NCBI RefSeq assembly: GCF_017642925.1
Contig: NZ_JAEPOL010000004.1
Coordinates: 124,001-188,000, forward strand
Direction: 5' to 3'
Length of the DNA: 64,000 bases
From: Maricaulis sp.
Lineage (GTDB): Bacteria > Pseudomonadota > Alphaproteobacteria > Caulobacterales > Maricaulaceae
Position 1 is the stretch's first letter, and the number at the start of each line of letters is the position of its first letter. Position numbers and translations under genes: made by a program. Shown here one piece after another: positions 1-64,000 of this stretch. The notes beneath the pieces are model-generated. The model saw only the letters and a list, made by a program, of their open reading frames with translations. It was not told the DNA's origin and did no database searches.

Positions 1-498
1 GTCGAGAACGCCATCGGCGACATGGAAGCCAGTGGCAATACCAATATTCCCAACGGCATCGGCTGGGGCATCCGCGTCATCTCGCCCGGCGAACCCTTCA
101 CCGAAGGCACCGGCTATGACGATGACGAGGTCATCAAGGCCATGGTGATCCTGACCGACGGCGACAATGTCATGTCCGGCCGAAACACAAACCTGATGTC
201 GGACTACGAGGCCTATGGCTATGCCCGCGACGGCCGTCTGGGCATTCGCACATCCAGCGGCGGCGTTCTGTCGAACGAGCTCGACGAACGCACCGAAGCG
301 GCCTGTGACTATGCCAAGGCCCAGGGCATCCGCGTCTACACGATCACCTTCCAGGTCAATTCAAGCTCGACCCGGAACATGATGCGCGACTGTGCCTCGC
401 ATCCCAGCCTGTATTTCGACTCGCCGTCGAACCAGGCGCTGCGGGACACGTTCGAGATGATCGCCGGCGACCTGACGAATCTGCGCCTGTCGCGCTAA
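1..498 (+). CDS. TadG-like pilus-assembly protein, von Willebrand factor A C-terminal part (5' partial)
   Basis: The reading frame is open from base 1, so the true start lies before the window and the ATG at 22 is internal. What remains is the C-terminal half of a von Willebrand factor A-like domain: a hydrophobic strand followed by an acidic loop (AMVILTDGDN), then a helix and the strand GIRVYTITFQV. The ending, a cysteine-containing loop, LYFDSPSNQALRDTFEMIAGDL and a short basic tail, is the pattern of TadG/TadE-like Flp pilus-associated proteins of alphaproteobacteria, where a late Cys pair and a final helix close the domain. The family sits in the inner membrane facing the periplasm. The N-terminal membrane segment cannot be seen here. 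Family-level confidence is good; the exact role in Flp pilus assembly is inferred. Confidence 0.75.
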   Translation, partial: VENAIGDMEASGNTNIPNGIGWGIRVISPGEPFTEGTGYDDDEVIKAMVILTDGDNVMSGRNTNLMSDYEAYGYARDGRLGIRTSSGGVLSNELDERTEAACDYAKAQGIRVYTITFQVNSSSTRNMMRDCASHPSLYFDSPSNQALRDTFEMIAGDLTNLRLSR

Positions 499-602
499 AG
501 CAATTTCACGGCCATCGATGCCAATGAAATTGCTCCAGCTTTTTTGTTGAGCGATCGCATTTTCGAACCGCAAAACCGGTTCCCACTTTTGCTGAAAATG
601 CT
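499..602. repeat. Alphaproteobacterial palindromic intergenic repeat (two hairpins)
   Basis: The gap between the convergent TadG-like and FKBP genes is filled by two inverted repeats. The first has arms AGCAATTTCA (499-508) and TGAAATTGCT (525-534). The second has arms GCATTTTC (557-564) and GAAAATGC (594-601), with inner arms GAACCG (565-570) and CGGTTC (577-582). The segment around AAAACCGGTTCCCACTTTTG resembles a dispersed element I know from many Rhizobiales and related genomes. It may also serve as a bidirectional terminator. Copy number in this genome cannot be judged from one window. Confidence 0.6.
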
Positions 603-1214
603 CTAGCCGGCATCGTCCGCGGGATCGGCCTCGCCGTTTTCAGCTTCAGGCAGCCCCACCAGCTCGAGCTGGAAGACCAGCGCCTGGTTGGGACCGATCG
701 GTCCGCCCGGCGTGCCGCGCACGCCATAGCCCAGATCCGGCGAAATGTAGAGTTCCCAAGTCTCGCCGACCCGCATCAGCGGCAGGGCCTCGACCCAGCC
801 GCGGATCAGGCGGTCGGACGGGAAGGTTGCCGGCTGGCCGCGTGAATAGGAGGAGTCGAACTCCTCGCCGTGCGGAAACAGGCCGCGATAATGCACCGTC
901 ACCAGATCGCCGCGTTCCGGCGAAAGGGCATCCTCACCGGCCGACTGGCGGATGCGGAAGACAAGACCATTGTCGAGTTCGAACACGCAGCGTTCCTCGC
1001 GGACGCTGTCGAGATAGGCCGTCGCCGCGTCGGCATTTTCCTGCGCGCTCGGACGGCTTTCCGGCGCGTCCACTGTCAGGATGGCCGTGTCGTCCGGCGT
1101 GTTGCAGCTGCGGGCCCGGGCGATGGCTTCCGCGTCCGTCGCGGGCGGCGCCGCCGTACAGCCTGCAACGAGGCCCAGAACAGCAACAGTCGTCAACCAG
1201 CTGAATGTCTTCAT
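603..1214 (-). CDS. FKBP-type peptidyl-prolyl cis-trans isomerase, lipoprotein
   Basis: A 203-residue predicted periplasmic lipoprotein. A short signal peptide ends in the lipobox LVAGC (Cys19). A low-complexity region follows, and from about residue 95 there is an FKBP domain: the entry strand GDLVTVHYRGLF, the FDSSYSRGQPATF loop, VIxGW-like LIRGWVEALPLMRVGE, and the closing LGYGVRGTPGGPIGPNQALVFQLELVGL. The family isomerises prolyl bonds and helps envelope proteins fold. The start has a clear ribosome-binding site, GGAGGG, about eight bases upstream. It lies 20 bases after the M16 peptidase stop on the same strand, so the two are probably cotranscribed. Confidence 0.88.
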   Translation of the reverse strand: MKTFSWLTTVAVLGLVAGCTAAPPATDAEAIARARSCNTPDDTAILTVDAPESRPSAQENADAATAYLDSVREERCVFELDNGLVFRIRQSAGEDALSPERGDLVTVHYRGLFPHGEEFDSSYSRGQPATFPSDRLIRGWVEALPLMRVGETWELYISPDLGYGVRGTPGGPIGPNQALVFQLELVGLPEAENGEADPADDAG

Positions 1215-1234
1215 CTCTCAAACCCTCCGGGTAC

Positions 1235-4090
1235 TCACTCGCCGTCACGCGGCAGGATAGTAACGCGCCAGCTGTCCTGCGGTTGCAGATAGGTCTCGGC
1301 GAGCGCCACGAGATCCTCACGCGTGATGCTCTCATAGTCGGCGGTCAGGGCCCGGATCCGCTCCAGCCGGTCCGGGTGCGACCAGGACTGCGCCAGCCAG
1401 CTCATCCAGGCGCCGTTGTTCTCGAACGCATTCTCGATCTGTTCGAGCAGCGGACGGCGGGCCCGCAGCACTTCGTCCTCGGTGATCTCGCCCGCGGCGA
1501 GGTCGGCCGCCAGCTCCTCGATCGCGGCATAGGTCGCGTCGACATTCTCGATGCGGACATCGGCCCCGACATAGAGATAGCCGTAATCGGGATAGACGTC
1601 GGACGTGTTGGTATTGTTGAAGGCCGAATAGGTGAAGCCCTCCTGCTCGCGCAAGCGCTCGGTCAGCTTGAGATCGAACACGGCCCGCAGCAACGACAGG
1701 GCCCGCGTGCGGCGCGGATCGCTGTCGTCGAAGGTCGGCCAGTAGACATTCGCCATCGCCTGGTAGTCGGGACCGTTGTGATACAGCACGACAGGCTCTT
1801 CGACCGGGTCCGGGAAGCGGATGGTGCGGGCCTCGTCATAGTCCGGCCAGCTCCCAGCGCGCTGCGGCAGCGCACCGAGCGTCGGGGCCAGCGCCGCGAC
1901 GAGATCCGCCTCGGACACATCGCCGACCACAGTCACCTCGATCGGTGCTTCCTCCAGGGCCGGCTCCAGGAAAGCCTGGACGGCGGCCATGTCGATGGCG
2001 GCAACCTGCTCGGAATCGGGCAGGCCATAGCGCGGATCGCCGCCCCGGATCATCCGCGTGACATCCGCCTGCAGCACGCCGGACGGCGAGGAATAGAGAT
2101 TGCGGCGGATTTCCGGGATGACGGCGCGGAACTGGTCCAGACCTTCCTGGCGCCAGCCCGGATCGGTCAGGAAGGCGGTGAGAAGATCGAACTGCACCCG
2201 CAGGTCCGACGGGGTCGTCGTGGCCTGGAAGGAGAAGCTGTCATCGCCCACGCCGAAGCCGTAGCCGATATTGCGGCCGGCCAGGACACGGCCGAGCTCG
2301 TCTTCGCTGTGCTCGCCCAGACCGGCCGAGGTGAAGACCGAACCGGAAATGATGTCGACACCGTCCTGCGCCCGCGGCTCGAGCTCGCCGCGGCCGAAAT
2401 CCAGACGCACCCGGATCGAGCGATCCTCGAAATCGGTCTGCTTGAAGGTCACGGCAACGCCGTTCTCGAACCGGAAGCGCACAAGGCCGAGATCCTCGAT
2501 CTCCTCGCGCGAGACCACCTCGCCGGCCGGGCCGAAATCGCCATAGGCAAACTCGGTCGCGCCACTGTCTTCCGGAGCCTCGACGGGCTGCTCACGGCTT
2601 TCCGTCCAGACCTGCCGAATCTCGTCCTCCGGATTTTCCAGCTCCATCGGCGAGGCCAGATAGAGGAGCGGCTCAACCCCCTCCCACTGCTCGCGGAAGG
2701 CCGCATTGACGGCCTCGACGGTGACATCGTCCAGCGACGCCTCGAACCGCTCCAGCATGGAAGCCGGCGTGGTCAGCACCTGGTCCTGGCGCCACATCGA
2801 CCAGGTCTGGTCGGCGAGATTGGCGCTGGTGCGCGTGCCGGCCTGGTCGGCCGCATCGCGCAGGGCGGTGCGCATATTGGCGATCTGCTCGGCGAGCTCG
2901 GCTTCGGTGAAGCCATGCTCGACGGCCCGCCGCAGCTCCTGCTCGACCACGGCGATCCCGTCCTGCCACTGGTCCGGCCGCATGATGGCCAGCACCGTGG
3001 CCCGGTCGGCGATCTCGAAATCGGAACCGTGATTGGCCGAGGCCTGGATCAGCGGCGAGGTGCCGGAACTGGTCAGCGTCGCAAAGCGGCGCGACAGGAT
3101 GGCATCGCCCAGATTGGCCAGATTGTTCTCGAAGCGGGCCTGGGTGGTATCCAGCTCGTCCTCGTGGGGACGCACGGCGTCGACCGTGAAGATGGTGTAG
3201 ATTTCCGGGTCGTGGAGATAGCCCACCGAAAGCGGACGGCCCTCGGTGACGGATCCGATATCCGGATCGCCGCGCGGATCCTCGATGGATTGCCAGTCGG
3301 CGAACGCGTCGCGGATCTTGGCCTCGATCGTGTCCGGGTCGACATCGCCGACGACGACCAGCATGCCGCGCTGCGGCACGTAGAAATTCTCGTAATAATC
3401 GACAAAGCGCTCGCGCTGAGCGGTCTCGATCACATCGACCGTACCGATGGCATCGCGGTCGGGCACAAGCGAATCCGGCAGGCGGAAGCGCCACAGCGCC
3501 GTGTTCCAGCGGCGGATCGGCGTGTTGCGGAAACGCTCCTCGGACAGGATGACGCCGCGCTCGCGATCGATCGCCTCGCTGTCCATCAGGAGTTCGCTGG
3601 CGGTCTGGCGCATCAGGAAGAGCGCCGTATCTACCGTTTCCTCGTCCACTTCGGGGATGTCGAGCTGATAGCCAACCGTCTCATAGCCGGTAAAGGCATT
3701 GGTATCGGGACCGAATTGCAGGCCGTGACGCTCAAGCAGCGGCACCATCTCGCCCTCGGGCACTTCGGCGGAGCCGTTGAAGGCCATGTGCTCGATGAAG
3801 TGGGCCAGACCGCGCTGGTCCTCCGCTTCCGCAAGCGAGCCGACATTGAAGACCAGGCGTACGGAGGCGACATTCGGCGGCGTGTCGTTCTGGCGGATGG
3901 CATAGCGCAACCCGTTGTCGAGCTGGCCGTAGCGCACATCCGGATCGGCCGGCAGATCGGAGACCTCGTGGACCCAGGTGTAGTCCTGCTCCTGCGGCGT
4001 CTCGGCAGACGGCTGGCAGGCCACAAGGAATGCGGCCATCGCGATCAGCGATACGCGCTTGAATACTTCGTACACCGGACCTTGCGACAT
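1235..4090 (-). CDS. M16 family zinc metallopeptidase, lipoprotein
   Basis: A 951-residue two-module peptidase of the pitrilysin/insulinase family. The inverted zinc motif HFIEH is at residues 97-101, and the downstream conserved region (GLQFGPDTNAFTGYETVGYQ) and the family's later acidic ligand region follow. The N-terminus carries a lipobox, LVAC (Cys25), so the protein is predicted to be anchored in the envelope. The C-terminal module lacks a second HxxEH, as usual for the inactive half. It probably degrades peptides in the periplasm. The FKBP gene follows after 20 bases. A second, unanchored M16 enzyme is encoded at 20082-22814, and the two differ clearly in sequence. Confidence 0.92.
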   Translation of the reverse strand: MSQGPVYEVFKRVSLIAMAAFLVACQPSAETPQEQDYTWVHEVSDLPADPDVRYGQLDNGLRYAIRQNDTPPNVASVRLVFNVGSLAEAEDQRGLAHFIEHMAFNGSAEVPEGEMVPLLERHGLQFGPDTNAFTGYETVGYQLDIPEVDEETVDTALFLMRQTASELLMDSEAIDRERGVILSEERFRNTPIRRWNTALWRFRLPDSLVPDRDAIGTVDVIETAQRERFVDYYENFYVPQRGMLVVVGDVDPDTIEAKIRDAFADWQSIEDPRGDPDIGSVTEGRPLSVGYLHDPEIYTIFTVDAVRPHEDELDTTQARFENNLANLGDAILSRRFATLTSSGTSPLIQASANHGSDFEIADRATVLAIMRPDQWQDGIAVVEQELRRAVEHGFTEAELAEQIANMRTALRDAADQAGTRTSANLADQTWSMWRQDQVLTTPASMLERFEASLDDVTVEAVNAAFREQWEGVEPLLYLASPMELENPEDEIRQVWTESREQPVEAPEDSGATEFAYGDFGPAGEVVSREEIEDLGLVRFRFENGVAVTFKQTDFEDRSIRVRLDFGRGELEPRAQDGVDIISGSVFTSAGLGEHSEDELGRVLAGRNIGYGFGVGDDSFSFQATTTPSDLRVQFDLLTAFLTDPGWRQEGLDQFRAVIPEIRRNLYSSPSGVLQADVTRMIRGGDPRYGLPDSEQVAAIDMAAVQAFLEPALEEAPIEVTVVGDVSEADLVAALAPTLGALPQRAGSWPDYDEARTIRFPDPVEEPVVLYHNGPDYQAMANVYWPTFDDSDPRRTRALSLLRAVFDLKLTERLREQEGFTYSAFNNTNTSDVYPDYGYLYVGADVRIENVDATYAAIEELAADLAAGEITEDEVLRARRPLLEQIENAFENNGAWMSWLAQSWSHPDRLERIRALTADYESITREDLVALAETYLQPQDSWRVTILPRDGE

Positions 4091-4182
4091 GAGGCTCCCC
4101 CTGTTTTCAGCGGGCCGAGCCTAGCGATCTGCAGCCGCAAGTCGAGTGAAAGCCCCGTCAGACTGCAGTCACGTGATGCAGA

Positions 4183-6033
4183 TCACGCCTCGACGGGATC
4201 GTGTTCGGCAACCCAGTGGCCCGGCACGACCTCGACCAGCTCGGGGCGGTATTGCTCCGCATCCGGATCGTCGATCAGCTTCGACTTCATGAAGCGCAGC
4301 TGGGCGCGGGTATCCATCGGCGAGGGCAGCTCGCCATCCAGCTTGATGCGGACCTTGTTCTTCTCGACCTTGGGATCGGGCACCGGCACGGCAGAGATCA
4401 GCGCCTGGGTATAGGGGTGGCGCGCATCCTCGTAGATCTGGTCGCGATCGGCCATCTCCACCACGCGGCCCAGATACAGCACCATCACGCGGTGCGAGAT
4501 CTCGCGGACCACGGACAGGTCGTGCGAGATGAAGATCATCGACAGGTCCATTTCCTGCTGCAGCTTGATCAGCAGCTCGACGATCTGGGCCTGGATCGAC
4601 ACGTCGAGCGCGGACACCGCCTCGTCGCAGATCACCAGTTTGGGCTTCAGGATCATCGCCCGCGCGATGCCGACCCGCTGGTTCTGGCCGCCGGACAATT
4701 CGTGCGGGTAGCGGTTGATCATGTTCGGATCGAGCCCGACGCGCTTCATCATCTCGCGCACGGCCTCGGTCCGTTCCTTCTTCTTCATCGACTTGCGGAA
4801 GGTGAGCATCGGCTCCTCGATCGAGGCACCGATGGTCATGCGCGGGTCGAGAGAAGCAAGCGGATCCTGGAAGACGATCTGCAGATCTTCCCGCGTCTTG
4901 CGCATGTCGTCCTTTTTCAGGCCCAGCAGGTCGCGGCCGATCCAGGACACCGTGCCCTCCGTCGACGGCACCAGGCGCAGCACGGCGCGCGCGAGGGTCG
5001 ACTTGCCGCAACCGGATTCGCCCACCACGCCCAGCGTCTCGCCGGGCTTCAGGTCGAAGGTGATGCCGTCGACAGCGCGCAGCGTCTTGTATTGCGGCTG
5101 CAGACCGCCGGAGACGCGGATCGGGAACTGCACCTTGACGTCGGCGACCGACAGCAGCGGCTCGGCATCGGCGCCTGCAGCGACAGGGGCCAGCGGCGTG
5201 TGACCCGGGCGGTCCGGCTGGTCGAGGCGCGGCATCGCGTCCAGCAGCATGCGCGTATAGGCGTTCTGCGGTGCGTCGAAAATCGCTTCCGCCGTGCCTT
5301 CCTCGACATAGACGCCGTCCTTCATCACCTGGACCCGGTCGGCCATGCGGGCCACCACGCCCATATCGTGGGTGATCAGGGCCAGCGCCGCACCGGTATC
5401 GCGCTTCAGCTCGTCCATGATGTCCAGCACTTCGGCCTGGACCGTCACGTCGAGCGCGGTGGTCGGTTCGTCACAGATCAGAAGATCCGGCTCGCACAGC
5501 ATCGACATGGCGATCATGACACGCTGGCGCATGCCGCCGGAGAGCTCGTGCGGATATTGTTTCAGGCGGCGCGCGGCCTCGGGGATGCGCACCCGGTCGA
5601 GCCATTCCAGCGCGCGCTTCTCCGCGTCGGCGCCTTTCAGCTTCATGTGGATGCCCAGAACTTCCTGCATCTGGGCACCGATCCGCATGTGCGGCGTCAG
5701 CGAGGTCAGCGGATCCTGGAAAATCATTGTCATGTGACGGCCGCGCACACTGTTCAGCTGGCGCGGCCGCAGGCCAAGGATTTCCTTGTCGCGATACTTG
5801 ATCGAGCCCGTGGCCTTGCCGTTCGAGGCCAGCAGACCCATCGCCGCGAGGAAGGTCTGGCTCTTGCCCGAGCCCGACTCGCCGACCACCGCCAGGCATT
5901 CGCCGGGATCGATCTTCAGCGACACGCCCTTGACCGCATTCACAGTTCCATCCGGCGTATCGAAGGCCACCGTCAGGTCGGAAACCTGCAGTATAGGCGC
6001 AGTATCCTTGCGGACGCCTCCTGTGTCGGACAA
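4183..6033 (-). CDS. Oligopeptide/dipeptide ABC transporter, fused two-domain ATP-binding protein
   Basis: Two complete ABC ATPase domains lie in one chain of about 616 residues. The first has Walker A GESGSGKS, signature LSGGMRQRV and Walker [13 protein letters not shown]. The second has [17 protein letters not shown] and [12 protein letters not shown]. Each is followed by the oligopeptide-family C-terminal extension ([15 protein letters not shown] and [15 protein letters not shown]). This is the DppDF/GsiA/YejF arrangement, which powers import of peptides or related solutes. I place the start at a TTG (6033) because GAGGAG stands seven bases before it; a GTG at 6054 is the upstream alternative. 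No permease or binding protein is adjacent, so the partners must be encoded elsewhere. Confidence 0.9.
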
Positions 6034-6257
6034 AGCACAACTCCTCAAACACACGCTCGAAACGGGGGAGCATATCGACGGAATCCGCCTTGACCAGTAC
6101 CCGCATCATGGTCGAATGCAGCGATCCGGCGGCGGAACTTGCCTCTTCAGGGCGCCCGCTACGGAAACCCTTCCCATGATATACGCGATTGATGCAAACT
6201 GAGACCGATGCATGGCACGATCGGGCATTTGGGACGAAGATCTGACCGGATGACAGG

Positions 6258-9200
6258 ATGACTGCGAACGCTGCGGAAATGCTGCGCGCGCTTTATCGCG
6301 CTGCGCCGGTCGCCGTCATCATGCTCGACACCAGGGGCCGGATCGACAGCGCCAATCCCGCAGCGACGCGCCTTTTCGGACAGACCGAAGCCAGCCTCGC
6401 CGGCCAGCGCGGCGATGTGCTGTTCGCCTCGCCCCGTGATTTCGACGCCCTGGCCGAAGCCGGCTTCGGGCTGGATACAGACCGCGAGACGCACGAATTC
6501 ACCGCCCGCTACCGGGCCCGCGGCGGGCGCGTTCTCGATGGCGAGACCGTTGCCAGCCGCATCGCCGGCGATGACGAAGCCTTGCTGGGCACGCTGCTGA
6601 TCATTCGTGACGTTTCGGCGGAGCGTTCGCTGCAGGCACGGCTGGAAGCCAGCGACATCCAGCTTCGCGCCGCCCTGGCCTCGGCCAATGAGGGCGCCTT
6701 CTCGCTCAATCTTGCGACCGGTCTCGGCTCGTCGCGCGGCTTCATCAACGAGTTCCTGGGCATCCAGACGTCCGATGCCACGATCCGGCTGGAGCGCCTG
6801 CTGGATGTGATCGCTCCCGACATGCGCGACACGGTCGCCAGTGCGATCGGCCGGCTGTCGCGCGCGCCGGGCGAGGCCCTGCATGTCACCTTCCCGGCCA
6901 CGCGGGCCGATGGCGAGCCCCGCTGGCTGGAAATGCGCGGCCGGGTATCCGAGTTCGCGCGCGACGGATCCCCGCTGCGCCTGTCCGGCGTGATCTCCGA
7001 CGTCACCGAGCGCCAGTCGCTGGAGGAACAGCTGGCCGAGCGCGAACGCCAGCTGGCCAACGCCATCGATGCCGGGTCCTGCGGCGTCTGGGAGCTGGAT
7101 ACGGAGACGGGGCGCGTCACACTAATCGGTCCCATTCGCGACATGCTGGGCCTCGAGCCCGGCCGGACGCAGATCGATACCGCCGACTGGCTCGACCGGA
7201 TCCACACCGATCAGCGTGGCAGTGTGACCGCCCAGATCGATGCGCTGGCGGCCGGGGAGTCCGACCGCATGGATGTGGAATACCAGCTGCGCGACGCCCG
7301 CACGGACAGCTGGACCTGGCTGCGCTCGCGCGGCCGACGGCTCAGCGAGGATGCCGAGGGACGCCTCGCGGCGGGCATTCTGACCGACATCAACGAGCGC
7401 AAGGTCCTGCAATCCCGTCTTGCCGCCAATGAACGCATGCTGCGCGAAGCGGTCGATTCGGCCAATGAAGGGGCCTGGAGCCTCGACGTCGAAGGCAGAA
7501 CGCTCCGGGCCTCCGGCCTGCTGGCGAGTCTTCTGGGCCTGACCGGCAGCGACGAGACCGTGCCGGCACAGCGATGGGCCGATGCCATTGCACAAGACGA
7601 TCTGGAAGATGGCCGCAAACGCTTCCAGCGCCTGCTGCAGGTTCGCCGGCACTCACCATCCGGACCGCCAAGTTCGCGAACCTGGGAGTTCCGCATGCAG
7701 GGCCGTGACGGCGAGCTGCTCTGGCTGCGGGCCGGCGGGCAGATCGTCGGCTGGACCGCCGAAGGCAGCCCGGCCCGTATCGCCGGCACCGTGATCAACA
7801 TCACCGAGGAGCGCCGACTGCGCGACGAGCTAGACCAGAGCGAGGCACGCCTGCGCGAGGCACTCGCCGGCGCACGCGAAGGCGCCTGGCATTTCGATCT
7901 CCAGACACGGGTCGGCGAGGTCACCGGGATCATTTCGGAAATGATGGGCCTGCCGCCGCGCGACGCCCGCATCACCTATGACGACTGGGCCGCCCGGATT
8001 CACCCCGACGACGCGGACGAAGCCCGGCATATCGTCGATTCGATGGCGGACGGCGAAACCGCGTCCATCGACACGGTCGTGCGCTACCGGTCCGAAGCGG
8101 ACGGCTGGATCCACATTCACGTCCGCGGGCGCGTCTCCCGGCATGACGAAGATGGCGCGCCGCGCGTCGCCGACGGTTTCATTACCGATATTTCCGAACG
8201 CGTGCGCACCGAACGCCGGCTCAGCCAGCGAGAACAGCAGCTCGCCGAAGCGGTGGACGCGGCATCGGTGGGACTGTGGCGCATCGAGACCGAAAGCCAG
8301 ACCGTCACGCTCCAGGGCACCATTGTCGCAGAACTCATCGCCGATGAAACCGAAGCCACGCTCGCCCTGGAAGACTGGTTCTCACGGCTGCACCCGGATC
8401 ATCTTCCGGCGGTCGACATGGCCCGCCAGGCCTTCCGGGATCCGAACCACGGCGCGGTCGATGCCGAGCACCGCGTGCGCGACCGCAATGGCGACTGGAC
8501 CTGGTACCGCTCGACCGGCAGCGTCGTCGAACGCGATGCGGACGGACTGCCGCGTGTCATCAGCGGCGTGATCTGGAATATCGATGCGGCGCACCGGGCC
8601 GAGGCGGAGCTCGCAGACCGCCAGATGCGGTTCGAGCGCATTTTCCGCGCCACGCCGGCGATGATGCACACGATCGACGGCAATGGTTTTATCGTCGAGG
8701 TCAGCGATTACTGGCTTGCCCATCTGGGCTATCGGCGGGAAGACGTGATCGGCCGCAGGTCGATCGACTTTCTGGATGCCGAGTCGCGCAAACGGGCCGT
8801 GGAAACCAACCTGCCCAACCTCTTCAGCACAGGCTCCAACACCAACGTCCCCTATCGCTTCCTGCGGTCTGACGGCAGCACGATCGACGTGCTGCTCTCA
8901 TCCTTCCTGGAACGCGACGGCGACGGACAGCCGCTGCGCAGCTATGCGACGCTGACCGATGTGACGGCCCTGCGCGAGGCCAATCTGCTTCTGGAACGCT
9001 CCAATCGCGAGCTCGACCAGTTTGCCACCGTCGCCTCGCACGACCTGCAGGAACCGCTGCGCAAGATCGCCGCCTTCTCCAGCCTGGTCCGCCGCCGCTA
9101 TGGCGAACGCCTCGACGAGGACGGGCGACGCAATCTGGAATTCCTGGTCGATGCCGCCCACCGGATGCAGCGCCTGATCGACGACCTCCTGACCTATTCG

Positions 9201-9725
9201 CGCCTGGCCAGCCAGCCTTTCGAATATCAGCCCGTCGACCTGACCGGCCCTGTGGCCCAGGCCCTGGAAAACCTCGACGCCTCGGTGTCGGAGAATCATG
9301 CCCGCATCGAGATCGGCGACATGCCGACCGTGCGGGCGGACCCCGTGATCCTGACGCAGATTTTCCAGAACCTGATCGGCAACGCGCTGAAATACCGCAG
9401 CTTTGCCACACCGGAAGTCGACATCAGCGCGCGCCGGGATGGCGATCGCTGGATCATTGCCGTCAGCGATAACGGCATCGGTCTGGACATCAAGTTTGCC
9501 GAAAAGATCTTCGCGCCCTTCCAGCGCCTCCATTCGCACGAGGCCTATCCGGGCACGGGGATCGGGCTGGCGATGGTGCGTCAGGCCGTGGAGCGTCATG
9601 GCGGCGAGATCTGGGTGAAGAGCGCGCCGGGCAGCGGCGCGACCTTCTATTTCACCCTGCCCGCCGACCGGTCCATGCCGGCGCCGAAGCAGGAAACAGC
9701 CAGTCTCGATAACGCTGCCAAATAA
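6258..9725 (+). CDS. Multi-PAS cytoplasmic sensor histidine kinase
   Basis: An 1155-residue protein with no membrane segment or signal peptide. About seven PAS units run in tandem (roughly residues 8-125, 130-255, 260-385, 390-520, 525-650, 655-775 and 780-905), most ending in a PAC-like DITER-type helix such as ISDVTERQSLEEQL or FITDISERVRTERRL. Units two to six begin alike (ANEGAFSL, AGSCGVWEL, ANEGAWSL, AREGAWHF, ASVGLWRI), which suggests internal duplication. A HisKA domain follows with SHDLQEPLRKI (His928), then an HATPase with FQNLIGNALKYRS, DNGIGLD and GTGIGLAMV, close to the bacteriophytochrome-type kinases. No response regulator is adjacent, so its partner and signal are unknown. It is divergent from the peptide ABC gene. 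Confidence 0.9.
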   Translation: MTANAAEMLRALYRAAPVAVIMLDTRGRIDSANPAATRLFGQTEASLAGQRGDVLFASPRDFDALAEAGFGLDTDRETHEFTARYRARGGRVLDGETVASRIAGDDEALLGTLLIIRDVSAERSLQARLEASDIQLRAALASANEGAFSLNLATGLGSSRGFINEFLGIQTSDATIRLERLLDVIAPDMRDTVASAIGRLSRAPGEALHVTFPATRADGEPRWLEMRGRVSEFARDGSPLRLSGVISDVTERQSLEEQLAERERQLANAIDAGSCGVWELDTETGRVTLIGPIRDMLGLEPGRTQIDTADWLDRIHTDQRGSVTAQIDALAAGESDRMDVEYQLRDARTDSWTWLRSRGRRLSEDAEGRLAAGILTDINERKVLQSRLAANERMLREAVDSANEGAWSLDVEGRTLRASGLLASLLGLTGSDETVPAQRWADAIAQDDLEDGRKRFQRLLQVRRHSPSGPPSSRTWEFRMQGRDGELLWLRAGGQIVGWTAEGSPARIAGTVINITEERRLRDELDQSEARLREALAGAREGAWHFDLQTRVGEVTGIISEMMGLPPRDARITYDDWAARIHPDDADEARHIVDSMADGETASIDTVVRYRSEADGWIHIHVRGRVSRHDEDGAPRVADGFITDISERVRTERRLSQREQQLAEAVDAASVGLWRIETESQTVTLQGTIVAELIADETEATLALEDWFSRLHPDHLPAVDMARQAFRDPNHGAVDAEHRVRDRNGDWTWYRSTGSVVERDADGLPRVISGVIWNIDAAHRAEAELADRQMRFERIFRATPAMMHTIDGNGFIVEVSDYWLAHLGYRREDVIGRRSIDFLDAESRKRAVETNLPNLFSTGSNTNVPYRFLRSDGSTIDVLLSSFLERDGDGQPLRSYATLTDVTALREANLLLERSNRELDQFATVASHDLQEPLRKIAAFSSLVRRRYGERLDEDGRRNLEFLVDAAHRMQRLIDDLLTYSRLASQPFEYQPVDLTGPVAQALENLDASVSENHARIEIGDMPTVRADPVILTQIFQNLIGNALKYRSFATPEVDISARRDGDRWIIAVSDNGIGLDIKFAEKIFAPFQRLHSHEAYPGTGIGLAMVRQAVERHGGEIWVKSAPGSGATFYFTLPADRSMPAPKQETASLDNAAK

Positions 9726-9730
9726 GCCGG

Positions 9731-10966
9731 TTATTCGAACCGCAGCGCCTCGATCGGATCGAGACGCGAGGCGCGGTGTGCCGGGTAGAAGCCGAAGAAA
9801 ACCCCGACGAGCGCCGACGCACCGATGGCAATCGCAACGATCAGCGGATTGATGGCGATCTCCAGCTCGCCGACCTCGGCATAGACGAGCGTGCCGCCGA
9901 CGCCGACCACAAGTCCGGCCAGACCGCCGATCAGGCACAGAACGATGCTCTCGATCAGGAACTGGTTGCGCACATCGCGCCGCCGCGCACCGACGGCCAG
10001 GCGCAGGCCGATCTCGCGCGTGCGCTCGGTCACCGAGACCAGCATGATGTTCATGATGCCGATACCGCCGACCAGCAGCACGATCCCCGCCCCCACGGCG
10101 AGCAGCAGGCCCAGCTGGCTCTCGGTCTCGTTCTGGGCGCGGATGAATTCGGCCAGATTGCCGACGAAGAAATTGTCTTCCGCACCGGGCTGGATATCCC
10201 GCCGGATCCGCAGCATATCCTGGATATCCTCGATGACGCGCGCATTGTTCTCGCCCGGAGCGATATCGACGAACACCGTCTGCACGCCGTCGCGCTGGGT
10301 GACACGCACGCCGGCGCCGAAGCGCTGGCGGATCGTGTTGAGCGGCGCGAAGATCACATCGTCCTGGTCCTGGCCCCAATTATTGTCGCCGCGCTCCATG
10401 ACGGTGCCGATCACCTCGAAGGGCTGGCCGCCGATGCGCAGGGACTGGCCGATCGGACTGGCGCCATCGAACAGTTCGGAAATGATGGTCTGGCCGACGA
10501 TCGCATAACGCCGGCCGGCCGCTTCCTCGGCGGCCGAAAAACTGCGTCCCTGATCGATCTCCCAGCCGCGCGCCGACAGATAGTCGGGATTCATGCCGAC
10601 AATACGCGTCGTCCAGTTGGCGCCGCCGAACACGACGGCCGACGAGGTCGTCACTTCGCCGGAGGCGCCCGCGACACCGGCAATCTGCGTGCGCAGGGCT
10701 TCCACATCGCCGTCGGTCAGCGGATCGGCCGTACCGGCCCCGCCGCGCCGTCCGCCGAACATGCTGGAGCCGGGCCGGATGATCAGCAGGTTGGCGCCGA
10801 AACTGGCGATCTGTTCCTCGACGGCCTGCTTGGTGCCTTCGCTGATCGAGACCAGTACGATGACCGAGGCGACGCCGATCACGACGCCCAGCATGGCCAG
10901 CGCGCTACGCAGGGCGTTCACGCGGAGCGCGATCAGGGCGATGCGCAGGGAGGCGGCGAGATTCAT
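9731..10966 (-). CDS. MacB-type ABC transporter permease (FtsX family)
   Basis: A 411-residue permease with one N-terminal membrane helix (IALRVNALRSALAMLGVVIGVASVIVL region), a large periplasmic MacB-PCD domain and three C-terminal helices. The FtsX signature region is GGIGIMNIMLVSVTERTREIGLRLAVGA. MacB-family permeases do not move substrate through the inner membrane; they couple cytoplasmic ATP hydrolysis to an adaptor and an outer-membrane duct. The start overlaps the stop of the ATPase gene by four bases, and the adaptor gene precedes that, giving an adaptor-ATPase-permease operon. The ATPase is a separate gene rather than fused as in E. coli MacB. The 3' end is five bases from the convergent kinase gene. 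Confidence 0.9.
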   Translation of the reverse strand: MNLAASLRIALIALRVNALRSALAMLGVVIGVASVIVLVSISEGTKQAVEEQIASFGANLLIIRPGSSMFGGRRGGAGTADPLTDGDVEALRTQIAGVAGASGEVTTSSAVVFGGANWTTRIVGMNPDYLSARGWEIDQGRSFSAAEEAAGRRYAIVGQTIISELFDGASPIGQSLRIGGQPFEVIGTVMERGDNNWGQDQDDVIFAPLNTIRQRFGAGVRVTQRDGVQTVFVDIAPGENNARVIEDIQDMLRIRRDIQPGAEDNFFVGNLAEFIRAQNETESQLGLLLAVGAGIVLLVGGIGIMNIMLVSVTERTREIGLRLAVGARRRDVRNQFLIESIVLCLIGGLAGLVVGVGGTLVYAEVGELEIAINPLIVAIAIGASALVGVFFGFYPAHRASRLDPIEALRFE

Positions 10967-11643
10967 TGGCGGTCCTCCACGATCCGGCCGTCCCGGAACA
11001 CGATCTGGCGCCGCGCGTGATCAGCGACTTCCTGTTCGTGGGTCACGACGATGATGGTGATCCCCTCGCGATTGAGCTGGTCGAAGATCGCCATGATGTC
11101 GTCCGAAGTTCGCGAGTCGAGCGCGCCCGTGGGCTCGTCGGCCAGCAGGATTTTCGGATCGTTGACGAGACCGCGGGCAATCGCCACGCGCTGCTGCTGA
11201 CCGCCGGACAGCTGGTTGGGCTGGTGGTCCGAGCGGTCGCCCAGCCCCACCTGTTCCAGCCGCGCCATCGCCCGCTTGCGCCGTTCCGCGGCGGGCACCC
11301 CGGCATAGACCAGCGGCAGGGCGGCATTTTCCAGCGCCGAGGTGCGCGAGAGCAGGTTGAACTGCTGAAAGACGAAGCCGATCGTCCGGTTGCGGAAGGC
11401 GGCGAGCCGGTCGGCATCCAGCGCCAGAAGGTCTTCGCCCGCAATGTGCAGCGAGCCGGAGTCCGGCCGGTCCAGCGCGCCCAGCATGTTCATGAAGGTC
11501 GACTTGCCGGATCCCGATGCCCCCGTGACGGCGACATACTCGCCGGCCTCGATATCGACACTGACCCCGTCCAGCGCCCGCACGGTCTGGTCGCCCATCG
11601 TGTAGACGCGGACAAGGTCGCGGCAGGCGATCAATGCGCTCAT
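10963..11643 (-). CDS. MacB/LolD-type ABC transporter ATP-binding protein
   Basis: A 226-residue ABC ATPase with Walker [10 protein letters not shown]-loop [22 protein letters not shown], signature [15 protein letters not shown], Walker [13 protein letters not shown] and the switch [12 protein letters not shown]. The [10 protein letters not shown] stretch and the [10 protein letters not shown] sequence are typical of the LolD/MacB subgroup, which works by mechanotransmission with FtsX-like permeases. It overlaps the adaptor gene upstream and the permease gene downstream by four bases each, so translation of the three is almost certainly coupled. Confidence 0.92.
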
Positions 11644-13124
11644 TCGCGCACCTCGCGGGCGCGGGTCACCACGGCCTCGCCGGCTTCCAGACGGCCGCCG
11701 ACCACTTCGCTTTTCTGGCTGTCGGAAATACCGACGCGGATCGGCCGCTCGACCAGCGTGCCGTCCGCCTCCTCGACCCAGACCGTCGCCGAGCGGGTCT
11801 CGCGCATCTGGCGCTGGAAGGCGCGATAGCGTTCCAGCTGGTCTTCATCGAGCAGCGGGCGGATCTCGCGATCGATCTCGGCCTGCAGGGCTTCGCGATC
11901 GAACTCGCCACCGGCCTGGGCCTGGCTCATCGCCCGCCCCATGGCGGCGCGGAAAATGCCCCGGATCTGGTCCTGCTGGGCGGCATCCAGACCGACCGCC
12001 TCGCTGAGACGCGTCATGGGATCATTGCCGCCGCCCGGACCGCCGGGACCGCCCCGGCCGCCGCCTTGCGGGCCACCACCGCCTTCGCCCAGCGGCTGTG
12101 TCCGCCCCTCCAGTGCCGGCGAGGGCCGGAAGCGCAGGGCCGCGTTGGACACGGTGAGAACGCCGGTGCGCTCGCCGGTGATGATATCCATGTTCGCCGT
12201 CATGCCCGGCAGCAGCAGCTCGTCCGGGTTCGCGGCCAGAACGACGACTGTGTAGGTGACGACATTGTTCAGGGTTTCCGGCGCCAGGCGGATCTGGTCG
12301 ACCACGCCTTCCATCTCGGTGTCCGGATGCGCATCCACCGTGAAGCGCACCGGCTGGCCGGCGCGGATCTGGCCGATATCGGCCTCGTCGATCTGGGCGT
12401 CAATCTGCACCTGTCCCAGATCCTGGGCGATGGTGAACAGCACGGGCGCCGTCATGCTCGCCGCGACGGTCTGGCCGACATCGACGGCACGGTCGACGAC
12501 AATGCCATTGATCGGCGCGCGGATCGTCGTGCGCTCGAGATCGATACGGGCACTGGCCAGCGAGGCATCGCGCTGGGCCAGCACAGCCTGGGCATTGGCG
12601 ATCTGGGCGCGCGCCACCTCGACATCGGCCTGGGCCGCGTCGAGCGCGGTCTGGGCAGTGTCCAGCGAAGTCTGGGCCACCGTGCCGCGCTCGCGCAGCG
12701 TTGCCATGCGGTCGAATTCCAGCTGGGCCTCGCGCAGCGTGGCCTGGGCCCGGGCGAGCGAGGCGCGCTGCAATTGCAGGCTCGCCGCCGCTGTCGCACG
12801 CGCGGCCTCGGCTTCGGTAACACGGGTCTCATAGGTCTGCGGGTCGAGCCGGGCGATGACCTGGCCTTCCTCGACCTCATCGTTGAAATCGACATGCAGT
12901 TCGGCGATCTGGCCGGACAATTGCGATCCGACCTCGACCGTTACCAGCGCGCTGACAGCGCCGGACGCCGCCACGATACGGCGCACATCGGCCGGGGCCG
13001 CTGCCTCGGTCTCGATTGTCACCTCGCCGCTGCCGCCCTCGCCGCGGCCGAACATCCACCAGCCGCCGCCGGCGATGACGACAAGTGCTACCGCCCCGGC
13101 AATCCAACGCCTGTTGTCGAGCAT
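11640..13124 (-). CDS. MacA/HlyD-type periplasmic adaptor subunit with helical insert
   Basis: The first gene of the efflux operon, about 494 residues. The start at 13124 follows AAGGGGT with good spacing. One N-terminal membrane helix (WIAGAVALVVIAGGGWWMF) is followed by the barrel-sandwich hybrid halves, a long heptad-rich hairpin (from about residue 80 to 180, many Ala/Gln/Leu), and the beta-barrel segment. The odd part is near residues 350-460. A Gly/Pro-rich linker leads into a predicted helical stretch (GLDAAQQDQIRGIFRAAMG to LLDEDQLERYRAFQRQM) before the chain returns to a beta segment (TVWVEEADGT) and the end. The helical stretch looks like Spy/CpxP-type periplasmic helices. The substrate is unknown. 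Confidence 0.88.
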   Translation of the reverse strand: MLDNRRWIAGAVALVVIAGGGWWMFGRGEGGSGEVTIETEAAAPADVRRIVAASGAVSALVTVEVGSQLSGQIAELHVDFNDEVEEGQVIARLDPQTYETRVTEAEAARATAAASLQLQRASLARAQATLREAQLEFDRMATLRERGTVAQTSLDTAQTALDAAQADVEVARAQIANAQAVLAQRDASLASARIDLERTTIRAPINGIVVDRAVDVGQTVAASMTAPVLFTIAQDLGQVQIDAQIDEADIGQIRAGQPVRFTVDAHPDTEMEGVVDQIRLAPETLNNVVTYTVVVLAANPDELLLPGMTANMDIITGERTGVLTVSNAALRFRPSPALEGRTQPLGEGGGGPQGGGRGGPGGPGGGNDPMTRLSEAVGLDAAQQDQIRGIFRAAMGRAMSQAQAGGEFDREALQAEIDREIRPLLDEDQLERYRAFQRQMRETRSATVWVEEADGTLVERPIRVGISDSQKSEVVGGRLEAGEAVVTRAREVRE

Positions 13125-13290
13125 TCCGTACCCCTTCACGATCCGGCCTGTGCGGCCCCGCCACCCCTGCGGACGGTGCAACGCAGCACGACGGATATTC
13201 CGTCGCGGCAGATGCAGATCATCGCATGTAGCTCACGGGCGGGGGAAAGGCTATGACAGGACGTATCGAGTTCAGCGGAAGGCACCGCGC

Positions 13291-13602
13291 GTGGAGGAAA
13301 TCGAGTTCCTGCTGTCCGTCCCGGGCATGCCGCTGGCCTTGCGCCTCGCACCGCTGGTCGCCGTGGTCGTGTGGATCTTCATCACCGTCAATCTCTGGCG
13401 CGGCGGGTTCACCGACCTCACCGAACGCCTCAGCCGGCCGCGCTGGGCCGGGCCGGAACGCGCCCGCGCCGTGATGATGATCCCGCTGCGCGCGCTCATG
13501 CTGGCCGGCGTCGCAGGCTTCGCCGCCGTGATGACCGTGCTGGGCCTGCTGTTCAACGCCGCCGTGATCCTGAACATCATCCAGGCTGTGCGCGGGCTCT
13601 GA
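13291..13602 (+). CDS. Small two-helix membrane protein of unknown function
   Basis: A GTG-started frame of 103 residues, with GCGGAAGG upstream. Two strong hydrophobic segments are visible: one near residues 14-38 (LALRLAPLVAVVVWIFITV) and one near 70-97 (ALMLAGVAGFAAVMTVLGLL and on). The loop between them is basic (RLSRPRWAGPERAR). I do not recognise a family. It starts 166 bases from the divergent efflux adaptor gene and its last 26 bases overlap the 3' end of the convergent LysR gene. The hydrophobic pattern and codon positions favour a real gene over chance. Confidence 0.6.
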   Translation: MEEIEFLLSVPGMPLALRLAPLVAVVVWIFITVNLWRGGFTDLTERLSRPRWAGPERARAVMMIPLRALMLAGVAGFAAVMTVLGLLFNAAVILNIIQAVRGL

Positions 13603-14500
13603 GCGCGGGCGGAGGTCCGGCGCACCGGCGCCCTTCCCCGACCAGCCAGTCCCCGAAGGCCTCAGCGGCCGCATGCGGCTGCCCGGCCGGCCGGATATAG
13701 ACATAGGCCAGACCGGTATCGGCCAGCCCCAGCGGCGCGACCAGCTGGCCGTCCGCCAGATCGTCCTGCACCAGGCTCCAGCCGCCGATCGCCACGCCCA
13801 GCCCGGCCGAGGCCGCCGCGAGCATGTAGAAGGTGTGATCGAAAAAGGTGCCGGCATGGCCGTCCGATGGCGGCCAGCCGGTGCGCGCCTCCCATTCCGC
13901 CCAGCCTTCCGGATAGGTGCGCGTGTGAAGGCGGGTCAGCCCGTCCAGGCCCGCGCCTGCCGCGTGCTCTGCCCACACGGACGGTGCGACGACCGGGCCC
14001 TGATAGTCCGGCAGGAAAGCGGTGACCTCTGGTCCGGCGACACGGGCCGCGCTCTGCATGCGGATCGCGGCATCATAGCCGCCGGTGCGGAAATCGACCG
14101 GCGCATGCGACTCGCTGACTTCCACCGCGATCTGCGGATGGTCGCGATAAAAGCGCGGCAGGCGCGGGATCAGCCAGCGCATGGCAAATGTCCCCAGACA
14201 GGAGACACGCAGGACCGACTGGGCCGCGCGCGCACGGCGCGGCAATCCGGCCTGGATATCGTCAAACGCCCGGTCCAGCACATCGGCGAGCTGGCGGCCC
14301 GCCGGGGTCAGGCGGAGATCGGTCCTCGGCCCCTCGACCAGCGACACGCCGAGCCAGTCCTGCAGCGCCCGGACCTGCCGGCTCACCGCGCCATGGGTGA
14401 CGCACAGCTCGTCGGCCGCGCGCAGCATGCGGCCATGCCGGGCAAAGGCCTCGAAGGCCCGCAGCGCGCTGAAAGGCGGCAAGTCGCGGCGTTTGTCCAT
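13577..14500 (-). CDS. LysR family transcriptional regulator (GcvA-like)
   Basis: About 307 residues. The N-terminal winged helix-turn-helix reads LPPFSALRAFEAFARHGRM then AADELCVTHGAVSRQVRALQDWLG, the GcvA/AmpR-like subgroup. The effector domain follows (LRVSCLGTFAMRWLIPRLPRF). I chose the ATG at 14500 because the conserved domain begins directly after it; an ATG at 14518 is possible. It is divergent from an MFS transporter, and an inverted repeat in the shared promoter region is a plausible binding site, so it probably controls that transporter and itself. Confidence 0.88.
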   Translation of the reverse strand: MDKRRDLPPFSALRAFEAFARHGRMLRAADELCVTHGAVSRQVRALQDWLGVSLVEGPRTDLRLTPAGRQLADVLDRAFDDIQAGLPRRARAAQSVLRVSCLGTFAMRWLIPRLPRFYRDHPQIAVEVSESHAPVDFRTGGYDAAIRMQSAARVAGPEVTAFLPDYQGPVVAPSVWAEHAAGAGLDGLTRLHTRTYPEGWAEWEARTGWPPSDGHAGTFFDHTFYMLAAASAGLGVAIGGWSLVQDDLADGQLVAPLGLADTGLAYVYIRPAGQPHAAAEAFGDWLVGEGRRCAGPPPALRARAQPG

Positions 14501-14572
14501 CGGGTTCCAGGCCGTCATCTATGTGCGTCAGGATCGGACAAACGGTGCCCTGTCTCTGCTCACAAGAGCAGT

Positions 14573-14591
14573 ATGTGATCTGAACTCACAT
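14573..14591. promoter_or_regulatory. Inverted repeat, candidate LysR operator
   Basis: ATGTGA (14573-14578) and TCACAT (14586-14591) form a perfect six-base inverted repeat with a seven-base centre, between the divergent LysR and MFS genes. This placement fits the usual LysR arrangement. Binding is inferred, not shown. Confidence 0.4.
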
Positions 14592-14665
14592 CAAAAGGAA
14601 ATAGTATCGCTTGTTTCCACTGCCCGGGTGGCGATGCTCCGGCGCCGTGACGCCAAGGAGACGCC

Positions 14666-15895
14666 ATGCCCCGGATCGCCGCTTCCCCGCTGCTTCAGGC
14701 CTGCCTGCTGGGCGTGACCCAGATCGTCGGCTTCGGCTCGACCCTCTACCTGCTGACGGTGCTGGCGGCACCAATCGGCAATGCGATGGGCTGGCCGCTG
14801 GCCTGGGTGTCCGGCGGCATGTCGGCCGGGATCGTCACCTCCGCCCTGGTCGCACCGCATGTCGGACGCCTGATCGCCCGCGAGGGCGGCCGCCGGGTCC
14901 TGATGACGGGATCGCTGCTGCTGGCCGCCGGTCTGGCGACTATCGGCCTGGCCTGGCACTACGCCATCTACCTGATCGGCTGGAGCCTGGTCGGCCTGGG
15001 CATGGCGTGCAGCCTCTATGATGCGGTGTTCAGCACGCTGGGCCGGGCCCATGGCCACAAGGCGCGGCGCCTGATCTCCACCGTCGCCCTGTGGGGCGGG
15101 TTTGCCAGCACCGTGTTCTGGACACTCAGCGGCGTGCTGGTCGAGGCGGCCGGCTGGCGCGTCACCTGCCTGGTCTATGCAGCAGCCCAGATCGCGATCT
15201 GCCTGCCGCTGTTCTTTTTCGCCGCACCCGCAGGCCTGGCCGAGGCCGCACCGGCAGATCCGGACCGCAAGGCGCGTCCCCATCCCGTTGCCCGCACCGT
15301 GCATACGCTGGAACCGGCCCGCACCCTGTCGGCGATCCTCTTCATCGCGGAAGTCCTGGTGGCGTCGATCATCGCCGTCCATCTGGTCAATCTGCTGGCG
15401 CGCATGGATGTCGGACTGACCGCCGCAGTGGCGCTCGGCGCCTTTATCGGCCCGGCCCAGGTCGCCGGCCGCGCGGTCGAGATGACTCTGGGCCAGCGGC
15501 TGCACCCGGCGATGACGGTGATCCTCGCCATCGGCGCGATCATCACCGGGCTGGGCCTGCTCACGATCGATGCGCCCGCTGTCCGGATGCTGGCCGCGAT
15601 CGTCTATGGCGCGGGGATCGGTGTGCTCTCCATCGCCCGCGGCACGCTGCCGCTTGCGCTGTTCGGGCCGGTCCGCCAGCCCGTCGTGACGGGCCAGATC
15701 GCGCGGCCGATCATGCTGGTCCAGGCGGTCTCGCCGGTCGCCGGCGCCTTCGCGATCACCCGGCTGCCGCCGGAAGCCGTGCTCTGGCTGCTCGCCGCCA
15801 TTGCCGGTATCGCCCTTGCGGCCGGCCTGCTTCTGCGCCGGATCTGCCTGGCGCAACCGGACCCGGCCGCACTGCCGGACAGTCAAAGCACCTGA
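14666..15895 (+). CDS. MFS transporter
   Basis: A 409-residue protein with about twelve hydrophobic helices. The loop between helices two and three is basic (GRLIAREGGRRVLMTGSLLLAAG), as in major facilitator proteins, and a cytoplasmic linker rich in charge lies near residues 190-215 (EAAPADPDRKARPHPVAR). It most resembles the YbfB/CynX-like small-molecule MFS proteins found next to LysR regulators, but the substrate cannot be read from sequence. The start has AAGGAG six bases upstream. It is divergent from the LysR gene. Confidence 0.85.
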   Translation: MPRIAASPLLQACLLGVTQIVGFGSTLYLLTVLAAPIGNAMGWPLAWVSGGMSAGIVTSALVAPHVGRLIAREGGRRVLMTGSLLLAAGLATIGLAWHYAIYLIGWSLVGLGMACSLYDAVFSTLGRAHGHKARRLISTVALWGGFASTVFWTLSGVLVEAAGWRVTCLVYAAAQIAICLPLFFFAAPAGLAEAAPADPDRKARPHPVARTVHTLEPARTLSAILFIAEVLVASIIAVHLVNLLARMDVGLTAAVALGAFIGPAQVAGRAVEMTLGQRLHPAMTVILAIGAIITGLGLLTIDAPAVRMLAAIVYGAGIGVLSIARGTLPLALFGPVRQPVVTGQIARPIMLVQAVSPVAGAFAITRLPPEAVLWLLAAIAGIALAAGLLLRRICLAQPDPAALPDSQST

Positions 15896-15961
15896 CAGAT
15901 CGACAATCCGGGTCCGCAGGCGTATCTGCCAAGCGGCAATCCGGCCTGAAGGAAACCTGTC

Positions 15962-16300
15962 ATGAGCGAGCTCCCGCCCTGTCCCGAATGCGGCTCGGCC
16001 TTCACCTATGAGGACGGTGCACTGCTCGTCTGCCCCGAATGCGCCCATGAATGGACGGCCGGTGCGGCACCGGTGGCGGCAAGCGGCCCGGTCTGGCGCG
16101 ACGCCAACGGCACCGAGCTGGCCGACGGCGATACGGTCACCGTGATCAAGGACCTCAAGATCAAGGGCACGTCCCAGGTCGTGAAAGTCGGAACCAAGGT
16201 GAAGAATATCCGCCTGGTCGAAGGCGATCACGATATCGACTGCCGCATCGACGGCGTCGGCCAGATGGGGCTGAGAAGCGAGTTCGTGAAGAAGGTCTAG
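15962..16300 (+). CDS. yjdM: YjdM/PhnA family zinc-ribbon protein
   Basis: A 112-residue protein that matches the family along its whole length. The N-terminus is a zinc ribbon with two CPEC knuckles (residues 7-10 and 25-28). The C-terminal SH3-like domain has the signature [26 protein letters not shown] and [22 protein letters not shown]. The older name phnA refers to its position by the phosphonate genes of E. coli; its true function is not settled. The stop overlaps the convergent porin gene by four bases. Confidence 0.92.
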
Positions 16301-17703
16301 AAGCTCAGCGTCACCTGTCCGTAGCCGAACAGGGTGGTATCCGTGCCCGGCCCGCCAGGGACATTGTCCGGAAACGCGCCGGCCAGGAAAGCCGACGCAC
16401 CGATCTCGAATTCCAGCCCTTCAGGGCCGGGCCGGTAGCGGGCGCGCCCGTCGATCGCGTGTCCGAGAAAGCGGCCGGACTGGCCGGACGGGTCGCGCAG
16501 CCCGGCAATCACCCAGCTGTCAGTCGCACTGGCCAGGGATGCCGCCGACCAGGCGATGCGCGCATCCCAGCGCGCCCCGGGCACGACGTCCAGCCGCAGG
16601 CCCGGCGCGCTGAGATTGGCCGGGGTCAGCGGTCCGTGCAGGCTGGTATTGTTCAGATCCGTGCGCCGCGAACCGAACAGCCGCTCATACTGGTCGAACC
16701 GCCCGTCATCGGGCTTCTCGTCGCCGCTTGCCCAGTAGTATTCCGCCGCCAGCCGGGGCTGCCAGGGCAGATCGAATGTGTATCCGACCGCCGCAAACAG
16801 CATGGTGGCGCTGACATCCAGGTTTTCCGTGTCTGTAGCCGCCCGGCTGGCCCGGCGGCGGCCCAGACGCCAGGCGCCTTCCACATCGACATCCCAGCGG
16901 CCGGCCTGCGGTGCCCGATAGGCCCGCACGCCGGAGGTCACATACTGCCGGTTCGGCGTGGGCGTATCGGCGGTGTCGCGCTCCGTCAGCCCGTAGACGA
17001 AGACCTCGCCGGTCAGACCATCGGCGAGTGCCGGCGCCACATCCTTGCGCCGGTAGTGGACGGCCCAGATGCGCCGGTTCCACTCCTCTTCATCGCCGGA
17101 CATGCGGTTGTCCGCGATCTCGGCCCGGTCGCCGGGCCGGCGGGAGACCGGGACCACCGCCACCAGGTGCAGTTCGTCGCCGCGGGCATTGTCCGCACGG
17201 TAGTGAAAACCGGTATAGCTCTTGATCACATTGGCATAGCTGATGCGCTCGATCTGCCGTTTCGAGCCGATGCTCACCGTCTGCCGGCCCACCGTCAGTG
17301 TTGCCGATCCGTCCGCACCGAGAAGCGAGGGCAGATCGGCGCGGACGTAGAGCTGCAGCACGTCCAGCGGATTGACATAACTCGTGCTCAGCGGCGTGCC
17401 GCTGTCATCCAGCCAGGCGCGGCTGTCCTGCAGTTCCAGACCGAAAGTGACCGGCTGCATCTCGTATTCGGCGAGCAGAAGATTGCGCATAAACAGCGCC
17501 TGGTCGCCGCCGGAACCGCCGGCGCGGAACTGGCCGTCCAGCGTTTCGTAGCGCAGGCGCGTTTCCCCCGACACCGACAGGCGCGGCGGCGGCACGTCCT
17601 GGGCCGGTGCGCCGGCGCTGACGATCGTGGCCGACACAAGGGCGGCAGCGAAAGAGGCAGAACGCAGAAGGCGCGATTGGCCATGGCAGCGCGGCGCATG
17701 CAT
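16297..17703 (-). CDS. Alginate-export-type outer membrane porin
   Basis: A 468-residue predicted beta-barrel with a Sec signal peptide (basic start, hydrophobic core [13 protein letters not shown], cleavage near AQD). The domain begins [17 protein letters not shown] and continues with alternating strands and the internal [21 protein letters not shown] and [21 protein letters not shown] segments typical of the AlgE-like alginate export family (DUF1302-like barrels). It ends in an aromatic strand (GYGQVTLSF). No alginate synthesis genes are adjacent, so the substrate is open. It is divergent from an arsR gene, with 55 bases between the start codons and a palindrome at the arsR start. Confidence 0.82.
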
Positions 17704-17754
17704 GATAGGTCTCCGAAACGATGCCCGCCCCGCCTATACGATACGGTTCAATTG

Positions 17755-17770
17755 TTCAATGACCATTGAA
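17755..17770. promoter_or_regulatory. Palindromic ArsR operator candidate at the arsR start
   Basis: TTCAATG (17755-17761), AC, CATTGAA (17764-17770) is a perfect seven-base inverted repeat across the arsR start codon, beside the divergent porin promoter. A closely related palindrome lies directly after arsR (18115-18140), which argues for a specific regulator site. Confidence 0.6.
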
Positions 17771-18115
17771 ATGAATGACAACCCGGCCGATGACGAAGCC
17801 GCCGCCCGCCTGTCCGCACTCGGCCATCCGACCCGGCTGCGCGTCTTCCGCACGCTGATCGCAGCAGGCCCCGACGGCATGCCGGCCGGCGAACTGGCTG
17901 CGCGCGTCGGGGTGGCAAAGAACAATCTGTCCTCGCATCTCAACGTGCTCCGGCAGGGTGGGCTGATCGTCATGCGACCGTCAGGCCGGTCCCGCATCTA
18001 TGCCGTCGACCTCGACACGATCGCCGCCACGATCGGCTATCTCGTTTCCGACTGCTGCCAGGGCCATCCCGAAGTGTGTGAAGCCCTGTCGCCCGGCATG
18101 GAGCGCGCCTGTTGA
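17759..18115 (+). CDS. ArsR family winged-helix repressor
   Basis: A 118-residue regulator if it starts at the ATG at 17759; an ATG at 17771 is equally possible, and neither has a strong ribosome-binding site. The winged helix is clear: LSALGHPTRLRVFRTLI, then VAKNNLSSHLNVLRQGGLI with the wing RPSGRSRIYAVD. The C-terminus holds a Cys pair (99-100) and Cys107 in DCCQGHPEVC, plus a final Cys118. A CC-x-G-x-P-x-x-C tail is common in alphaproteobacterial arsenic-type ArsR proteins and could bind As(III) or another thiophilic metal. Matching palindromes at both ends of the gene suggest it represses itself, perhaps the porin, and the gene at 18191. Confidence 0.85.
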   Translation: MTIEMNDNPADDEAAARLSALGHPTRLRVFRTLIAAGPDGMPAGELAARVGVAKNNLSSHLNVLRQGGLIVMRPSGRSRIYAVDLDTIAATIGYLVSDCCQGHPEVCEALSPGMERAC

Positions 18116-18140
18116 TTCAATAGTACATGAACTATTGAAT
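18115..18140. promoter_or_regulatory. Palindromic ArsR operator candidate upstream of 18191
   Basis: ATTCAATAGT (18115-18124), six bases, then ACTATTGAAT (18131-18140): a perfect ten-base inverted repeat. It begins on the arsR stop codon and lies 50 bases before the next gene. It shares the TTCAAT...ATTGAA core with the palindrome at the arsR start. Confidence 0.65.
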
Positions 18141-18190
18141 TATTGGACTGACAGGATCATACTCCTCGGACACACAACCGGGAGGTCATC

Positions 18191-18565
18191 ATGGGCATTG
18201 CAACACTGAACAGCATTCTGGCGGCGACGCTCGCAGCCGCGGTCCAGACAGGTATCGAACCGTCGGATGTCAGCATCCGCATCATCGGTTCCGGCACGCT
18301 GGACTGCACGTTCCAGACCGCGGACGGTGAGATCAGCCGGCAGGAACGGGCGCGCCGGTCCGGCAGTTTCGAGACCGTCCGCGCAAGCGACGCGCTGTCG
18401 GGCCAGTGCACCTACAGCGTTCCGGAGAACCGCGACCTGCTCATCCGCATCATGGAAGCGGGACAATTTGCCTGCCCGTTCGAGCCGGGCATCACCCCCG
18501 AAGAATGCTCGGTCACGTTCAATGGCGAAACAGGCGGCACGTTCGACCTGACCCCGGCGGGATAA
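18191..18565 (+). CDS. Four-cysteine protein of unknown function, putative ArsR target
   Basis: A 124-residue protein that I do not recognise. Its start has GGGAGG about six bases upstream. The first 20 residues are mildly hydrophobic (LNSILAATLAAAVQTG) and could be a weak signal peptide, though no basic residue leads it. The rest looks like a small beta-rich domain with four cysteines, at 39, 73, 95 and 106, that could form two disulfides or bind a metal. The gene follows a perfect palindrome 50 bases upstream, so control by the adjacent ArsR is likely. The convergent GST gene ends at the next base. Confidence 0.65.
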   Translation: MGIATLNSILAATLAAAVQTGIEPSDVSIRIIGSGTLDCTFQTADGEISRQERARRSGSFETVRASDALSGQCTYSVPENRDLLIRIMEAGQFACPFEPGITPEECSVTFNGETGGTFDLTPAG

Positions 18566-19216
18566 TCAGCCGGCCATCTCGTCCGGGAAATTGCGGGTCC
18601 AGACATCGCCGAAACGGTCATGCGCCCGCACGGCACGGCCGATCGCGGCGAGGCGCGGGGCCTCGGTGTCGAACCAGTCGCGGCCGGGACGCCAGAACGT
18701 CATCGCGCCGAGATAGATGTCGACCGCGGTCAGACGTCCGCCAAGGAACCAGGGACCGGCCGCCCGGCTGCTGGACGCCTGCTGTTCGAGAATGCGGTAG
18801 AGCCGCTTGCCATAGGCATCGACCGTCTCGCGGAAACCGGCCTGGCCCTCCGGCACCGGCACGAAACGCGCCGGCACATCGCCATAGGTATAGGTCGGGT
18901 AGACATTGGCGACCAGGAAGACGAGGGCGTTGAGAAAGTCCGCCCGCTCGTGCGCATCCGGGCCGGGGACGAGCGAGGTCTCGGCGGCCAGGTCTGCCAG
19001 GTGCAGCGTGATCGCCGCGCTCTCGGTCATCACCGTGCCGTCATCGAGCACCAGGGTCGGGATCTGGGCCAGCGGATTGATGCCCTCCAGCGCATCCCGC
19101 GCGCCGTCGTCGGCGAACAGGTCGCCGACCGGCTCGAGTGTGTGCGCCAGCCCGTACCAGGCCAGCTGCGCCTCGGCGATCACCGATCCCCAGCCTGCGC
19201 GTGCATAGAGTTTCAT
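18566..19216 (-). CDS. Glutathione S-transferase family protein
   Basis: About 216 residues. The N-terminal thioredoxin-like domain reads MKLYARAGWGSVIAEAQLAW, with the glutathione-binding region NPLAQIPTLVLDDGTVMTESAAITLHLAD, including the cis-proline (IPTL) and the ES pair. An all-helical C-terminal domain follows, with the RPGRDWFDTEAPRLAAIGRAV end typical of bacterial GSTs. The substrate is not predictable. Two ATGs are adjacent (19219 and 19216) behind GGGAGAGG; I chose the second for spacing. It is divergent from the CGNR regulator gene. Confidence 0.88.
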   Translation of the reverse strand: MKLYARAGWGSVIAEAQLAWYGLAHTLEPVGDLFADDGARDALEGINPLAQIPTLVLDDGTVMTESAAITLHLADLAAETSLVPGPDAHERADFLNALVFLVANVYPTYTYGDVPARFVPVPEGQAGFRETVDAYGKRLYRILEQQASSSRAAGPWFLGGRLTAVDIYLGAMTFWRPGRDWFDTEAPRLAAIGRAVRAHDRFGDVWTRNFPDEMAG

Positions 19217-19276
19217 CATCCTCTCCCGTCTCCATTCACCGGTCGCGCTGTCTCCGGTCTGGCGGCGAGCGCGACT

Positions 19277-19325
19277 AACTGGTAAAAACTAGTTTGGAGA
19301 TTATCAATGAGTCAACTTGTAAAAC
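19277..19325. promoter_or_regulatory. Candidate operator between GST and CGNR genes
   Basis: AACTGGT (19277-19283) and ACTAGTT (19288-19294) form a near-perfect inverted repeat. The motif AACT[G/T]GTAAAA occurs twice in direct orientation, at 19277 and 19314, inside the divergent promoter region. The binding protein is unknown; an HxlR- or MarR-like repressor is one guess. Confidence 0.3.
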
Positions 19326-19353
19326 GCATTTTATCGGTTAGACGGGTTTTGCC

Positions 19354-19962
19354 GTGACCGATTTCGGGCCGGAACACTTCATCGGCGGCCGCTTGTGTAT
19401 CGACTTCTGCAACACGGCAGACGGCCGCGAGACACGCTTTGCCGATACGCTGGTCGAACCGGCGGATGCGGTGCGCTGGATGACGGCGTCGGGCCATTGG
19501 CCTGACGGCGAGGTTGCGGCACTGGACGCATACCTCGCCGACGGCAGCGCCTGGCCCCGCTTCCACGCGACCGCCCATGATCTGCGCGAAGCGATCTATC
19601 ATGCCCTGACCAGCCGGATGCGGGACGGCCAGCCGGCCGCAAAGGCACTCGCCGGCCTTGCCGGGCACTATCGCGCCATGGCCGGGCAGGCCGCCCTCAT
19701 CACGGACGCCGGTGGCCAGACACAGCTGGACTGGTCCGGCGCAGATGCCGCCACGCGCCTGCTTGCGCCCATCGTGATGGATGCGGTGGCACTGCTGGGC
19801 GAAGACAATGCCGTGCGGCTGAAACAGTGCGATGGCGAGCGCTGCGGCTGGCTCTTCCTCGACACCTCCAAGGCCGGGCGCCGCCGCTGGTGCGACATGG
19901 CGACCTGCGGCAATGTCTCGAAAGCCCGCCGCCACGCGGCCCGGAAGCAGCCGGCGCGTTAG
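19354..19962 (+). CDS. ABATE/CGNR zinc-finger protein
   Basis: A 202-residue, GTG-started protein. The N-terminal ABATE domain begins with the family pattern GGRLCIDFCNTADGR. The C-terminus is a CGNR zinc finger: LKQCDGERCGWLFLD then RRRWCDMATCGNVSKARRH, with four cysteines positioned for zinc. This family is thought to bind DNA as a stress-related regulator; targets are unknown. Its divergent neighbour, the GST, is a reasonable candidate target. Confidence 0.85.
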   Translation: MTDFGPEHFIGGRLCIDFCNTADGRETRFADTLVEPADAVRWMTASGHWPDGEVAALDAYLADGSAWPRFHATAHDLREAIYHALTSRMRDGQPAAKALAGLAGHYRAMAGQAALITDAGGQTQLDWSGADAATRLLAPIVMDAVALLGEDNAVRLKQCDGERCGWLFLDTSKAGRRRWCDMATCGNVSKARRHAARKQPAR

Positions 19963-20081
19963 TTCCAGGCGGCCTCCGGCGGCGCCGGAAACCGAACATT
20001 ACGGGAATTTTACTTAACCGGGTGGTGTCCGGCGTTGCACTTTGCGACCATAAATCCTGCATCACAGGTTAGGGGTACACC

Positions 20082-22814
20082 ATGAAACGACTACTCACGG
20101 CTGCGCTCGCTGCGGCCGTCTCGCTTGGCGGTCTGGCCCATGCCCAGACGCCCGAGATCGACATTCCTTACGAAAGCTTCGAGCTCGAGAACGGCCTGAC
20201 GGTCGTCGTCCACGAGGACCGTAAGGCGCCGATCGTCGCCGTGTCCATCTGGTATGGCGTCGGTTCCGCCGACGAACCGGCCGGCCGCACGGGCTTCGCC
20301 CACCTGTTCGAACACCTGATGTTCAACGGGTCGGAAAATTACAATGACGATTATTTCGGTCCGTTCGAACAGGTCGGCGCGACCGGCATGAACGGCACCA
20401 CCTGGTTCGACCGCACCAATTATTTCCAGACCGTGCCGACGCCGGCCCTGGAAATGGCACTGTGGATGGAATCCGACCGGATGACCCACCTCTTGGGCGC
20501 CATCGACCAGGAACGCCTCGACGAGCAGCGCGGCGTTGTGCAGAACGAGAAGCGCCAGGGCGACAACCAGCCTTACGGCCTGGTGGAATACTCCCAGCTG
20601 CGCGCACTCTTCCCGGAAGGCCACCCGTACGCCCACTCCACGATCGGCTCGATGGAAGACCTCGACGCCGCCTCGCTGGAAGACGTGCAGGACTGGTTCC
20701 GCCAGTATTACGGCGCCTCCAACGCGGTTCTGGTGCTCGCCGGCGACATTGACGCCGAAGAAGCCCGCCCGCTGGTGCAGCGCTATTTCGGCGACGCGCC
20801 GGTCGGCCCGCCGGTCACCCGCATGGACCAGTGGATCCCGGAACGCGACCGCAACACGACCGAGACGATGTATGATGACGTGCCGCAGGCGCGCATCTAC
20901 CGCACCTGGGTTGTGCCGGGCCGCATCACCGAGGAACGTGCCCAGCTGGAACTGTTCGCCACCGTCCTGGGCGGCGGCCGCACCTCGCGCCTCTATCGCG
21001 ACTTCGTCTTCGACCGCCAGGTCGCAACCCGCGCCGTGGCCTATGTCGAGGAACACCAGCTCGCCAGCCAGTTCCACATCGAGGTCACCCTCAATCCGGG
21101 TGAAGATCCCGACGCCGCTTCGGCCCGTATCGACGAGATCGTCGCCGAACTGCTGGCCGAAGGCCCGACCGACGACGAGCTGGCCGCTGCGCGTACGCGC
21201 ATCAACGCCTCCACCATTCGCGGTCTGGAACAGATCGGCGGATTCGGCGGCAAGGCCGTCACGCTTGCCGAAGGCCAGCTCTATGCCGGCGATCCGGCGT
21301 TCTGGCGCACCCTGCTGGACCGTCTGAACACAGCCAGCGCCGAGGCGATCACCGCCACGGCAAACGAGTGGCTGTCCACCGGCTATCACGAGATCACCGT
21401 CCTGCCCTTCGGCGAATTCCAGAGCGTCGCCACCGACGCTGACCGTTCGGCCCTGCCGTCGGTCACGGAAACGCCGGAACTGGTCTGGCCGGCCGTCGAG
21501 ACGGCCGAGCTGTCCAATGGCATGGATATCGTCTTCGTGCGCCGCGACGCCGTTCCGGTCGTGGAAATGCAGATGGTGTTCGATGCCGGCTATGCCGCCG
21601 ACAGCGTCGAAGGCGGTCAGACGGGTCTCGCCAGCTTCACCATGAACATGCTGGACGAAGGTGCCGGCCGCATGGATGCGCTGGAAATTGCCGCCGAGGC
21701 CGAACGCCTGGGCGCCAACCTGTCCACCGGTGCCGGTCTCGACCAGTCCACGGTGACGCTCTCGGCCCTGCGCTCCAACCTGCGCGACTCGCTCGATCTG
21801 ATGGCGACCGTGATCACCGATCCGACCTTCGCCGATGACGATATCGACCGGATCCGCGAGCAGACGCTGAACGGCATCCGTCAGGAGATGGCCAATCCGA
21901 TTGCCATCGCCCTGCGCATGCTGCCGCCGGAAATGTATGGCGAAGGCCATGCCTATTCGGTGCCGTTCACGGGTTCGGGCACGATGGAAAACGTGACGGG
22001 CTTCACCCGTGACGATCTCGTCGCGCACCACCGCACCTGGATGCGTCCGGACAATGCGACCCTGTTCATCGTCGGCGACACGACGCTGGACGAGATCACG
22101 CCGATGCTGGAACGGGCCTTCCGCCGCTGGGATGCGCCGAGCACCCCGCTGCCGCAGAAGAACATGGCCCGCGCCGAGAATGCGGACAGCGCTCGCGTGA
22201 TCATCGTCGATCGCCCGAACTCGCCGCAATCGCTCATCCTGGCCGGTCTGATCGGTCCGGAAGGCACGGTGGAAAATCCGGAAGTCTATTCCGCGATGAA
22301 TGACGCCATCGGCGGCTCCTTCTCGGCGCGCGTCAACATGAACCTGCGTGAAGACAAGGGCTGGTCCTACGGTGCCCAGACCCTGCTCTGGGGCGCCCGC
22401 GGACAGCGTCCGTGGATCGTCTATGCGCCGGTCCAGACCGACCGCACGGCGGACAGCCTTGCCGAACTGCTGCGGGAGTTCAACGAGTTCACCTCCACCA
22501 ACCCGGCCACGGCCGAGGAGCTGGAGCGCTCGATCAACAACTCCACCCGCTCCCTGCCCGGTCAGTTCGAGACCGCCGCCGCCGTCCGCGGCAGCCTCGT
22601 CTCGAGCCAGAATTACGGCCGTGACTGGGACTATCCGGCGAGCCTGACCGAGCGCTATCGCTCGCTCGACCTCAACGAGGTCCGGGCCGCGGCGCAGGAA
22701 GTGGTGCACCCCGAACAGCTGGTCTGGCTGATCGTGGGCGATGCCGCCCAGATCGAGGAGAGCATCCGCGCCCTCGACATGGGTGAAATCGAAGTGCGCC
22801 AGCTGGGCCAGTAA
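20082..22814 (+). CDS. M16 family zinc metallopeptidase, periplasmic
   Basis: A 910-residue secreted peptidase. The signal peptide (KRLLTAALAAAVSLGGLAHA) cleaves near residue 21. The inverted zinc motif HLFEH is at 74-78, followed by the conserved MNGTTWFDRTNYFQTVP region and the Glu-containing helix DEQRGVVQNEKRQ. A second M16 module without the zinc motif begins near residue 470 and has the usual R/Y region (FSARVNMNLREDKGWSYGAQ). This two-module periplasmic form is common in peptide-degrading marine and caulobacterial species. AGGGG lies before the start and a strong terminator follows, so the gene is probably monocistronic. Confidence 0.92.
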   Translation: MKRLLTAALAAAVSLGGLAHAQTPEIDIPYESFELENGLTVVVHEDRKAPIVAVSIWYGVGSADEPAGRTGFAHLFEHLMFNGSENYNDDYFGPFEQVGATGMNGTTWFDRTNYFQTVPTPALEMALWMESDRMTHLLGAIDQERLDEQRGVVQNEKRQGDNQPYGLVEYSQLRALFPEGHPYAHSTIGSMEDLDAASLEDVQDWFRQYYGASNAVLVLAGDIDAEEARPLVQRYFGDAPVGPPVTRMDQWIPERDRNTTETMYDDVPQARIYRTWVVPGRITEERAQLELFATVLGGGRTSRLYRDFVFDRQVATRAVAYVEEHQLASQFHIEVTLNPGEDPDAASARIDEIVAELLAEGPTDDELAAARTRINASTIRGLEQIGGFGGKAVTLAEGQLYAGDPAFWRTLLDRLNTASAEAITATANEWLSTGYHEITVLPFGEFQSVATDADRSALPSVTETPELVWPAVETAELSNGMDIVFVRRDAVPVVEMQMVFDAGYAADSVEGGQTGLASFTMNMLDEGAGRMDALEIAAEAERLGANLSTGAGLDQSTVTLSALRSNLRDSLDLMATVITDPTFADDDIDRIREQTLNGIRQEMANPIAIALRMLPPEMYGEGHAYSVPFTGSGTMENVTGFTRDDLVAHHRTWMRPDNATLFIVGDTTLDEITPMLERAFRRWDAPSTPLPQKNMARAENADSARVIIVDRPNSPQSLILAGLIGPEGTVENPEVYSAMNDAIGGSFSARVNMNLREDKGWSYGAQTLLWGARGQRPWIVYAPVQTDRTADSLAELLREFNEFTSTNPATAEELERSINNSTRSLPGQFETAAAVRGSLVSSQNYGRDWDYPASLTERYRSLDLNEVRAAAQEVVHPEQLVWLIVGDAAQIEESIRALDMGEIEVRQLGQ

Positions 22815-22855
22815 GGCCGGCCAGCCGGCCGCAAGGCCGCAGGCGAAACAGGATC

Positions 22856-22891
22856 GGGCGCCGGAGACATCTCCGGCGCCCGTTTCTTTTT
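22856..22891 (+). terminator. Rho-independent terminator after the M16 gene
   Basis: An 11-base perfect stem, GGGCGCCGGAG (22856-22866) with CTCCGGCGCCC (22871-22881), a four-base loop, then GTTTCTTTTT. Confidence 0.9.
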
Positions 22892-22923
22892 GCCGCAGGG
22901 TCAGCAGCGCCTGAATCCGCTAT

Positions 22924-22938
22924 TGCAATTCACTCGCA
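22924..22938. promoter_or_regulatory. Fur-like palindrome upstream of the peroxidase/TonB operon
   Basis: TGCAATTCACTCGCA fits a 7-1-7 palindrome of form TGCnAnTnAnTnGCA. Read on the other strand it matches 13 of 15 positions of the palindrome upstream of the TonB-dependent receptor at 28611-28625. It lies about 20 bases before the peroxidase start. Assignment to Fur rests on resemblance to known boxes. Confidence 0.5.
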
Positions 22939-22958
22939 TAAGCGGATAGAGCAAGCGC

Positions 22959-24083
22959 ATGGGCCCGATTTCCCGATATACCGGCATGGCCGCACTGATG
23001 GCTGCAGCCATCGCACTGCCTGTCCTGCTGTCGCTGCCGGCCGGCGAGGCGGCAACGCCGGAACCGGCTGCGTGCGGCGCGCAGTCCTGTCCGGCCGGTG
23101 CCAGACTGCGTGCGGTCTATCAGGGCGAACCGGACAGCTGGCCGCCAGCCCATATCGACGAGGACATCGATTATGTCGAGCTGGGCGCTCTGCCCGAACC
23201 GGGTCCGGCACCGGACCCGGCACTGGCGGCCCTCGGCGAGCAGCTGTTCCACGACCCCGCACTCAGCGCCTCGGGCCAGATCAGCTGCGCCAATTGCCAC
23301 AGTCCGGAACTGGGTTTCACCGACCGGCTGCGCACCTCGTTCGGCCATGACCGCGCCCGCGGCCGCCGCAACGCGCCCACCCTGCTCGACAAGGCCGGCC
23401 AGACCTCCTTCATGTGGGACGGTTCGGCCGGCAGCCTCGCCGAACAGGCCGTAATGCCCATTCTCAATCCCGAGGAGATGGCAGCCGACGCGTTCGAGCT
23501 GATGAACCGGCTCAATGCCGATACCGGCTATCGCGACGCCTTTGCGACAAGCTTCGGCCAGGACACCGTCACGCTGGCCATGGTCGGCGAGGCGCTGGCC
23601 GCCTTCGAGGCGACACTGCACCGCACGACATCCTTCGACCGCTTCATGCGCGGCGATCACGACCGGCTCAGCGACCAGCAGATTCTCGGCCTGCACCTGT
23701 TCCGCACGACGGCGCGATGCGCCAATTGCCACATGGGCCCGCGGCTGACCGACGATGAATTCCACAATATCGGCCTGACCTATTACGGCCGCCAGTACGA
23801 GGATCTGGGCCGCTATACTGTCACCGGCGATCCCGCCGATGTCGGCGCTTTCCGCACGCCCAGCCTGCGTCATGTCGGCGAGACCGGGCCCTATATGCAC
23901 AACGGCCTCTTCCCGCATTTGCGGGGCGTCGTGAACATCTATGCGGCCGGCGGACCCCGTCCGCGGCCCCGGCCGGACCAGGCCGGCGACCCGCTCTTCC
24001 CCAAGACCAGCGATCTGCTGCACCGGCTCGACCTCACACCCGAGGAGCGCGACGCGCTGGTCGCCTTCCTGGAAACCCTCTGA
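22959..24083 (+). CDS. Di-haem cytochrome c peroxidase / MauG family protein
   Basis: A 374-residue exported protein with an N-terminal hydrophobic segment (AALMAAAIALPVLLSL). Two c-type haem sites, both CANCH, start at residues 110 and 254. Family marks include LGEQLFHDPALSASGQISCANCH, RNAPTLLDKAGQ and, near the end, FRTPSLRHVGETGPYMHNGLF, which holds a candidate Met/His ligand. Members reduce peroxide in the periplasm or, like MauG and MbnH, oxidise protein side chains. Here the gene is followed 15 bases later by exbB, exbD and tonB. That linkage suggests a role tied to metal uptake rather than only peroxide removal. Confidence 0.87.
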   Translation: MGPISRYTGMAALMAAAIALPVLLSLPAGEAATPEPAACGAQSCPAGARLRAVYQGEPDSWPPAHIDEDIDYVELGALPEPGPAPDPALAALGEQLFHDPALSASGQISCANCHSPELGFTDRLRTSFGHDRARGRRNAPTLLDKAGQTSFMWDGSAGSLAEQAVMPILNPEEMAADAFELMNRLNADTGYRDAFATSFGQDTVTLAMVGEALAAFEATLHRTTSFDRFMRGDHDRLSDQQILGLHLFRTTARCANCHMGPRLTDDEFHNIGLTYYGRQYEDLGRYTVTGDPADVGAFRTPSLRHVGETGPYMHNGLFPHLRGVVNIYAAGGPRPRPRPDQAGDPLFPKTSDLLHRLDLTPEERDALVAFLETL

Positions 24084-24098
24084 CCGGACGCACGCCCC

Positions 24099-24725
24099 AT
24101 GTTTCGCGACGCCCTCGCCAGCCACAGCCTGACCGTCTGGACCCTGCTGCCCCTCGCGATCTGCTCGATCGTCGCCCTTGCGGTCATTCTCGACCGGCTG
24201 ATCGCGGCCGGCGCGACGCGGCGCGTCCCCGCCGCAGCCCGCAGACAGTTCGACAACGCCATTGCGCGCGGCGATATCGATGCCGCCACCGATATCCTGG
24301 CCCGCGCCCGGCCCTTCTTCGCCCCCGCCATCGACAGCGTCATCGCCATGCGGGCGGCGCCAAAAGCCCTGCGCGACGAAGCGGCCAGCCAGGCCCTTCG
24401 CGACGCGGCGCGCGGTCTCGACCGCCGCCGCAGCGCGCTTGTAACGATTGCTGCGCTGGCGCCCATGCTGGGCCTTCTGGGCACGGTGACCGGGATGATG
24501 GAAGCCTTCCGCGCGCTGGAAGCGCATCAGGGCCCCGTCGATCCGTCGATCGTCGCCGGCGGGCTCTGGCAGGCGATGATCACCACAGCCGCGGGCCTCG
24601 CCATCGCCCTGCCCTGCCTGCTGGCCAGCGCCTGGCTGAAATCCTGGTCGGCCGAGCGCGTCCGCCAGGCCGGCTCGCTCCTGACACGCCTGTCCATCGC
24701 CATGGAAACGGAGCGGTCGGCATGA
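24099..24725 (+). CDS. exbB: ExbB/TolQ family proton channel subunit
   Basis: A 208-residue inner-membrane protein with three hydrophobic segments: one near residues 12-35, and two in the C-terminal half (ALVTIAALAPMLGLLGTVTGMM and GLWQAMITTAAGLAIALPCLLAS). The sequence LAPMLGLLGTVTGMMEAF is the MotA/TolQ/ExbB signature that lines the proton path. It pairs with the ExbD gene, whose start overlaps this stop by four bases, and would energise the TonB protein encoded next. Four-base overlaps and the TonB neighbour favour ExbB over TolQ. Confidence 0.88.
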   Translation: MFRDALASHSLTVWTLLPLAICSIVALAVILDRLIAAGATRRVPAAARRQFDNAIARGDIDAATDILARARPFFAPAIDSVIAMRAAPKALRDEAASQALRDAARGLDRRRSALVTIAALAPMLGLLGTVTGMMEAFRALEAHQGPVDPSIVAGGLWQAMITTAAGLAIALPCLLASAWLKSWSAERVRQAGSLLTRLSIAMETERSA

Positions 24726-25168
24726 TTTCCGCCGGACCTGACGCGGACGAAGACGGGACGGGCGAGACCGGGGCGGCCGAAACCGGCGCCGTCCTGACGC
24801 CGCTGGTCGATGTCGTCTTCATGCTGGTCGCCTTCCTGCTGCTCACCGCCAACAGCGCCCAGCTGGCGCTGGATGTCGACCTGCCGCTGACCGATGGCGC
24901 CCGCGCCAGCGCGGCCGAGCGCCCGGTCGCCATGCTGGGCGTCACGGAGGCGGGATGGGTGCTTGATGACACCCCGCTGGCCGGACAGGCCGAGACCGAA
25001 CAGGCCGTGCGGGCCTGGCTCGCCGGCGAACCGGACGGGCTGGTCGTCATCGCGGTGGACCGGGCCCTGCCCGCCCAGCGGCTGATCGACACATTCGACC
25101 TCCTGCGCAGCGCCGGCGCGCAGCATGTCGAGATCGCGGCGGAGAACGACGGAGCGGCGGGCCGGTGA
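24722..25168 (+). CDS. exbD: ExbD/TolR family proton channel subunit
   Basis: A 148-residue protein with one membrane helix near residues 24-48 containing the essential Asp (TPLVDVVFMLVAFLLLTAN). A periplasmic domain follows with QLALDVDLPLTDGA and the usual DTFDLLRSAGAQHVEIAAE end. Together with ExbB it uses the proton gradient to drive TonB. It overlaps exbB and tonB by four bases each. Confidence 0.88.
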   Translation: MISAGPDADEDGTGETGAAETGAVLTPLVDVVFMLVAFLLLTANSAQLALDVDLPLTDGARASAAERPVAMLGVTEAGWVLDDTPLAGQAETEQAVRAWLAGEPDGLVVIAVDRALPAQRLIDTFDLLRSAGAQHVEIAAENDGAAGR

Positions 25169-25947
25169 GCGCGCGCACCGGCCTCGCCTCGCTGGTCGCG
25201 CTGTCGGCGGCCCTGCACGGTCTGGCCGGCGCGGGTGCCTGGGCCGGATGGACGTTGTTTAATGCCTCGACATCCGAGACCGAGGCAGCCTCCCTGCGCA
25301 TCGCGCTGGGCACGCGGGGCGCCGCGGCCGGCGCACAGCCCGCCGAACGGGCCGAACCGGCGCCGGAACCTGTCGCGGCGCCGGCAACCACAACACCATC
25401 TCCCGCCCCGCCCGAACCCGCGCCCCGTGCACGTCCTGAGCCTGCGCAACGCCCCGCTCCAGCCGCGGAGCCCCAATCCCCCCCGGAGCCGGCAATCGAG
25501 CCGGCCGCCCCGTCACAAGCCGTGACAGCGGACACGGCCGCCATGGCGCCGCAGACAGCCGGTTCGGCCGGCATTTCGGGTTCACAGGACCGGCCCGACG
25601 CGGCCCAGACGTCCCGGGCCGATGACGCGCCGGGATTTGCCGGCAGCCTGCAGTATGACGGCCTTGTCCTGGCGGCCCTGGAACGCGCCAAACGCTATCC
25701 CGCCATGGCCCGGCAACGGGGCCGCGAAGGGGTGACGGGGATCGTGTTCGAGATCGACCGGCAGGGCCGGGTTCTCGACGTCCGGATCGCCGCACCGTCC
25801 GGATCGCGCAGCCTCGACCGGGCCGCCCTGGAACAGGTCCACCGAGCCGCGCCCTTCCCGGCCGCGCCCGCCGGATCGGACTGGCCCAGCCGCCGTTTTG
25901 CCACCGAGATCCGGTTTTCGCTTAGCGAACAGAGCGTGATCAGGTGA
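25165..25947 (+). CDS. tonB: TonB family energy transducer
   Basis: A 260-residue, GTG-started protein. A short N-terminal hydrophobic anchor (LVALSAALHGLAGAGAWAGW) precedes a long Pro/Ala/Glu spacer (about residues 55-130) that can span the periplasm. The C-terminal domain is typical: AKRYPAMARQRGREGVTGIVFEIDRQGRVLDVRIAAPSGS, then LDRAALEQVHRAAPFPAAPAG. It transmits energy from ExbBD to an outer-membrane receptor, most likely the convergent receptor at 26076-28595. The last bases overlap a hairpin repeat. Confidence 0.9.
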   Translation: MSARTGLASLVALSAALHGLAGAGAWAGWTLFNASTSETEAASLRIALGTRGAAAGAQPAERAEPAPEPVAAPATTTPSPAPPEPAPRARPEPAQRPAPAAEPQSPPEPAIEPAAPSQAVTADTAAMAPQTAGSAGISGSQDRPDAAQTSRADDAPGFAGSLQYDGLVLAALERAKRYPAMARQRGREGVTGIVFEIDRQGRVLDVRIAAPSGSRSLDRAALEQVHRAAPFPAAPAGSDWPSRRFATEIRFSLSEQSVIR

Positions 25948-25978
25948 AGTGGAAACCGGTTCACCGGTTCGATCACGC
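25934..25978. repeat. Inverted repeat at the tonB 3' end
   Basis: GCGTGATC (25934-25941) pairs with GATCACGC (25971-25978). The interior holds AACCGGT and ACCGGTT. The AACCGGTTC core also occurs in the repeat at 499-602, so this may be a related dispersed element. It may also help end the operon. Confidence 0.5.
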
Positions 25979-26000
25979 GACCGCCCAGGATACTGTCCCA

Positions 26001-26033
26001 TTAAAAGCCCGGACGCGGCGACGCGCCCGGGCT
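26001..26033 (-). terminator. Terminator of the TonB-dependent receptor gene
   Basis: A 12-base stem with one A/C mismatch pairs 26006-26017 with 26022-26033. Read on the minus strand it ends in a TTTTAAT run, directly after the receptor stop. Confidence 0.75.
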
Positions 26034-26075
26034 CCCCCAGCCCTCCGGGCTGCGGAGGGATATCTGTCGGCCGGA

Positions 26076-28595
26076 TCAGTAGGTGTAGTTCACACCCAGC
26101 CAGACACTGCGGCCGCGCTGCCAGGGATCGTCGGCGGTGAAGCTGGTGTGCGGCAACTCGTTGAACAGGTTGGAAATGCGCACTTCCAGCCCGAGCCGGC
26201 CGTAACCGGTCTGCGGGAAGAGATAGTCGATATTCAGATCGGTCTCGAGATAGGGATCGCGGGTCACAACGTCATAGACATCGTAGCGCGTACCGTCCCG
26301 CGTCTCGTTGATGCCGGTATCGGCGAGCGTGTCGTACTCGCCGCGCCAGTTGAGCCACAGCGTGGTGGTCAGCGCATCGTTGAACCAGTGCGACACCAGG
26401 CTGGCATTGGCCGTGAAGGGCGTCGCGAAATTGCTCTGGTTGGCGATCGCCTGCAGCTCGGCCAGCGAGATGATCGCATCATTGTAGATGACCAGATCGC
26501 CCAGCATGTCCTCATAGTCGAGCTGGTCGAAATAGTCGGAGAAGAATTCCGCATTGTTCCGGGTCTCCGACCAGTTGGCATTGAAGGTGATGGCATGGTT
26601 GCGCCAGCTGGCCGACCATTCCGCCGAGGCGCCGATATAGTCGGTCTTGCCCTCATTGGTCGGGTAGTAGACGGAGCGCGTATAGGGCGCGCCGTCCTCA
26701 TCGGACTCTTCCACCGAGACACGCGGCTGGCCGATGATTTGGTCGCGGTGCCAGCGCTGGACCGCCTTGACCCGCCCGACACCGATCCAGGCCGGGAAGG
26801 TGAGCGCCAGCGTGGCTTCATCACTGTAGGGCGTGGACAGGCCGGCCTGACGATATCGGGCCGGGCGTGTCAGCCGGTACACTTCCCAGTCGTCGGGGCT
26901 GAAGACAATATCGCTTCCCGAGACCGTCGCATCCCGGCGATAGATCACAAGGTCGGGATAGTGCTCGCGGATGGCATAGCCGACGAAGTCACCGGCATAA
27001 TAGCGGTTGAGACCGCCGGTGAGCGTCCAGTCCTCACGGAACTCCCAGACCGCGGTCAGGCGTCCGGCAACGTCGTGATTGTCCAGGAAGTCGTCATGCG
27101 TCCAGCGCAGGCCCGAGCGCAGGGTCAGCGGACCGAAGCTGCGCTCGTCCTCGATCCAGGCGGATGTCTGGTTCAACTCCACAGTGGCGTCGAACTGCGA
27201 CAGCTCGATACGCTGGCGCAGCGCTACCTCACCGTCGATACAGGCGACATCGTCCGGATCGGCACAGACCGTGTTGGCGTCCACCCCGCTGCTCATCGTG
27301 TAGTAGAACACGTCTTCCAGCCGCGCCTTGTGCGCCTCGGTGTGCGAGAACTCGCCGCCTCCGCTCAGCGTGCCGCCCAGGAAGGGCCGCGTGAAGTCCG
27401 CCTCGAACTGCAGGTCGCGCTGGTATTGCTCCAGATCGCCAAAGCCCCCGCGCGAACAGGACGTACGTCCGGTGCAGTAATCGACACTCGGCGCCGCCGT
27501 CGGGAAATTGGTGTGGGTCGGCGGTGCGTCGCGGCTCATATCGGCATCGAGATAGGCCACACTCACCGACCAGTCGGTCTCGCCCGTCGCACCGGCCAGC
27601 TCGGAGCGCAGGGTCAGCCCGCCGCCCTGGGAGACGGTGAGGCTGTCTGCCGAGTTGCTTTGCGAGAACTCGCTCTCATAGGGGCTGTAGGTGATGCTGG
27701 AGGTCAGGCTGAGCGTGCCGGAAAAATCATAGACGCCCTTGACCAGGACATTGTCCGAGGTCGAGCGGGAGCCGCGATAGCCGCCGCCGAAGTCCTCGTC
27801 GACGGCGTAGTCGACCCGCGAGGTCGACCGGCCCAGCCCGACCAGCAGCGAGAAATTCTCCGTCACGGGCATGTCGACCGTGCCGTGCAGGCGCCAGCGT
27901 TCGAAGGTCGGCGGCGTGTCGGCCCCTTCCGCATCGACACTGTCGTCATAGATGTATTCGACGAAACCGTCGTTCTCGTAGCCGAAGGTCAGCGTGGCGG
28001 CATAGTCGTCGCCGGGATCGCGGACATCCACCTCCACGACACCGCCGGAGAAGTCGCCATAGCGGGCGGAGACATTGGAATCGCGCACCGTCAACGCGCC
28101 GATCAGCGCCGGATCGATGAAGACAGACTGATTTCCCGCCCCGACGGTCTCGTTCATGTCGTTCACGGTGGTGCTGGTCGTGTCCATGATGTTGGTCACG
28201 CGCACACCGTCCAGCCGGAACAGGTTTTCGAAGGGCCGGCCGCCGGCGATCGAGATGTCGGAGGGCCGCAGGTCCTGCAGGTCGGCGCGGTCGACGGACT
28301 CATAGTCGGCATCGAAACGGATGTTCGGGATGAGACGCAGCATGTCCATCGGATCGCCGGACCCGTTCTGGTGTGCCTGGATGGCTTCCTCGCCAACCGT
28401 CGATGCGCCGCTGTCGACCGGATCATAGCCGGTATAGGCCGGCGCCGGCGCTCGCGTTTCCACCACATCGACCGGCGCCAGCTGCACCGTGTCTTCGTCC
28501 TGCGCCCGCCCGGCCGCAGCGTTTTCCTGCGCCAGGACCGGTACCGGCATGGCGGTAAGCGCGGCGATCAGCGCCGCCCGTGAAATCGTTTTCAT
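26076..28595 (-). CDS. TonB-dependent outer membrane receptor (iron-regulated candidate)
   Basis: An 839-residue receptor with a signal peptide (ISRAALIAALTAMPVPVLAQ). The plug domain follows (DMLRLIPNIRF, RPFENLFRLDGVRVTNI, SNVSARYGDFSGGVVEVDV), then a barrel with a final strand ending in an aromatic residue (WLGVNYTY). TonB-dependent receptors import siderophores, vitamins, metals or peptides. Two Fur-like boxes just upstream and the adjacent ExbB/ExbD/TonB genes suggest an iron-linked substrate. The plug sequence does not let me name it. Confidence 0.9.
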   Translation of the reverse strand: MKTISRAALIAALTAMPVPVLAQENAAAGRAQDEDTVQLAPVDVVETRAPAPAYTGYDPVDSGASTVGEEAIQAHQNGSGDPMDMLRLIPNIRFDADYESVDRADLQDLRPSDISIAGGRPFENLFRLDGVRVTNIMDTTSTTVNDMNETVGAGNQSVFIDPALIGALTVRDSNVSARYGDFSGGVVEVDVRDPGDDYAATLTFGYENDGFVEYIYDDSVDAEGADTPPTFERWRLHGTVDMPVTENFSLLVGLGRSTSRVDYAVDEDFGGGYRGSRSTSDNVLVKGVYDFSGTLSLTSSITYSPYESEFSQSNSADSLTVSQGGGLTLRSELAGATGETDWSVSVAYLDADMSRDAPPTHTNFPTAAPSVDYCTGRTSCSRGGFGDLEQYQRDLQFEADFTRPFLGGTLSGGGEFSHTEAHKARLEDVFYYTMSSGVDANTVCADPDDVACIDGEVALRQRIELSQFDATVELNQTSAWIEDERSFGPLTLRSGLRWTHDDFLDNHDVAGRLTAVWEFREDWTLTGGLNRYYAGDFVGYAIREHYPDLVIYRRDATVSGSDIVFSPDDWEVYRLTRPARYRQAGLSTPYSDEATLALTFPAWIGVGRVKAVQRWHRDQIIGQPRVSVEESDEDGAPYTRSVYYPTNEGKTDYIGASAEWSASWRNHAITFNANWSETRNNAEFFSDYFDQLDYEDMLGDLVIYNDAIISLAELQAIANQSNFATPFTANASLVSHWFNDALTTTLWLNWRGEYDTLADTGINETRDGTRYDVYDVVTRDPYLETDLNIDYLFPQTGYGRLGLEVRISNLFNELPHTSFTADDPWQRGRSVWLGVNYTY

Positions 28596-28610
28596 GACTA
28601 TGCCCCAACT

Positions 28611-28654
28611 TGCGAATGAGTTGCATCACTATTGCGACGCATTTTCATTTGCAA
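28611..28654. promoter_or_regulatory. Tandem Fur-like boxes upstream of the TonB-dependent receptor
   Basis: The first box, TGCGAATGAGTTGCA (28611-28625), is a TGCnAnTnAnTnGCA palindrome. The second spans 28632-28654, with TTGCGA at its left end and TTTTCATTTGCAA at its right. It matches most positions of the classical Fur-type pattern with TTGCGA and ATTTGCAA ends. Both lie 16-60 bases before the receptor start. Confidence 0.6.
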
Positions 28655-28754
28655 GTGACAAACTGTACCGGCTGCAGCTGGCTACCCCCGGGATTGCGGG
28701 TGGATACCGGCGCGCGCAGACGGCAATATGCTGTGCTGCACAAGGGGTGACATC

Positions 28755-29441
28755 ATGATCGAGGCGTTCGCCGACGGGCTGTGGCTGGCAGACGGACCCG
28801 TAGTCCAGGGGGCCGGCGGCTTCCGCTATCCCACACGCATGGCGCTGGTCCGGCTGGCCGATGGCGGATTATTCGTCTGGTCGCCGGTCGCGCTTGACGC
28901 CACGCTGCGGGCCGAAGTGGATGCGCTCGGCCCGGTGACGCACATCGTGGCGCCGAATTCCCTGCACCATGTTTTCGTCGCCGACTGGGCGGCCGCCTGG
29001 CCGGAGGCCCGGGTACATGCGGCGCCGGGGCTGGAGACGGTCCGGCCCGACCTCACCTTTCACGCCACGCTGGACGACACGCCCGATCCGGCCTGGGCCG
29101 GCACGCTCGACCAGGTCGTCATGCGCGGCAATGCGATCACCACGGAAGTTGTGTTCTTTCACCGGCCCAGCGGCACGGTGATCGTGACCGATCTCATCCA
29201 GCATCTGCCCGATGACTGGTTTTCCGGCTGGCGCAGGCTGATCGCGAAATGGGACCGGATGACCGGGCCCGAGCCCGCCGTGCCGCGCAAATTCCGCCTC
29301 GCCTTCACCGGCCGCAAGGCGGCCCGCGCCGCGCGCGACCGCCTTCTGGCCTGGCCGGCCGAAAAGCTGGTGATGGCCCATGGCGCCCCGGTCACCGAAG
29401 ACGCCGCCGGCCTCCTCCGCCGGGCATTTTCCTGGCTCTGA
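28755..29441 (+). CDS. DUF4336-like metallo-beta-lactamase-fold protein
   Basis: About 228 residues, started at an ATG with AAGGGG eight bases upstream. The pattern WLADGPVVQGAGGFRYPTRMALVRLADGGLFVWSPVAL followed by VTHIVAPNSLHHVFVADWAAAWPEARVHAAPGLE matches DUF4336 proteins. These resemble metallo-beta-lactamases but lack the full HxHxDH zinc motif: here only NSLHH and a later TDLIQHLPDD remain. No function is established for the family. It is divergent from the receptor gene and shares its promoter region. Confidence 0.78.
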   Translation: MIEAFADGLWLADGPVVQGAGGFRYPTRMALVRLADGGLFVWSPVALDATLRAEVDALGPVTHIVAPNSLHHVFVADWAAAWPEARVHAAPGLETVRPDLTFHATLDDTPDPAWAGTLDQVVMRGNAITTEVVFFHRPSGTVIVTDLIQHLPDDWFSGWRRLIAKWDRMTGPEPAVPRKFRLAFTGRKAARAARDRLLAWPAEKLVMAHGAPVTEDAAGLLRRAFSWL

Positions 29442-29456
29442 GCGGAACCCGGAGCC

Positions 29457-30236
29457 CTACGAGCCGCCGCGGGTATGGGCGACGCCGCCATCGACGATCA
29501 GGGTCGAGCCGACGACATAATCGCCCGCCCGCGACGCCAGGAAGATCGCCGCGCCCGCCATGTCCTCCGGCGTGCCGATCCGGCCGGACGGCACATAATT
29601 GGAAACGAGATCGGCATGATCGCGCGCCGCCTTGTTCATCGAGGAGGCAAAGGCGCCCGGCGCGATGGCCGTCACCACCACGTTCGACTTCACCAGTTCC
29701 AGCGCCATGCGCTTGGTCAGATGGATCAGGCCGGACTTGGAGGCGGCGTAGGAATAGGTCTCCATCATGTTGACCGACAGGCCGTCGATGGAGGCGATAT
29801 TGATCACCTTGGAGGGGCGTTCCGGCGAGGCCTTGGCCTTCAACGCGCCGAACAGGGCCTGGGTCAGGAAGAAGGGGGATTTCACGTTGAGATCCATCAC
29901 CTTGTCCCAGCCGCTCTCGGGAAATTCCTCGAAAGGCGCACCCCAGGCGGCACCGGCATTATTGACCAGGATGTCCAGCGAGCTCTCGTGCTCGAGATAC
30001 TGTTTCGCCAGCGCCTGCGCGCCGTCCGCGCCCGACACATCGGCCGGCAGGGCGATACACGTGCCCAGTTCGGACAGGCGCTCCGCCGTCGCCAGGCAGT
30101 CCGGCGCCTTGCGCGAGGAGATATAGACTTTCGCCCCGGCCCGCACATAGCCCTCGGCAATCATCTCGCCGATCCCGCGCGACCCGCCGGTAATCAGCGC
30201 CGTGCGCCCTTCAAGGGAAAACAGAGTATCGAGCAT
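29457..30236 (-). CDS. SDR family oxidoreductase (RhlG/3-ketoacyl reductase-like)
   Basis: A 259-residue short-chain dehydrogenase. The cofactor loop is TGGSRGIG, the NNAG motif is VNNAGAAWG, and the catalytic set is Ser (NIASIDGLSV) with YSYAASKSG. Pattern and length match the RhlG-like NADPH-dependent 3-ketoacyl reductases, but SDR substrates are hard to predict. GGGAGG precedes the start. The upstream 700 bases hold repeats and no gene. Confidence 0.87.
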   Translation of the reverse strand: MLDTLFSLEGRTALITGGSRGIGEMIAEGYVRAGAKVYISSRKAPDCLATAERLSELGTCIALPADVSGADGAQALAKQYLEHESSLDILVNNAGAAWGAPFEEFPESGWDKVMDLNVKSPFFLTQALFGALKAKASPERPSKVINIASIDGLSVNMMETYSYAASKSGLIHLTKRMALELVKSNVVVTAIAPGAFASSMNKAARDHADLVSNYVPSGRIGTPEDMAGAAIFLASRAGDYVVGSTLIVDGGVAHTRGGS

Positions 30237-30440
30237 GGGGACCTCCCGCTTTGGATTATTGTGTTGCGGGAAGAGTTAGCGGGTGGTGGCGAAACTGTCG
30301 AGGGGGCGGTATGGAGATGGCGCTGTCTTGCCCACATGAGGCTGTCTCATCCCGGCCGTCACCCTGACACCCGCTTTCGCGGGCTTTCGTCCGGGAAAAA
30401 TGGTGCGGGTTTGGGAAGACGAAAGAAACGCACAGAATCA

Positions 30441-30573
30441 CCCCTTCTCCCCCACCGGGGAGAAGGTGCCGCGAAGCGGCGGATGAGGGGCGCGCGTCAG
30501 CGCCGCAAAGAGTCTTTGATTGGCCGCTCCCGCGGCCGCCCCTCACCCTACCCTCTCCCCGGCCGGGGAGAGG
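30441..30573. repeat. Pair of palindromic repeats in inverted orientation
   Basis: Unit one has CCTTCTCCCC (30443-30452) facing GGGGAGAAGG (30457-30466), then a GCCGC-GAA-GCGGC hairpin (30468-30480) and GATGAGGGG. Unit two begins CCCCTCACCC and has CCTCTCCCC (30552-30560) facing GGGGAGAGG (30565-30573). These are the CCCCTCA...CTCTCCCC dispersed repeats common in alphaproteobacterial genomes. The two copies point towards each other. Confidence 0.7.
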
Positions 30574-30625
30574 AGGTGCGTACCGCGAACACAGAACCCT
30601 GTTTTCCCCGGGCTGAACACTTGTT

Positions 30626-30701
30626 CCGGGGAAAATCGGAGTGGGCCGGGGAAAGCGGAGGGGGGCGGAGAAACGGCGGGTCCGGGAAAACGGAGGGCGA
30701 G
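30626..30701. repeat. Imperfect tandem repeat of about 20 bases
   Basis: Four degenerate copies of CCGGGGAAAnCGGAG stand in a row, at about 30626, 30646, 30666 and 30682. No coding role is visible. Confidence 0.5.
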
Positions 30702-30955
30702 AAAACTTATCCCCGCCCGGCCGGGCCGGGTTAGACTGGCGGGGCTGTTTCTCATTGCCGGTTTTCCGCCTTCGCGCCCCGCCTTCCGGGCTTTGGTGCA
30801 GCTTTGCCACCCCGTGGCACAGCCATGTCGCACCAATGGAGCAGCCATGATGGCACTATGGGGCAGCCGCGCGACAGGTCCGGCGCATGAAACGCCGGAC
30901 CATATCACCATAACTGATTTAATTTTCAGAACTTTTTCGAGAAGCCCGGCAAAAA

Positions 30956-31873
30956 CTAGTCCCGCACCCTTATCAGACCTTCCTGGGCCGCCGAGGCGAC
31001 CAGTTTGCCGTCGCGGGTGAAGATCTGGCCGCGATTGAAGCCGCGGGCCCCGCCGGACCAGGGCGCGTCGGTGGCATAGAGCAGCCAGTCATCCATGCGC
31101 ACATCGTCATGGAACCACAGGGCATGATCGAGGCTGGCGGACTGCATCTTGCGCGTCATCCAGCTCACCCCGTGCGGCTGCATGCAGGTCGACAGGAGGC
31201 CCATGTCCGACGCGAAGGCGAGCACGGCCCGGTGCATCAGCTGGTTCTCGCCGATCGGGCCGCAGGCGCGGATCCACAGATTGCGCACCGGCGCGCGCTT
31301 GTCCGGATTGACCGGGTTCCAGATCTCGACCGGCCGGATCTCGATCGGCCGCGAACGGGTGAGGAATTTGTAGAGCGGTTCCGGGATCTCGTCCTTGTAG
31401 CGCTGAAAGATTTCCGCTTCCGAGGGCAGGTCGTCCGGTGCCGGCACGTCCGGCATTTCGACCTGGTGCTCCAGCCCTTTTTCCTTGCGCTGGAAGGAGG
31501 CCGTCATGTTCAGGATCGGCTTGCCGCGCTGCATGGCGATGACGCGGCGGTTGGAGAAGCTGCCGCCGTCATAATCGCGCTCGACGCGATAGATGATGGG
31601 GAAATCCTCGTCGCCGGGCCGCATGAAATAGGCGTGCAGGGAATGCACCTCACGCTCGGCCTCGACCGAGCCGACCGCCGACATCAGCGCCTGGGCAATG
31701 ACCTGGCCGCCGAAGACGCGCCCGCGCCCGCCCGGATTGCGGGGGCCGCGATAGAGGTCGACATCGATCTCCTCGACATCGAGCAGGGTAACGAGGCCCT
31801 GGGCCAGTTCCTGCGGTGTCGGGCGGCGGCGTTTCTTCGCTTCGCCGTGCGGGTGTTCATCCCCGTCCATCAT
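30956..31873 (-). CDS. tesB: Acyl-CoA thioesterase II
   Basis: A 305-residue double hot-dog protein. The N-terminal half has VFGGQVIAQALMSA and LHAYFMRPGD; the C-terminal half has ASDMGLLST, SLDHALWFHDDVRMDDWLLYATDAPWSGGARGFNRGQIFTRDGKLVASAAQEGLIR, which matches the TesB active-site region including the catalytic Asp, Thr and Gln set. It hydrolyses medium- to long-chain acyl-CoA in the cytoplasm. An unusually charged N-terminus (GDEHPHGEAKKRRRP) precedes the domain. Confidence 0.93.
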   Translation of the reverse strand: MMDGDEHPHGEAKKRRRPTPQELAQGLVTLLDVEEIDVDLYRGPRNPGGRGRVFGGQVIAQALMSAVGSVEAEREVHSLHAYFMRPGDEDFPIIYRVERDYDGGSFSNRRVIAMQRGKPILNMTASFQRKEKGLEHQVEMPDVPAPDDLPSEAEIFQRYKDEIPEPLYKFLTRSRPIEIRPVEIWNPVNPDKRAPVRNLWIRACGPIGENQLMHRAVLAFASDMGLLSTCMQPHGVSWMTRKMQSASLDHALWFHDDVRMDDWLLYATDAPWSGGARGFNRGQIFTRDGKLVASAAQEGLIRVRD

Positions 31874-31973
31874 GCGGCCTCTTTCACGATTGCGTGTTGC
31901 ACTGCGGCAAGTCTGGACCGTCCGGAGGCAAATTTCCAGCTTCCGGTACGCCGCAATGCAGGAGGCAGAGCGT

Positions 31974-33131
31974 CTAGGAGGCGACGAGCTTCAGCGACTT
32001 GGTCGGCGCGTCCCAGGGCAGGTGATTGTCTTCGAGCATCACCATATTGTCGCGATTGATGATTTCCGGGCGCGCGTGATAGCCCAGCAATTCCTCGACA
32101 TCCTGGTCGGCATGGCGCGCGAGCACCATGGTCTCGTCGGACGAGAAATTCGTCAGGCCGCGGGCCAGCTCCTCACCGTCCTCGTCATAGACGTGCAGCA
32201 CATCGCCCTTCTGGAAGTCGCCATGGATCTTGACGATGTCCTCATGGCCGACGCCCGCCTTGCTCTCGCGCAGCTTGGCGGCGGCGTCCTGGCGGATCAC
32301 CAGACCGCCGGCCCGGTGCAGGCGGTTGGTCAGCCAGACCGCCCAGGACGAGGCCGGCGTACCCTTGGCGATACAGCGCGTGTGGCGGCGCTCGCCCTTG
32401 AGGATGCCGGACACGGGACGGTCGATGACACCCTCGCCGATCAGCGTGTTGACGCCAGCATTCTGCGCCATGTTGGCGGCGCGCATCTTGGTCAGCATGC
32501 CGCCCGAGCCCAGCGAGCTGGTACCGGTGGTGACCTCGAGATACTCGCTGACATCCTCGACCGTCTCGATGAACTGGGCCTCCGGATCTTCCGGATTGCG
32601 GTCATAGAGCCCGTCGATATTGGTCAGCAGGATGAGGTGATCGGCCTGGATCATCTGCGCCACCTTGGCGGCCAGGCGGTCATTGTCGCCGACGCGGATT
32701 TCCTCGGTCGTGATCGTGTCGTTCTCGTTCACGATCGGCATGATGCCGTGCTCGAACAGGCGCTGGATCGTGTTCTTGGTATTGAGGAAGCGGCGGCGCT
32801 CCTCCAGATCCTCGAGCGTGACGAGAATCTGGGCGATGTCGAAGCCGTGCTCGTGAGCGACCTGTTTATAGGCGTTGAGCAGCAGCGGCTGGCCGCAGGC
32901 GGCAGCGGCCTGCTTGTCCAGCACGCCGGCCTCTTCCGGCGACTTCTTGATCGAGTTCAGCCCCAGGGCCACCGAGCCCGAGGAGGCCAGCACCACATCA
33001 TACCCTTCCTCGCGCAGCTGCGCGATATCGGCCAGAAGACCATGCATGAAGGCGTATTTCAGGGTCAGCCGGCCATCATTGGCCAACAGGCTGGACCCGA
33101 TTTTCACGACGATGCGGTTTCGAACACTCAC
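31974..33131 (-). CDS. proB: Glutamate 5-kinase
   Basis: A 385-residue kinase that catalyses the first step of proline synthesis. The GTG start sits behind AGGAG. The amino-acid kinase fold is clear: VVKIGSSLLA, VLASSGSVALGLN, QILVTLEDL, PIVNENDTITTEEIRVGDNDRLAAKVAQM and SLGSGGMLTKMRAANMA. The C-terminal 100 residues form a PUA domain (GDVLHVYDEDGEELARGLTNFSSDE). The family is feedback-inhibited by proline. proC and proA are divergent, so the pathway is split across one promoter region. Confidence 0.95.
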   Translation of the reverse strand: MSVRNRIVVKIGSSLLANDGRLTLKYAFMHGLLADIAQLREEGYDVVLASSGSVALGLNSIKKSPEEAGVLDKQAAAACGQPLLLNAYKQVAHEHGFDIAQILVTLEDLEERRRFLNTKNTIQRLFEHGIMPIVNENDTITTEEIRVGDNDRLAAKVAQMIQADHLILLTNIDGLYDRNPEDPEAQFIETVEDVSEYLEVTTGTSSLGSGGMLTKMRAANMAQNAGVNTLIGEGVIDRPVSGILKGERRHTRCIAKGTPASSWAVWLTNRLHRAGGLVIRQDAAAKLRESKAGVGHEDIVKIHGDFQKGDVLHVYDEDGEELARGLTNFSSDETMVLARHADQDVEELLGYHARPEIINRDNMVMLEDNHLPWDAPTKSLKLVAS

Positions 33132-33477
33132 AAGAGGCTCCTGCGTGACGCGGTGCTATGCTGCTCCGCAAAAAAGACTGGGCGCAAAATATTTTGCGTT
33201 CAAATTTTTTCAACCCCAAAACCCGGACACGGCCATGCATTATCGCCGGGTCCGCCTCATAATTTATGGCGCAAAGCTGAACGATTGCTTGCCATCCCGG
33301 TTTTCTGCACCCCCGGAAATATAATTTGAATTCGAAATATATTTTGCTATGTATCCGGTCATCAGCGGCTCGATGCGCTTTCCGGCGCGTCGAGCGCATT
33401 TGTTGTGAGCCTGTCGCAATCGCGTCAACACGTGCGTAATCTGGCGCCGGGCCTCGACAGCGCAGAAGGATTGGCGA
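33132..33477. promoter_or_regulatory. AT-rich divergent promoter region between proB and proC
   Basis: This 346-base gap is much richer in A and T than its surroundings. It holds a perfect 16-base palindrome, CGCAAAATATTTTGCG (33183-33198), close to the proB start, and an AT-rich cluster with GAATTC and AAATATATTTT words around 33318-33350. No gene is convincing here. The palindrome may be an operator for control of the proline genes. Confidence 0.5.
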
Positions 33478-34256
33478 TGGACATTCTGATGATCGGTTGC
33501 GGGAATATGGGCGGTGCCATGCTGCGCCGCTGGGTGGATGCGGTTCCGGCCAGCTATACGGCCGTCAACCGGACACCGTCCGCGATACCCGCCGGCGCCG
33601 GTCATGCAGGGTCTCCGGACGCCCTGTCAGGGCGGACATTCGACGCCATCGTCATCGCCGTCAAACCGCAGCAGATCGCCAATGTCGTGCCGGCCTACAT
33701 GCCTTTCCTGAAGGATGATGGCTGCCTCATCTCCATCGCTGCGGGCTTTTCGATCGCCTCCATGAAGGCCGCCCTAGGCGACCGGCCGGCGATCCGCATC
33801 ATGCCCAACCTGCCGGCCCAGATCGGCCGCGGTGTGAACGGTCTCTATGCCGACCCGTCCTGTTCCCCGGCGCATCGCGACCTGGCCGACCGGCTGGCGA
33901 AAGCCACCGGCTCTGCCATCTGGCTGGACACCGAGGACGAGATCGACCGGATCACGGCGGTGGCCGGCTCCGGCACGGGCTATGTCTTCGAGATCGCCCG
34001 CGCCTATGTGGCGGCGGCCGAGCGCCTGGGCTTCGCCCCGGACACCGCCCGCACCCTGGTCCTCGAGACCCTGGCCGGTGCGGTGGAAATGGCGGCGCAG
34101 AGCGAGACGAGCCTGGAAGATCTGCGCAATTCCGTGATGAGCAAGAAGGGCACGACCGAGGCGGGCATCCACGCGCTGCGCCGCGACGGGCTGCTCGAGC
34201 AATTGCTCGTCGAAACCACGGAGGCGGCGTACGCACGCGCCTGCGAACTGCGCTAG
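33478..34256 (+). CDS. proC: Pyrroline-5-carboxylate reductase
   Basis: About 258 residues, starting at the ATG at 33478 behind GAAGGA. The Rossmann start is ILMIGCGNMGGAML. Later motifs include VIAVKPQQIANVV, IRIMPNLPAQIGRGVNGLY and the C-terminal signature AVAGSGTGYVFEIARAY with VMSKKGTTEAGI, which form the dimeric active site. It reduces pyrroline-5-carboxylate to proline with NAD(P)H. proA follows after 51 bases. Confidence 0.95.
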
Positions 34257-34307
34257 TTGCCGCGCCTCCGAAACTCACCGACACTCCAGACCCCGAGCGA
34301 ACGAGAC

Positions 34308-35564
34308 ATGTCAGATCGTATGCAAGCCTATATCGAACAATTGGGACGCCAGGCCAAGGAGGCGGCGCGCCAGCTCGCGACAGCCTCCACCGAGCGCAAG
34401 AATGCCGCACTTACGGCCGCGGCCGCGTCCCTGCGTCTTCACGCCAACGACCTCATCGCGGCCAATCGCAAGGACGTCGAGAGCGTCCGCGAAGCCGGCA
34501 AGCCGGACTCCTTCATCGACCGGCTGATGCTGGACGAGGGCCGGATCGAGGGCGTCGCCCAGGCCATCGAGGCTATCGCGACCCTGCCCGACCCGGTCGG
34601 CCGCCAGCTGATGTCCACCGAACGCCCCAACGGGCTGCGCATCGAACGCGTCGCCGTGCCGCTGGGCGTGATCGGGATGATCTATGAGTCGCGCCCGAAT
34701 GTCGGCGCCGATGCCGGCGCGCTGTGCCTGAAATCCGGCAATGCCGTGATCCTGCGCGGCGGTTCGGAAAGCCTCAACTCGACCCGTATCATCGTGGAAT
34801 GCATGAAGGAAGGCCTGCGCGAGGCGGACCTGCCGGAAAACGCGATCCAGATGGTCGACACCACCAATCGCGCCGCCGTGCAGCACCTGCTGCAATGCAC
34901 CGATTATGTCGACCTGGTGATTCCGCGCGGCGGCAAGGGCCTTGTCTCGCTGGTGCGCGACCAGGCCAAGGTGCCGACGCTGCTGCACCTGGACGGCAAT
35001 TGCCACACCTATGTCCACCAGCGCGCCGACCTGACCAAGGCGGCCGCCATCGTGAAGAATGCCAAGCTGCGCCGCACCGGCATCTGCGGTGCGACCGAGA
35101 GCCTGGTCGTCGATCGCGCGGTCGCCGGCGATTTCCTGCCCGGCCTGGTCGACAGCATGGCGGGCTGCGAATTCCGCGGCGATGCCGATGCGGTGGCGAT
35201 CGACAGCCGCATCAAGCCGGCCAGCGAGGAAGACTGGGACACCGAATATCTCGACAGCTGCCTGTCGGTGAAACTGGTCGACGGGCTGGAAGAAGCGATG
35301 AACTGGGTGTCCGATCACTCCTCGGCCCACACCGACGCCATCGTCACCGAGGACACCGATGCTGCGGCCGCCTTCCTAACGGCCATCGACAGCGCCGTCG
35401 TGATGCACAATGCTTCGACGCAATTCTCGGACGGGGGCGAGTTCGGCATGGGCGCAGAAATCGGTATCGCGACGGGCAAGATGCATGCCCGCGGCCCGGT
35501 CGGGCTCGAGCAGCTCACCTCCTTCAAATACCTCGTACACGGGGACGGCCAGACCCGCGCCTGA
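34308..35564 (+). CDS. proA: Glutamate-5-semialdehyde dehydrogenase (gamma-glutamyl phosphate reductase)
   Basis: About 418 residues from the ATG at 34308. It has the ProA hallmarks: [37 protein letters not shown], the region [16 protein letters not shown], and the catalytic Cys in [13 protein letters not shown]. The C-terminus [31 protein letters not shown] is diagnostic. It reduces glutamyl phosphate made by ProB. A 51-base gap separates it from proC and a similar gap from putP, so the three are probably one operon. Confidence 0.96.
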
Positions 35565-35614
35565 CGCACCCGTGTCCGGCCGCCCCTTCCTGACCATCAA
35601 CCCAAGGCAAGTTC

Positions 35615-37255
35615 ATGGATATTGAAGCTCTGATCTCCCTTGCGCTCTATTTCGTCCTGATGATGGCGATCGGCCTCTACGCCTATCGCAAGTCGACGGA
35701 CGACGTGTCGGGCTACATGCTCGGCGGGCGCCAGCTGAACCCGGCCGTGGCCTCGCTGTCGGCGGGCGCCTCGGACATGAGCGGCTGGATGCTCATGGGC
35801 CTGCCCGGCGCAATCTTCGCCACCGGCATGTCGGAGGCGTGGATCGCCATCGGTCTGATGATCGGGGCCTATTTCAACTACCGCCTGGTGGCGCCGCGGC
35901 TGCGCGTCTACACCGAGATTGCCGACGACGCGATCACCATCCCGGACTTCTTCGAGAAGCGTTTCGCGGACCACTCACGCACGTTGCGTGTGATTTCCGC
36001 CGTGGTGATCATCATCTTCTTCACCCTTTACACCTCGGCCGGCGTGGTGTCGGGCGGCAAGCTGTTCGAGGCCTCCTTCGGCCTGGACTACCGCCTCGGC
36101 CTGTTCCTGACGGCGGGGGTCGTCGTTGCCTATACCCTGTTCGGCGGCTTCCTGGCGGTGTCCCTGACCGACTTCGTGCAGGGCTGCATCATGTTCGTCG
36201 CCCTGGTCCTCGTGCCGGTGGTGACCATCATGCAGCTGGGCGGGTTCGGCCCGACGGTGGATGCGCTGAGCACGCTGAGCGTCGATGTCGGCGGATGGGA
36301 GAAATCCTATCTCTCGATGATCCCGCAGGAGAGTCTCGGCCTCGCCGCGATCGGCATTATCTCCACCATGTCCTGGGGCCTGGGCTATTTCGGTCAGCCG
36401 CACATCATCGTGCGCTTCATGGCCGTGCGTTCGCTCAAGGACGTTGCCGTCATGCGCCGCATCGGCATGAGCTGGATGCTGATCACGGTGCTGGGCGCCG
36501 TGCTGACCGGTGCCGCCGGCCTGGCCTATGTGAAAAGCCAGAATATCGACGTTGCCGACGGCGTTCCGATCGCCCGCGTGATCGAGGCACCGACCGATGC
36601 GACGACGTTCAGCGAGCTGGACAATATCGACACCACCGGCGCCTTCTCGGACGGCGATGTGGTTCTGGGCGACCAGGAGACGATCTTCATTCTCCTCTCC
36701 CAGGTGATCTTCCACCCCTATATCGCCGGCTTCCTGCTGGCCGCGATCCTGGCTGCGATCATGAGTACGATCTCGTCGCAATTGCTGGTCTCGTCGAGTT
36801 CGCTGACGGAGGACTTCTACAAGATCTTCCTGCGACGGGGGGCCAGCCAGAAGGAGCTGGTCCTGGTCGGACGCCTGTCCGTGCTGGCGGTGTCACTCGT
36901 GGCGATTGCCCTGGCTTTCGATCCGGATTCGAACATCCTCAACCTGGTCTCCAACGCCTGGGCCGGTTTCGGTGCAGCCTTCGGTCCGGTGGTGCTGATC
37001 AGCCTGTTCTGGCGCGGCATGACCAAGCTGGGCGCGATTGCCGGCATGGTGACCGGCGCCGTCACGGTGCTGGCCTGGATCTACCTCTTCAACCTGTCGG
37101 GTGTGATGTACGAGATCGTGCCGGGCTTCATCGCCGCGACGATCGCCATCCTCGTCGTCTCCATGGTGACGAAGGATCCGGAAAGCCATGTCACCGACTA
37201 TTTCGACGAGATGACCGGTATCCTGAAAAAGGGCGAATTGCCCGGCAAGGAATAG
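35615..37255 (+). CDS. putP: Sodium/proline symporter
   Basis: A 546-residue SSS-family transporter with about thirteen helices. Typical motifs are GYMLGGRQLNPAVASLSAGASDMSGWMLMGLPG, FTLYTSAGVVSGGKLFEASFGLDYRLGL, and the sodium-site region AAILAAIMSTISSQLLVSSSSLTEDFYK. It imports proline with Na+. A segment of about 60 residues with acidic content (DVADGVPIARVIEAPTD to DQETIFILLS) is inserted in an external loop. Standing directly behind proC and proA, it lets the cell both make and import proline, as in osmoadaptation. Confidence 0.93.
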   Translation: MDIEALISLALYFVLMMAIGLYAYRKSTDDVSGYMLGGRQLNPAVASLSAGASDMSGWMLMGLPGAIFATGMSEAWIAIGLMIGAYFNYRLVAPRLRVYTEIADDAITIPDFFEKRFADHSRTLRVISAVVIIIFFTLYTSAGVVSGGKLFEASFGLDYRLGLFLTAGVVVAYTLFGGFLAVSLTDFVQGCIMFVALVLVPVVTIMQLGGFGPTVDALSTLSVDVGGWEKSYLSMIPQESLGLAAIGIISTMSWGLGYFGQPHIIVRFMAVRSLKDVAVMRRIGMSWMLITVLGAVLTGAAGLAYVKSQNIDVADGVPIARVIEAPTDATTFSELDNIDTTGAFSDGDVVLGDQETIFILLSQVIFHPYIAGFLLAAILAAIMSTISSQLLVSSSSLTEDFYKIFLRRGASQKELVLVGRLSVLAVSLVAIALAFDPDSNILNLVSNAWAGFGAAFGPVVLISLFWRGMTKLGAIAGMVTGAVTVLAWIYLFNLSGVMYEIVPGFIAATIAILVVSMVTKDPESHVTDYFDEMTGILKKGELPGKE

Positions 37256-37289
37256 ACCGTCCGGTCCTTGAAACGTCACAACAAACGGC

Positions 37290-37323
37290 AACGGCCGGCG
37301 GACCGCTCCGCCGGCCGTTTTCA
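37290..37323 (+). terminator. Terminator after putP
   Basis: A 13-base perfect stem pairs AACGGCCGGCGGA (37290-37302) with TCCGCCGGCCGTT (37307-37319) around a CCGC loop, followed by a short T run. Confidence 0.85.
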
Positions 37324-37341
37324 TTCCGATGACAATGCCGA

Positions 37342-39078
37342 TCAGGTGGGGAAGCGGATGGTGACGCAGGCTCCGCCCTGCGGCGAGACCGACCGGGCGA
37401 GCTGGCCGCCGAGACGCTGGGCCAGGGCTTCCATCAGCGAGGAGCCCATGCCCTTGCCGGCGCCCTCGGCATAGCCCTTGCCATTGTCGCTGACCGAGAC
37501 GGTCGCCTCGCTCTCATCGATCCGTTCAAGACTCACCGTCACCAGGCCCGGCTCGGTCATGCCCGGCTCGAAGGCGTGCTTGTAGGCGTTGGTCACGGCC
37601 TCGGTGATGAACAGGGCCGCCGGGATGGCGATGTCGGGGTCCAGCTCGACATTGTCGGCCTCGACGCGGGTATCGACATCACAGCCATAGACCGTGCTGG
37701 CCTGGCGCAGATGGTAGAGCAGCTGTTCGAGGAAGGGCGCCATCTCGACCACCCGCAGATCGTCATTCTCGTAGAGTGTGCGGTGGACGAGGGCGAGCGC
37801 ATTGATCCGTCCGCCGGCCTCGGAGAGGACGCGCCGGGCTTCGGCATCGCTGGTCCGGCGGGCCTGGATGTTCAGGAAGCTCATCGTCACCTGGAGATTA
37901 TTCTTCACCCGGTGATGGATTTCCCGCAGCAGCGCCCCGCGCTGTTCGGCCTCGTTTTCCAGCTCCGCCGTCCGGGCTTCCAGATCATTGGCCATCGAGG
38001 CCATCGTCTCGGCCAGGGTGCGGATTTCCGCCGGCGCGCGGCTGGCCCGCACAGGCTGAAGACCCAGCCGTCCGCTGCCGTAGAGACGGGCCATGCGGCC
38101 CAGATAGGCGAGCCAGCGCAGCACGAAGAAATCGACGGCGAGCGAAACACACAGCAGCGCCAGCAGCCACATCAGCGACGGCACCAGCACCGTTCCCACA
38201 ATGTCGAAACCGGCCCAGCTGCCCAGCAGCAGCGACGGCGCGATCAGCACCAGCTGGATGTCGCGGCCGGCCAGCGGCGCCACCAGGAGTGCCCGGCCCG
38301 CGAGACCGCTGACATTCTCCAGCATGACCGGCTCGCCGGTTTCGCGCACCCGGGCCAGAACCCCGTCGGGCAGGCGGGAAATACGTTCCTCGCGCGGGCC
38401 GTCGGGAATATAGGCGAGATTGCCGTCGGCATCGCTCAGCGCCAGGCTGGCCTCCGGCGGCAGGGCCTGCATCTGCAGCAGGCTGCGGGCCGGGCGGGTG
38501 TCGATATCGACCGCAATCGCGCCGGCGAACTCGCCCTCGGCAACGAGCCGGCGCGCCACCGTCATCACCGGCCGCTGCACCGTCCACCAGTCCAGATAGA
38601 CGTCGCTGAAAACCTCTTCCTCGCCCTCGCGGAGGCGCACGAACCAGTCGAGCCCGGCCAGCTGGACGCTGTTGGAATCGACGGTCTCCACCGCAGCGCA
38701 GACGATGATACCGTCCTCGTCGATCAGCTTGATGTTGGAATAGATCGGCTGGGCCGCCCGCACGGCGGCCAGCGTGTCGACACAGCGGCGGCCGCTGAGA
38801 TTGCCGATATCGGGATAATTCGCCAGCGCAGTGACCACGCCGGACACCCGCTCCAGCTCACCGGCCAGATCGGCGGACGCCTCGACAAGTGCGGAATGCA
38901 GGCTGTCGCGCTGGCGGGCGCTTTCCTCGCGGAATTCGATGACGCCCTGGGCGACGGAAAGGACAAGGAGCGGGCTCAGGCTGAGCGTCAGAATCGCCAG
39001 CAGCTGCAGTCGCAGACCCCGGCCCTGCTCCCGCCCCCCGTTTGATTTGGAAGGCCCGCTCAGCCGGCCGACTGACAT
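37342..39078 (-). CDS. HWE/HisKA_2-type sensor histidine kinase of the general stress response
   Basis: A 578-residue membrane kinase. Helix one is near residues 24-46 and helix two near 293-320, enclosing a periplasmic Cache-like sensor of about 245 residues. A HAMP-like linker (about 320-372) leads to the HisKA_2 box REIHHRVKNNLQ (His389) and an HWE/HisKA_2 ATPase with ITEAVTNAYKHAF and SVSDNGKGY. Kinases of this type phosphorylate PhyR. The gene overlaps ecfG by 19 bases and is third in the nepR-ecfG operon, which supports the link. The signal is unknown. Confidence 0.88.
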   Translation of the reverse strand: MSVGRLSGPSKSNGGREQGRGLRLQLLAILTLSLSPLLVLSVAQGVIEFREESARQRDSLHSALVEASADLAGELERVSGVVTALANYPDIGNLSGRRCVDTLAAVRAAQPIYSNIKLIDEDGIIVCAAVETVDSNSVQLAGLDWFVRLREGEEEVFSDVYLDWWTVQRPVMTVARRLVAEGEFAGAIAVDIDTRPARSLLQMQALPPEASLALSDADGNLAYIPDGPREERISRLPDGVLARVRETGEPVMLENVSGLAGRALLVAPLAGRDIQLVLIAPSLLLGSWAGFDIVGTVLVPSLMWLLALLCVSLAVDFFVLRWLAYLGRMARLYGSGRLGLQPVRASRAPAEIRTLAETMASMANDLEARTAELENEAEQRGALLREIHHRVKNNLQVTMSFLNIQARRTSDAEARRVLSEAGGRINALALVHRTLYENDDLRVVEMAPFLEQLLYHLRQASTVYGCDVDTRVEADNVELDPDIAIPAALFITEAVTNAYKHAFEPGMTEPGLVTVSLERIDESEATVSVSDNGKGYAEGAGKGMGSSLMEALAQRLGGQLARSVSPQGGACVTIRFPT

Positions 39079-39671
39079 TCGGATATCTGCTCGAGCTCGT
39101 TGAGAATGGTGTCCAGCGCGTCGGACGCCGAAACGCCATCCTCGCCGCCGGCCAGGGCCGGCCCCTTCTCGAGCACTTCAAGCAGCCTGGCCCGGGCGCG
39201 ATTGACCCGGCTCTTCATGGTCCCCACCGCACAGCCGCAGATATCGGCCGCCTCCTGATAGGCATAGCCGCCCGCGCCGACCAGCAGCAGCGCTTCGCGA
39301 TGCTCGGCCGACAGTTCGTCGAGCGCGCGGCGCACATCGTCCAGCGCCAGCACATTGTCCTGGTCGACGGCCGCCGGCAGCGTCTCGCGCGCGGTTTCCT
39401 CGTCCAGCTGGACCTGGCGCCAGGAGCGGCGCTTGTCGGAATAGAACTGGTTGCGCACGATGGTGAGCACCCAGGCCTTGAAATTGGTGTTGGCGCGGAA
39501 CTGGTGACGCCGGTGCCAGGCACGCAGCATGGCGTCCTGGGCCAGATCGTCAGCCGCCGTCGCATCGCCGGTGAGACCGCGTGCGAACGCGCGCATATGC
39601 GGAATCATGTCGTGGAGCAGGGCCTTGAACTCGGTCTCGGGCACCTGCTCGACTGGACTGCCGTCAGCCAT
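39060..39671 (-). CDS. ecfG: EcfG-type RNA polymerase sigma factor of the general stress response
   Basis: About 203 residues. Region 2 reads MRAFARGLTGDATAADDLAQDAMLRAWHRRHQFRANTNFKAWVLTIVRNQFYS and region 4 reads ALDELSAEHREALLLVGAGGYAYQEAADICGCAVGTMKSRVNRARARL, the pattern of EcfG (ECF15). NepR normally holds it inactive; phosphorylated PhyR frees it to transcribe from GGAAC/CGTT promoters. Its start overlaps the nepR stop by eight bases (ATGGCTGA). Upstream in-frame ATG codons add a basic tail with no homology and were rejected. Confidence 0.95.
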   Translation of the reverse strand: MADGSPVEQVPETEFKALLHDMIPHMRAFARGLTGDATAADDLAQDAMLRAWHRRHQFRANTNFKAWVLTIVRNQFYSDKRRSWRQVQLDEETARETLPAAVDQDNVLALDDVRRALDELSAEHREALLLVGAGGYAYQEAADICGCAVGTMKSRVNRARARLLEVLEKGPALAGGEDGVSASDALDTILNELEQISECQSAG

Positions 39672-39909
39672 CCGACACCCCCTCTTTCGCCTTGTCTGCC
39701 GTCTTGCCGGCAGGCTCGGCCGCATCGTCGCCGGTCTCGTCCAGCGCGCTGAGGAGTGCTGCGAAATCGTCCGGGACACCTTCGTCCAGGACGCTGTCAT
39801 ACATGTCCCGCAACCGGCGCCCGATGAGTTGCTGTCGCGACCGCGCCGTATCGGCGTCGACGGACCTGGGCGGACGGGAATCTGAAGAATCGTCTCTCAT
39901 GATTTCCAT
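39664..39909 (-). CDS. nepR: NepR anti-sigma factor
   Basis: About 81 residues from the ATG at 39909; an ATG at 39900 is also possible. The core is IGRRLRDMYDSVLDEGVPDDFAALLSALD, the conserved two-helix NepR domain that grips EcfG and is in turn captured by PhyR. The ends are polar and unstructured. The gene follows an exact EcfG-type promoter on its own strand (39978-40002), so the circuit is autoregulated. Confidence 0.93.
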   Translation of the reverse strand: MEIMRDDSSDSRPPRSVDADTARSRQQLIGRRLRDMYDSVLDEGVPDDFAALLSALDETGDDAAEPAGKTADKAKEGVSDG

Positions 39910-39977
39910 GTTTTCAATGCCGCACGCTTTTGCAAGCCTAACACGAACCGGCGAAAAAGCACCGTCTCGGCGCATGA

Positions 39978-40002
39978 AACGCCCCAAGCTGCAATGGGTT
40001 CC
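39978..40002 (-). promoter_or_regulatory. EcfG-type promoter of nepR-ecfG-kinase
   Basis: On the minus strand GGAAC (40002-39998), 16 bases, then CGTT (39981-39978): an exact match to the known EcfG consensus. Confidence 0.88.
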
Positions 40003-40021
40003 ATCTTTTTTCAGAGACGCT

Positions 40022-40046
40022 GGAACCGCTCGCGCGGGAATGCGTT
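40022..40046 (+). promoter_or_regulatory. EcfG-type promoter of phyR
   Basis: GGAAC (40022-40026), 16 bases, then CGTT (40043-40046), 45 bases before the phyR start. It stands back to back with the nepR promoter, the two -35 elements about 20 bases apart. Confidence 0.88.
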
Positions 40047-40090
40047 ATGCTGAGGGCTGGACTGTTGATTATCGGAGGGACGAGGGCCAG

Positions 40091-40870
40091 ATGCCGTTCT
40101 CGGAAAACGTAAAACCCCACATTCCCTATCTGCGCCGCTATGCGCGCCTGCTGACGGGTGATCAAGGGTCGGGCGACGCGATTGTGCGGGCCGCTCTGGA
40201 AGCAGCGGTCGCCGGCGTCACGCCGATCGACCGGGACCTGCCGCCGCGGGTTTCGCTCTACAAGCTGTTCCACGACAACTGGAAGCAGGACACGGTGGCG
40301 CCGGCCGGCGGCAGTGCCGCCCAGGAACGCCTGACGCGCATTCCGACCAAGGCCCGCCAGGCGCTTCTGCTGACGGCGGTCGAGGGTTTTTCCGTACGCG
40401 ATGCCGCGATCATCCTCTCGGTGTCGACCGACGATGTCGACCGGCTCACCGTCCAGGCGCAGGGCGCGATCGAGGACGGTCTGCGCACGCGTGTCCTGAT
40501 CATCGAGGACGAACCGGTTGTGGCGCTGGATATCGAGGCGATCGTTGCCGAGGGCGGCCACGAGATCGTCGGCATTGCCCGGACCCGCCAGGAAGCCGTC
40601 GACCTGTATCGTACCAATGACGTGGAACTGGTCCTGGCCGATATCCAGCTGGCGGACGGCTCCTCCGGCATCGATGCGGTCAATGACATTCTCGCCGAGT
40701 CGGACGTGCCGGTGATCTTCATCACCGCCTATCCGGAGCGCCTGCTGACGGGTGAGCGGCCGGAACCGACCTATCTCATCACCAAGCCCTTCATGCCGGA
40801 AACGGTTGCGGCGACGATCGGCCAGGTCCTGTTCTTCTTCGAGCCGGCCGAACCCGCGCCAGCACAATAG
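40091..40870 (+). CDS. phyR: PhyR anti-anti-sigma response regulator
   Basis: A 259-residue protein with an N-terminal sigma-like domain (PYLRRYARLLTGDQGSGDAIV; IPTKARQALLLTAVEGFSVRDAAIILSV) and a C-terminal receiver domain (VLIIEDEPVVALDIEAIV, phospho-acceptor Asp184 in VLADIQLADGSSG, TAYPERLL, ITKPF). On phosphorylation the sigma-like domain binds NepR and releases EcfG. Divergent from nepR, it has its own EcfG promoter. The start at 40091 follows GAGGG. Confidence 0.95.
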   Translation: MPFSENVKPHIPYLRRYARLLTGDQGSGDAIVRAALEAAVAGVTPIDRDLPPRVSLYKLFHDNWKQDTVAPAGGSAAQERLTRIPTKARQALLLTAVEGFSVRDAAIILSVSTDDVDRLTVQAQGAIEDGLRTRVLIIEDEPVVALDIEAIVAEGGHEIVGIARTRQEAVDLYRTNDVELVLADIQLADGSSGIDAVNDILAESDVPVIFITAYPERLLTGERPEPTYLITKPFMPETVAATIGQVLFFFEPAEPAPAQ

Positions 40871-40895
40871 TCACAGCGCTTTTTGAACTCCACTT

Positions 40896-40922
40896 GCGGG
40901 AGGCTCGCCCCGGGCCTCCCGC
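40896..40922. terminator. Hairpin between phyR and the small membrane ORF
   Basis: GCGGGAGGC (40896-40904) pairs with GCCTCCCGC (40914-40922). No T run follows on either strand, so termination may be weak or shared by the two convergent genes. Confidence 0.5.
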
Positions 40923-40930
40923 TGCTGCGT

Positions 40931-41020
40931 TCAGCTGAGCTGAACGAGCAGCAGGATCACCGAAAGGCTGAACAGGGTCAGATAGATCACGACCCGTGAC
41001 GGTGTCTCTCCGGGCTTCAT
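40931..41020 (-). CDS. 29-residue single-helix membrane peptide under an EcfG promoter
   Basis: A tiny frame with ATG at 41020 and GGAGG directly upstream. The peptide starts polar (KPGETPSR) and then has a strong hydrophobic helix (VVIYLTLFSLSVILLLVQLS), so it should sit in the inner membrane. An exact GGAAC-N16-CGTT promoter lies 41-65 bases before it on the same strand. It is convergent with phyR. Small membrane proteins near general stress genes have been seen in other alphaproteobacteria. I do not recognise a named family. Confidence 0.6.
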   Translation of the reverse strand: MKPGETPSRVVIYLTLFSLSVILLLVQLS

Positions 41021-41060
41021 CCTCGCCTCCATCGTCTTTGTCTTATCAAGGCACCAGATC

Positions 41061-41085
41061 AACGCACCGGCCCTGCTTCTGTTCC
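41061..41085 (-). promoter_or_regulatory. EcfG-type promoter of the 29-residue ORF
   Basis: On the minus strand GGAAC (41085-41081), 16 bases, CGTT (41064-41061): exact consensus. The terminator at 41163-41192 shields it from the upstream gene. Confidence 0.82.
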
Positions 41086-41162
41086 CCGTCGACGCATCGA
41101 TTTTCCTTGTATTACAGGCGGTCCGGGGATTCTGCGCCACACATCCCGCCCTGCACAAATGA

Positions 41163-41192
41163 AAACGCCCGCCTCTTTCGAGACGGGCGTTT
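41163..41192 (-). terminator. Terminator after the EF-hand gene
   Basis: AAACGCCCG (41163-41171) pairs with CGGGCGTTT (41184-41192). Read on the minus strand a TTTTC run follows, 20 bases after the stop. Confidence 0.75.
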
Positions 41193-41213
41193 CGCAACGT
41201 ACCGGGAACCGGA

Positions 41214-41519
41214 TTAGCCGTTGTACGGCTCGGTTTCGGTTTCCGTGTCGTCCTCGTCGGTCGACGCATCTTCGCTGCTCTCTTCCGGGTTCGCCATCTT
41301 CCAGGTGTCGAACTCGTCTTCATTGAGTTCGCCATCGGCGTCGGCGTCATAGGCATCGAAGCCCTCGGACGTCACGTCCGGAGCGATCGCCTGAACTTCG
41401 GCGAGGCTCAGGCCACCGCTCATGTCCGTGTCGGCATCAGCAAAGGTGGTATCCTGGGCAAAAACCGGAGCGGCCAGACCAAGGGCAGCGACGGAAGCGA
41501 TCAGAACAGTCTTTTTCAT
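41214..41519 (-). CDS. Exported EF-hand-like calcium-binding protein
   Basis: A 101-residue protein with a signal peptide (KKTVLIASVAALGLAAPVFAQ). Two EF-hand-like loops are visible: DADTDMSGGLSLAE and DADADGELNEDE, with Asp/Asn/Glu in calcium-ligand positions. The tail is extremely acidic (ESSEDASTDEDDTETETEP). It probably binds calcium in the periplasm. A near-perfect EcfG promoter (GGATC instead of GGAAC) lies 74 bases upstream, so it may belong to the stress regulon. Confidence 0.82.
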   Translation of the reverse strand: MKKTVLIASVAALGLAAPVFAQDTTFADADTDMSGGLSLAEVQAIAPDVTSEGFDAYDADADGELNEDEFDTWKMANPEESSEDASTDEDDTETETEPYNG

Positions 41520-41592
41520 CTAGGTCTCTCCATTGTTGACCGGTGCTGCGGGCCTGAACCGGGGGGATCTTGTGGCCCGTGCACTTCATCAA

Positions 41593-41617
41593 CGCACCGG
41601 TCTCGACTTCGATCCAT
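41593..41617 (-). promoter_or_regulatory. Near-consensus EcfG promoter of the EF-hand gene
   Basis: On the minus strand GGATC (41617-41613), 16 bases, CGTT (41596-41593). It has one mismatch in the -35 element. The ten bases ending in CGTT (CCGGTGCGTT) are identical to those of the promoter at 41061-41085. Confidence 0.55.
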
Positions 41618-41730
41618 CGCCGGATGCGAAATTTCGCAGAAATCTTCATGACCGCGATACCGCATGCTGGATTTGCCGGGCGACTGCCGGTATCGCTCAC
41701 ACGGTTGATAAGGAAAAGCAGGAGCCTCCC

Positions 41731-42492
41731 ATGAGTTCACTGACCGGACGCGTGGCCGTTGTCACCGGCGCATCGAGCGGCCTCGGCCGCCGCTTTGCCC
41801 ATCTTCTCAGCGATGCCGGTGCCTCGGTTGCCCTGATGGCCCGCCGCGAGGATCGCCTCGCCAGCGAAGTCGAAGCCATCAAGGAAAAGGGCGGCAAGGC
41901 CATCGCGCTGCCCCTCGATGTCGTCGATGCCGAGGCCATCGGTCCGGCGCTCGACAAGGCCCAGGATGCGCTCGGCCCGATCTCGATCATGGTGAACAAT
42001 GCCGGCGTCGGCGGCGACGGTGCCGCGCTGACCATGCCGGTGGAGCGTTTCGACAACACGTTCGACGTCAATGTGCGCGGCGTTTTCTATGGCGCGCGCG
42101 AGGCTGCCAGCCGCATGATCAACAGCGGCGTTGCCGAACGCGAGGAAGCGCGGATCATCAATATCGCCTCCATGGCGGCCTTCGCGACCCTGCCCGGCCT
42201 GTCCGTCTATTGCGCTTCCAAGGCCGCCGTTGTCGCGATGACCAAGAACCTCGCGCGCGAGTGGGCGAAATACCGCATCGGCGTCAATGCGATCTGCCCG
42301 GGCTATATCGAGACCGAGATAAACTCGGACTGGTTTGCCTCGGAAGGCGGACAACGCCAGATCCAGAGTTTCCCGCGCCGCCGCCTGATGGACGCCTCCT
42401 CGCTCGATGCGACCTTCATGATGCTGGCCGGCGACGGCTCGCGTTTCATGACCGGAACCGCCATCACGATCGACGACGGGCAGACCCTCTGA
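41731..42492 (+). CDS. SDR family oxidoreductase
   Basis: About 253 residues from the ATG behind AGGAG. The cofactor loop is TGASSGLG, followed by MVNNAGVGG, the catalytic Ser in INIASMAAFA and YCASKAAVVAMTKNLAREW. The end MTGTAITIDDGQTL fits the classical SDR form. The substrate is unknown. It lies inside the stress-response neighbourhood but no EcfG promoter was found for it. Confidence 0.88.
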   Translation: MSSLTGRVAVVTGASSGLGRRFAHLLSDAGASVALMARREDRLASEVEAIKEKGGKAIALPLDVVDAEAIGPALDKAQDALGPISIMVNNAGVGGDGAALTMPVERFDNTFDVNVRGVFYGAREAASRMINSGVAEREEARIINIASMAAFATLPGLSVYCASKAAVVAMTKNLAREWAKYRIGVNAICPGYIETEINSDWFASEGGQRQIQSFPRRRLMDASSLDATFMMLAGDGSRFMTGTAITIDDGQTL

Positions 42493-42523
42493 CACGCCGC
42501 CCGGCACCTGTCTGATGACGGAT

Positions 42524-42548
42524 GGAACGCCTTCGCATTGCGCGCGTT
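42524..42548 (+). promoter_or_regulatory. EcfG-type promoter of the small lipoprotein
   Basis: GGAAC (42524-42528), 16 bases, CGTT (42545-42548): exact consensus, 33 bases before the lipoprotein start. Confidence 0.85.
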
Positions 42549-42581
42549 GGTTTAGTGGACCAATCAGAAGGAGAGTTGGGT

Positions 42582-42785
42582 ATGAAATCGAGTCATTGGC
42601 TTGTTCTGCTGTCCGCCGCCGGCATTCTGGCTGCCTGTTCCGACGGGCCGGCCGAAAACGCCGGTGAGGACGTCGATTCCGCGATCGAGGACGTGACGGG
42701 TGAAGATACCGACACGTTCGAGGAAGCCGGCGAAAACGTCGACGAAGCCACCGAAGACGTGGACGACGAACCGCAACGCTTCTAG
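42582..42785 (+). CDS. Small acidic lipoprotein under an EcfG promoter
   Basis: A 67-residue protein with a signal peptide and lipobox LAAC (Cys18). The mature part is strongly acidic with repeated short helices (AGEDVDSAIEDV, AGENVDEATEDVDD), an entericidin/coiled-coil-like pattern. AGGAG precedes the start and an exact EcfG promoter lies 33 bases upstream. It is probably a stress-induced envelope protein; no function is known. Confidence 0.8.
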   Translation: MKSSHWLVLLSAAGILAACSDGPAENAGEDVDSAIEDVTGEDTDTFEEAGENVDEATEDVDDEPQRF

Positions 42786-42798
42786 AGCGACCGCCAAA

Positions 42799-43566
42799 TC
42801 AGGAGATCGGCCGGGCCAGAAGGGTGTTCACACGCCCTTCGAACGCCCGGCCGACCCGTATTTCGGTACCGTCGTTCAGGCGCAGCGTCTTGCTGCCCGT
42901 CGGCGTCGCGGCGGTCCGGGCGACCCGGCGCAGATTGACGATCGCCGACCGGTGCACCCGCGCGAACTGGTGATCGTCGAGATTCTTCTCCATCGCCGTC
43001 ATCGTCGCGCGCATCAGCCAGGAGCGGGCGCCTGCATGGATGCGCACATAATCGCCCTCGGCCTCGATCCAGTCGATGCGGTTCTTTTCCAGACGCATGC
43101 GGCCATTGCGATCGCGGATCCACAGATCCGGATGCCCTTCCCCGTCATGACCACGCAGCGTGTGGACCAGCGCTTCCAGCTCGTCCGCCCGCGCCGTCGC
43201 ATCGCGGCTGGCCAGCTGCGTGCGGGCCCGCCCCAGCGCCTCGTCCAGACGCTCCATCTCGACCGGCTTGAGCAGGTAATCGATGGCCGCGGCCTCGAAC
43301 GCCTTTACCGCGTGAGCCTCGTACGCGGTCACGAAGATGATCTCCGGCCGCACGGTCTGCGACAGGATGGACGCGATCTCGAACCCGTCGAGCTGCGGCA
43401 TCTGAATGTCGAGGAAGACGACATCCGGGTTGAGTTCCCGCGCGGCCTTTGCTGCTGCATGACCGTCCCGGACGGCCGCCACAACATCGACCCAGGGCCG
43501 CCGCGACAGCAGGATTTCCAGCCGGCGCAGGGCCAGCGGTTCGTCATCGACCAGAAGTACGCGCAT
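42799..43566 (-). CDS. LytTR-family response regulator
   Basis: A 255-residue regulator with an N-terminal receiver (VLLVDDEPLALRRLE; phospho-acceptor Asp53 in VVFLDIQMPQLDG; VTAYEAHAVKAFEAAAIDYLLKP) and a C-terminal LytTR DNA-binding domain (DWIEAEGDYVRIHAGARSWLMRATMTAMEK, FARVHRSAIVNL). Its start lies 23 bases inside the end of the kinase gene, so the pair is translationally coupled. Targets could include the divergent TonB-dependent receptor. Confidence 0.93.
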   Translation of the reverse strand: MRVLLVDDEPLALRRLEILLSRRPWVDVVAAVRDGHAAAKAARELNPDVVFLDIQMPQLDGFEIASILSQTVRPEIIFVTAYEAHAVKAFEAAAIDYLLKPVEMERLDEALGRARTQLASRDATARADELEALVHTLRGHDGEGHPDLWIRDRNGRMRLEKNRIDWIEAEGDYVRIHAGARSWLMRATMTAMEKNLDDHQFARVHRSAIVNLRRVARTAATPTGSKTLRLNDGTEIRVGRAFEGRVNTLLARPIS

Positions 43567-45223
43567 CGCTCTCCTCCTCTCGTTCCGTGATTTTCGGCGC
43601 TCTCGATCGCTCCAGCGGCATCGTGATCACCGCTGCAAACCCGCCCTCCGGCTGCGGCCCGGCTTCCAGCCGCCCGGTATCGCCGTACAACACGGCCAGA
43701 CGGGCGCGGATATTGCTCAGGCCCACGCCTCCACCGCTGTAGGCGCGCGTGGAGACCCCGCCCGACCCTGTATCCGTCACCCGAAGCTCCAAGGTGTCGT
43801 CCGATAGTGCCTTTGCCTCGACAGTCACGCGGACCGCACGGGTTGTCTGGGACACCGCGTATTTGACGGCATTCTCCAGCAAGGGCTGCAGGATCATGGT
43901 CGGTACCAGCGCATCCTCCACAACAGGATCGATATCGACCGCGATTTTCAGACGGTCGGCAAAGCGCGTTTGCTCGATCTCCAGATACAGGCGTTGAGCA
44001 TCAATCTCCCGGCGCAGGGGAACCCGGTCATCGGGCGCGGCATCCAGGGTAAAGCGCAGGAATTTGGACAATTGCGTGAGCATCTTGTCCGCTTCATTTG
44101 TCCGGGTATCGAGCAAGAGCGAGGAAATCGCATTGAGCGTGTTGAACAGGAAATGCGGGTTGAGCTGGAAACGCAGCATTTTCAGCTGCGATTCCTGGGC
44201 CAGCATGATCGAATTGTAGAGCTGGCGCTCCTGCGAGCGCAGCCGCTTTGCCGCGTCCAGTGCCAGATAGAAACCGATCCAGCCGACAAAGACCGGAAAG
44301 TTCAGGAACATCCAGCGCGGCGCCAGATAAAGCAGCAGCGGCAGACCGGTATCGACAGGTTCGCCATTCCGCATCGGCGGCTCACCCGGCAGAACCTGGA
44401 AGTAGGAGAACCAGATGGCGCAGACATAGATCATCGTCAGAATGATCGCGACCCCCAGCGCCAGGGCGGCGCGCCGGTAAAGCGGCCAGAGCCGGGTCGG
44501 TTTGAGAACAAGGAAGTGCGCCAGGGACGAGGCGGTCATGCCGATCCCCTCGCCAAGAACGACACGCCAGGCCGTGCTGATGCTGTCGCCCCCATTGATC
44601 AGATTGGCCGTCGAGAACACGACCATGGCGGTCCAGAACACACCCTGGAACGTCCAGAACCAGCGGGCATTCAGCCCGTCCCAAACCTCGGTTCGCCCGA
44701 ACAGCCGCGCACGCAGCCATTCCTGTGCATCAGCATCCTCCGACACCCCGCCTGGTGCGGCGCGTCCCTGGTCGAGCAGCAGGTAGAAGCCGCCATAGGC
44801 CGCGAACACCCAGTAATGCACCAGCATGATGCGCAACATGCGTTCGGTGCCGCTGTCCGGCGTTTCTGGGGGCGGCATGAGCGGTCCGACAAGCACCAGC
44901 ACCACAGCCGAATAGATCGCCACGCCCACCAGGGCGAGCGCCGCCGCGAGCGCGAGGCGCGCGGCCGGCCCCCAGCGGCGCACCTCGGACAAGGCCAGCG
45001 CCATGCCGATCGACAGGCCGGCGCCCACCGCATCGCTCAGCAATGGCCGCCACGCCGTTGCGACCGACCCGCCAAAAGCGTCCCAGCCATAGGCCAGCGT
45101 CACGAGGCTGAAACAGCCCCAGAAGATTCCCGTGAAGATGAGCAATCCGCGCAGTCCCAGCGCCGTACTCGGTGCCTCCCGATGCGCGGCTGGAACAAAC
45201 GCGGTCTCGATATCCCTCTGCAT
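43544..45223 (-). CDS. LytS/YpdA-type membrane sensor histidine kinase
   Basis: About 559 residues from the ATG at 45223. The N-terminal region has eight predicted helices, built as two similar four-helix halves: GIFWGCFSLVTLAYG with the helix LSDAVGAGLSIGMALALSE in the first, and GVFWTAMVVFSTANL with LGEGIGMTASSLAHFLVL in the second, each ending in a GFYLxLD motif. A His_kinase domain follows with RFQLNPHFLFNTLNAISSLL, then an ATPase with PLLENAVKYAVS. It pairs with the LytTR regulator. Confidence 0.9.
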   Translation of the reverse strand: MQRDIETAFVPAAHREAPSTALGLRGLLIFTGIFWGCFSLVTLAYGWDAFGGSVATAWRPLLSDAVGAGLSIGMALALSEVRRWGPAARLALAAALALVGVAIYSAVVLVLVGPLMPPPETPDSGTERMLRIMLVHYWVFAAYGGFYLLLDQGRAAPGGVSEDADAQEWLRARLFGRTEVWDGLNARWFWTFQGVFWTAMVVFSTANLINGGDSISTAWRVVLGEGIGMTASSLAHFLVLKPTRLWPLYRRAALALGVAIILTMIYVCAIWFSYFQVLPGEPPMRNGEPVDTGLPLLLYLAPRWMFLNFPVFVGWIGFYLALDAAKRLRSQERQLYNSIMLAQESQLKMLRFQLNPHFLFNTLNAISSLLLDTRTNEADKMLTQLSKFLRFTLDAAPDDRVPLRREIDAQRLYLEIEQTRFADRLKIAVDIDPVVEDALVPTMILQPLLENAVKYAVSQTTRAVRVTVEAKALSDDTLELRVTDTGSGGVSTRAYSGGGVGLSNIRARLAVLYGDTGRLEAGPQPEGGFAAVITMPLERSRAPKITEREEESDARTSGR

Positions 45224-45229
45224 CGCGCC

Positions 45230-45235
45230 AGTATA
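45230..45235 (-). promoter_or_regulatory. Possible -10 element for a leaderless kinase transcript
   Basis: On the minus strand TATACT stands six bases before the ATG at 45223, and no ribosome-binding site is visible. This would put the transcript start at the ATG. The -35 match is poor. Confidence 0.25.
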
Positions 45236-45477
45236 TGCAGGACCGCGGCCGCACTGGAAACGCCCGTCAACGTCATTGGTCGCGCTTTTAAGACCGTTCA
45301 CCGAAGAATTCCGGACTTTTCGCCGCGACCAAGCCCGCTAATCGCATTTTACACGATGATCGACGCTTTGCCGGCGAAGTGTCGCACGCCCCCATGACAG
45401 CGTGGATGGAGACGAGCGGGGGGACCGCGCGTCGGGGCGCGAATGCGCCTGTCTCAATCCATGCCTACGAGGGAAAA

Positions 45478-48456
45478 ATGAGCAGACACTACAGACACTT
45501 GCCTGGATTGCGCAAAGCGCTGCTGGGCGGCGTTGCGCTGAGCCTTGCCGCCGCCAGCGCGCCTGCACTGGCGCAGGAAGAGCCGAACTCCGACAATGAT
45601 ATTGTCGTGGTCACCGGCACGCGCATCCAGTCGCCCAACGTGGTCTCCAGCAGCCCGGTGACATCGGTCAGCGAAGTCGAACTGGAATTCCAGCAAGAAG
45701 CGAATATCGAGCGGATATTCCGCAACCTTCCATCGACGATCCCCGGCGATGGCCAGAACGTCAACAATGGCACCTCCGGCGCCGCATCGATCAACCTGCG
45801 CGGCCTCGGGACCAATCGCAGTCTGGTTCTGGTCGACGGCAAACGCCTGACACCGTTCTCGCTGACCGGCACCGTCGATACCCAGACCATTCCCGTGAAC
45901 ATGCTCGAACGGGTCGACGTGGTCACCGGCGGGGCGTCCGCGGTCTACGGCTCCGATGCCATGTCCGGCGCGATCAACTTCATCCTGAAGAATGATTTCG
46001 AAGGCGTGGAGTTGAGCTATGAGGGCCGCGCATCGGAACAATCGGACGGCGAACAGCACAATCTGTCCGTCCTTCTGGGCACCAATCTCGACAATGGTCG
46101 CGGCAATGTCATGGCCAGCCTGGGCTATACCCAGCGCATGGGCGTGCAGTTCGGCGATCGCCCGTTCGGGCTTGTCGGCGTCTCGTCGACCAACGGCTCC
46201 GGTCTGGGCGGCGCTCCGTTGCTGCCCGAAGAGGCAGACTGCCAGTCACCGAATGGGGTGGACGACACGGCCTCCGGCTCCACCACCGCCATTCCGACCG
46301 CGCTGGACCTGCCGGGGCAGACCCTGCAATTCCGCAATGACGGAACGCTGGGACCGCGCTGTTCCCGCTTCAATTTCAACCCGTTCAACTACTATCAGAC
46401 GCCGCAGGAGCGCTTTAATCTCGATTTCGTCGGCCGCTACGAGATCAACCGGCATTTCGAGCTCTACGGCCGCGGCAATTTCACCGCGACTAACGTGACC
46501 CAACAGATCGCGCCCTCCGGCGTGTTCGGCAATGTGTTCACTGTGCCGCTGATGAATCCCTTCCTGTCGGCCTCGGCCCGCCAATCGATCCTGGACCAGA
46601 TCAACAGCTTTGCAACGAATGCAGGGGTCGGCGTGTTCGATCCGACGACCGGCGCGATCGACAATAATTCCAACGGTGTCTTCGATCTCAACGACTCCAT
46701 TTCGGTGCCGATCCGCCGCCGCACGCTGGAACTGGGCACGCGGTCGGAAGCCTTCGATGCCAACCAGTTCCATCTCGTGGCCGGTCTGCGCGGTGATCTG
46801 TGGGGCGACTGGAGCTATGACCTGTCGTACCAGCACGGTGAATCCGACCGGACCCGTGTGCGCGCCGGCTACACGAATGTGACCAATATCGCGACGGCGC
46901 TGAACACGGTCGACGCGACGACCTGTATCACGCCGAACGGACAGGTCGGCCCGTCGACCTGCGTGCCGCTGGACCTGTTCTCCGGCGGTTTCGGGATCAT
47001 CACCGACGCCATGGCGGGTTATGCCTCGGTCACCGCTTTGCTGCAGGAGAAGACGACGCAAGACATCCTGTCAGCTTCGGCAAGCGGGCCGGTGTCCGGC
47101 TGGCAGATGCCCTGGGCAGACAATCCGGTCGACGCGGCGTTCGGGATCGAATACCGCCAGGAAACGGCATCGACCCTGCCGGACAACTGCCTGCAGACCC
47201 CGCCGACCAGCTGTCAGGGCGGCGCCGGCGGCAATGTGCTGCCGGTCTCCGGTTCCTATGACGTCTACGAGGCCTTCGGCGAGATGTTCATCCCGCTGGC
47301 CGAGGGGCGGCCCCTGTTCGAAGACCTCAATGTCGAGCTGGGCTATCGCCTTTCGGACTATTCCATCTCGGGCCAGTCGGCGACCTGGAAGGCCGGTATC
47401 AACTGGTCTCCGGTCGAAAGCCTGCGTCTGCGGGCCATGCTGCAGCAGGCCAACCGTGCCCCGAACATCAGCGAACTGTTCAGCCCGATCACGACGGGCC
47501 TGTCCAACGCGACGTTCGACCCCTGCTCGGCCGGCAATCCCAACCCGATCGACGCCAATCTGCGCGCACTGTGCGAAGCGACCGGCGTGCCGCCGGCGCT
47601 GGTCGGCGTCGTCGGCGACATCGTGTCGGGACAGGTCAACCAGTTCGGCGGCACCCAGCCGAACGCACTGCCCGGTCCGGAAACGGCCGAAACCCTGACG
47701 CTGGGCCTGGTTTGGTCGCCCAGCCTCAACCTGCCCCGCGTCACCGATCCGCTGATCTCGATAGACTACTACGATATCCAGATCGACGACTTCATCGGAA
47801 CGTTCTCCGGACAGGAGGCGATGGATGCCTGCTACGTCCTGGCCGATCCGGTCGGCTGTGCCGGGATCGTGCGGATCAATGGATCGCTGGCGACGTCGGG
47901 GGCCGGCCTTCCCGGCTACAACACCAATCTGACCTTCCGCCGGGCCGAGGGGATCGAGATCAGTGCCAATACAGGCTACGACCTGGGCAGCTGGGGTAAT
48001 CTCGATGTCAATCTCAACGCCAACTACTACCTGACCAACGAGCTGCAATCGGCGCCCTTCTCGGCGGTGGTCGACTGCAACGGGTATTACGGCACGACCT
48101 GCGATCCGGTGCCGCAACTGCGTATCGTTCAGCGCACAACGTGGCGCTTCGACGATGTCGAACTGTCCTACCTGTGGCGTCACCTGTCCGGCATGGACGC
48201 GCAGACAGGAGAGGCCGCAAACCTGTTCCCGGCCTTCCGTTCGATCGAAGCCTACGACTACTTCGATCTCGCCGGGTCCTACCGGCTGAACGACAATGTC
48301 CGTTTCAACGCGACGGTCACCAACATCTTCGACGAGGATCCGCCGGTCATCGGCAACTCGACGGGGACGACCTCGTTCAACTCCGGCAACACCTTCCCCA
48401 GCCTCTATGACGTGCTGGGCCGGGTCTACACGGTGGGTGTGACGGTCAACTTCTAG
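45478..48456 (+). CDS. TonB-dependent outer membrane receptor
   Basis: About 992 residues. The start at 45478 follows GAGGG; the signal peptide ends near PALAQ. A plug begins DIVVVTGTRIQSPNVVSSSPVTSV and contains INLRGLGTNRSLVLVDGKRL and VVTGGASAVYGSDAMSGAINFIL. A large barrel ends with VGVTVNF. This is the wide TIGR01782-like group of caulobacterial and sphingomonad receptors, often linked to peptides or plant or algal carbohydrates. It is divergent from the LytS/LytT-type pair, a likely regulatory partner. Confidence 0.92.
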   Translation: MSRHYRHLPGLRKALLGGVALSLAAASAPALAQEEPNSDNDIVVVTGTRIQSPNVVSSSPVTSVSEVELEFQQEANIERIFRNLPSTIPGDGQNVNNGTSGAASINLRGLGTNRSLVLVDGKRLTPFSLTGTVDTQTIPVNMLERVDVVTGGASAVYGSDAMSGAINFILKNDFEGVELSYEGRASEQSDGEQHNLSVLLGTNLDNGRGNVMASLGYTQRMGVQFGDRPFGLVGVSSTNGSGLGGAPLLPEEADCQSPNGVDDTASGSTTAIPTALDLPGQTLQFRNDGTLGPRCSRFNFNPFNYYQTPQERFNLDFVGRYEINRHFELYGRGNFTATNVTQQIAPSGVFGNVFTVPLMNPFLSASARQSILDQINSFATNAGVGVFDPTTGAIDNNSNGVFDLNDSISVPIRRRTLELGTRSEAFDANQFHLVAGLRGDLWGDWSYDLSYQHGESDRTRVRAGYTNVTNIATALNTVDATTCITPNGQVGPSTCVPLDLFSGGFGIITDAMAGYASVTALLQEKTTQDILSASASGPVSGWQMPWADNPVDAAFGIEYRQETASTLPDNCLQTPPTSCQGGAGGNVLPVSGSYDVYEAFGEMFIPLAEGRPLFEDLNVELGYRLSDYSISGQSATWKAGINWSPVESLRLRAMLQQANRAPNISELFSPITTGLSNATFDPCSAGNPNPIDANLRALCEATGVPPALVGVVGDIVSGQVNQFGGTQPNALPGPETAETLTLGLVWSPSLNLPRVTDPLISIDYYDIQIDDFIGTFSGQEAMDACYVLADPVGCAGIVRINGSLATSGAGLPGYNTNLTFRRAEGIEISANTGYDLGSWGNLDVNLNANYYLTNELQSAPFSAVVDCNGYYGTTCDPVPQLRIVQRTTWRFDDVELSYLWRHLSGMDAQTGEAANLFPAFRSIEAYDYFDLAGSYRLNDNVRFNATVTNIFDEDPPVIGNSTGTTSFNSGNTFPSLYDVLGRVYTVGVTVNF

Positions 48457-48483
48457 GCCCCAACCAGCCGGCACATCCCTGTG

Positions 48484-48518
48484 CGGCGGCCCGGTCTTTC
48501 GGGCCGCCGTTCTTTTTA
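48484..48518 (+). terminator. Terminator after the TonB-dependent receptor
   Basis: CGGCGGCCCG (48484-48493) pairs with CGGGCCGCCG (48500-48509), followed by TTCTTTTT. Confidence 0.9.
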
Positions 48519-49721
48519 TTCCGGATCGCGCAGCTCCACGCTGACGCCGTCGGACAGGCCCGCACCGGGATAGAGGATGATGCGGCGGCCCGGCTCGATC
48601 CCCGACAGCACCTCTGCGGTCTCGCCATTGTCGTGGCCGATCTCGACCGGTGTCAGACGGGCCCGGCCCTCCTCGACCCGGTAGACGGCCCAGCTGCCAT
48701 CCTCGCGGAACAGGGCCGCGACGGGCACCTGAACCGCCTCGCCGGTCTCCCACACGGTGATCGCCGCCTCGACCCGGTAGCCATGACCCAGCCGCCGCCA
48801 GCTGTCGGCCGGCGCGTCGAAATCGAGGATCACATTGACCCGCTGCTCCTCGACCCCCAGCGCCGAGACCTTCAGGAAGCCATAGGGCTCGACCCGGCGC
48901 ACGCGCGCCGGTAACGGATCGTCTCCCGCACCCCAGTCGGTGATCCGGGCCGCGGCACCGGCTTCCACCTGCACGGCTTCGGTGGAGAGGAATTCCGCCA
49001 CGACCTCCAGATCCGCCGGATCGCCGATCTCCATGACGACAGCCCCCGGCGCGAGCGGTGTTTCGCTTTCCTGCAACACCCGCAGCACGACACCGCCGAT
49101 GGGCGCCCGGATGTCCAGCACACTGCCATTGCCGCCCGGCGCATCGTCCGGCGCGAGCAGCCGGACACGCGCGGCTTCCACCTCCGCCTGCCGCATATTG
49201 ACCGAGGCCCGCGCCCGATTGTCCGCTGCCCGGGCCGCGCGCAGCTCGCTGGCCACGCGATCGAGTTGCGCCTGGGAGGCGATGCCGCTGTCGAACAGCG
49301 AGCGGATACGCGCATGTTCCGACCGTGCGAGCTCCAGCGTGGCGGCGGTGCTCTCGGCATCGGCGCGGGATGCGGCGAGGCCGGCCTCGGCGAGATCGAC
49401 CGCGGCGCGCGCCTCGGCTTCGGTACGGGCATCCAGGAAAGCCGGTTCGCTGGGCAGGAGACGGGCGACCACATCGCCCGCCGCAACGGCATCGCCGGCT
49501 TCGGCCGCCACCCGCAGCAAGCGGCCGCCGACCGGGGCTGCGACGGCATAGACATCGCGGATCCGCGTCCGCCCCTCATCGCTCACCGTGACCGACATGG
49601 GCCCGCTCATCACCTCGCCCATATCGACCGGGACAGGCCGCGGGCGGAAAGCCAGAACCAGAAGAACGATGACGATCAGGGCGGCCAGTCCCCAGAACAC
49701 GGTTCGAAAGCTGAGTTTCAT
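48516..49721 (-). CDS. HlyD-type periplasmic adaptor of an ABC exporter
   Basis: A 401-residue adaptor with one N-terminal helix (VFWGLAALIVIVLLVLAF), lipoyl-like halves, an Ala/Glu/Arg-rich helical hairpin (about residues 95-175) and a C-terminal barrel (VPVAALFREDGSWAVYRVEEGRARLTPVEIGHDNGETAEVLSGIEPGRRIILYPG). It stands after an FtsX permease and its ATPase, giving a DevBCA/MacAB-like tripartite exporter. The outer-membrane partner is not in the window. Confidence 0.87.
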   Translation of the reverse strand: MKLSFRTVFWGLAALIVIVLLVLAFRPRPVPVDMGEVMSGPMSVTVSDEGRTRIRDVYAVAAPVGGRLLRVAAEAGDAVAAGDVVARLLPSEPAFLDARTEAEARAAVDLAEAGLAASRADAESTAATLELARSEHARIRSLFDSGIASQAQLDRVASELRAARAADNRARASVNMRQAEVEAARVRLLAPDDAPGGNGSVLDIRAPIGGVVLRVLQESETPLAPGAVVMEIGDPADLEVVAEFLSTEAVQVEAGAAARITDWGAGDDPLPARVRRVEPYGFLKVSALGVEEQRVNVILDFDAPADSWRRLGHGYRVEAAITVWETGEAVQVPVAALFREDGSWAVYRVEEGRARLTPVEIGHDNGETAEVLSGIEPGRRIILYPGAGLSDGVSVELRDPE

Positions 49722-49733
49722 GCGAACGATCTC

Positions 49734-52136
49734 CTATTCGCCGGACTTGAGCACGGCGACCATGTCCAGCTTGTCCAGCCGGGAGCGGATCATGAGGGCG
49801 GACGATATCGCGATCACCAGCACCACACCGGCCGCATAGCCATAGGTGCGCGGGCTGATCACGAAGGGCAGGCGGAACAGGTCCGAACTCATCGCCTGGG
49901 AGAAGCCCCAGGCCAGCCCTGTTCCCGTGAGTGCGCCGACTGGCAGGGCCAGCAGCGTCAGGATGGCGATCTCGCCGAGCAGCACATAGGCGACCTCGCC
50001 ACGCGTGAAACCGAGGACGCGCAGGACGGCGAGTTCATGCTCGCGTTCGGAAAACGAGATCCGCACACTGTTGTAGACCACACCGATCGCGATCAAGGCC
50101 GCGAACCCGGTATAGATGACGATCGAGGTGCCCAGGCTCTGGTCCAGCAGCTCGACGAACCGGTCCTCGGCCTCGCTCTGCAGCGAGACGCCGGCAATGC
50201 CCGGCGTGTCCTTGAGCCGGGCATAGAGCGTGCGGGTTTCATGGGCATCGACCCGCAGGGACGCCCCCGACAGCACCCGCCCCTCGCCCAGCAGGCGGTT
50301 CAGGTCGCCGATCTCCATCTGCAGTCCGGAACCGACCAGGGTCGTGGTGACGGCCGAGACCGGCAGTTCGAAGACCGGGCGCTGCCCTTCGGTGACCTCG
50401 ATCTCGATCCGGTCGCCGGCGGCTATGGACAGCTTGTCGGCCAGGTCCTGCGACATGACCAGGGCGCCCGGCGGCGCCTCGACGCTGCGATTGTCCAGAT
50501 CGACCATGCGCGACAGGCGTGCCCCGCGCGGCACACCGGACAGCGCCGTGCGTTCCTCGGCGGCGCCATGCCGCAGCCGCACCGCCACCTGGCGCACAGG
50601 CTCGGCCTCGATCACGCCCGGCATGCGGCGCAGCGAATGAAAGGCCTCCCAGGAGCGCGGCTCGACAAAGGACACGGAGACGTCCTGCCGGTTGGCGCTG
50701 TTGAAATACACGTCGATCATCACGTCGACACTGTCGAGGAAGAAGAGCGTTCCGATCAAAAGCCCGCCGGACACGGACACGCCGGCCAGGGTGAAGGCGG
50801 AGCGGCCCGGCCAGCGCAGGATCTGCCGGAACACCATCCGGGTCTGGCGATCGAGCATCCGCCAGCGCGTCAGGCCGGCGCCGATGGACTTGGAATAGTC
50901 CGGCGGCGGCGGGGCCCGCATCGCCACGGCCGGATCGAGCCGGGCCGCCCGCCAGGCGGCCAGGGCGCCACCGCCGCCCACGGCGAGAGCCGTCACGAGA
51001 CAGGCCGACAGGTAGACCCCCGCCTCGAGACGGAAGATCAGGAAGGGGAAGTGGTAGTATTCGGTATAGAGCGCCGCCATCTGCCGGCCGAGCCAGGTGC
51101 CCAGGCCGAGCCCGATCGCCAGGCCCAACGCCCCGATGGCACCGGCGAACTTCACATAGTGCCAGACCACATCGCCATCGTGATATCCGAATGCCTTGAG
51201 CAGGCCGATCTCGGTCCGCTCCATCGCCACGAGCCGGGTGAGGACGACATTCACCAGAAAGGCGGCCACGGCGAGAAAGATCGGCGGCAGCACCCGCGCC
51301 ATGGTCGACAATTGGGTGATCTCGCTGGAGATGAAGGCGTCGGAGATCTGCTGCTCCCGGCCGTAGGCACCCGGCGCACCATAGGGCGCCAGCAGCCGGT
51401 CCAGGGCGCCGGTCACTGCGGCCTCGGGATAACCCGGCTCGAGCGTCACGACGGCCTCGGTAAAGGCACCGTCACGGTCGACGGCCTGGGCGAGGGCCTC
51501 TCGCCCCATCCAGACGACACCGAACAGGCGTGCATCCGGCACAAGCTGCCCCGGCGCCACGGCATAGACATGCTCAGGCGAAAGCGCGATCCCGACAATC
51601 CGCAGCGACTCCCGTCCGCCATGCAGCGTCAGGGAGACCGTGTCCCCGACGGCAATGCCGTGCGCCCGGGCAAAGGCGTCCAGCAGAACGGCCTCGTCGC
51701 GCTGGCCGCGGCGCGGCAGACGGCCTTCCGTCAGATGGATGTGATTGACGGCGGGGCGGCCGCTGTCCGGCAGGGAAATCGCCTGGCCGCTGGCCGGTGC
51801 GTCCATGCCGGGAATGTCGAACAGGACATGCGATGTCACCCGCGTCTCGGCCGCGGCCACGCCGGGAATGTCGCGGATGTCAGCCAGGAGCCGGTCGGGC
51901 GCCCGCACCACCGGAGCCCAGACATCGGCAAACCGGTACCGGTCGTAATAGGCGCGCCGGGTTTCCTGCAGCGAGTCGAGCATACCGGCCGCCACGACAT
52001 GAACCGCGATGCCGGCGGCGACGACAAAGGCGATCGCGAGGGCCTGCATCTTGGTTGCCCAGAGATCGCGCAGGAGTTTGCGGTCGAGCTTGCGCGGCAC
52101 CAGGCGCGCCATGTCGAACCGCCCGCCGCCTACCAT
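49734..52136 (-). CDS. Large FtsX-family ABC permease
   Basis: About 800 residues. I place the start at 52136, where GGAGG has proper spacing; the frame is open further upstream, over the end of the ATPase gene, but without coding character. One N-terminal helix ([23 protein letters not shown]) is followed by a periplasmic domain. Two FtsX units follow, with helices near residues 280-420 and 700-790 ([41 protein letters not shown]). This is the long two-FtsX type, close to putative lipid or macrolide exporters. Confidence 0.87.
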
Positions 52137-52879
52137 GCCAGATCCTCCGGATTGGCCCGTTCGGTGTTGACGCGGACTTTGCCGACCTGCCCGTCGGAAA
52201 AGGTGATGACGCGATGCGCCATGTCCGCGACGCCGGCATTGTGGGTGATGATGATCGTCGTCGCGCCCAGTGTCTCGTTGACCGTCTTGAGCGCCTGCAG
52301 CACGCGGATGCCGGTCGCACTGTCCAGTGCACCGGTCGGCTCGTCGCACAGCATGACTTCGGGCCGCTTGGCGATCGCCCGCGCGATCGCGACACGTTGC
52401 TGCTCACCGCCGGACAGTTCGGCCGGAAAGTGATCCGCGCGCTTTTCCAGCCCGACCAGTTCGAGCGCCTCGCCTGCGGACAGACCGTTCTGCGCGATCT
52501 CCGTCACCAGCTCGACATTTTCCCGGGCCGTCAGTGAGGGCATGAGATTGTAGAACTGGAAGACGAAACCGACATGCCGGCGCCGGTAGAGGGTCAGCGC
52601 CCGGGTCGAGGCCCGGGTGAGATCCTCGCCCCGGAACAGGAACTCGCCGCCGGTTGCCCGGTCCAGACCGCCCAGTATGTTGAGCAGTGTGGACTTTCCC
52701 GACCCGGACGGTCCCAGCAGGACCACCAGATCACCCTCGGGAATCTCCAGATCGACCCCGCGCAGGGCATGCACGGCAGACGCACCGCTGCCATAGACTT
52801 TCGTCAGGCCACGCGTGCGAAAACACGCCGTGTCCCGGTCTCGACCGCTCTGGCCCTGCGTGTCCTGCATGGGCTCCAT
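52130..52879 (-). CDS. ABC transporter ATP-binding protein (LolD/MacB type)
   Basis: About 249 residues. The domain is complete: [22 protein letters not shown], Walker [10 protein letters not shown]-loop [21 protein letters not shown], signature [15 protein letters not shown], Walker [13 protein letters not shown] and the switch [14 protein letters not shown] chose the ATG at 52879, with GAAGG just before it; an ATG at 52870 is close. It is the first gene of the three-gene exporter and overlaps the permease gene by seven bases. It is divergent from the S8 autotransporter. Confidence 0.92.
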
Positions 52880-53082
52880 CCACCCTTCACCGGCTCTATA
52901 TACCACGATGCGGCAAGCGGGGTGTGCGCCCGGACGCCGCAGAGTTCCGCCTCGCGCCGAGGGCCGCACACGCTGTCGGGTCCGACGTATAAAATATCGA
53001 GCATAAATTGCGCCTCGCCCCTAGCCGAGCCCCTGAAAGCTCTGTTAATACTTCATTAACGGGCCAAGCGAACGGGATGTCC

Positions 53083-56000
53083 ATGAAACGTCAGTTGTTG
53101 AGCGGTGCGGCTGCGACCGCGCTCGTCATGTCTTCCGCCATCTTCAGCCAAGGTGCCCTGGCCCAGGAAACGGCCAGCCAGGGCCCGGTCCAGGCGATGG
53201 GTGGGGACATCAATCCTTTTGGTGGCGACATCAACCCGTTCGGCGGGGACATCAATCCCTTTGGCGGCGACATCAACCCGTTCGGCGGGGACATCAATCC
53301 CTTTGGCGGCGACATCAATCCGTTCGGCGGGGACATCAATCCCTTTGGCGGCGACATCAACCCGTTCGGAGGGGACATCAATCCCTTTGGTGGCGACATC
53401 AACCCGTTCCAGGCTGCGCAGAGCCCGTACTACGGTTTCGTCAGCCCGTTCTGGGGGAATGTGAAGCCCTATTGGGGTGACATCAATCCCTTTGGCGGCG
53501 ACATCAATCCGTTCGGCGGGGACATCAATCCCTTTGGTGGCGATATCAACCCCTTCGGCGGGGACATCAATCCGTTCTGGGGTGACCTCTCGACCGTGGG
53601 CGGCGACATCAATCCCTTTGGTGGCGACATCAATCCGTTCTGGGAAACCGCCGGCGGTGTCTGGGGTGTGATGAATCTCGGCTGGGACCAGATCGATCCG
53701 GAAACCGGCGACTACCAGCCGATCGCCGACGGTCTCAATCTGATCTTCGACGAGGCGGAAAACGTCTTCGGCGAGGCCATCCAGAGCGCGACCGGAAAGT
53801 CGATGAACGAGGCTTTCCTCAACGCGCTGCTCGACGATTTCGGCATCGATCCGGCCGATCCGGCCTCTCTGGCGAGCATGGATGCCGCCGACCGGTCCGA
53901 GTTCTTCCTGACCTTCTACGACAATCTGATGTCCTATACCGGTATCGACCATGTCGATCACTGGATGGCCGCAACCAACTGGTACCCGGCGCTGTCGCAG
54001 ATGTATGGCGGCGGCGATCGCGTCCGCGTCGGCCTGATGGATTTCTCCACGCGGTCCGGCGACGGTTATTTCCAGCTCAGCCAGGGCGATTTCGGCTCGC
54101 GTGACTTCCATCACGGCGCCGCGGTCCGCAGCCTGATCAACGCACCGCTCGACGGCACCGGCGTGATGGGTGTTGCCCAGAATGCCGACCTGATCTCCTT
54201 CGACCCGTATGACGACACCCAGACCACCGACTGGGGCACGGTCGAGCTGGGCATGAGCTATCTCGCCCTGATGCAGACGGACATCGTCAACCTATCGATG
54301 GGCGTATCCGGCTGGACGCTGGCGCCGGAGTGGGAGCGTATCTTCACGAGCCCCTTCGTGCGCCTGTTCGGCGACGACACGCTCTTCGTGCTGGCCGCCG
54401 GCAATGACGGCGCTGCCCAGACGGTCGATGTGGACTGGACCGGCGTCAACGCCGTCGACAATCTTCTGATTGTCGGTTCCGTCGATCCGGGCGGCCATAT
54501 CTCCAGCTTCTCCAACCGTCCGGGCGATGCCTGCCTGACGGTGCGGGGCAGTTGCCAGCCCGGCCATCGCCTGATGGATCGTTTCCTGGTCGCTCCGGGC
54601 GAGCTGATCCTGGTCGATGATGGCGATGGCGGTGTGGTCCGCGTGTCCGGCACGTCCTTCGCCGCACCGCTCGTTTCCGGCGCCGCCGCGCTGGTCAAGG
54701 GGCATTGGGGCTGGCTGGAAGGCGCCGACCTTGCCGATGTCCTGCTGCAATCCGCCACCGATCTGGGCGATGAGGGTGTCGACGCCGTCTACGGCCACGG
54801 CCTTCTGAATGTGGCCGGTGCCATGGCGCCCATCGATGCCGGCGATCTCTATGTCATCGACCGCCGCGGCCGCCAGGTTTCCGCCAGCGACGTGATGATC
54901 GATGGCGGCCGCCTGCGTTTCCGCTACGGTTCCAGCGACACCGTCGTGCTGTTCGAGAACGTCAACGACACCTTCCGCGACTTCGAGATTTCGGTGGACG
55001 CGCTGACGGCGGGCTCCAGCCTGTCCGACAATGTCTCGAGCATCTATGCCGAGACCTATATCTACGAGCGCACCACCGGCAGCTCGGGTGCCAGCTTCAC
55101 CGATGCCGGCATGATGGACCGTCCGGTCCTGCGCCGCGGCAATCTGGAAGTCACCGCCTTTGCCGGTGCCACCGATCTGCAGGGCCGCGGCCTGTCGCGC
55201 GAGCTGGGCTTCCAGACCGGTCTGCGCTTTGCCGACCGCAGCACCGGCCGCGACGTCATGCTGGGCGTTGGCGAAGGGGCGCTCGCCCTGACAGGGAATG
55301 ACGGGTTCGGCCTGTTCTCGGATCATCGTCCGGAAACCGGCGGCGTAAACCCTGTCCTCGGCTTCGCATCGGGCGGTATCTTCGCCGCCAGCGGTTTCCA
55401 GCTCTCCGAACGGACGCGCCTGACGGTCGGTTCAACCATGAACCAGGAAGAGCGGACCTACCTCATCCCCGGCACGGGCGAGGAGCGGCCGCTGCATGAC
55501 GGTCTGGATGCCTATCAGGCGATGGCGCTTAACGTGGCGATCGAACACCGTCTGACGGATACGACCACCCTGCATGGTGCCGTGACGCAGCTGCACGAGA
55601 GCACCGGCCTTCTGGGGGCCCAGGGCACCGGACCGCTCGACTTCTCCGGCGGTGCCGACACCAGCGCCTTCTCGATGGGTGTGGACACCGCGCTTACGCC
55701 GCGCCTGCGGCTGAGCGCTTCGACCACGGCCGCCGTGACCCGTCAGACCGCGTTCGACAGCGGCCTGCTGGACCTTGACGACAATATCGTCTCGACCGCG
55801 GCGCAGATGAGCATCCAGTATTCCGGCATCGCCGGTGAGGCCGACGCCGTCCGCGTCAGCCTGATGCAGCCGCTGCATGTGGAGACGGGTTCCCTGCGTT
55901 ACACGGCGGCCCGTGTGACCGACCGGGAGACCGGAGCGCTGGGCTTTGACAGCCAGGTCTGGGAACTGGGCGGCGAGCGTCCGCTCTATACCGAATTCCT

Positions 56001-56130
56001 GTATTCCACGCCGCTGCCCGGCATCCTGGGCGAAGCCAGCCTGTTCGCCCGCCAGCAGGTCGCCGGCAATGCCTTCGACCGGGCCCGGAACGATCTGGCC
56101 GCCGGCGCCAGCTTCCGCATGCGTTTCTAG
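53083..56130 (+). CDS. S8 subtilisin-like autotransporter with heptapeptide repeats
   Basis: About 1015 residues. A signal peptide (KRQLLSGAAATALVMSSAIF) ends near ALAQ. From about residue 40 to 186 the chain is an unbroken array of 21 heptapeptides, 17 of them GGDINPF or WGDINPF. The S8 domain follows (about 290-590) with Asp320 (GLMDFS), His344 (HHGAAV), AAGND and Ser525 (GTSFAAP), so the triad is intact. The C-terminal 300 residues look like a beta-barrel and end in FRMRF, as in autotransporters. It is likely an outer-membrane or cell-surface protease. An ATG at 53077 is an alternative start. Confidence 0.85.
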   Translation: MKRQLLSGAAATALVMSSAIFSQGALAQETASQGPVQAMGGDINPFGGDINPFGGDINPFGGDINPFGGDINPFGGDINPFGGDINPFGGDINPFGGDINPFGGDINPFQAAQSPYYGFVSPFWGNVKPYWGDINPFGGDINPFGGDINPFGGDINPFGGDINPFWGDLSTVGGDINPFGGDINPFWETAGGVWGVMNLGWDQIDPETGDYQPIADGLNLIFDEAENVFGEAIQSATGKSMNEAFLNALLDDFGIDPADPASLASMDAADRSEFFLTFYDNLMSYTGIDHVDHWMAATNWYPALSQMYGGGDRVRVGLMDFSTRSGDGYFQLSQGDFGSRDFHHGAAVRSLINAPLDGTGVMGVAQNADLISFDPYDDTQTTDWGTVELGMSYLALMQTDIVNLSMGVSGWTLAPEWERIFTSPFVRLFGDDTLFVLAAGNDGAAQTVDVDWTGVNAVDNLLIVGSVDPGGHISSFSNRPGDACLTVRGSCQPGHRLMDRFLVAPGELILVDDGDGGVVRVSGTSFAAPLVSGAAALVKGHWGWLEGADLADVLLQSATDLGDEGVDAVYGHGLLNVAGAMAPIDAGDLYVIDRRGRQVSASDVMIDGGRLRFRYGSSDTVVLFENVNDTFRDFEISVDALTAGSSLSDNVSSIYAETYIYERTTGSSGASFTDAGMMDRPVLRRGNLEVTAFAGATDLQGRGLSRELGFQTGLRFADRSTGRDVMLGVGEGALALTGNDGFGLFSDHRPETGGVNPVLGFASGGIFAASGFQLSERTRLTVGSTMNQEERTYLIPGTGEERPLHDGLDAYQAMALNVAIEHRLTDTTTLHGAVTQLHESTGLLGAQGTGPLDFSGGADTSAFSMGVDTALTPRLRLSASTTAAVTRQTAFDSGLLDLDDNIVSTAAQMSIQYSGIAGEADAVRVSLMQPLHVETGSLRYTAARVTDRETGALGFDSQVWELGGERPLYTEFLYSTPLPGILGEASLFARQQVAGNAFDRARNDLAAGASFRMRF
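53200..53640 (+). repeat. 21 x 21-base coding tandem repeat (GGDINPF array)
   Basis: The first ten units (53200-53409) are nearly identical. Units eleven to thirteen are degenerate (QAAQSPY, YGFVSPF, WGNVKPY). Unit fourteen is WGDINPF, four exact units follow, then WGDLSTV, and two exact units close the array. At DNA level the first units alternate between two codon spellings (GGGGACATCAATCC... and GGCGACATCAA...CCG), giving a higher 42-base period. Confidence 0.95.
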
Positions 56131-56178
56131 AGACGGCCTCCGCCCACCGGCGGACGTGATTTGCAATACAAATCAAGG

Positions 56179-56204
56179 CCCTTTCGCAATCGCGAAGGGG
56201 TTTT
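56179..56204 (+). terminator. Terminator after the S8 autotransporter
   Basis: CCCTTTCGC (56179-56187) pairs with GCGAAGGGG (56192-56200), with one G-U pair, followed by TTTT. Confidence 0.75.
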
Positions 56205-56275
56205 GGTTTATATTAACTTGCATGCCCTAACTTCCGGCGTGGTGGACCTGCCGAGTTGGGGAGGCAAGTGAGTCA

Positions 56276-58876
56276 ATGCAGCGGCTAATCCTGGCGATGG
56301 CGGGCGTGTGTCTGCTGCTCGGGGCAGTGTGCGGACCTGCGTTCGGTCATATCCGCACGGACGATGTGCCGCCGGCAAACAGCTATCGTCAGGCCGTTGA
56401 ATCGGCCCAGGCGGTCATGATGGCCTCGCCGCAGGAAGCGCTCGAACGCGCCCGCACGGCCGAAGCCTTGATCCCCACCATCACCGATTTCACCGATCCG
56501 GCGACGGCCCAGGCAACGGTCTGGTGGCTCCAGGCCGAAGCCCTTCTGCGCCTGGCCCGGTTCGAGGACGCCCTGCCCGTCGCCGAACGCGCGCTCGAGG
56601 CGCTGGGCCAGAACCCGCCCAGCAGCAAACTTCACGCGGATATCCTCACCGCGCTCGGCCGCATCAACAAGATGCTGGGCGGCCATGGCGAGGCGCTGGA
56701 AAACTACCAGAATGCCTATGACATCTACCGCGATATCGGCGAGCCGCGCAGCGAATCCATCACCCTGCAGGGCATTGCCTCGCTCTATACCGATGCGCGC
56801 CAGTACGAGCGCGCGGTCGAGTATTTCCGTCACGCCCTGGAACGCTATCAGGACCCGGCGCTCGGCCTGTCGGCCAACAATAATATCGCCAATGCGCTGA
56901 CCCAGCTGGAACGTTACGACGAGGCGGAACTGGCCTTCGAAGCGGCGCTGACCCTCGCGCGCGACATGGAGAGCGCGTCGCTGGAGGCCCGCATCCTCGA
57001 AAACCTGGCGATCATGCAGACCGAGGCCGGGCATTATGACGATGCCACCGCCAGTATCGACCTGGCCTTCGAACGTGTCAGCGACATGCCGGATCTGGAG
57101 TGGACACGCTTCTTCTGGGGCGTGCGTTCCGAGATCGCCTATGCGCGCGGCGACATCTCGACCGCGATCGACCACATGGAACGCGTGTTCGAAGGACGCG
57201 ACCTGACCACGACCACGCAGGCCTACATCACCTATCACGAGATGGCGGCCCAGCTGTATGAGTCCGAAGGCGACTGGCGTCAGGCGATGGCGCATCTGCG
57301 CGCTTTCAAGCGCCTCGATGACGACCGCGCGGAATTCGCCGCCTCCGCCAATACGGCCCTGATCAATGCGCAGTTCGACTTCGCCATCCAGGAAATGGAA
57401 ATCGACCGGCTGCGGATCGAAGGCCTGCAGCGCGAGCTCGCCCTGCAGAGCTCGCGGGCCAGCCAGCGCGTGATCGTCGCGACCGCGGCACTGGCCCTGG
57501 TGCTGATGCTGCTGATCGTCGCCGTTGTACGCCAGCGCTCGGCCAAGGAGCGCGCCCGCATCCTGGCCCGCACGCTGTACGAGGATTCCCAGACCGGCCT
57601 GCCGTCGCGCGCCGCGCTCGAGCGCAGCCTGGAAGAGCGGGCCGTGCGTTCGGACGTGCCGCCGAATGTCATCGCCCTGCAGCTCAATCGCCGCAAGCAT
57701 CTGGAGAGCGTGCTGGGCTTTGGCAAATTCGCCGAGATCCAGGCCCGCATGGCCGCCCGCCTGCGCGAGATCGAACCGGTCGACACGGTCTACAGCATCT
57801 CGCCCGGCATGCTGGGCATTCTGGCGACCTGCCGTACGGCCGACGACGCACTGGCGCTGGCCCGTGCCTGTGTGGAACGGCTGGCCGAGCCCGTCCGGAT
57901 TGCAGACCTGGATATCGATGTCTCCGTCCGCGGCGGTGTCGGGATCGGCGACGATCCGGAATTGTGCATCCGCCACGCCACGATCGCCGTGCACCAGGCG
58001 CAGCAGCATCGCGAGGCCGCAGCCCTGTTCGACGCCGGCCAGTACGGCGATCCGTCGCGCAATCTCACCCTGATGACCCGCATGCTCCAGGCGACCCGGT
58101 CGGGCGATATGAGCATGCACTACCAGCCCAAGCTCAACCTGCGCACCGGCCGCTACCAGTCCGCCGAAGCGCTGTGCCGCTGGTTCGATCCGCAGCAGGG
58201 CTTCATTCCGCCGGCGGCCTTTATCCACCAGGCCGAGGAGATGGGGCATATCCGCGCGCTCACCGAATGGGCCATCCAGCGGGTGATCGACGACCAGCGC
58301 CGCTTTGCCGAAGCCGGTCACGATATCTGCATTGCGACCAATATTTCCGGCGCGCTCGTCTGCGATACCGACTTCGTCAATATCGCCCTCGACCTGATCA
58401 GGACCGCCGCCGGCCGGATCACGTTCGAGATCACGGAAACCGCCGTGATGGACGATCCGGAACTGGCCATCGCCAACCTCAATCGCATCAACGAGGCGGG
58501 CGTGCGGCTGTCGATCGACGATTATGGTTCGGGCCTGTCCTCGCTGGCCTATCTGCGCACACTGCCGGCGCGCGAGCTGAAGCTCGACCGGGCCTTCGTG
58601 CAGCATGTGGCGACCTCTGAACGCGACCGCATGGTGGTGAAGTCCACCGTCGACCTCGCGCACAATCTGGGTCTCGACCTCGTCGCCGAAGGTGTCGAAG
58701 ACGAAGCCGGCCTGGCGATCGTGAAACTGCTGGGCTGCGACTGGGCGCAGGGCTTCGGCCTGTCCAAGCCGCTGCCGGTGCCGGAACTGGTGGCCTTCCT
58801 CGACGCGGCCAAGGCGGCGGGAGCCGTCAACCTGCCGGCCCCCACCTTCACCCCGCGCCAGATCGGCACGCGTTAG
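56276..58876 (+). CDS. TPR/EAL cyclic-di-GMP phosphodiesterase, membrane bound
   Basis: An 866-residue protein with a signal peptide (LILAMAGVCLLLGAVCGPAFG), then about 350 residues of TPR-like helices (EALENYQNAYDIYRDIGE, RAVEYFRHALERY, EAELAFEAALTLARDM), a membrane helix near 400-422, a degenerate GGDEF-like domain without the GGDEF motif, and a complete EAL domain: MHYQPKLNLRTG with SAEALCRW near residue 631, NISGAL, FEITETAVMDD, SIDDYGSGLSSLAYL with ELKLDRAFV, and VAEGVED. It should hydrolyse c-di-GMP, with periplasmic TPRs sensing some partner. Confidence 0.9.
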   Translation: MQRLILAMAGVCLLLGAVCGPAFGHIRTDDVPPANSYRQAVESAQAVMMASPQEALERARTAEALIPTITDFTDPATAQATVWWLQAEALLRLARFEDALPVAERALEALGQNPPSSKLHADILTALGRINKMLGGHGEALENYQNAYDIYRDIGEPRSESITLQGIASLYTDARQYERAVEYFRHALERYQDPALGLSANNNIANALTQLERYDEAELAFEAALTLARDMESASLEARILENLAIMQTEAGHYDDATASIDLAFERVSDMPDLEWTRFFWGVRSEIAYARGDISTAIDHMERVFEGRDLTTTTQAYITYHEMAAQLYESEGDWRQAMAHLRAFKRLDDDRAEFAASANTALINAQFDFAIQEMEIDRLRIEGLQRELALQSSRASQRVIVATAALALVLMLLIVAVVRQRSAKERARILARTLYEDSQTGLPSRAALERSLEERAVRSDVPPNVIALQLNRRKHLESVLGFGKFAEIQARMAARLREIEPVDTVYSISPGMLGILATCRTADDALALARACVERLAEPVRIADLDIDVSVRGGVGIGDDPELCIRHATIAVHQAQQHREAAALFDAGQYGDPSRNLTLMTRMLQATRSGDMSMHYQPKLNLRTGRYQSAEALCRWFDPQQGFIPPAAFIHQAEEMGHIRALTEWAIQRVIDDQRRFAEAGHDICIATNISGALVCDTDFVNIALDLIRTAAGRITFEITETAVMDDPELAIANLNRINEAGVRLSIDDYGSGLSSLAYLRTLPARELKLDRAFVQHVATSERDRMVVKSTVDLAHNLGLDLVAEGVEDEAGLAIVKLLGCDWAQGFGLSKPLPVPELVAFLDAAKAAGAVNLPAPTFTPRQIGTR

Positions 58877-60961
58877 TTACGCACCGTCGTCCTCGTCATC
58901 GGGATCGACCGGTAGGGGCTGCCACTCATAGGCCTCGCGTCCCAGATGCCGGGCATACCAGTCCAGTTCGGCATTGATGCGGAACAGGCGGTGCGACAGG
59001 TCCGAGAAGGAATGCCCCTCGCCCGGCGCCAGGTAGAGCCGCGTCTCGACACCCAGATTGCGCAGCGCCTGGTAGAGCATGATCGATTGTGACGGGTGCA
59101 CCCGTTCGTCATCCTCACCGGCAAAGATCAGGGTCGGTGTGGTGACGCGGTAGAGATCCCGCAACAGGGATTGCGGCTGGAACACGGTTTCCAGCGCCCC
59201 CTCGGCCCAGGCATCGGCTCCGAACAGCAGACGGCGCGCCTGGCGGGTATCGCTGGTGAGGTGGTGCACCGCCCAGTCGACAGCCCCGGCCCCGGACGAG
59301 GCTGCACGGAAACGGTCGGTCGTGGTGATCAGCCGGTTGGTCATGTGACCGCCGGCGCTCCAGCCCGACATGATCAGCTGATCCGGATCGGCACGCCCCG
59401 TCTCGACGAGATAATCGACCCCGCTCATCACATCGCGGTCGGCATGGGCGAAATAGGTGCCGTGCATGGCCTGCATGAAGGCATCGCCATAGCCGGTGCC
59501 GCCGCGATAATTCACCCACAGCACGCCATAGCCCTGCCCCGTCATGACCGGCACATAGCGGCCCCATTTCCACATGCCGAACTCGTCGGCCGAACGCGGC
59601 CCGCCATGGGCCTGCACCACCAGCGGCGGCGGACCGTCGCCGGTATGGACCAGCGGCGGGAAGTAGAAACCCTCGATCACCTGGCCGTCATGACTGTTCC
59701 AGCGGATCAGCTGCTGCTCGGGCAGGTGATAGGGCGCGACGATGGCCGCGCCGATCGTCGTCAGGCGGGTTTCCGCACCGTCGGCCGTGATCCGCCAGAG
59801 ATCGCCATTCGTCGCCGGCGTTTCGAACAGGGCGACGGCATTGCCCGCCGCATCCAGCGACCAGTCGGCCAGGTGCCGGTCGTGCAGCGACAGCGCCGTC
59901 ACCTCGCCGCTTTCCGCATCGATCCGCACCAGGCCGGAGCGCACACCGGCCTGCACCGCCATGACCAGGGTCTCGCCATCGGGCAGCCAGGCCATGCCGT
60001 CGACTTCGAAATCGAACCCCTCGGTCAGGATCCGGCTCTCATTGGTCTCCAGATCGATGACGACGAGATTGTTCTGCACATAGTCGAGCCCGGCGCCGCT
60101 GACGCGGGCCTTGTAGGCAATCCGCCGGCCATCGGGCGACAGGCGGGCATTGCTTTCCATCCAGTTGTTGGCGGTGATGCGGCGGAACTGGCCGCCCGGT
60201 TCGGGCGTCTCGCTGATCCAGAGTTCGCTGTCATAGGCGGAGTCCAGATCGGCGGCCGGCGCGATGCGGATCAGCACGGCACCGCTGGCGGCGACATCAT
60301 AGCTGCGCACCGACCAGTCGCCCTGCGTCATGCGCTGGCGCGCACCGCTGTCCACATCGACCCGCCAGAGATGACGGTGACGCGTGGTCTCGAAATAGGG
60401 CTCGATCAGCTCGACCCGGTCACGCCGGTCGCGCTGCTCGTCGCTGAGATCGTCGGTCGCCAGGTAGTAGATGAACTGCCCGTCCGGCGACCAGGACATG
60501 CTCTGCACAGCGGTGGGGTGGCGGGTCAGCCGGCGCAGATCGCTGCCATCGGCATTGGCCAGGAAGACCTCGTCTTCCTTGCGCCCCTCCGGCGGCTGGT
60601 CCGCCGCCAGCATCCGGCCATCGGGCGAGAAGGCCACCGTATCCGCTTCGTCGAAGCCGGACAGATAGCTCAGCTGGCCGGAGGCGATATCGAGAACCCA
60701 GTAACGGTCGGCGCGTTCGTCCTCGGCCCAGTCGGCATGGGTCATTGTGACAATGGCGCGCTGACCGTCATCGGCCAGCGAGACTTCGCTGATATGGCGA
60801 AGCGCCACCATCTCGACCGGTGTCATATACCGGTCGGCCGCCGGGATTTCCGGCCGGGCTGCGAGCGTTGCAGGCAGCGGGTCTTCGGCGAAGGCCGGGT
60901 GCAGGGATGCGCTCGCAGCCAGCATCGCGGCCACGGCGGAAAAAGCAAAATGACGGAACAT
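58877..60961 (-). CDS. S9 family prolyl oligopeptidase-like peptidase
   Basis: A 694-residue exported peptidase with a signal peptide (FRHFAFSAVAAMLAASASLHPAFA). The N-terminal two thirds are a WD40-like beta propeller (VAFSPDGRMLAAD, SMSWSPDGQFIYYLAT, MAWLPDGETLVMAV). The C-terminal alpha/beta hydrolase has the nucleophile GWSAGG, the acid FAGEDDERV and the His in GEGHSFSD. It cleaves short peptides. The TonB-dependent receptor gene stands 119 bases upstream on the same strand, so the two may be expressed together. Confidence 0.92.
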   Translation of the reverse strand: MFRHFAFSAVAAMLAASASLHPAFAEDPLPATLAARPEIPAADRYMTPVEMVALRHISEVSLADDGQRAIVTMTHADWAEDERADRYWVLDIASGQLSYLSGFDEADTVAFSPDGRMLAADQPPEGRKEDEVFLANADGSDLRRLTRHPTAVQSMSWSPDGQFIYYLATDDLSDEQRDRRDRVELIEPYFETTRHRHLWRVDVDSGARQRMTQGDWSVRSYDVAASGAVLIRIAPAADLDSAYDSELWISETPEPGGQFRRITANNWMESNARLSPDGRRIAYKARVSGAGLDYVQNNLVVIDLETNESRILTEGFDFEVDGMAWLPDGETLVMAVQAGVRSGLVRIDAESGEVTALSLHDRHLADWSLDAAGNAVALFETPATNGDLWRITADGAETRLTTIGAAIVAPYHLPEQQLIRWNSHDGQVIEGFYFPPLVHTGDGPPPLVVQAHGGPRSADEFGMWKWGRYVPVMTGQGYGVLWVNYRGGTGYGDAFMQAMHGTYFAHADRDVMSGVDYLVETGRADPDQLIMSGWSAGGHMTNRLITTTDRFRAASSGAGAVDWAVHHLTSDTRQARRLLFGADAWAEGALETVFQPQSLLRDLYRVTTPTLIFAGEDDERVHPSQSIMLYQALRNLGVETRLYLAPGEGHSFSDLSHRLFRINAELDWYARHLGREAYEWQPLPVDPDDEDDGA

Positions 60962-61015
60962 GGTATCCTCGCGACGCCTTGCCGGCGCCGTCCAGTCAAA
61001 GCGTTGGAAGAGTGC

Positions 61016-61056
61016 CCGGCACCCGGCCCTGCCATAAAGACAGGACAGGGTGCCGG
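61016..61056 (-). terminator. Hairpin between the TonB-dependent receptor and the S9 peptidase
   Basis: CCGGCACCC (61016-61024) pairs with GGGTGCCGG (61048-61056), with a further inner pairing. No T run follows, so it may attenuate rather than end transcription, or protect the receptor mRNA. Confidence 0.4.
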
Positions 61057-61080
61057 ACCCAATCGTCTCGGAGGATGAGA

Positions 61081-63984
61081 CTAGAAGCGGGAGCGGACAC
61101 CGACGTAGAACTGGCGTCCGATCGGATCGTTCTGCGGACCCTTCAGGTTGGACGTGCTGCCCGAGTTGAAATTGCTCGGCAGGAAGGTGCCGTAATCGTC
61201 GAACAGATTGTTGATGCCGGCATAGACCGTGGTGCGGTAATCGTCACCGAAGCGGTAGCGGGCATAAATGTTCGACACGAAGCGGTCGTCGGCCTCGAAG
61301 TAGTAGGCATCGCTGGGATCCACATCGAGATCGTCGATGCCGCCGGACTCGTACTTCAGCGTATAGCTGGCGTAGAAGTCGCCGCGGCGCCAGGACAGGC
61401 GTGCCCGGGCTTCGTGGGTCGGATCGTACATGGAACCGTTGGAGTCCTCGCGGACCGGCGTACCGGCTTCACCGATGAACTCGTACTCGTCGGCCAGAGA
61501 ACGCGAATAGCGCAGGTCGAGACCGAACTCGCCCGGCACCGACTGGACCTCGAAATCCCACATCACGGAGACATCGATACCTTCGGACAGCAGCTCGTTG
61601 AGGTTTTCCTGGCGGTTGATCACCTCGATCACCCGGCCATTCGACGTGTCGCGCGTGACGACATCGCAGAAACGGTTGTCCGGGAAGTTCGGCGAGCCAT
61701 AGCACAGGTCGACCGTGGTCTGCGTCGAGACCGAGCCGATCGCGTCTTCCACCTTGATATTGTAGTAATCGACGATGAAGACGAGATCTTCAGCGAAGGA
61801 CGGCGCCCACACGGCACCGATGGTGAAGGTGTCGGCGGTTTCCTCGGTCAGCGTGTTGTTGCCGGCATTCGGCGCATTCACCGAACCGTCGAACTCGAAG
61901 GCTTCGCCCGCATTGTCCGGATCGTTGAAGAAGGCCTGGATACCCGGCTGGGACAGGCAGTTGGCGGCGATCACGGACGGATCGAAATCGGTGCCCGGCG
62001 GGGAGGTGACACCCGAACCGTCCGGCATCAGGCCATCACACGGATCGCGCAGATCGTCGGCGTCCTGACGCGGTGCCGAGTAGAATTCGGTGATCGTGGG
62101 TGCGCGTTGCGAACGCGAATACTGCGTACGGAAACGCAGCGTATCGGTCGGTTCCCAGTAGCCGCCCACATTGTAGGACGAGATCGTGCCGATCGTGGAA
62201 TAGTCGGCCACCCGCGCGGCAAGCTGTGCCGTAACGTTTTCCAGCACCGGGATCTCGACCTCGGCAAACGCCTCGACCACATCGAAGCTGGCTTCGATTT
62301 CCGGGATCACCGACAGGCTGGTGGTCTCTTCCAGGATAATGGCGTCGACATTCGTGTCCTGGGTCTCTTCGCGCCATTCCAGACCGAAGGCGGCGGACAC
62401 CGCACCGGCGGGGGCCTCGAACAGCTCGCCATTCATCGAGCCGCCGATCACGGTCTGCTCGCGGATCTGCTGCACATGGCCGTCGATACGGATGTAGTCG
62501 GCCATTTCCGGCGTGATCGAACCCTCACCGAAAATGTTCAGCGGGATACAACCATCGGCACGGGCACCGGCATCGGCACACTGATAGCCGCCGGCACCAT
62601 CGGACTCGACATCCAGCGCATAGTGGATGTTGAGGTAGTTCAGGTTATTGCCCTGGATCTGGTTCTGCTCGAACCGGCCATAGGTGGCAAAGGCGTTCCA
62701 CTGCCAGGTTTCACCCAGCTCGCCCGTCAGACCGGTGGCAAAGCGCATCGTCTCGCGCTCGTTGTCACGGGTTTCCTGACCCACTTCAACGAAGCGGCGG
62801 TACCAGCTCACCGAACCGGACCGCGTCTCTTCGACGGCTGCCGGGATAAAGGGGTTGCTGCTGGAGATCTGGCCGATATCGAACGTATTGCCGATCGGGC
62901 CGATATCCGTCGAATAGATCGCGGACTCGTAGGACCCTTCATACAGGCTGTCGACGCGCGACCAGAGCAGATCGGCAAACACCTCGATGCGCGGCGTCAG
63001 CTCGTAGCGGCCACGGGCCGCGGCGGTGTAAGCCGTGACTTCCGGGGACAGGGTGCGTCCGGGGCGGTAGTTCCAGCCGTCCAGCTCGGTCTCGAAGCCG
63101 ATGGCCGGATCGCGGCCATCGTCCGGTGCCAGCGATTTGTCATTGTACCAGACGCCGTCGACATTCCAGGCATCGTCGCTCTCGAAACGGCCACCCGGAA
63201 TGTAGGAGGTCAGCGAGTAGTCATTGTACTCGCCATTGCCGGACCAGTCGTCGGTGCGCAGGGAATCGGGACGGGTCGAGTCGGCATAGACCGCTGTCTC
63301 ATGGTCATAGCTCAGTGCCACCATGATATTGCCGCGGTCATTGTCGAAATTACGGCCCATGGTCAGTTCGAGCGTGCTTTCCTCTTCACCGCTCGCATCG
63401 GCCCAGCCATAGCGGGCTTCGACCTCGACGCCTTCCATATTGCGCTCGAGGATGATGTTGGCCACGCCGGCAATGGCGTCAGAACCGTAGATCGCCGAGG
63501 CGCCGCCGGTGGTGACTTCGATGGAGTCCACGAAACCGGCCGGAATGGTCTGCAGGCTGACACGTTCGCCATTGCCCGAGTTCGACACGGCGCGGCGGCC
63601 ATCGATCAGGACCAGCGTCCGCTCGGAGCCGAGGCCCCGCAGATTGATGGTCGAGAGACCGGAATTCTGGATGCTCAGATCGGTGCTTTCCGGCGACAGG
63701 CTGGAATCGACGCCCGGGATATCAACCAGGATTTCGCCGACATCCACCGTGCCGGACTCGTCGATATCGTCCGTCGTGAAGATCTGTGTCGGGATCGCCG
63801 TGTTCGCGTTGGAGCGGCGGATGCGCGAGCCGGTGACCACGATCGTGTCTTCGCTGGACGCTTGCGGATCGGCCGCAGTGTCCTGCGCGACAGCGGCGCC
63901 GCCGAGCAGCATGGCAGCAGCGGACACACCACCCATCAGCATGGCCCGGCCCGTGGTCCATGCGGTTCGATTACCCAAACTCAT
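61081..63984 (-). CDS. TonB-dependent outer membrane receptor
   Basis: A 967-residue receptor with a long signal peptide (SLGNRTAWTTGRAMLMGG then AAAMLLGGAAVAQ). The plug has DTIVVTGSRIRRSNANTAIPTQIF, INLRGLGSERTLVLIDGRRA and VTTGGASAIYGSDAIAGVANII. The barrel is complete and ends VGVRSRF. AAGGGG lies just before the start, near the window edge. With the S9 peptidase downstream, peptide uptake is the most likely role, but the substrate is not shown. Confidence 0.92.
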   Translation of the reverse strand: MSLGNRTAWTTGRAMLMGGVSAAAMLLGGAAVAQDTAADPQASSEDTIVVTGSRIRRSNANTAIPTQIFTTDDIDESGTVDVGEILVDIPGVDSSLSPESTDLSIQNSGLSTINLRGLGSERTLVLIDGRRAVSNSGNGERVSLQTIPAGFVDSIEVTTGGASAIYGSDAIAGVANIILERNMEGVEVEARYGWADASGEEESTLELTMGRNFDNDRGNIMVALSYDHETAVYADSTRPDSLRTDDWSGNGEYNDYSLTSYIPGGRFESDDAWNVDGVWYNDKSLAPDDGRDPAIGFETELDGWNYRPGRTLSPEVTAYTAAARGRYELTPRIEVFADLLWSRVDSLYEGSYESAIYSTDIGPIGNTFDIGQISSSNPFIPAAVEETRSGSVSWYRRFVEVGQETRDNERETMRFATGLTGELGETWQWNAFATYGRFEQNQIQGNNLNYLNIHYALDVESDGAGGYQCADAGARADGCIPLNIFGEGSITPEMADYIRIDGHVQQIREQTVIGGSMNGELFEAPAGAVSAAFGLEWREETQDTNVDAIILEETTSLSVIPEIEASFDVVEAFAEVEIPVLENVTAQLAARVADYSTIGTISSYNVGGYWEPTDTLRFRTQYSRSQRAPTITEFYSAPRQDADDLRDPCDGLMPDGSGVTSPPGTDFDPSVIAANCLSQPGIQAFFNDPDNAGEAFEFDGSVNAPNAGNNTLTEETADTFTIGAVWAPSFAEDLVFIVDYYNIKVEDAIGSVSTQTTVDLCYGSPNFPDNRFCDVVTRDTSNGRVIEVINRQENLNELLSEGIDVSVMWDFEVQSVPGEFGLDLRYSRSLADEYEFIGEAGTPVREDSNGSMYDPTHEARARLSWRRGDFYASYTLKYESGGIDDLDVDPSDAYYFEADDRFVSNIYARYRFGDDYRTTVYAGINNLFDDYGTFLPSNFNSGSTSNLKGPQNDPIGRQFYVGVRSRF

Positions 63985-64000
63985 TCGAAATCCCCTTGTT

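Follow-up and report, generated by a model that had tools for sequence, protein, structure and literature searches.

What function is served by a long array of nearly identical seven-residue units at the N-terminus of a secreted subtilisin? This question is raised by a gene of Maricaulis sp., which we analyzed within a stretch of 64,000 nucleotides (contig NZ_JAEPOL010000004.1, positions 124,001 to 188,000), hereafter the window. Based on comparisons of sequences and gene neighborhoods, we consider that there is about an even chance that the array serves as a ligand, made of tandem peptides, of the TPR domain in a receptor encoded by the adjacent gene.

Anatomy of the repeat protease

The protease gene and its parts are as follows.

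53083..56130, + strand: secreted S8 protease (P0001) with N-terminal heptad array and barrel-like C-terminus, 1015 amino acids
53083..53166, + strand: signal peptide, about residues 1-28 (MKRQ...GALAQ), assigned by eye, with a putative cleavage site
53200..53640, + strand: array of 21 heptads, residues 40-186, 16 of them exactly GGDINPF
53431..53493, + strand: three-unit core YGFVSPF-WGNVKPY-WGDINPF
53695..53997, + strand: helical domain in the interval from array to protease, residues about 205-305
54010..54852, + strand: S8 catalytic domain, with D320, H344, N441 and S525
55108..56127, + strand: predicted outer-membrane barrel, residues 676-1015, last residue Phe (low confidence, no Pfam match)

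The protein belongs to Peptidase S8 (PF00082) by its Pfam profile match (residues 339-573, E 7.6e-27) and by its Asp-His-Ser triad, D320/H344/S525. These three residues and N441 each lie in the expected motif and are invariant in an alignment of seven sequences, which bears out the intact triad reported in an initial annotation of this DNA. The C-terminal barrel predicted in that annotation stands in part: an AlphaFold2 model of low confidence (mean pLDDT 40) resembles porins in this region (best E 2.4e-4) and also matches the AaaA autotransporter (E 1.1e-3), but the region has no Pfam match at E values up to 10. We therefore predict an outer-membrane barrel with low confidence.

A signal peptide, an S8 domain and a barrel-like C-terminus are shared with S8 autotransporters such as EprS. 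However, our protein differs from these in its N-terminal tandem array, its helical domain ahead of the S8 domain, its linked receptor and the absence of a Pfam autotransporter match; type Va autotransporters are characterized by a C-terminal 12-strand beta-domain (PF03797). The match to the NCBIfam EprS model is weak, at 23.9 bits versus a cut-off of 1700.

The array is 147 residues long, i.e., exactly 21 in-register heptads. This is the number originally counted, but the units are not uniformly GGDINPF as had been stated: beside the 16 exact copies there are one WGDINPF and four divergent units (QAAQSPY, YGFVSPF, WGNVKPY and WGDLSTV). The sequence GGDINPF arose in none of 2000 shuffles of the protein. 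Tandem Repeats Finder gives the 42-base period a score of 400, versus 341 for the 21-base period, synonymous codons alternate across much of the array (GGG/GGC, CCC/CCG, TTT/TTC), and for units that are one to four positions apart the codon identity is 0.44, 0.71, 0.46 and 0.70, respectively. Together, these observations indicate that the array grew mainly by duplications of two heptads (42 bases). As to the number of units in other strains, a comparison that the initial annotation proposed, a near-identical relative (L002, a Maricaulis MAG) has 28 units versus 21 in the window, while the protease regions are 97.7% identical.

In AlphaFold2 predictions, the mean pLDDT was 40 for the whole protein (7 rows) and 37 for the array with the helical domain (19 rows). 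The array was predicted with no secondary structure at all, and its block-mean pLDDT was 24-33, versus 53-71 for the adjoining domain. Because even the protease domain scored low, the predicted coil is weak evidence on the nature of the array.

Repeat units across lineages

Similar repeats in related S8 proteins had been mentioned in the initial annotation, and we indeed recorded such relatives in Maricaulis, Erythrobacter, Qipengyuania and other genomes of the order and class. Of 137 genomes from the window's own family, 27 have the repeat protease, as do 2 of 289 genomes drawn from the class, counting the window's own and scoring at most two candidates per genome. Searches with our repeat profile A2 gave matches in 34 of 200 genomes from the order, in 5 of 385 from the class and, within another family of the class (f15), in 17 of 199; in the window's genome, the profile matches this gene only. 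At the DNA level, the f15 loci can be aligned with Erythrobacter records, the best alignment being 73% over 5.4 kb (L133 versus L006), and for this reason we take f15 for a sphingomonad family.

Many lineages have their own homogenized unit (61 arrays and 795 units compared). Beside GGDINPF in the window, we observed YGDIGPF, WGNLDSF, YGNLDAF, YGIIRPF, WGSVSPF and YGRINPF, while other lineages have alternating 14-residue pairs, e.g., WGEIYAF-DGKAAPN or TGYIRAF-GGGIDPQ. Position 2 is Gly in 786 of 795 units, position 4 is Ile, Leu or Val in 758, and position 7 is Phe in 728. Because positions 2, 4, 6 and 7 belonged to our seed pattern, entropies are biased there; positions 1, 3 and 5 were free. 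Gly at position 1 is unusual, in that relatives have W, Y, H or R there in 351 of 398 units. Arrays range from 6 to 55 in-register units, including arrays cut by contig ends.

Within the window's own family, 25 of 26 arrays contain a core of the form YGxIxPF-WG..-WG.., i.e., a YG unit and then a pair of WG units, and the strict core YGDISPF-WGDISPF-WGDINPF is found in 8 of 26. Judged by sequence, the window's divergent middle units YGFVSPF-WGNVKPY, together with the single WGDINPF, correspond to this conserved core. Among shorter repeat frames, those of L097, L098, L102 and L103 run off contig edges, those of L099 and L101 are broken, and that of L045 has 84 residues with four WGDLS units.

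The units of the window are rich in Gly, Asp and Asn, and the initial annotation suggested a calcium-dependent solenoid. RTX repeats, which have the form GGxGxDxUx, are likewise short, Gly/Asp-rich tandem units. They are typically calcium-binding nonapeptides (PMC3034196). The period here is 7, not 9. Moreover, position 3 is Asp in only 541 of 795 units, the predominant units of other lineages have K, R, I, Y, Q or T there, and strands are not predicted in the array. We regard a solenoid of the RTX type as hardly credible.

Searches with the repeat profile against PDB sequences gave only chance-like matches (Lpp, E 0.018). Among the matches listed from open-licence PMC literature, neither the repeat nor the gene pair described below is described.

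A receptor gene linked to the protease

The gene following the protease was absent from the initial annotation.

56131..56275, + strand: intergenic gap of 145 bases from protease to receptor
56276..58876, + strand: receptor gene, encoding a signal peptide, TPR domain, transmembrane helix, degenerate GGDEF domain and EAL domain
56348..57445, + strand: TPR sensor domain, residues about 25-390, probably periplasmic
57470..57532, + strand: transmembrane helix, about residues 399-419, from hydropathy
58085..58771, + strand: EAL domain, residues 604-832, E 4.6e-62

A consensus scan found no terminator-like site in the gap. The EAL motifs EALCRW, ITETA, DDYGSG, ELKLDR and AEGVED are all present; a GG[DE]EF motif is absent from the whole receptor protein. 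Among TPR chains of solved structure, those of PINS/LGN are closest in sequence (best E 5e-10); they bind linear peptides. Short linear peptides are common ligands of TPR domains in general.

We scanned 62 repeat-protease loci (6 from named records and 56 fetched) for the TPR part. In 54 of these, the receptor gene directly follows the protease gene in the same orientation, where it should be noted that L123 duplicates L003, that the receptor of L166 follows a broken S8 frame and that the gap in L169 is 692 bases. In 4 more loci the receptor is nearby: it adjoins the protease on the opposite strand in L135 and L140, and is upstream in L148 and L138 (in the latter beyond the flank first compared, L209). 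No receptor was found near the protease in L129, L149 and L168, and L160 is cut short by a contig end; for L168 and L160, the genome has a receptor at another site or on a different contig. The 8 of 62 loci that deviate in arrangement count against our proposal that the array is the receptor's ligand. This operon-like linkage is seen in Maricaulis, Erythrobacter, Qipengyuania and further genomes of both order and class, with identities of the TPR part as low as 28%.

The two genes also co-occur. In the window's own family (137 genomes), the receptor is present in 27 of 27 protease genomes, in each of which there is a locus where less than 0.4 kb separates the protease match from the TPR match; a second protease copy in one genome (G003, locus L129) is an exception to this spacing. 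The family has 30 receptor genomes overall, and the three without a protease match are G091, with repeats at contig ends, G094 and G131. In the draw of 200 genomes from the order, the receptor was found in 34 of 34 repeat genomes and in 1 of 166 genomes without a repeat match (G821). For the 199 f15 genomes, the corresponding numbers are 17 of 17 and 12 of 182. Fisher values on these counts ignore kinship. The order draw includes genomes of the window's own family again, so the counts are not independent, and the paired draws were taken to be the same genomes because draw sizes and handles agree. Shared descent, and not function alone, contributes to both the linkage and the co-occurrence.

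The TPR domain is constant, while the output domains are swapped. We scanned 55 receptors, namely that of the window and all those found at loci (57) except L123, L140 and L148. TPR_12 (PF13424) is present in all 55, HisKA with HATPase in 29, EAL in 26, a receiver in 15 and GGDEF in 12. In eight loci (L135, L137, L138, L142, L143 and L145-L147), a separate EAL gene lies upstream of the protease; these genes are 39.9-49.4% identical to the EAL part of the window's receptor. The receptor of Maricaulis has the appearance of fused module parts.

Other neighbors are less regular. For the S9 peptidase encoded at 58877-60961, the match to lasso isopeptidase is weak and does not reach the cut-off. We dropped a link to lasso peptides because of this weakness and because, within the stretches compared, the S9 gene adjoins only in the near-identical L002. 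TonB was matched a single time among locus neighbors, in L121.

Repeat genes without a protease

In four genomes, the place of the protease ahead of the receptor is taken by a small secreted protein of 5-11 repeats, with one kind of unit per genome (YEQIRPV, YETIRPV, YDDIRPV or YGDIIPL).

L215, 5819-6049: mini-gene, 76 amino acids, signal peptide and five YEQIRP[VI]xPx units
L219, 5496-6092: mini-gene, 198 codons, at least six YGDIIPL units
Genome G874: mini-gene, 76 amino acids, five YETIRPV units
Genome G872: mini-gene, 143 amino acids, eleven YDDIRPV units

All four genes are flanked by an EAL gene on one side and a TPR-kinase gene on the other. There are no S8 matches in 13 kb at the mini-gene loci of G627 (L215) and G678 (L219), two of the 12 f15 genomes with a receptor and no profile match, nor across 6.4 and 15 kb at those of G874 and G872. 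In the two genera concerned, mini-genes are present in 3 of 7 and 1 of 4 genomes, and the receptor is present in 7 of 7 and 4 of 4. As a control, we searched 104 partly overlapping loci (1.23 Mb) for reading frames with at least four copies of a 5-mer. This search returned 58 S8 rows, 2 broken S8 arrays, 6 mini-gene rows representing the four mini-genes, and one further frame of 48 residues.

Because the repeats can adjoin the receptor where there is no protease gene, the repeat rather than the protease seems to be the receptor's constant partner, with protease and output varying. Other repeats also occur in this position. In G617, an f15 genome with a receptor and no profile match, an S8 protein with 30 YGFIIPV units lies beside the receptor and was missed by the repeat profile, and three genomes, all of one genus, have a second S8 copy with 32-44 LHIDPL-type heptads and a TPR kinase adjoining it.

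Many receptors have no nearby repeat gene, and these also count against the array being the receptor's ligand. In our scans, which did not all cover every locus, no repeat gene was found nearby in 8 of the 12 receptor-only f15 genomes, near the receptors of G821, G094 and G131, or near extra receptor copies in G525, G688 and G864; for the receptors of G873, G875 and G876, none was found within about 1.5 kb. The receptor-only locus of G530 begins at a contig edge. Receptors of this kind may have other inputs or may have lost their ligand.

The mini-genes bear on two other explanations. One is that there is contact without release: the periplasmic array of an outer-membrane protein would touch the inner-membrane TPR receptor and so report export or assembly, much as TonB-dependent transducers touch FecR-type regulators. 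The N-terminal position of the array, the predicted barrel, an adjacent receptor with a membrane helix, and the wide variation in array length (6 to 55 units) would all fit such contact. However, the four mini-proteins (76 to 198 residues) show no barrel, two of them consisting of a signal peptide and 5 repeats, one of a signal peptide and 11, and the fourth being readable in part, and we judge contact sensing to be rather unlikely. The other is that the array is an adhesive or structural surface stalk, as was also suggested initially, and that the receptor merely regulates its expression. Regular aromatic repeats in variable copy number (21 versus 28 in the MAG relative) are what might be expected of a stalk, but no structure is predicted for the array, though both models are poor, and a mere stalk leaves unexplained both the linked receptor and the small secreted repeat proteins that adjoin it without a protease. 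This explanation appears very improbable to us.

Covariation and the role of the protease

It was proposed in the initial annotation that the array could be a substrate for self-cleavage, and this possible role is a component of our best reading. As an alternative, the array could be only a propeptide or decoy substrate, and the receptor would sense some other product of the protease, e.g., cleaved envelope proteins. The array lies N-terminal to the S8 domain, the usual place of a propeptide, and its hydrophobic position 4, Pro or Ala at position 6 and Phe at position 7 resemble the P4, P2 and P1 residues of subtilisin substrates, of which AAPF is a good one.

We considered covariation between repeat units and protein domains in two tests, both with 49 of 57 pairs; the pairs left out were 6 with an insufficient number of core units and 2 near-duplicates. 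The tests covered several sets of positions, kinship was not corrected for, and in the control 97 undefined helical-domain distances were replaced by the mean. The idea that positions 4, 6 and 7 match subsites P4, P2 and P1 was favored by a first partial Mantel test but not by a control with the domains separated, in which the partial r of these positions was 0.00 with the catalytic domain versus 0.51 with the helical domain; we do not use this idea as evidence. A role as propeptide or decoy is thus not favored by covariation with the catalytic domain, nor by the four genomes in which repeats lie beside the receptor with no protease gene at that locus, and we consider it quite unlikely.

For the TPR domain, position 1 gave 0.24 (p 0.010), but the value for the helical domain was equally 0.26, and no covariation with the TPR domain was found for positions 3 and 5. 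We count the covariation results for the heptad positions against the array being the receptor's ligand. We likewise count against it the Val found at position 7 in some lineages, since Val is a poor P1 residue for subtilisin.

Comparison with known signaling systems

LapD-LapG controls surface adhesins. LapD is an inner-membrane protein with degenerate GGDEF and EAL domains and a periplasmic LapD_MoxY domain, and is linked to a non-cytoplasmic protease. Our receptor is similar in its degenerate GGDEF and EAL domains and in its link to an extracytoplasmic protease. However, its EAL motifs look intact, its sensor is a TPR domain, the protease is S8 rather than LapG, and a LapD_MoxY domain is absent from it (Pfam, E up to 1e-3). 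Its cytoplasmic part matches the NCBIfam LapD model at 89.6 bits, below the 1020-bit cut-off.

A second comparison is with the RRNPPA systems of Bacillota (Rap-Phr, PlcR-PapR), whose receptors are soluble and cytoplasmic, with an HTH or Rap 3-helix domain. The title of one study credits subtilisin, Epr and Vpr with the production of CSF. In RRNPPA systems, multi-copy pheromone propeptides are cut by extracellular proteases and then bind TPR receptors (PMC11343458). Similarities to our loci are the TPR receptor, with PF13424 in 55 of 55 cases here, and the neighboring secreted propeptide, sometimes with tandem copies, to which the arrays and the four mini-genes would correspond. Unlike in RRNPPA, the TPR domain here comes after a signal peptide, and a membrane helix connects it to EAL or a histidine kinase, whereas RRNPPA receptors are soluble in the cytoplasm; the repeats here are either part of a subtilisin-barrel protein or secreted on their own; and the hosts are Alphaproteobacteria. 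By analogy, the repeat-receptor pair may work like RRNPPA.

Proposed mechanism and implications

Our proposal that the array is a ligand, most likely a multivalent one, is based on the linkage and co-occurrence of the two genes, the constant TPR domain with swapped outputs, the repeat genes without a protease, the LHIDPL-type and YGFIIPV S8 proteins that also adjoin the receptor, and the similarity of the TPR domain to PINS/LGN. The protease would be exported with the array at its N-terminus. The array would then be freed or cut into peptides, most likely by its own S8 domain during maturation; we regard such release by the attached subtilisin as likely. The TPR domain, presumably periplasmic, would bind the motif x-x-x-[ILV]-x-[PA]-[FLV], and binding would alter the cytoplasmic output, namely EAL hydrolysis of c-di-GMP in Maricaulis and a histidine kinase in many relatives, with the direction of the signal as given here being presumed.

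More generally, these loci might represent a kind of peptide signaling in Gram-negative bacteria, in which lineage-specific tandem peptides, borne by a surface subtilisin that processes itself or by small secreted precursors, are released and then read by periplasmic TPR receptors with interchangeable outputs. We put this forward tentatively, as possible but somewhat unlikely. If it is true, the homogenized repeats would make each lineage's signal private. What had been an orphan repeat is now a candidate member of a ligand-receptor pair that is open to testing and occurs in dozens of alphaproteobacterial genomes. Should the repeats be the signal, the TPR-peptide communication of Bacillota would extend to Gram-negative membrane receptors and to c-di-GMP, which often controls the switch between swimming and attached life.

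Genes beside the module in the window

Two genes of the window lie beyond the module, which consists of the repeat protease gene and the TPR receptor gene:

58877-60961, S9 peptidase with weak lasso-isopeptidase similarity
61081-63984, reverse strand, TonB-dependent receptor, adjoining the S9 peptidase

Among the loci compared, an S9 peptidase neighbours the module only in the near-identical Maricaulis relative (L002), and TonB gave one match (L121).

Other arrays and gene arrangements

In eight loci (L135, L137, L138, L142, L143, L145-L147), EAL is encoded by its own gene upstream of the repeat protease, and these genes resemble the portion of the Maricaulis receptor that contains EAL.

Second S8 copies at L227, L228 and L229 carry 32-44 heptads of the form [DSE][LM]H[IL]DPL, with a TPR hybrid kinase downstream. 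Around the second heptad protease of genome G003 (L129), a 20-kb stretch held no TPR match. An 84-aa frame (L045, genome G260) has four WGDLS-type units and lacks S8. The 55-unit array of genome G864 (L099 / L168), where WGEIYAF alternates with a Pro-containing partner unit, lies in a gene whose frame is broken into 546 and 528 aa; the TPR kinase of this genome is encoded away from the array, adjoining an EAL gene (L230).

Receiver proteins

A single-domain receiver protein of about 118-130 aa is encoded next after the TPR kinase in 12 loci (L211, L213, L214, L216-L218, L220-L222, L225, L226, L230), and is perhaps the cognate response regulator of that kinase.
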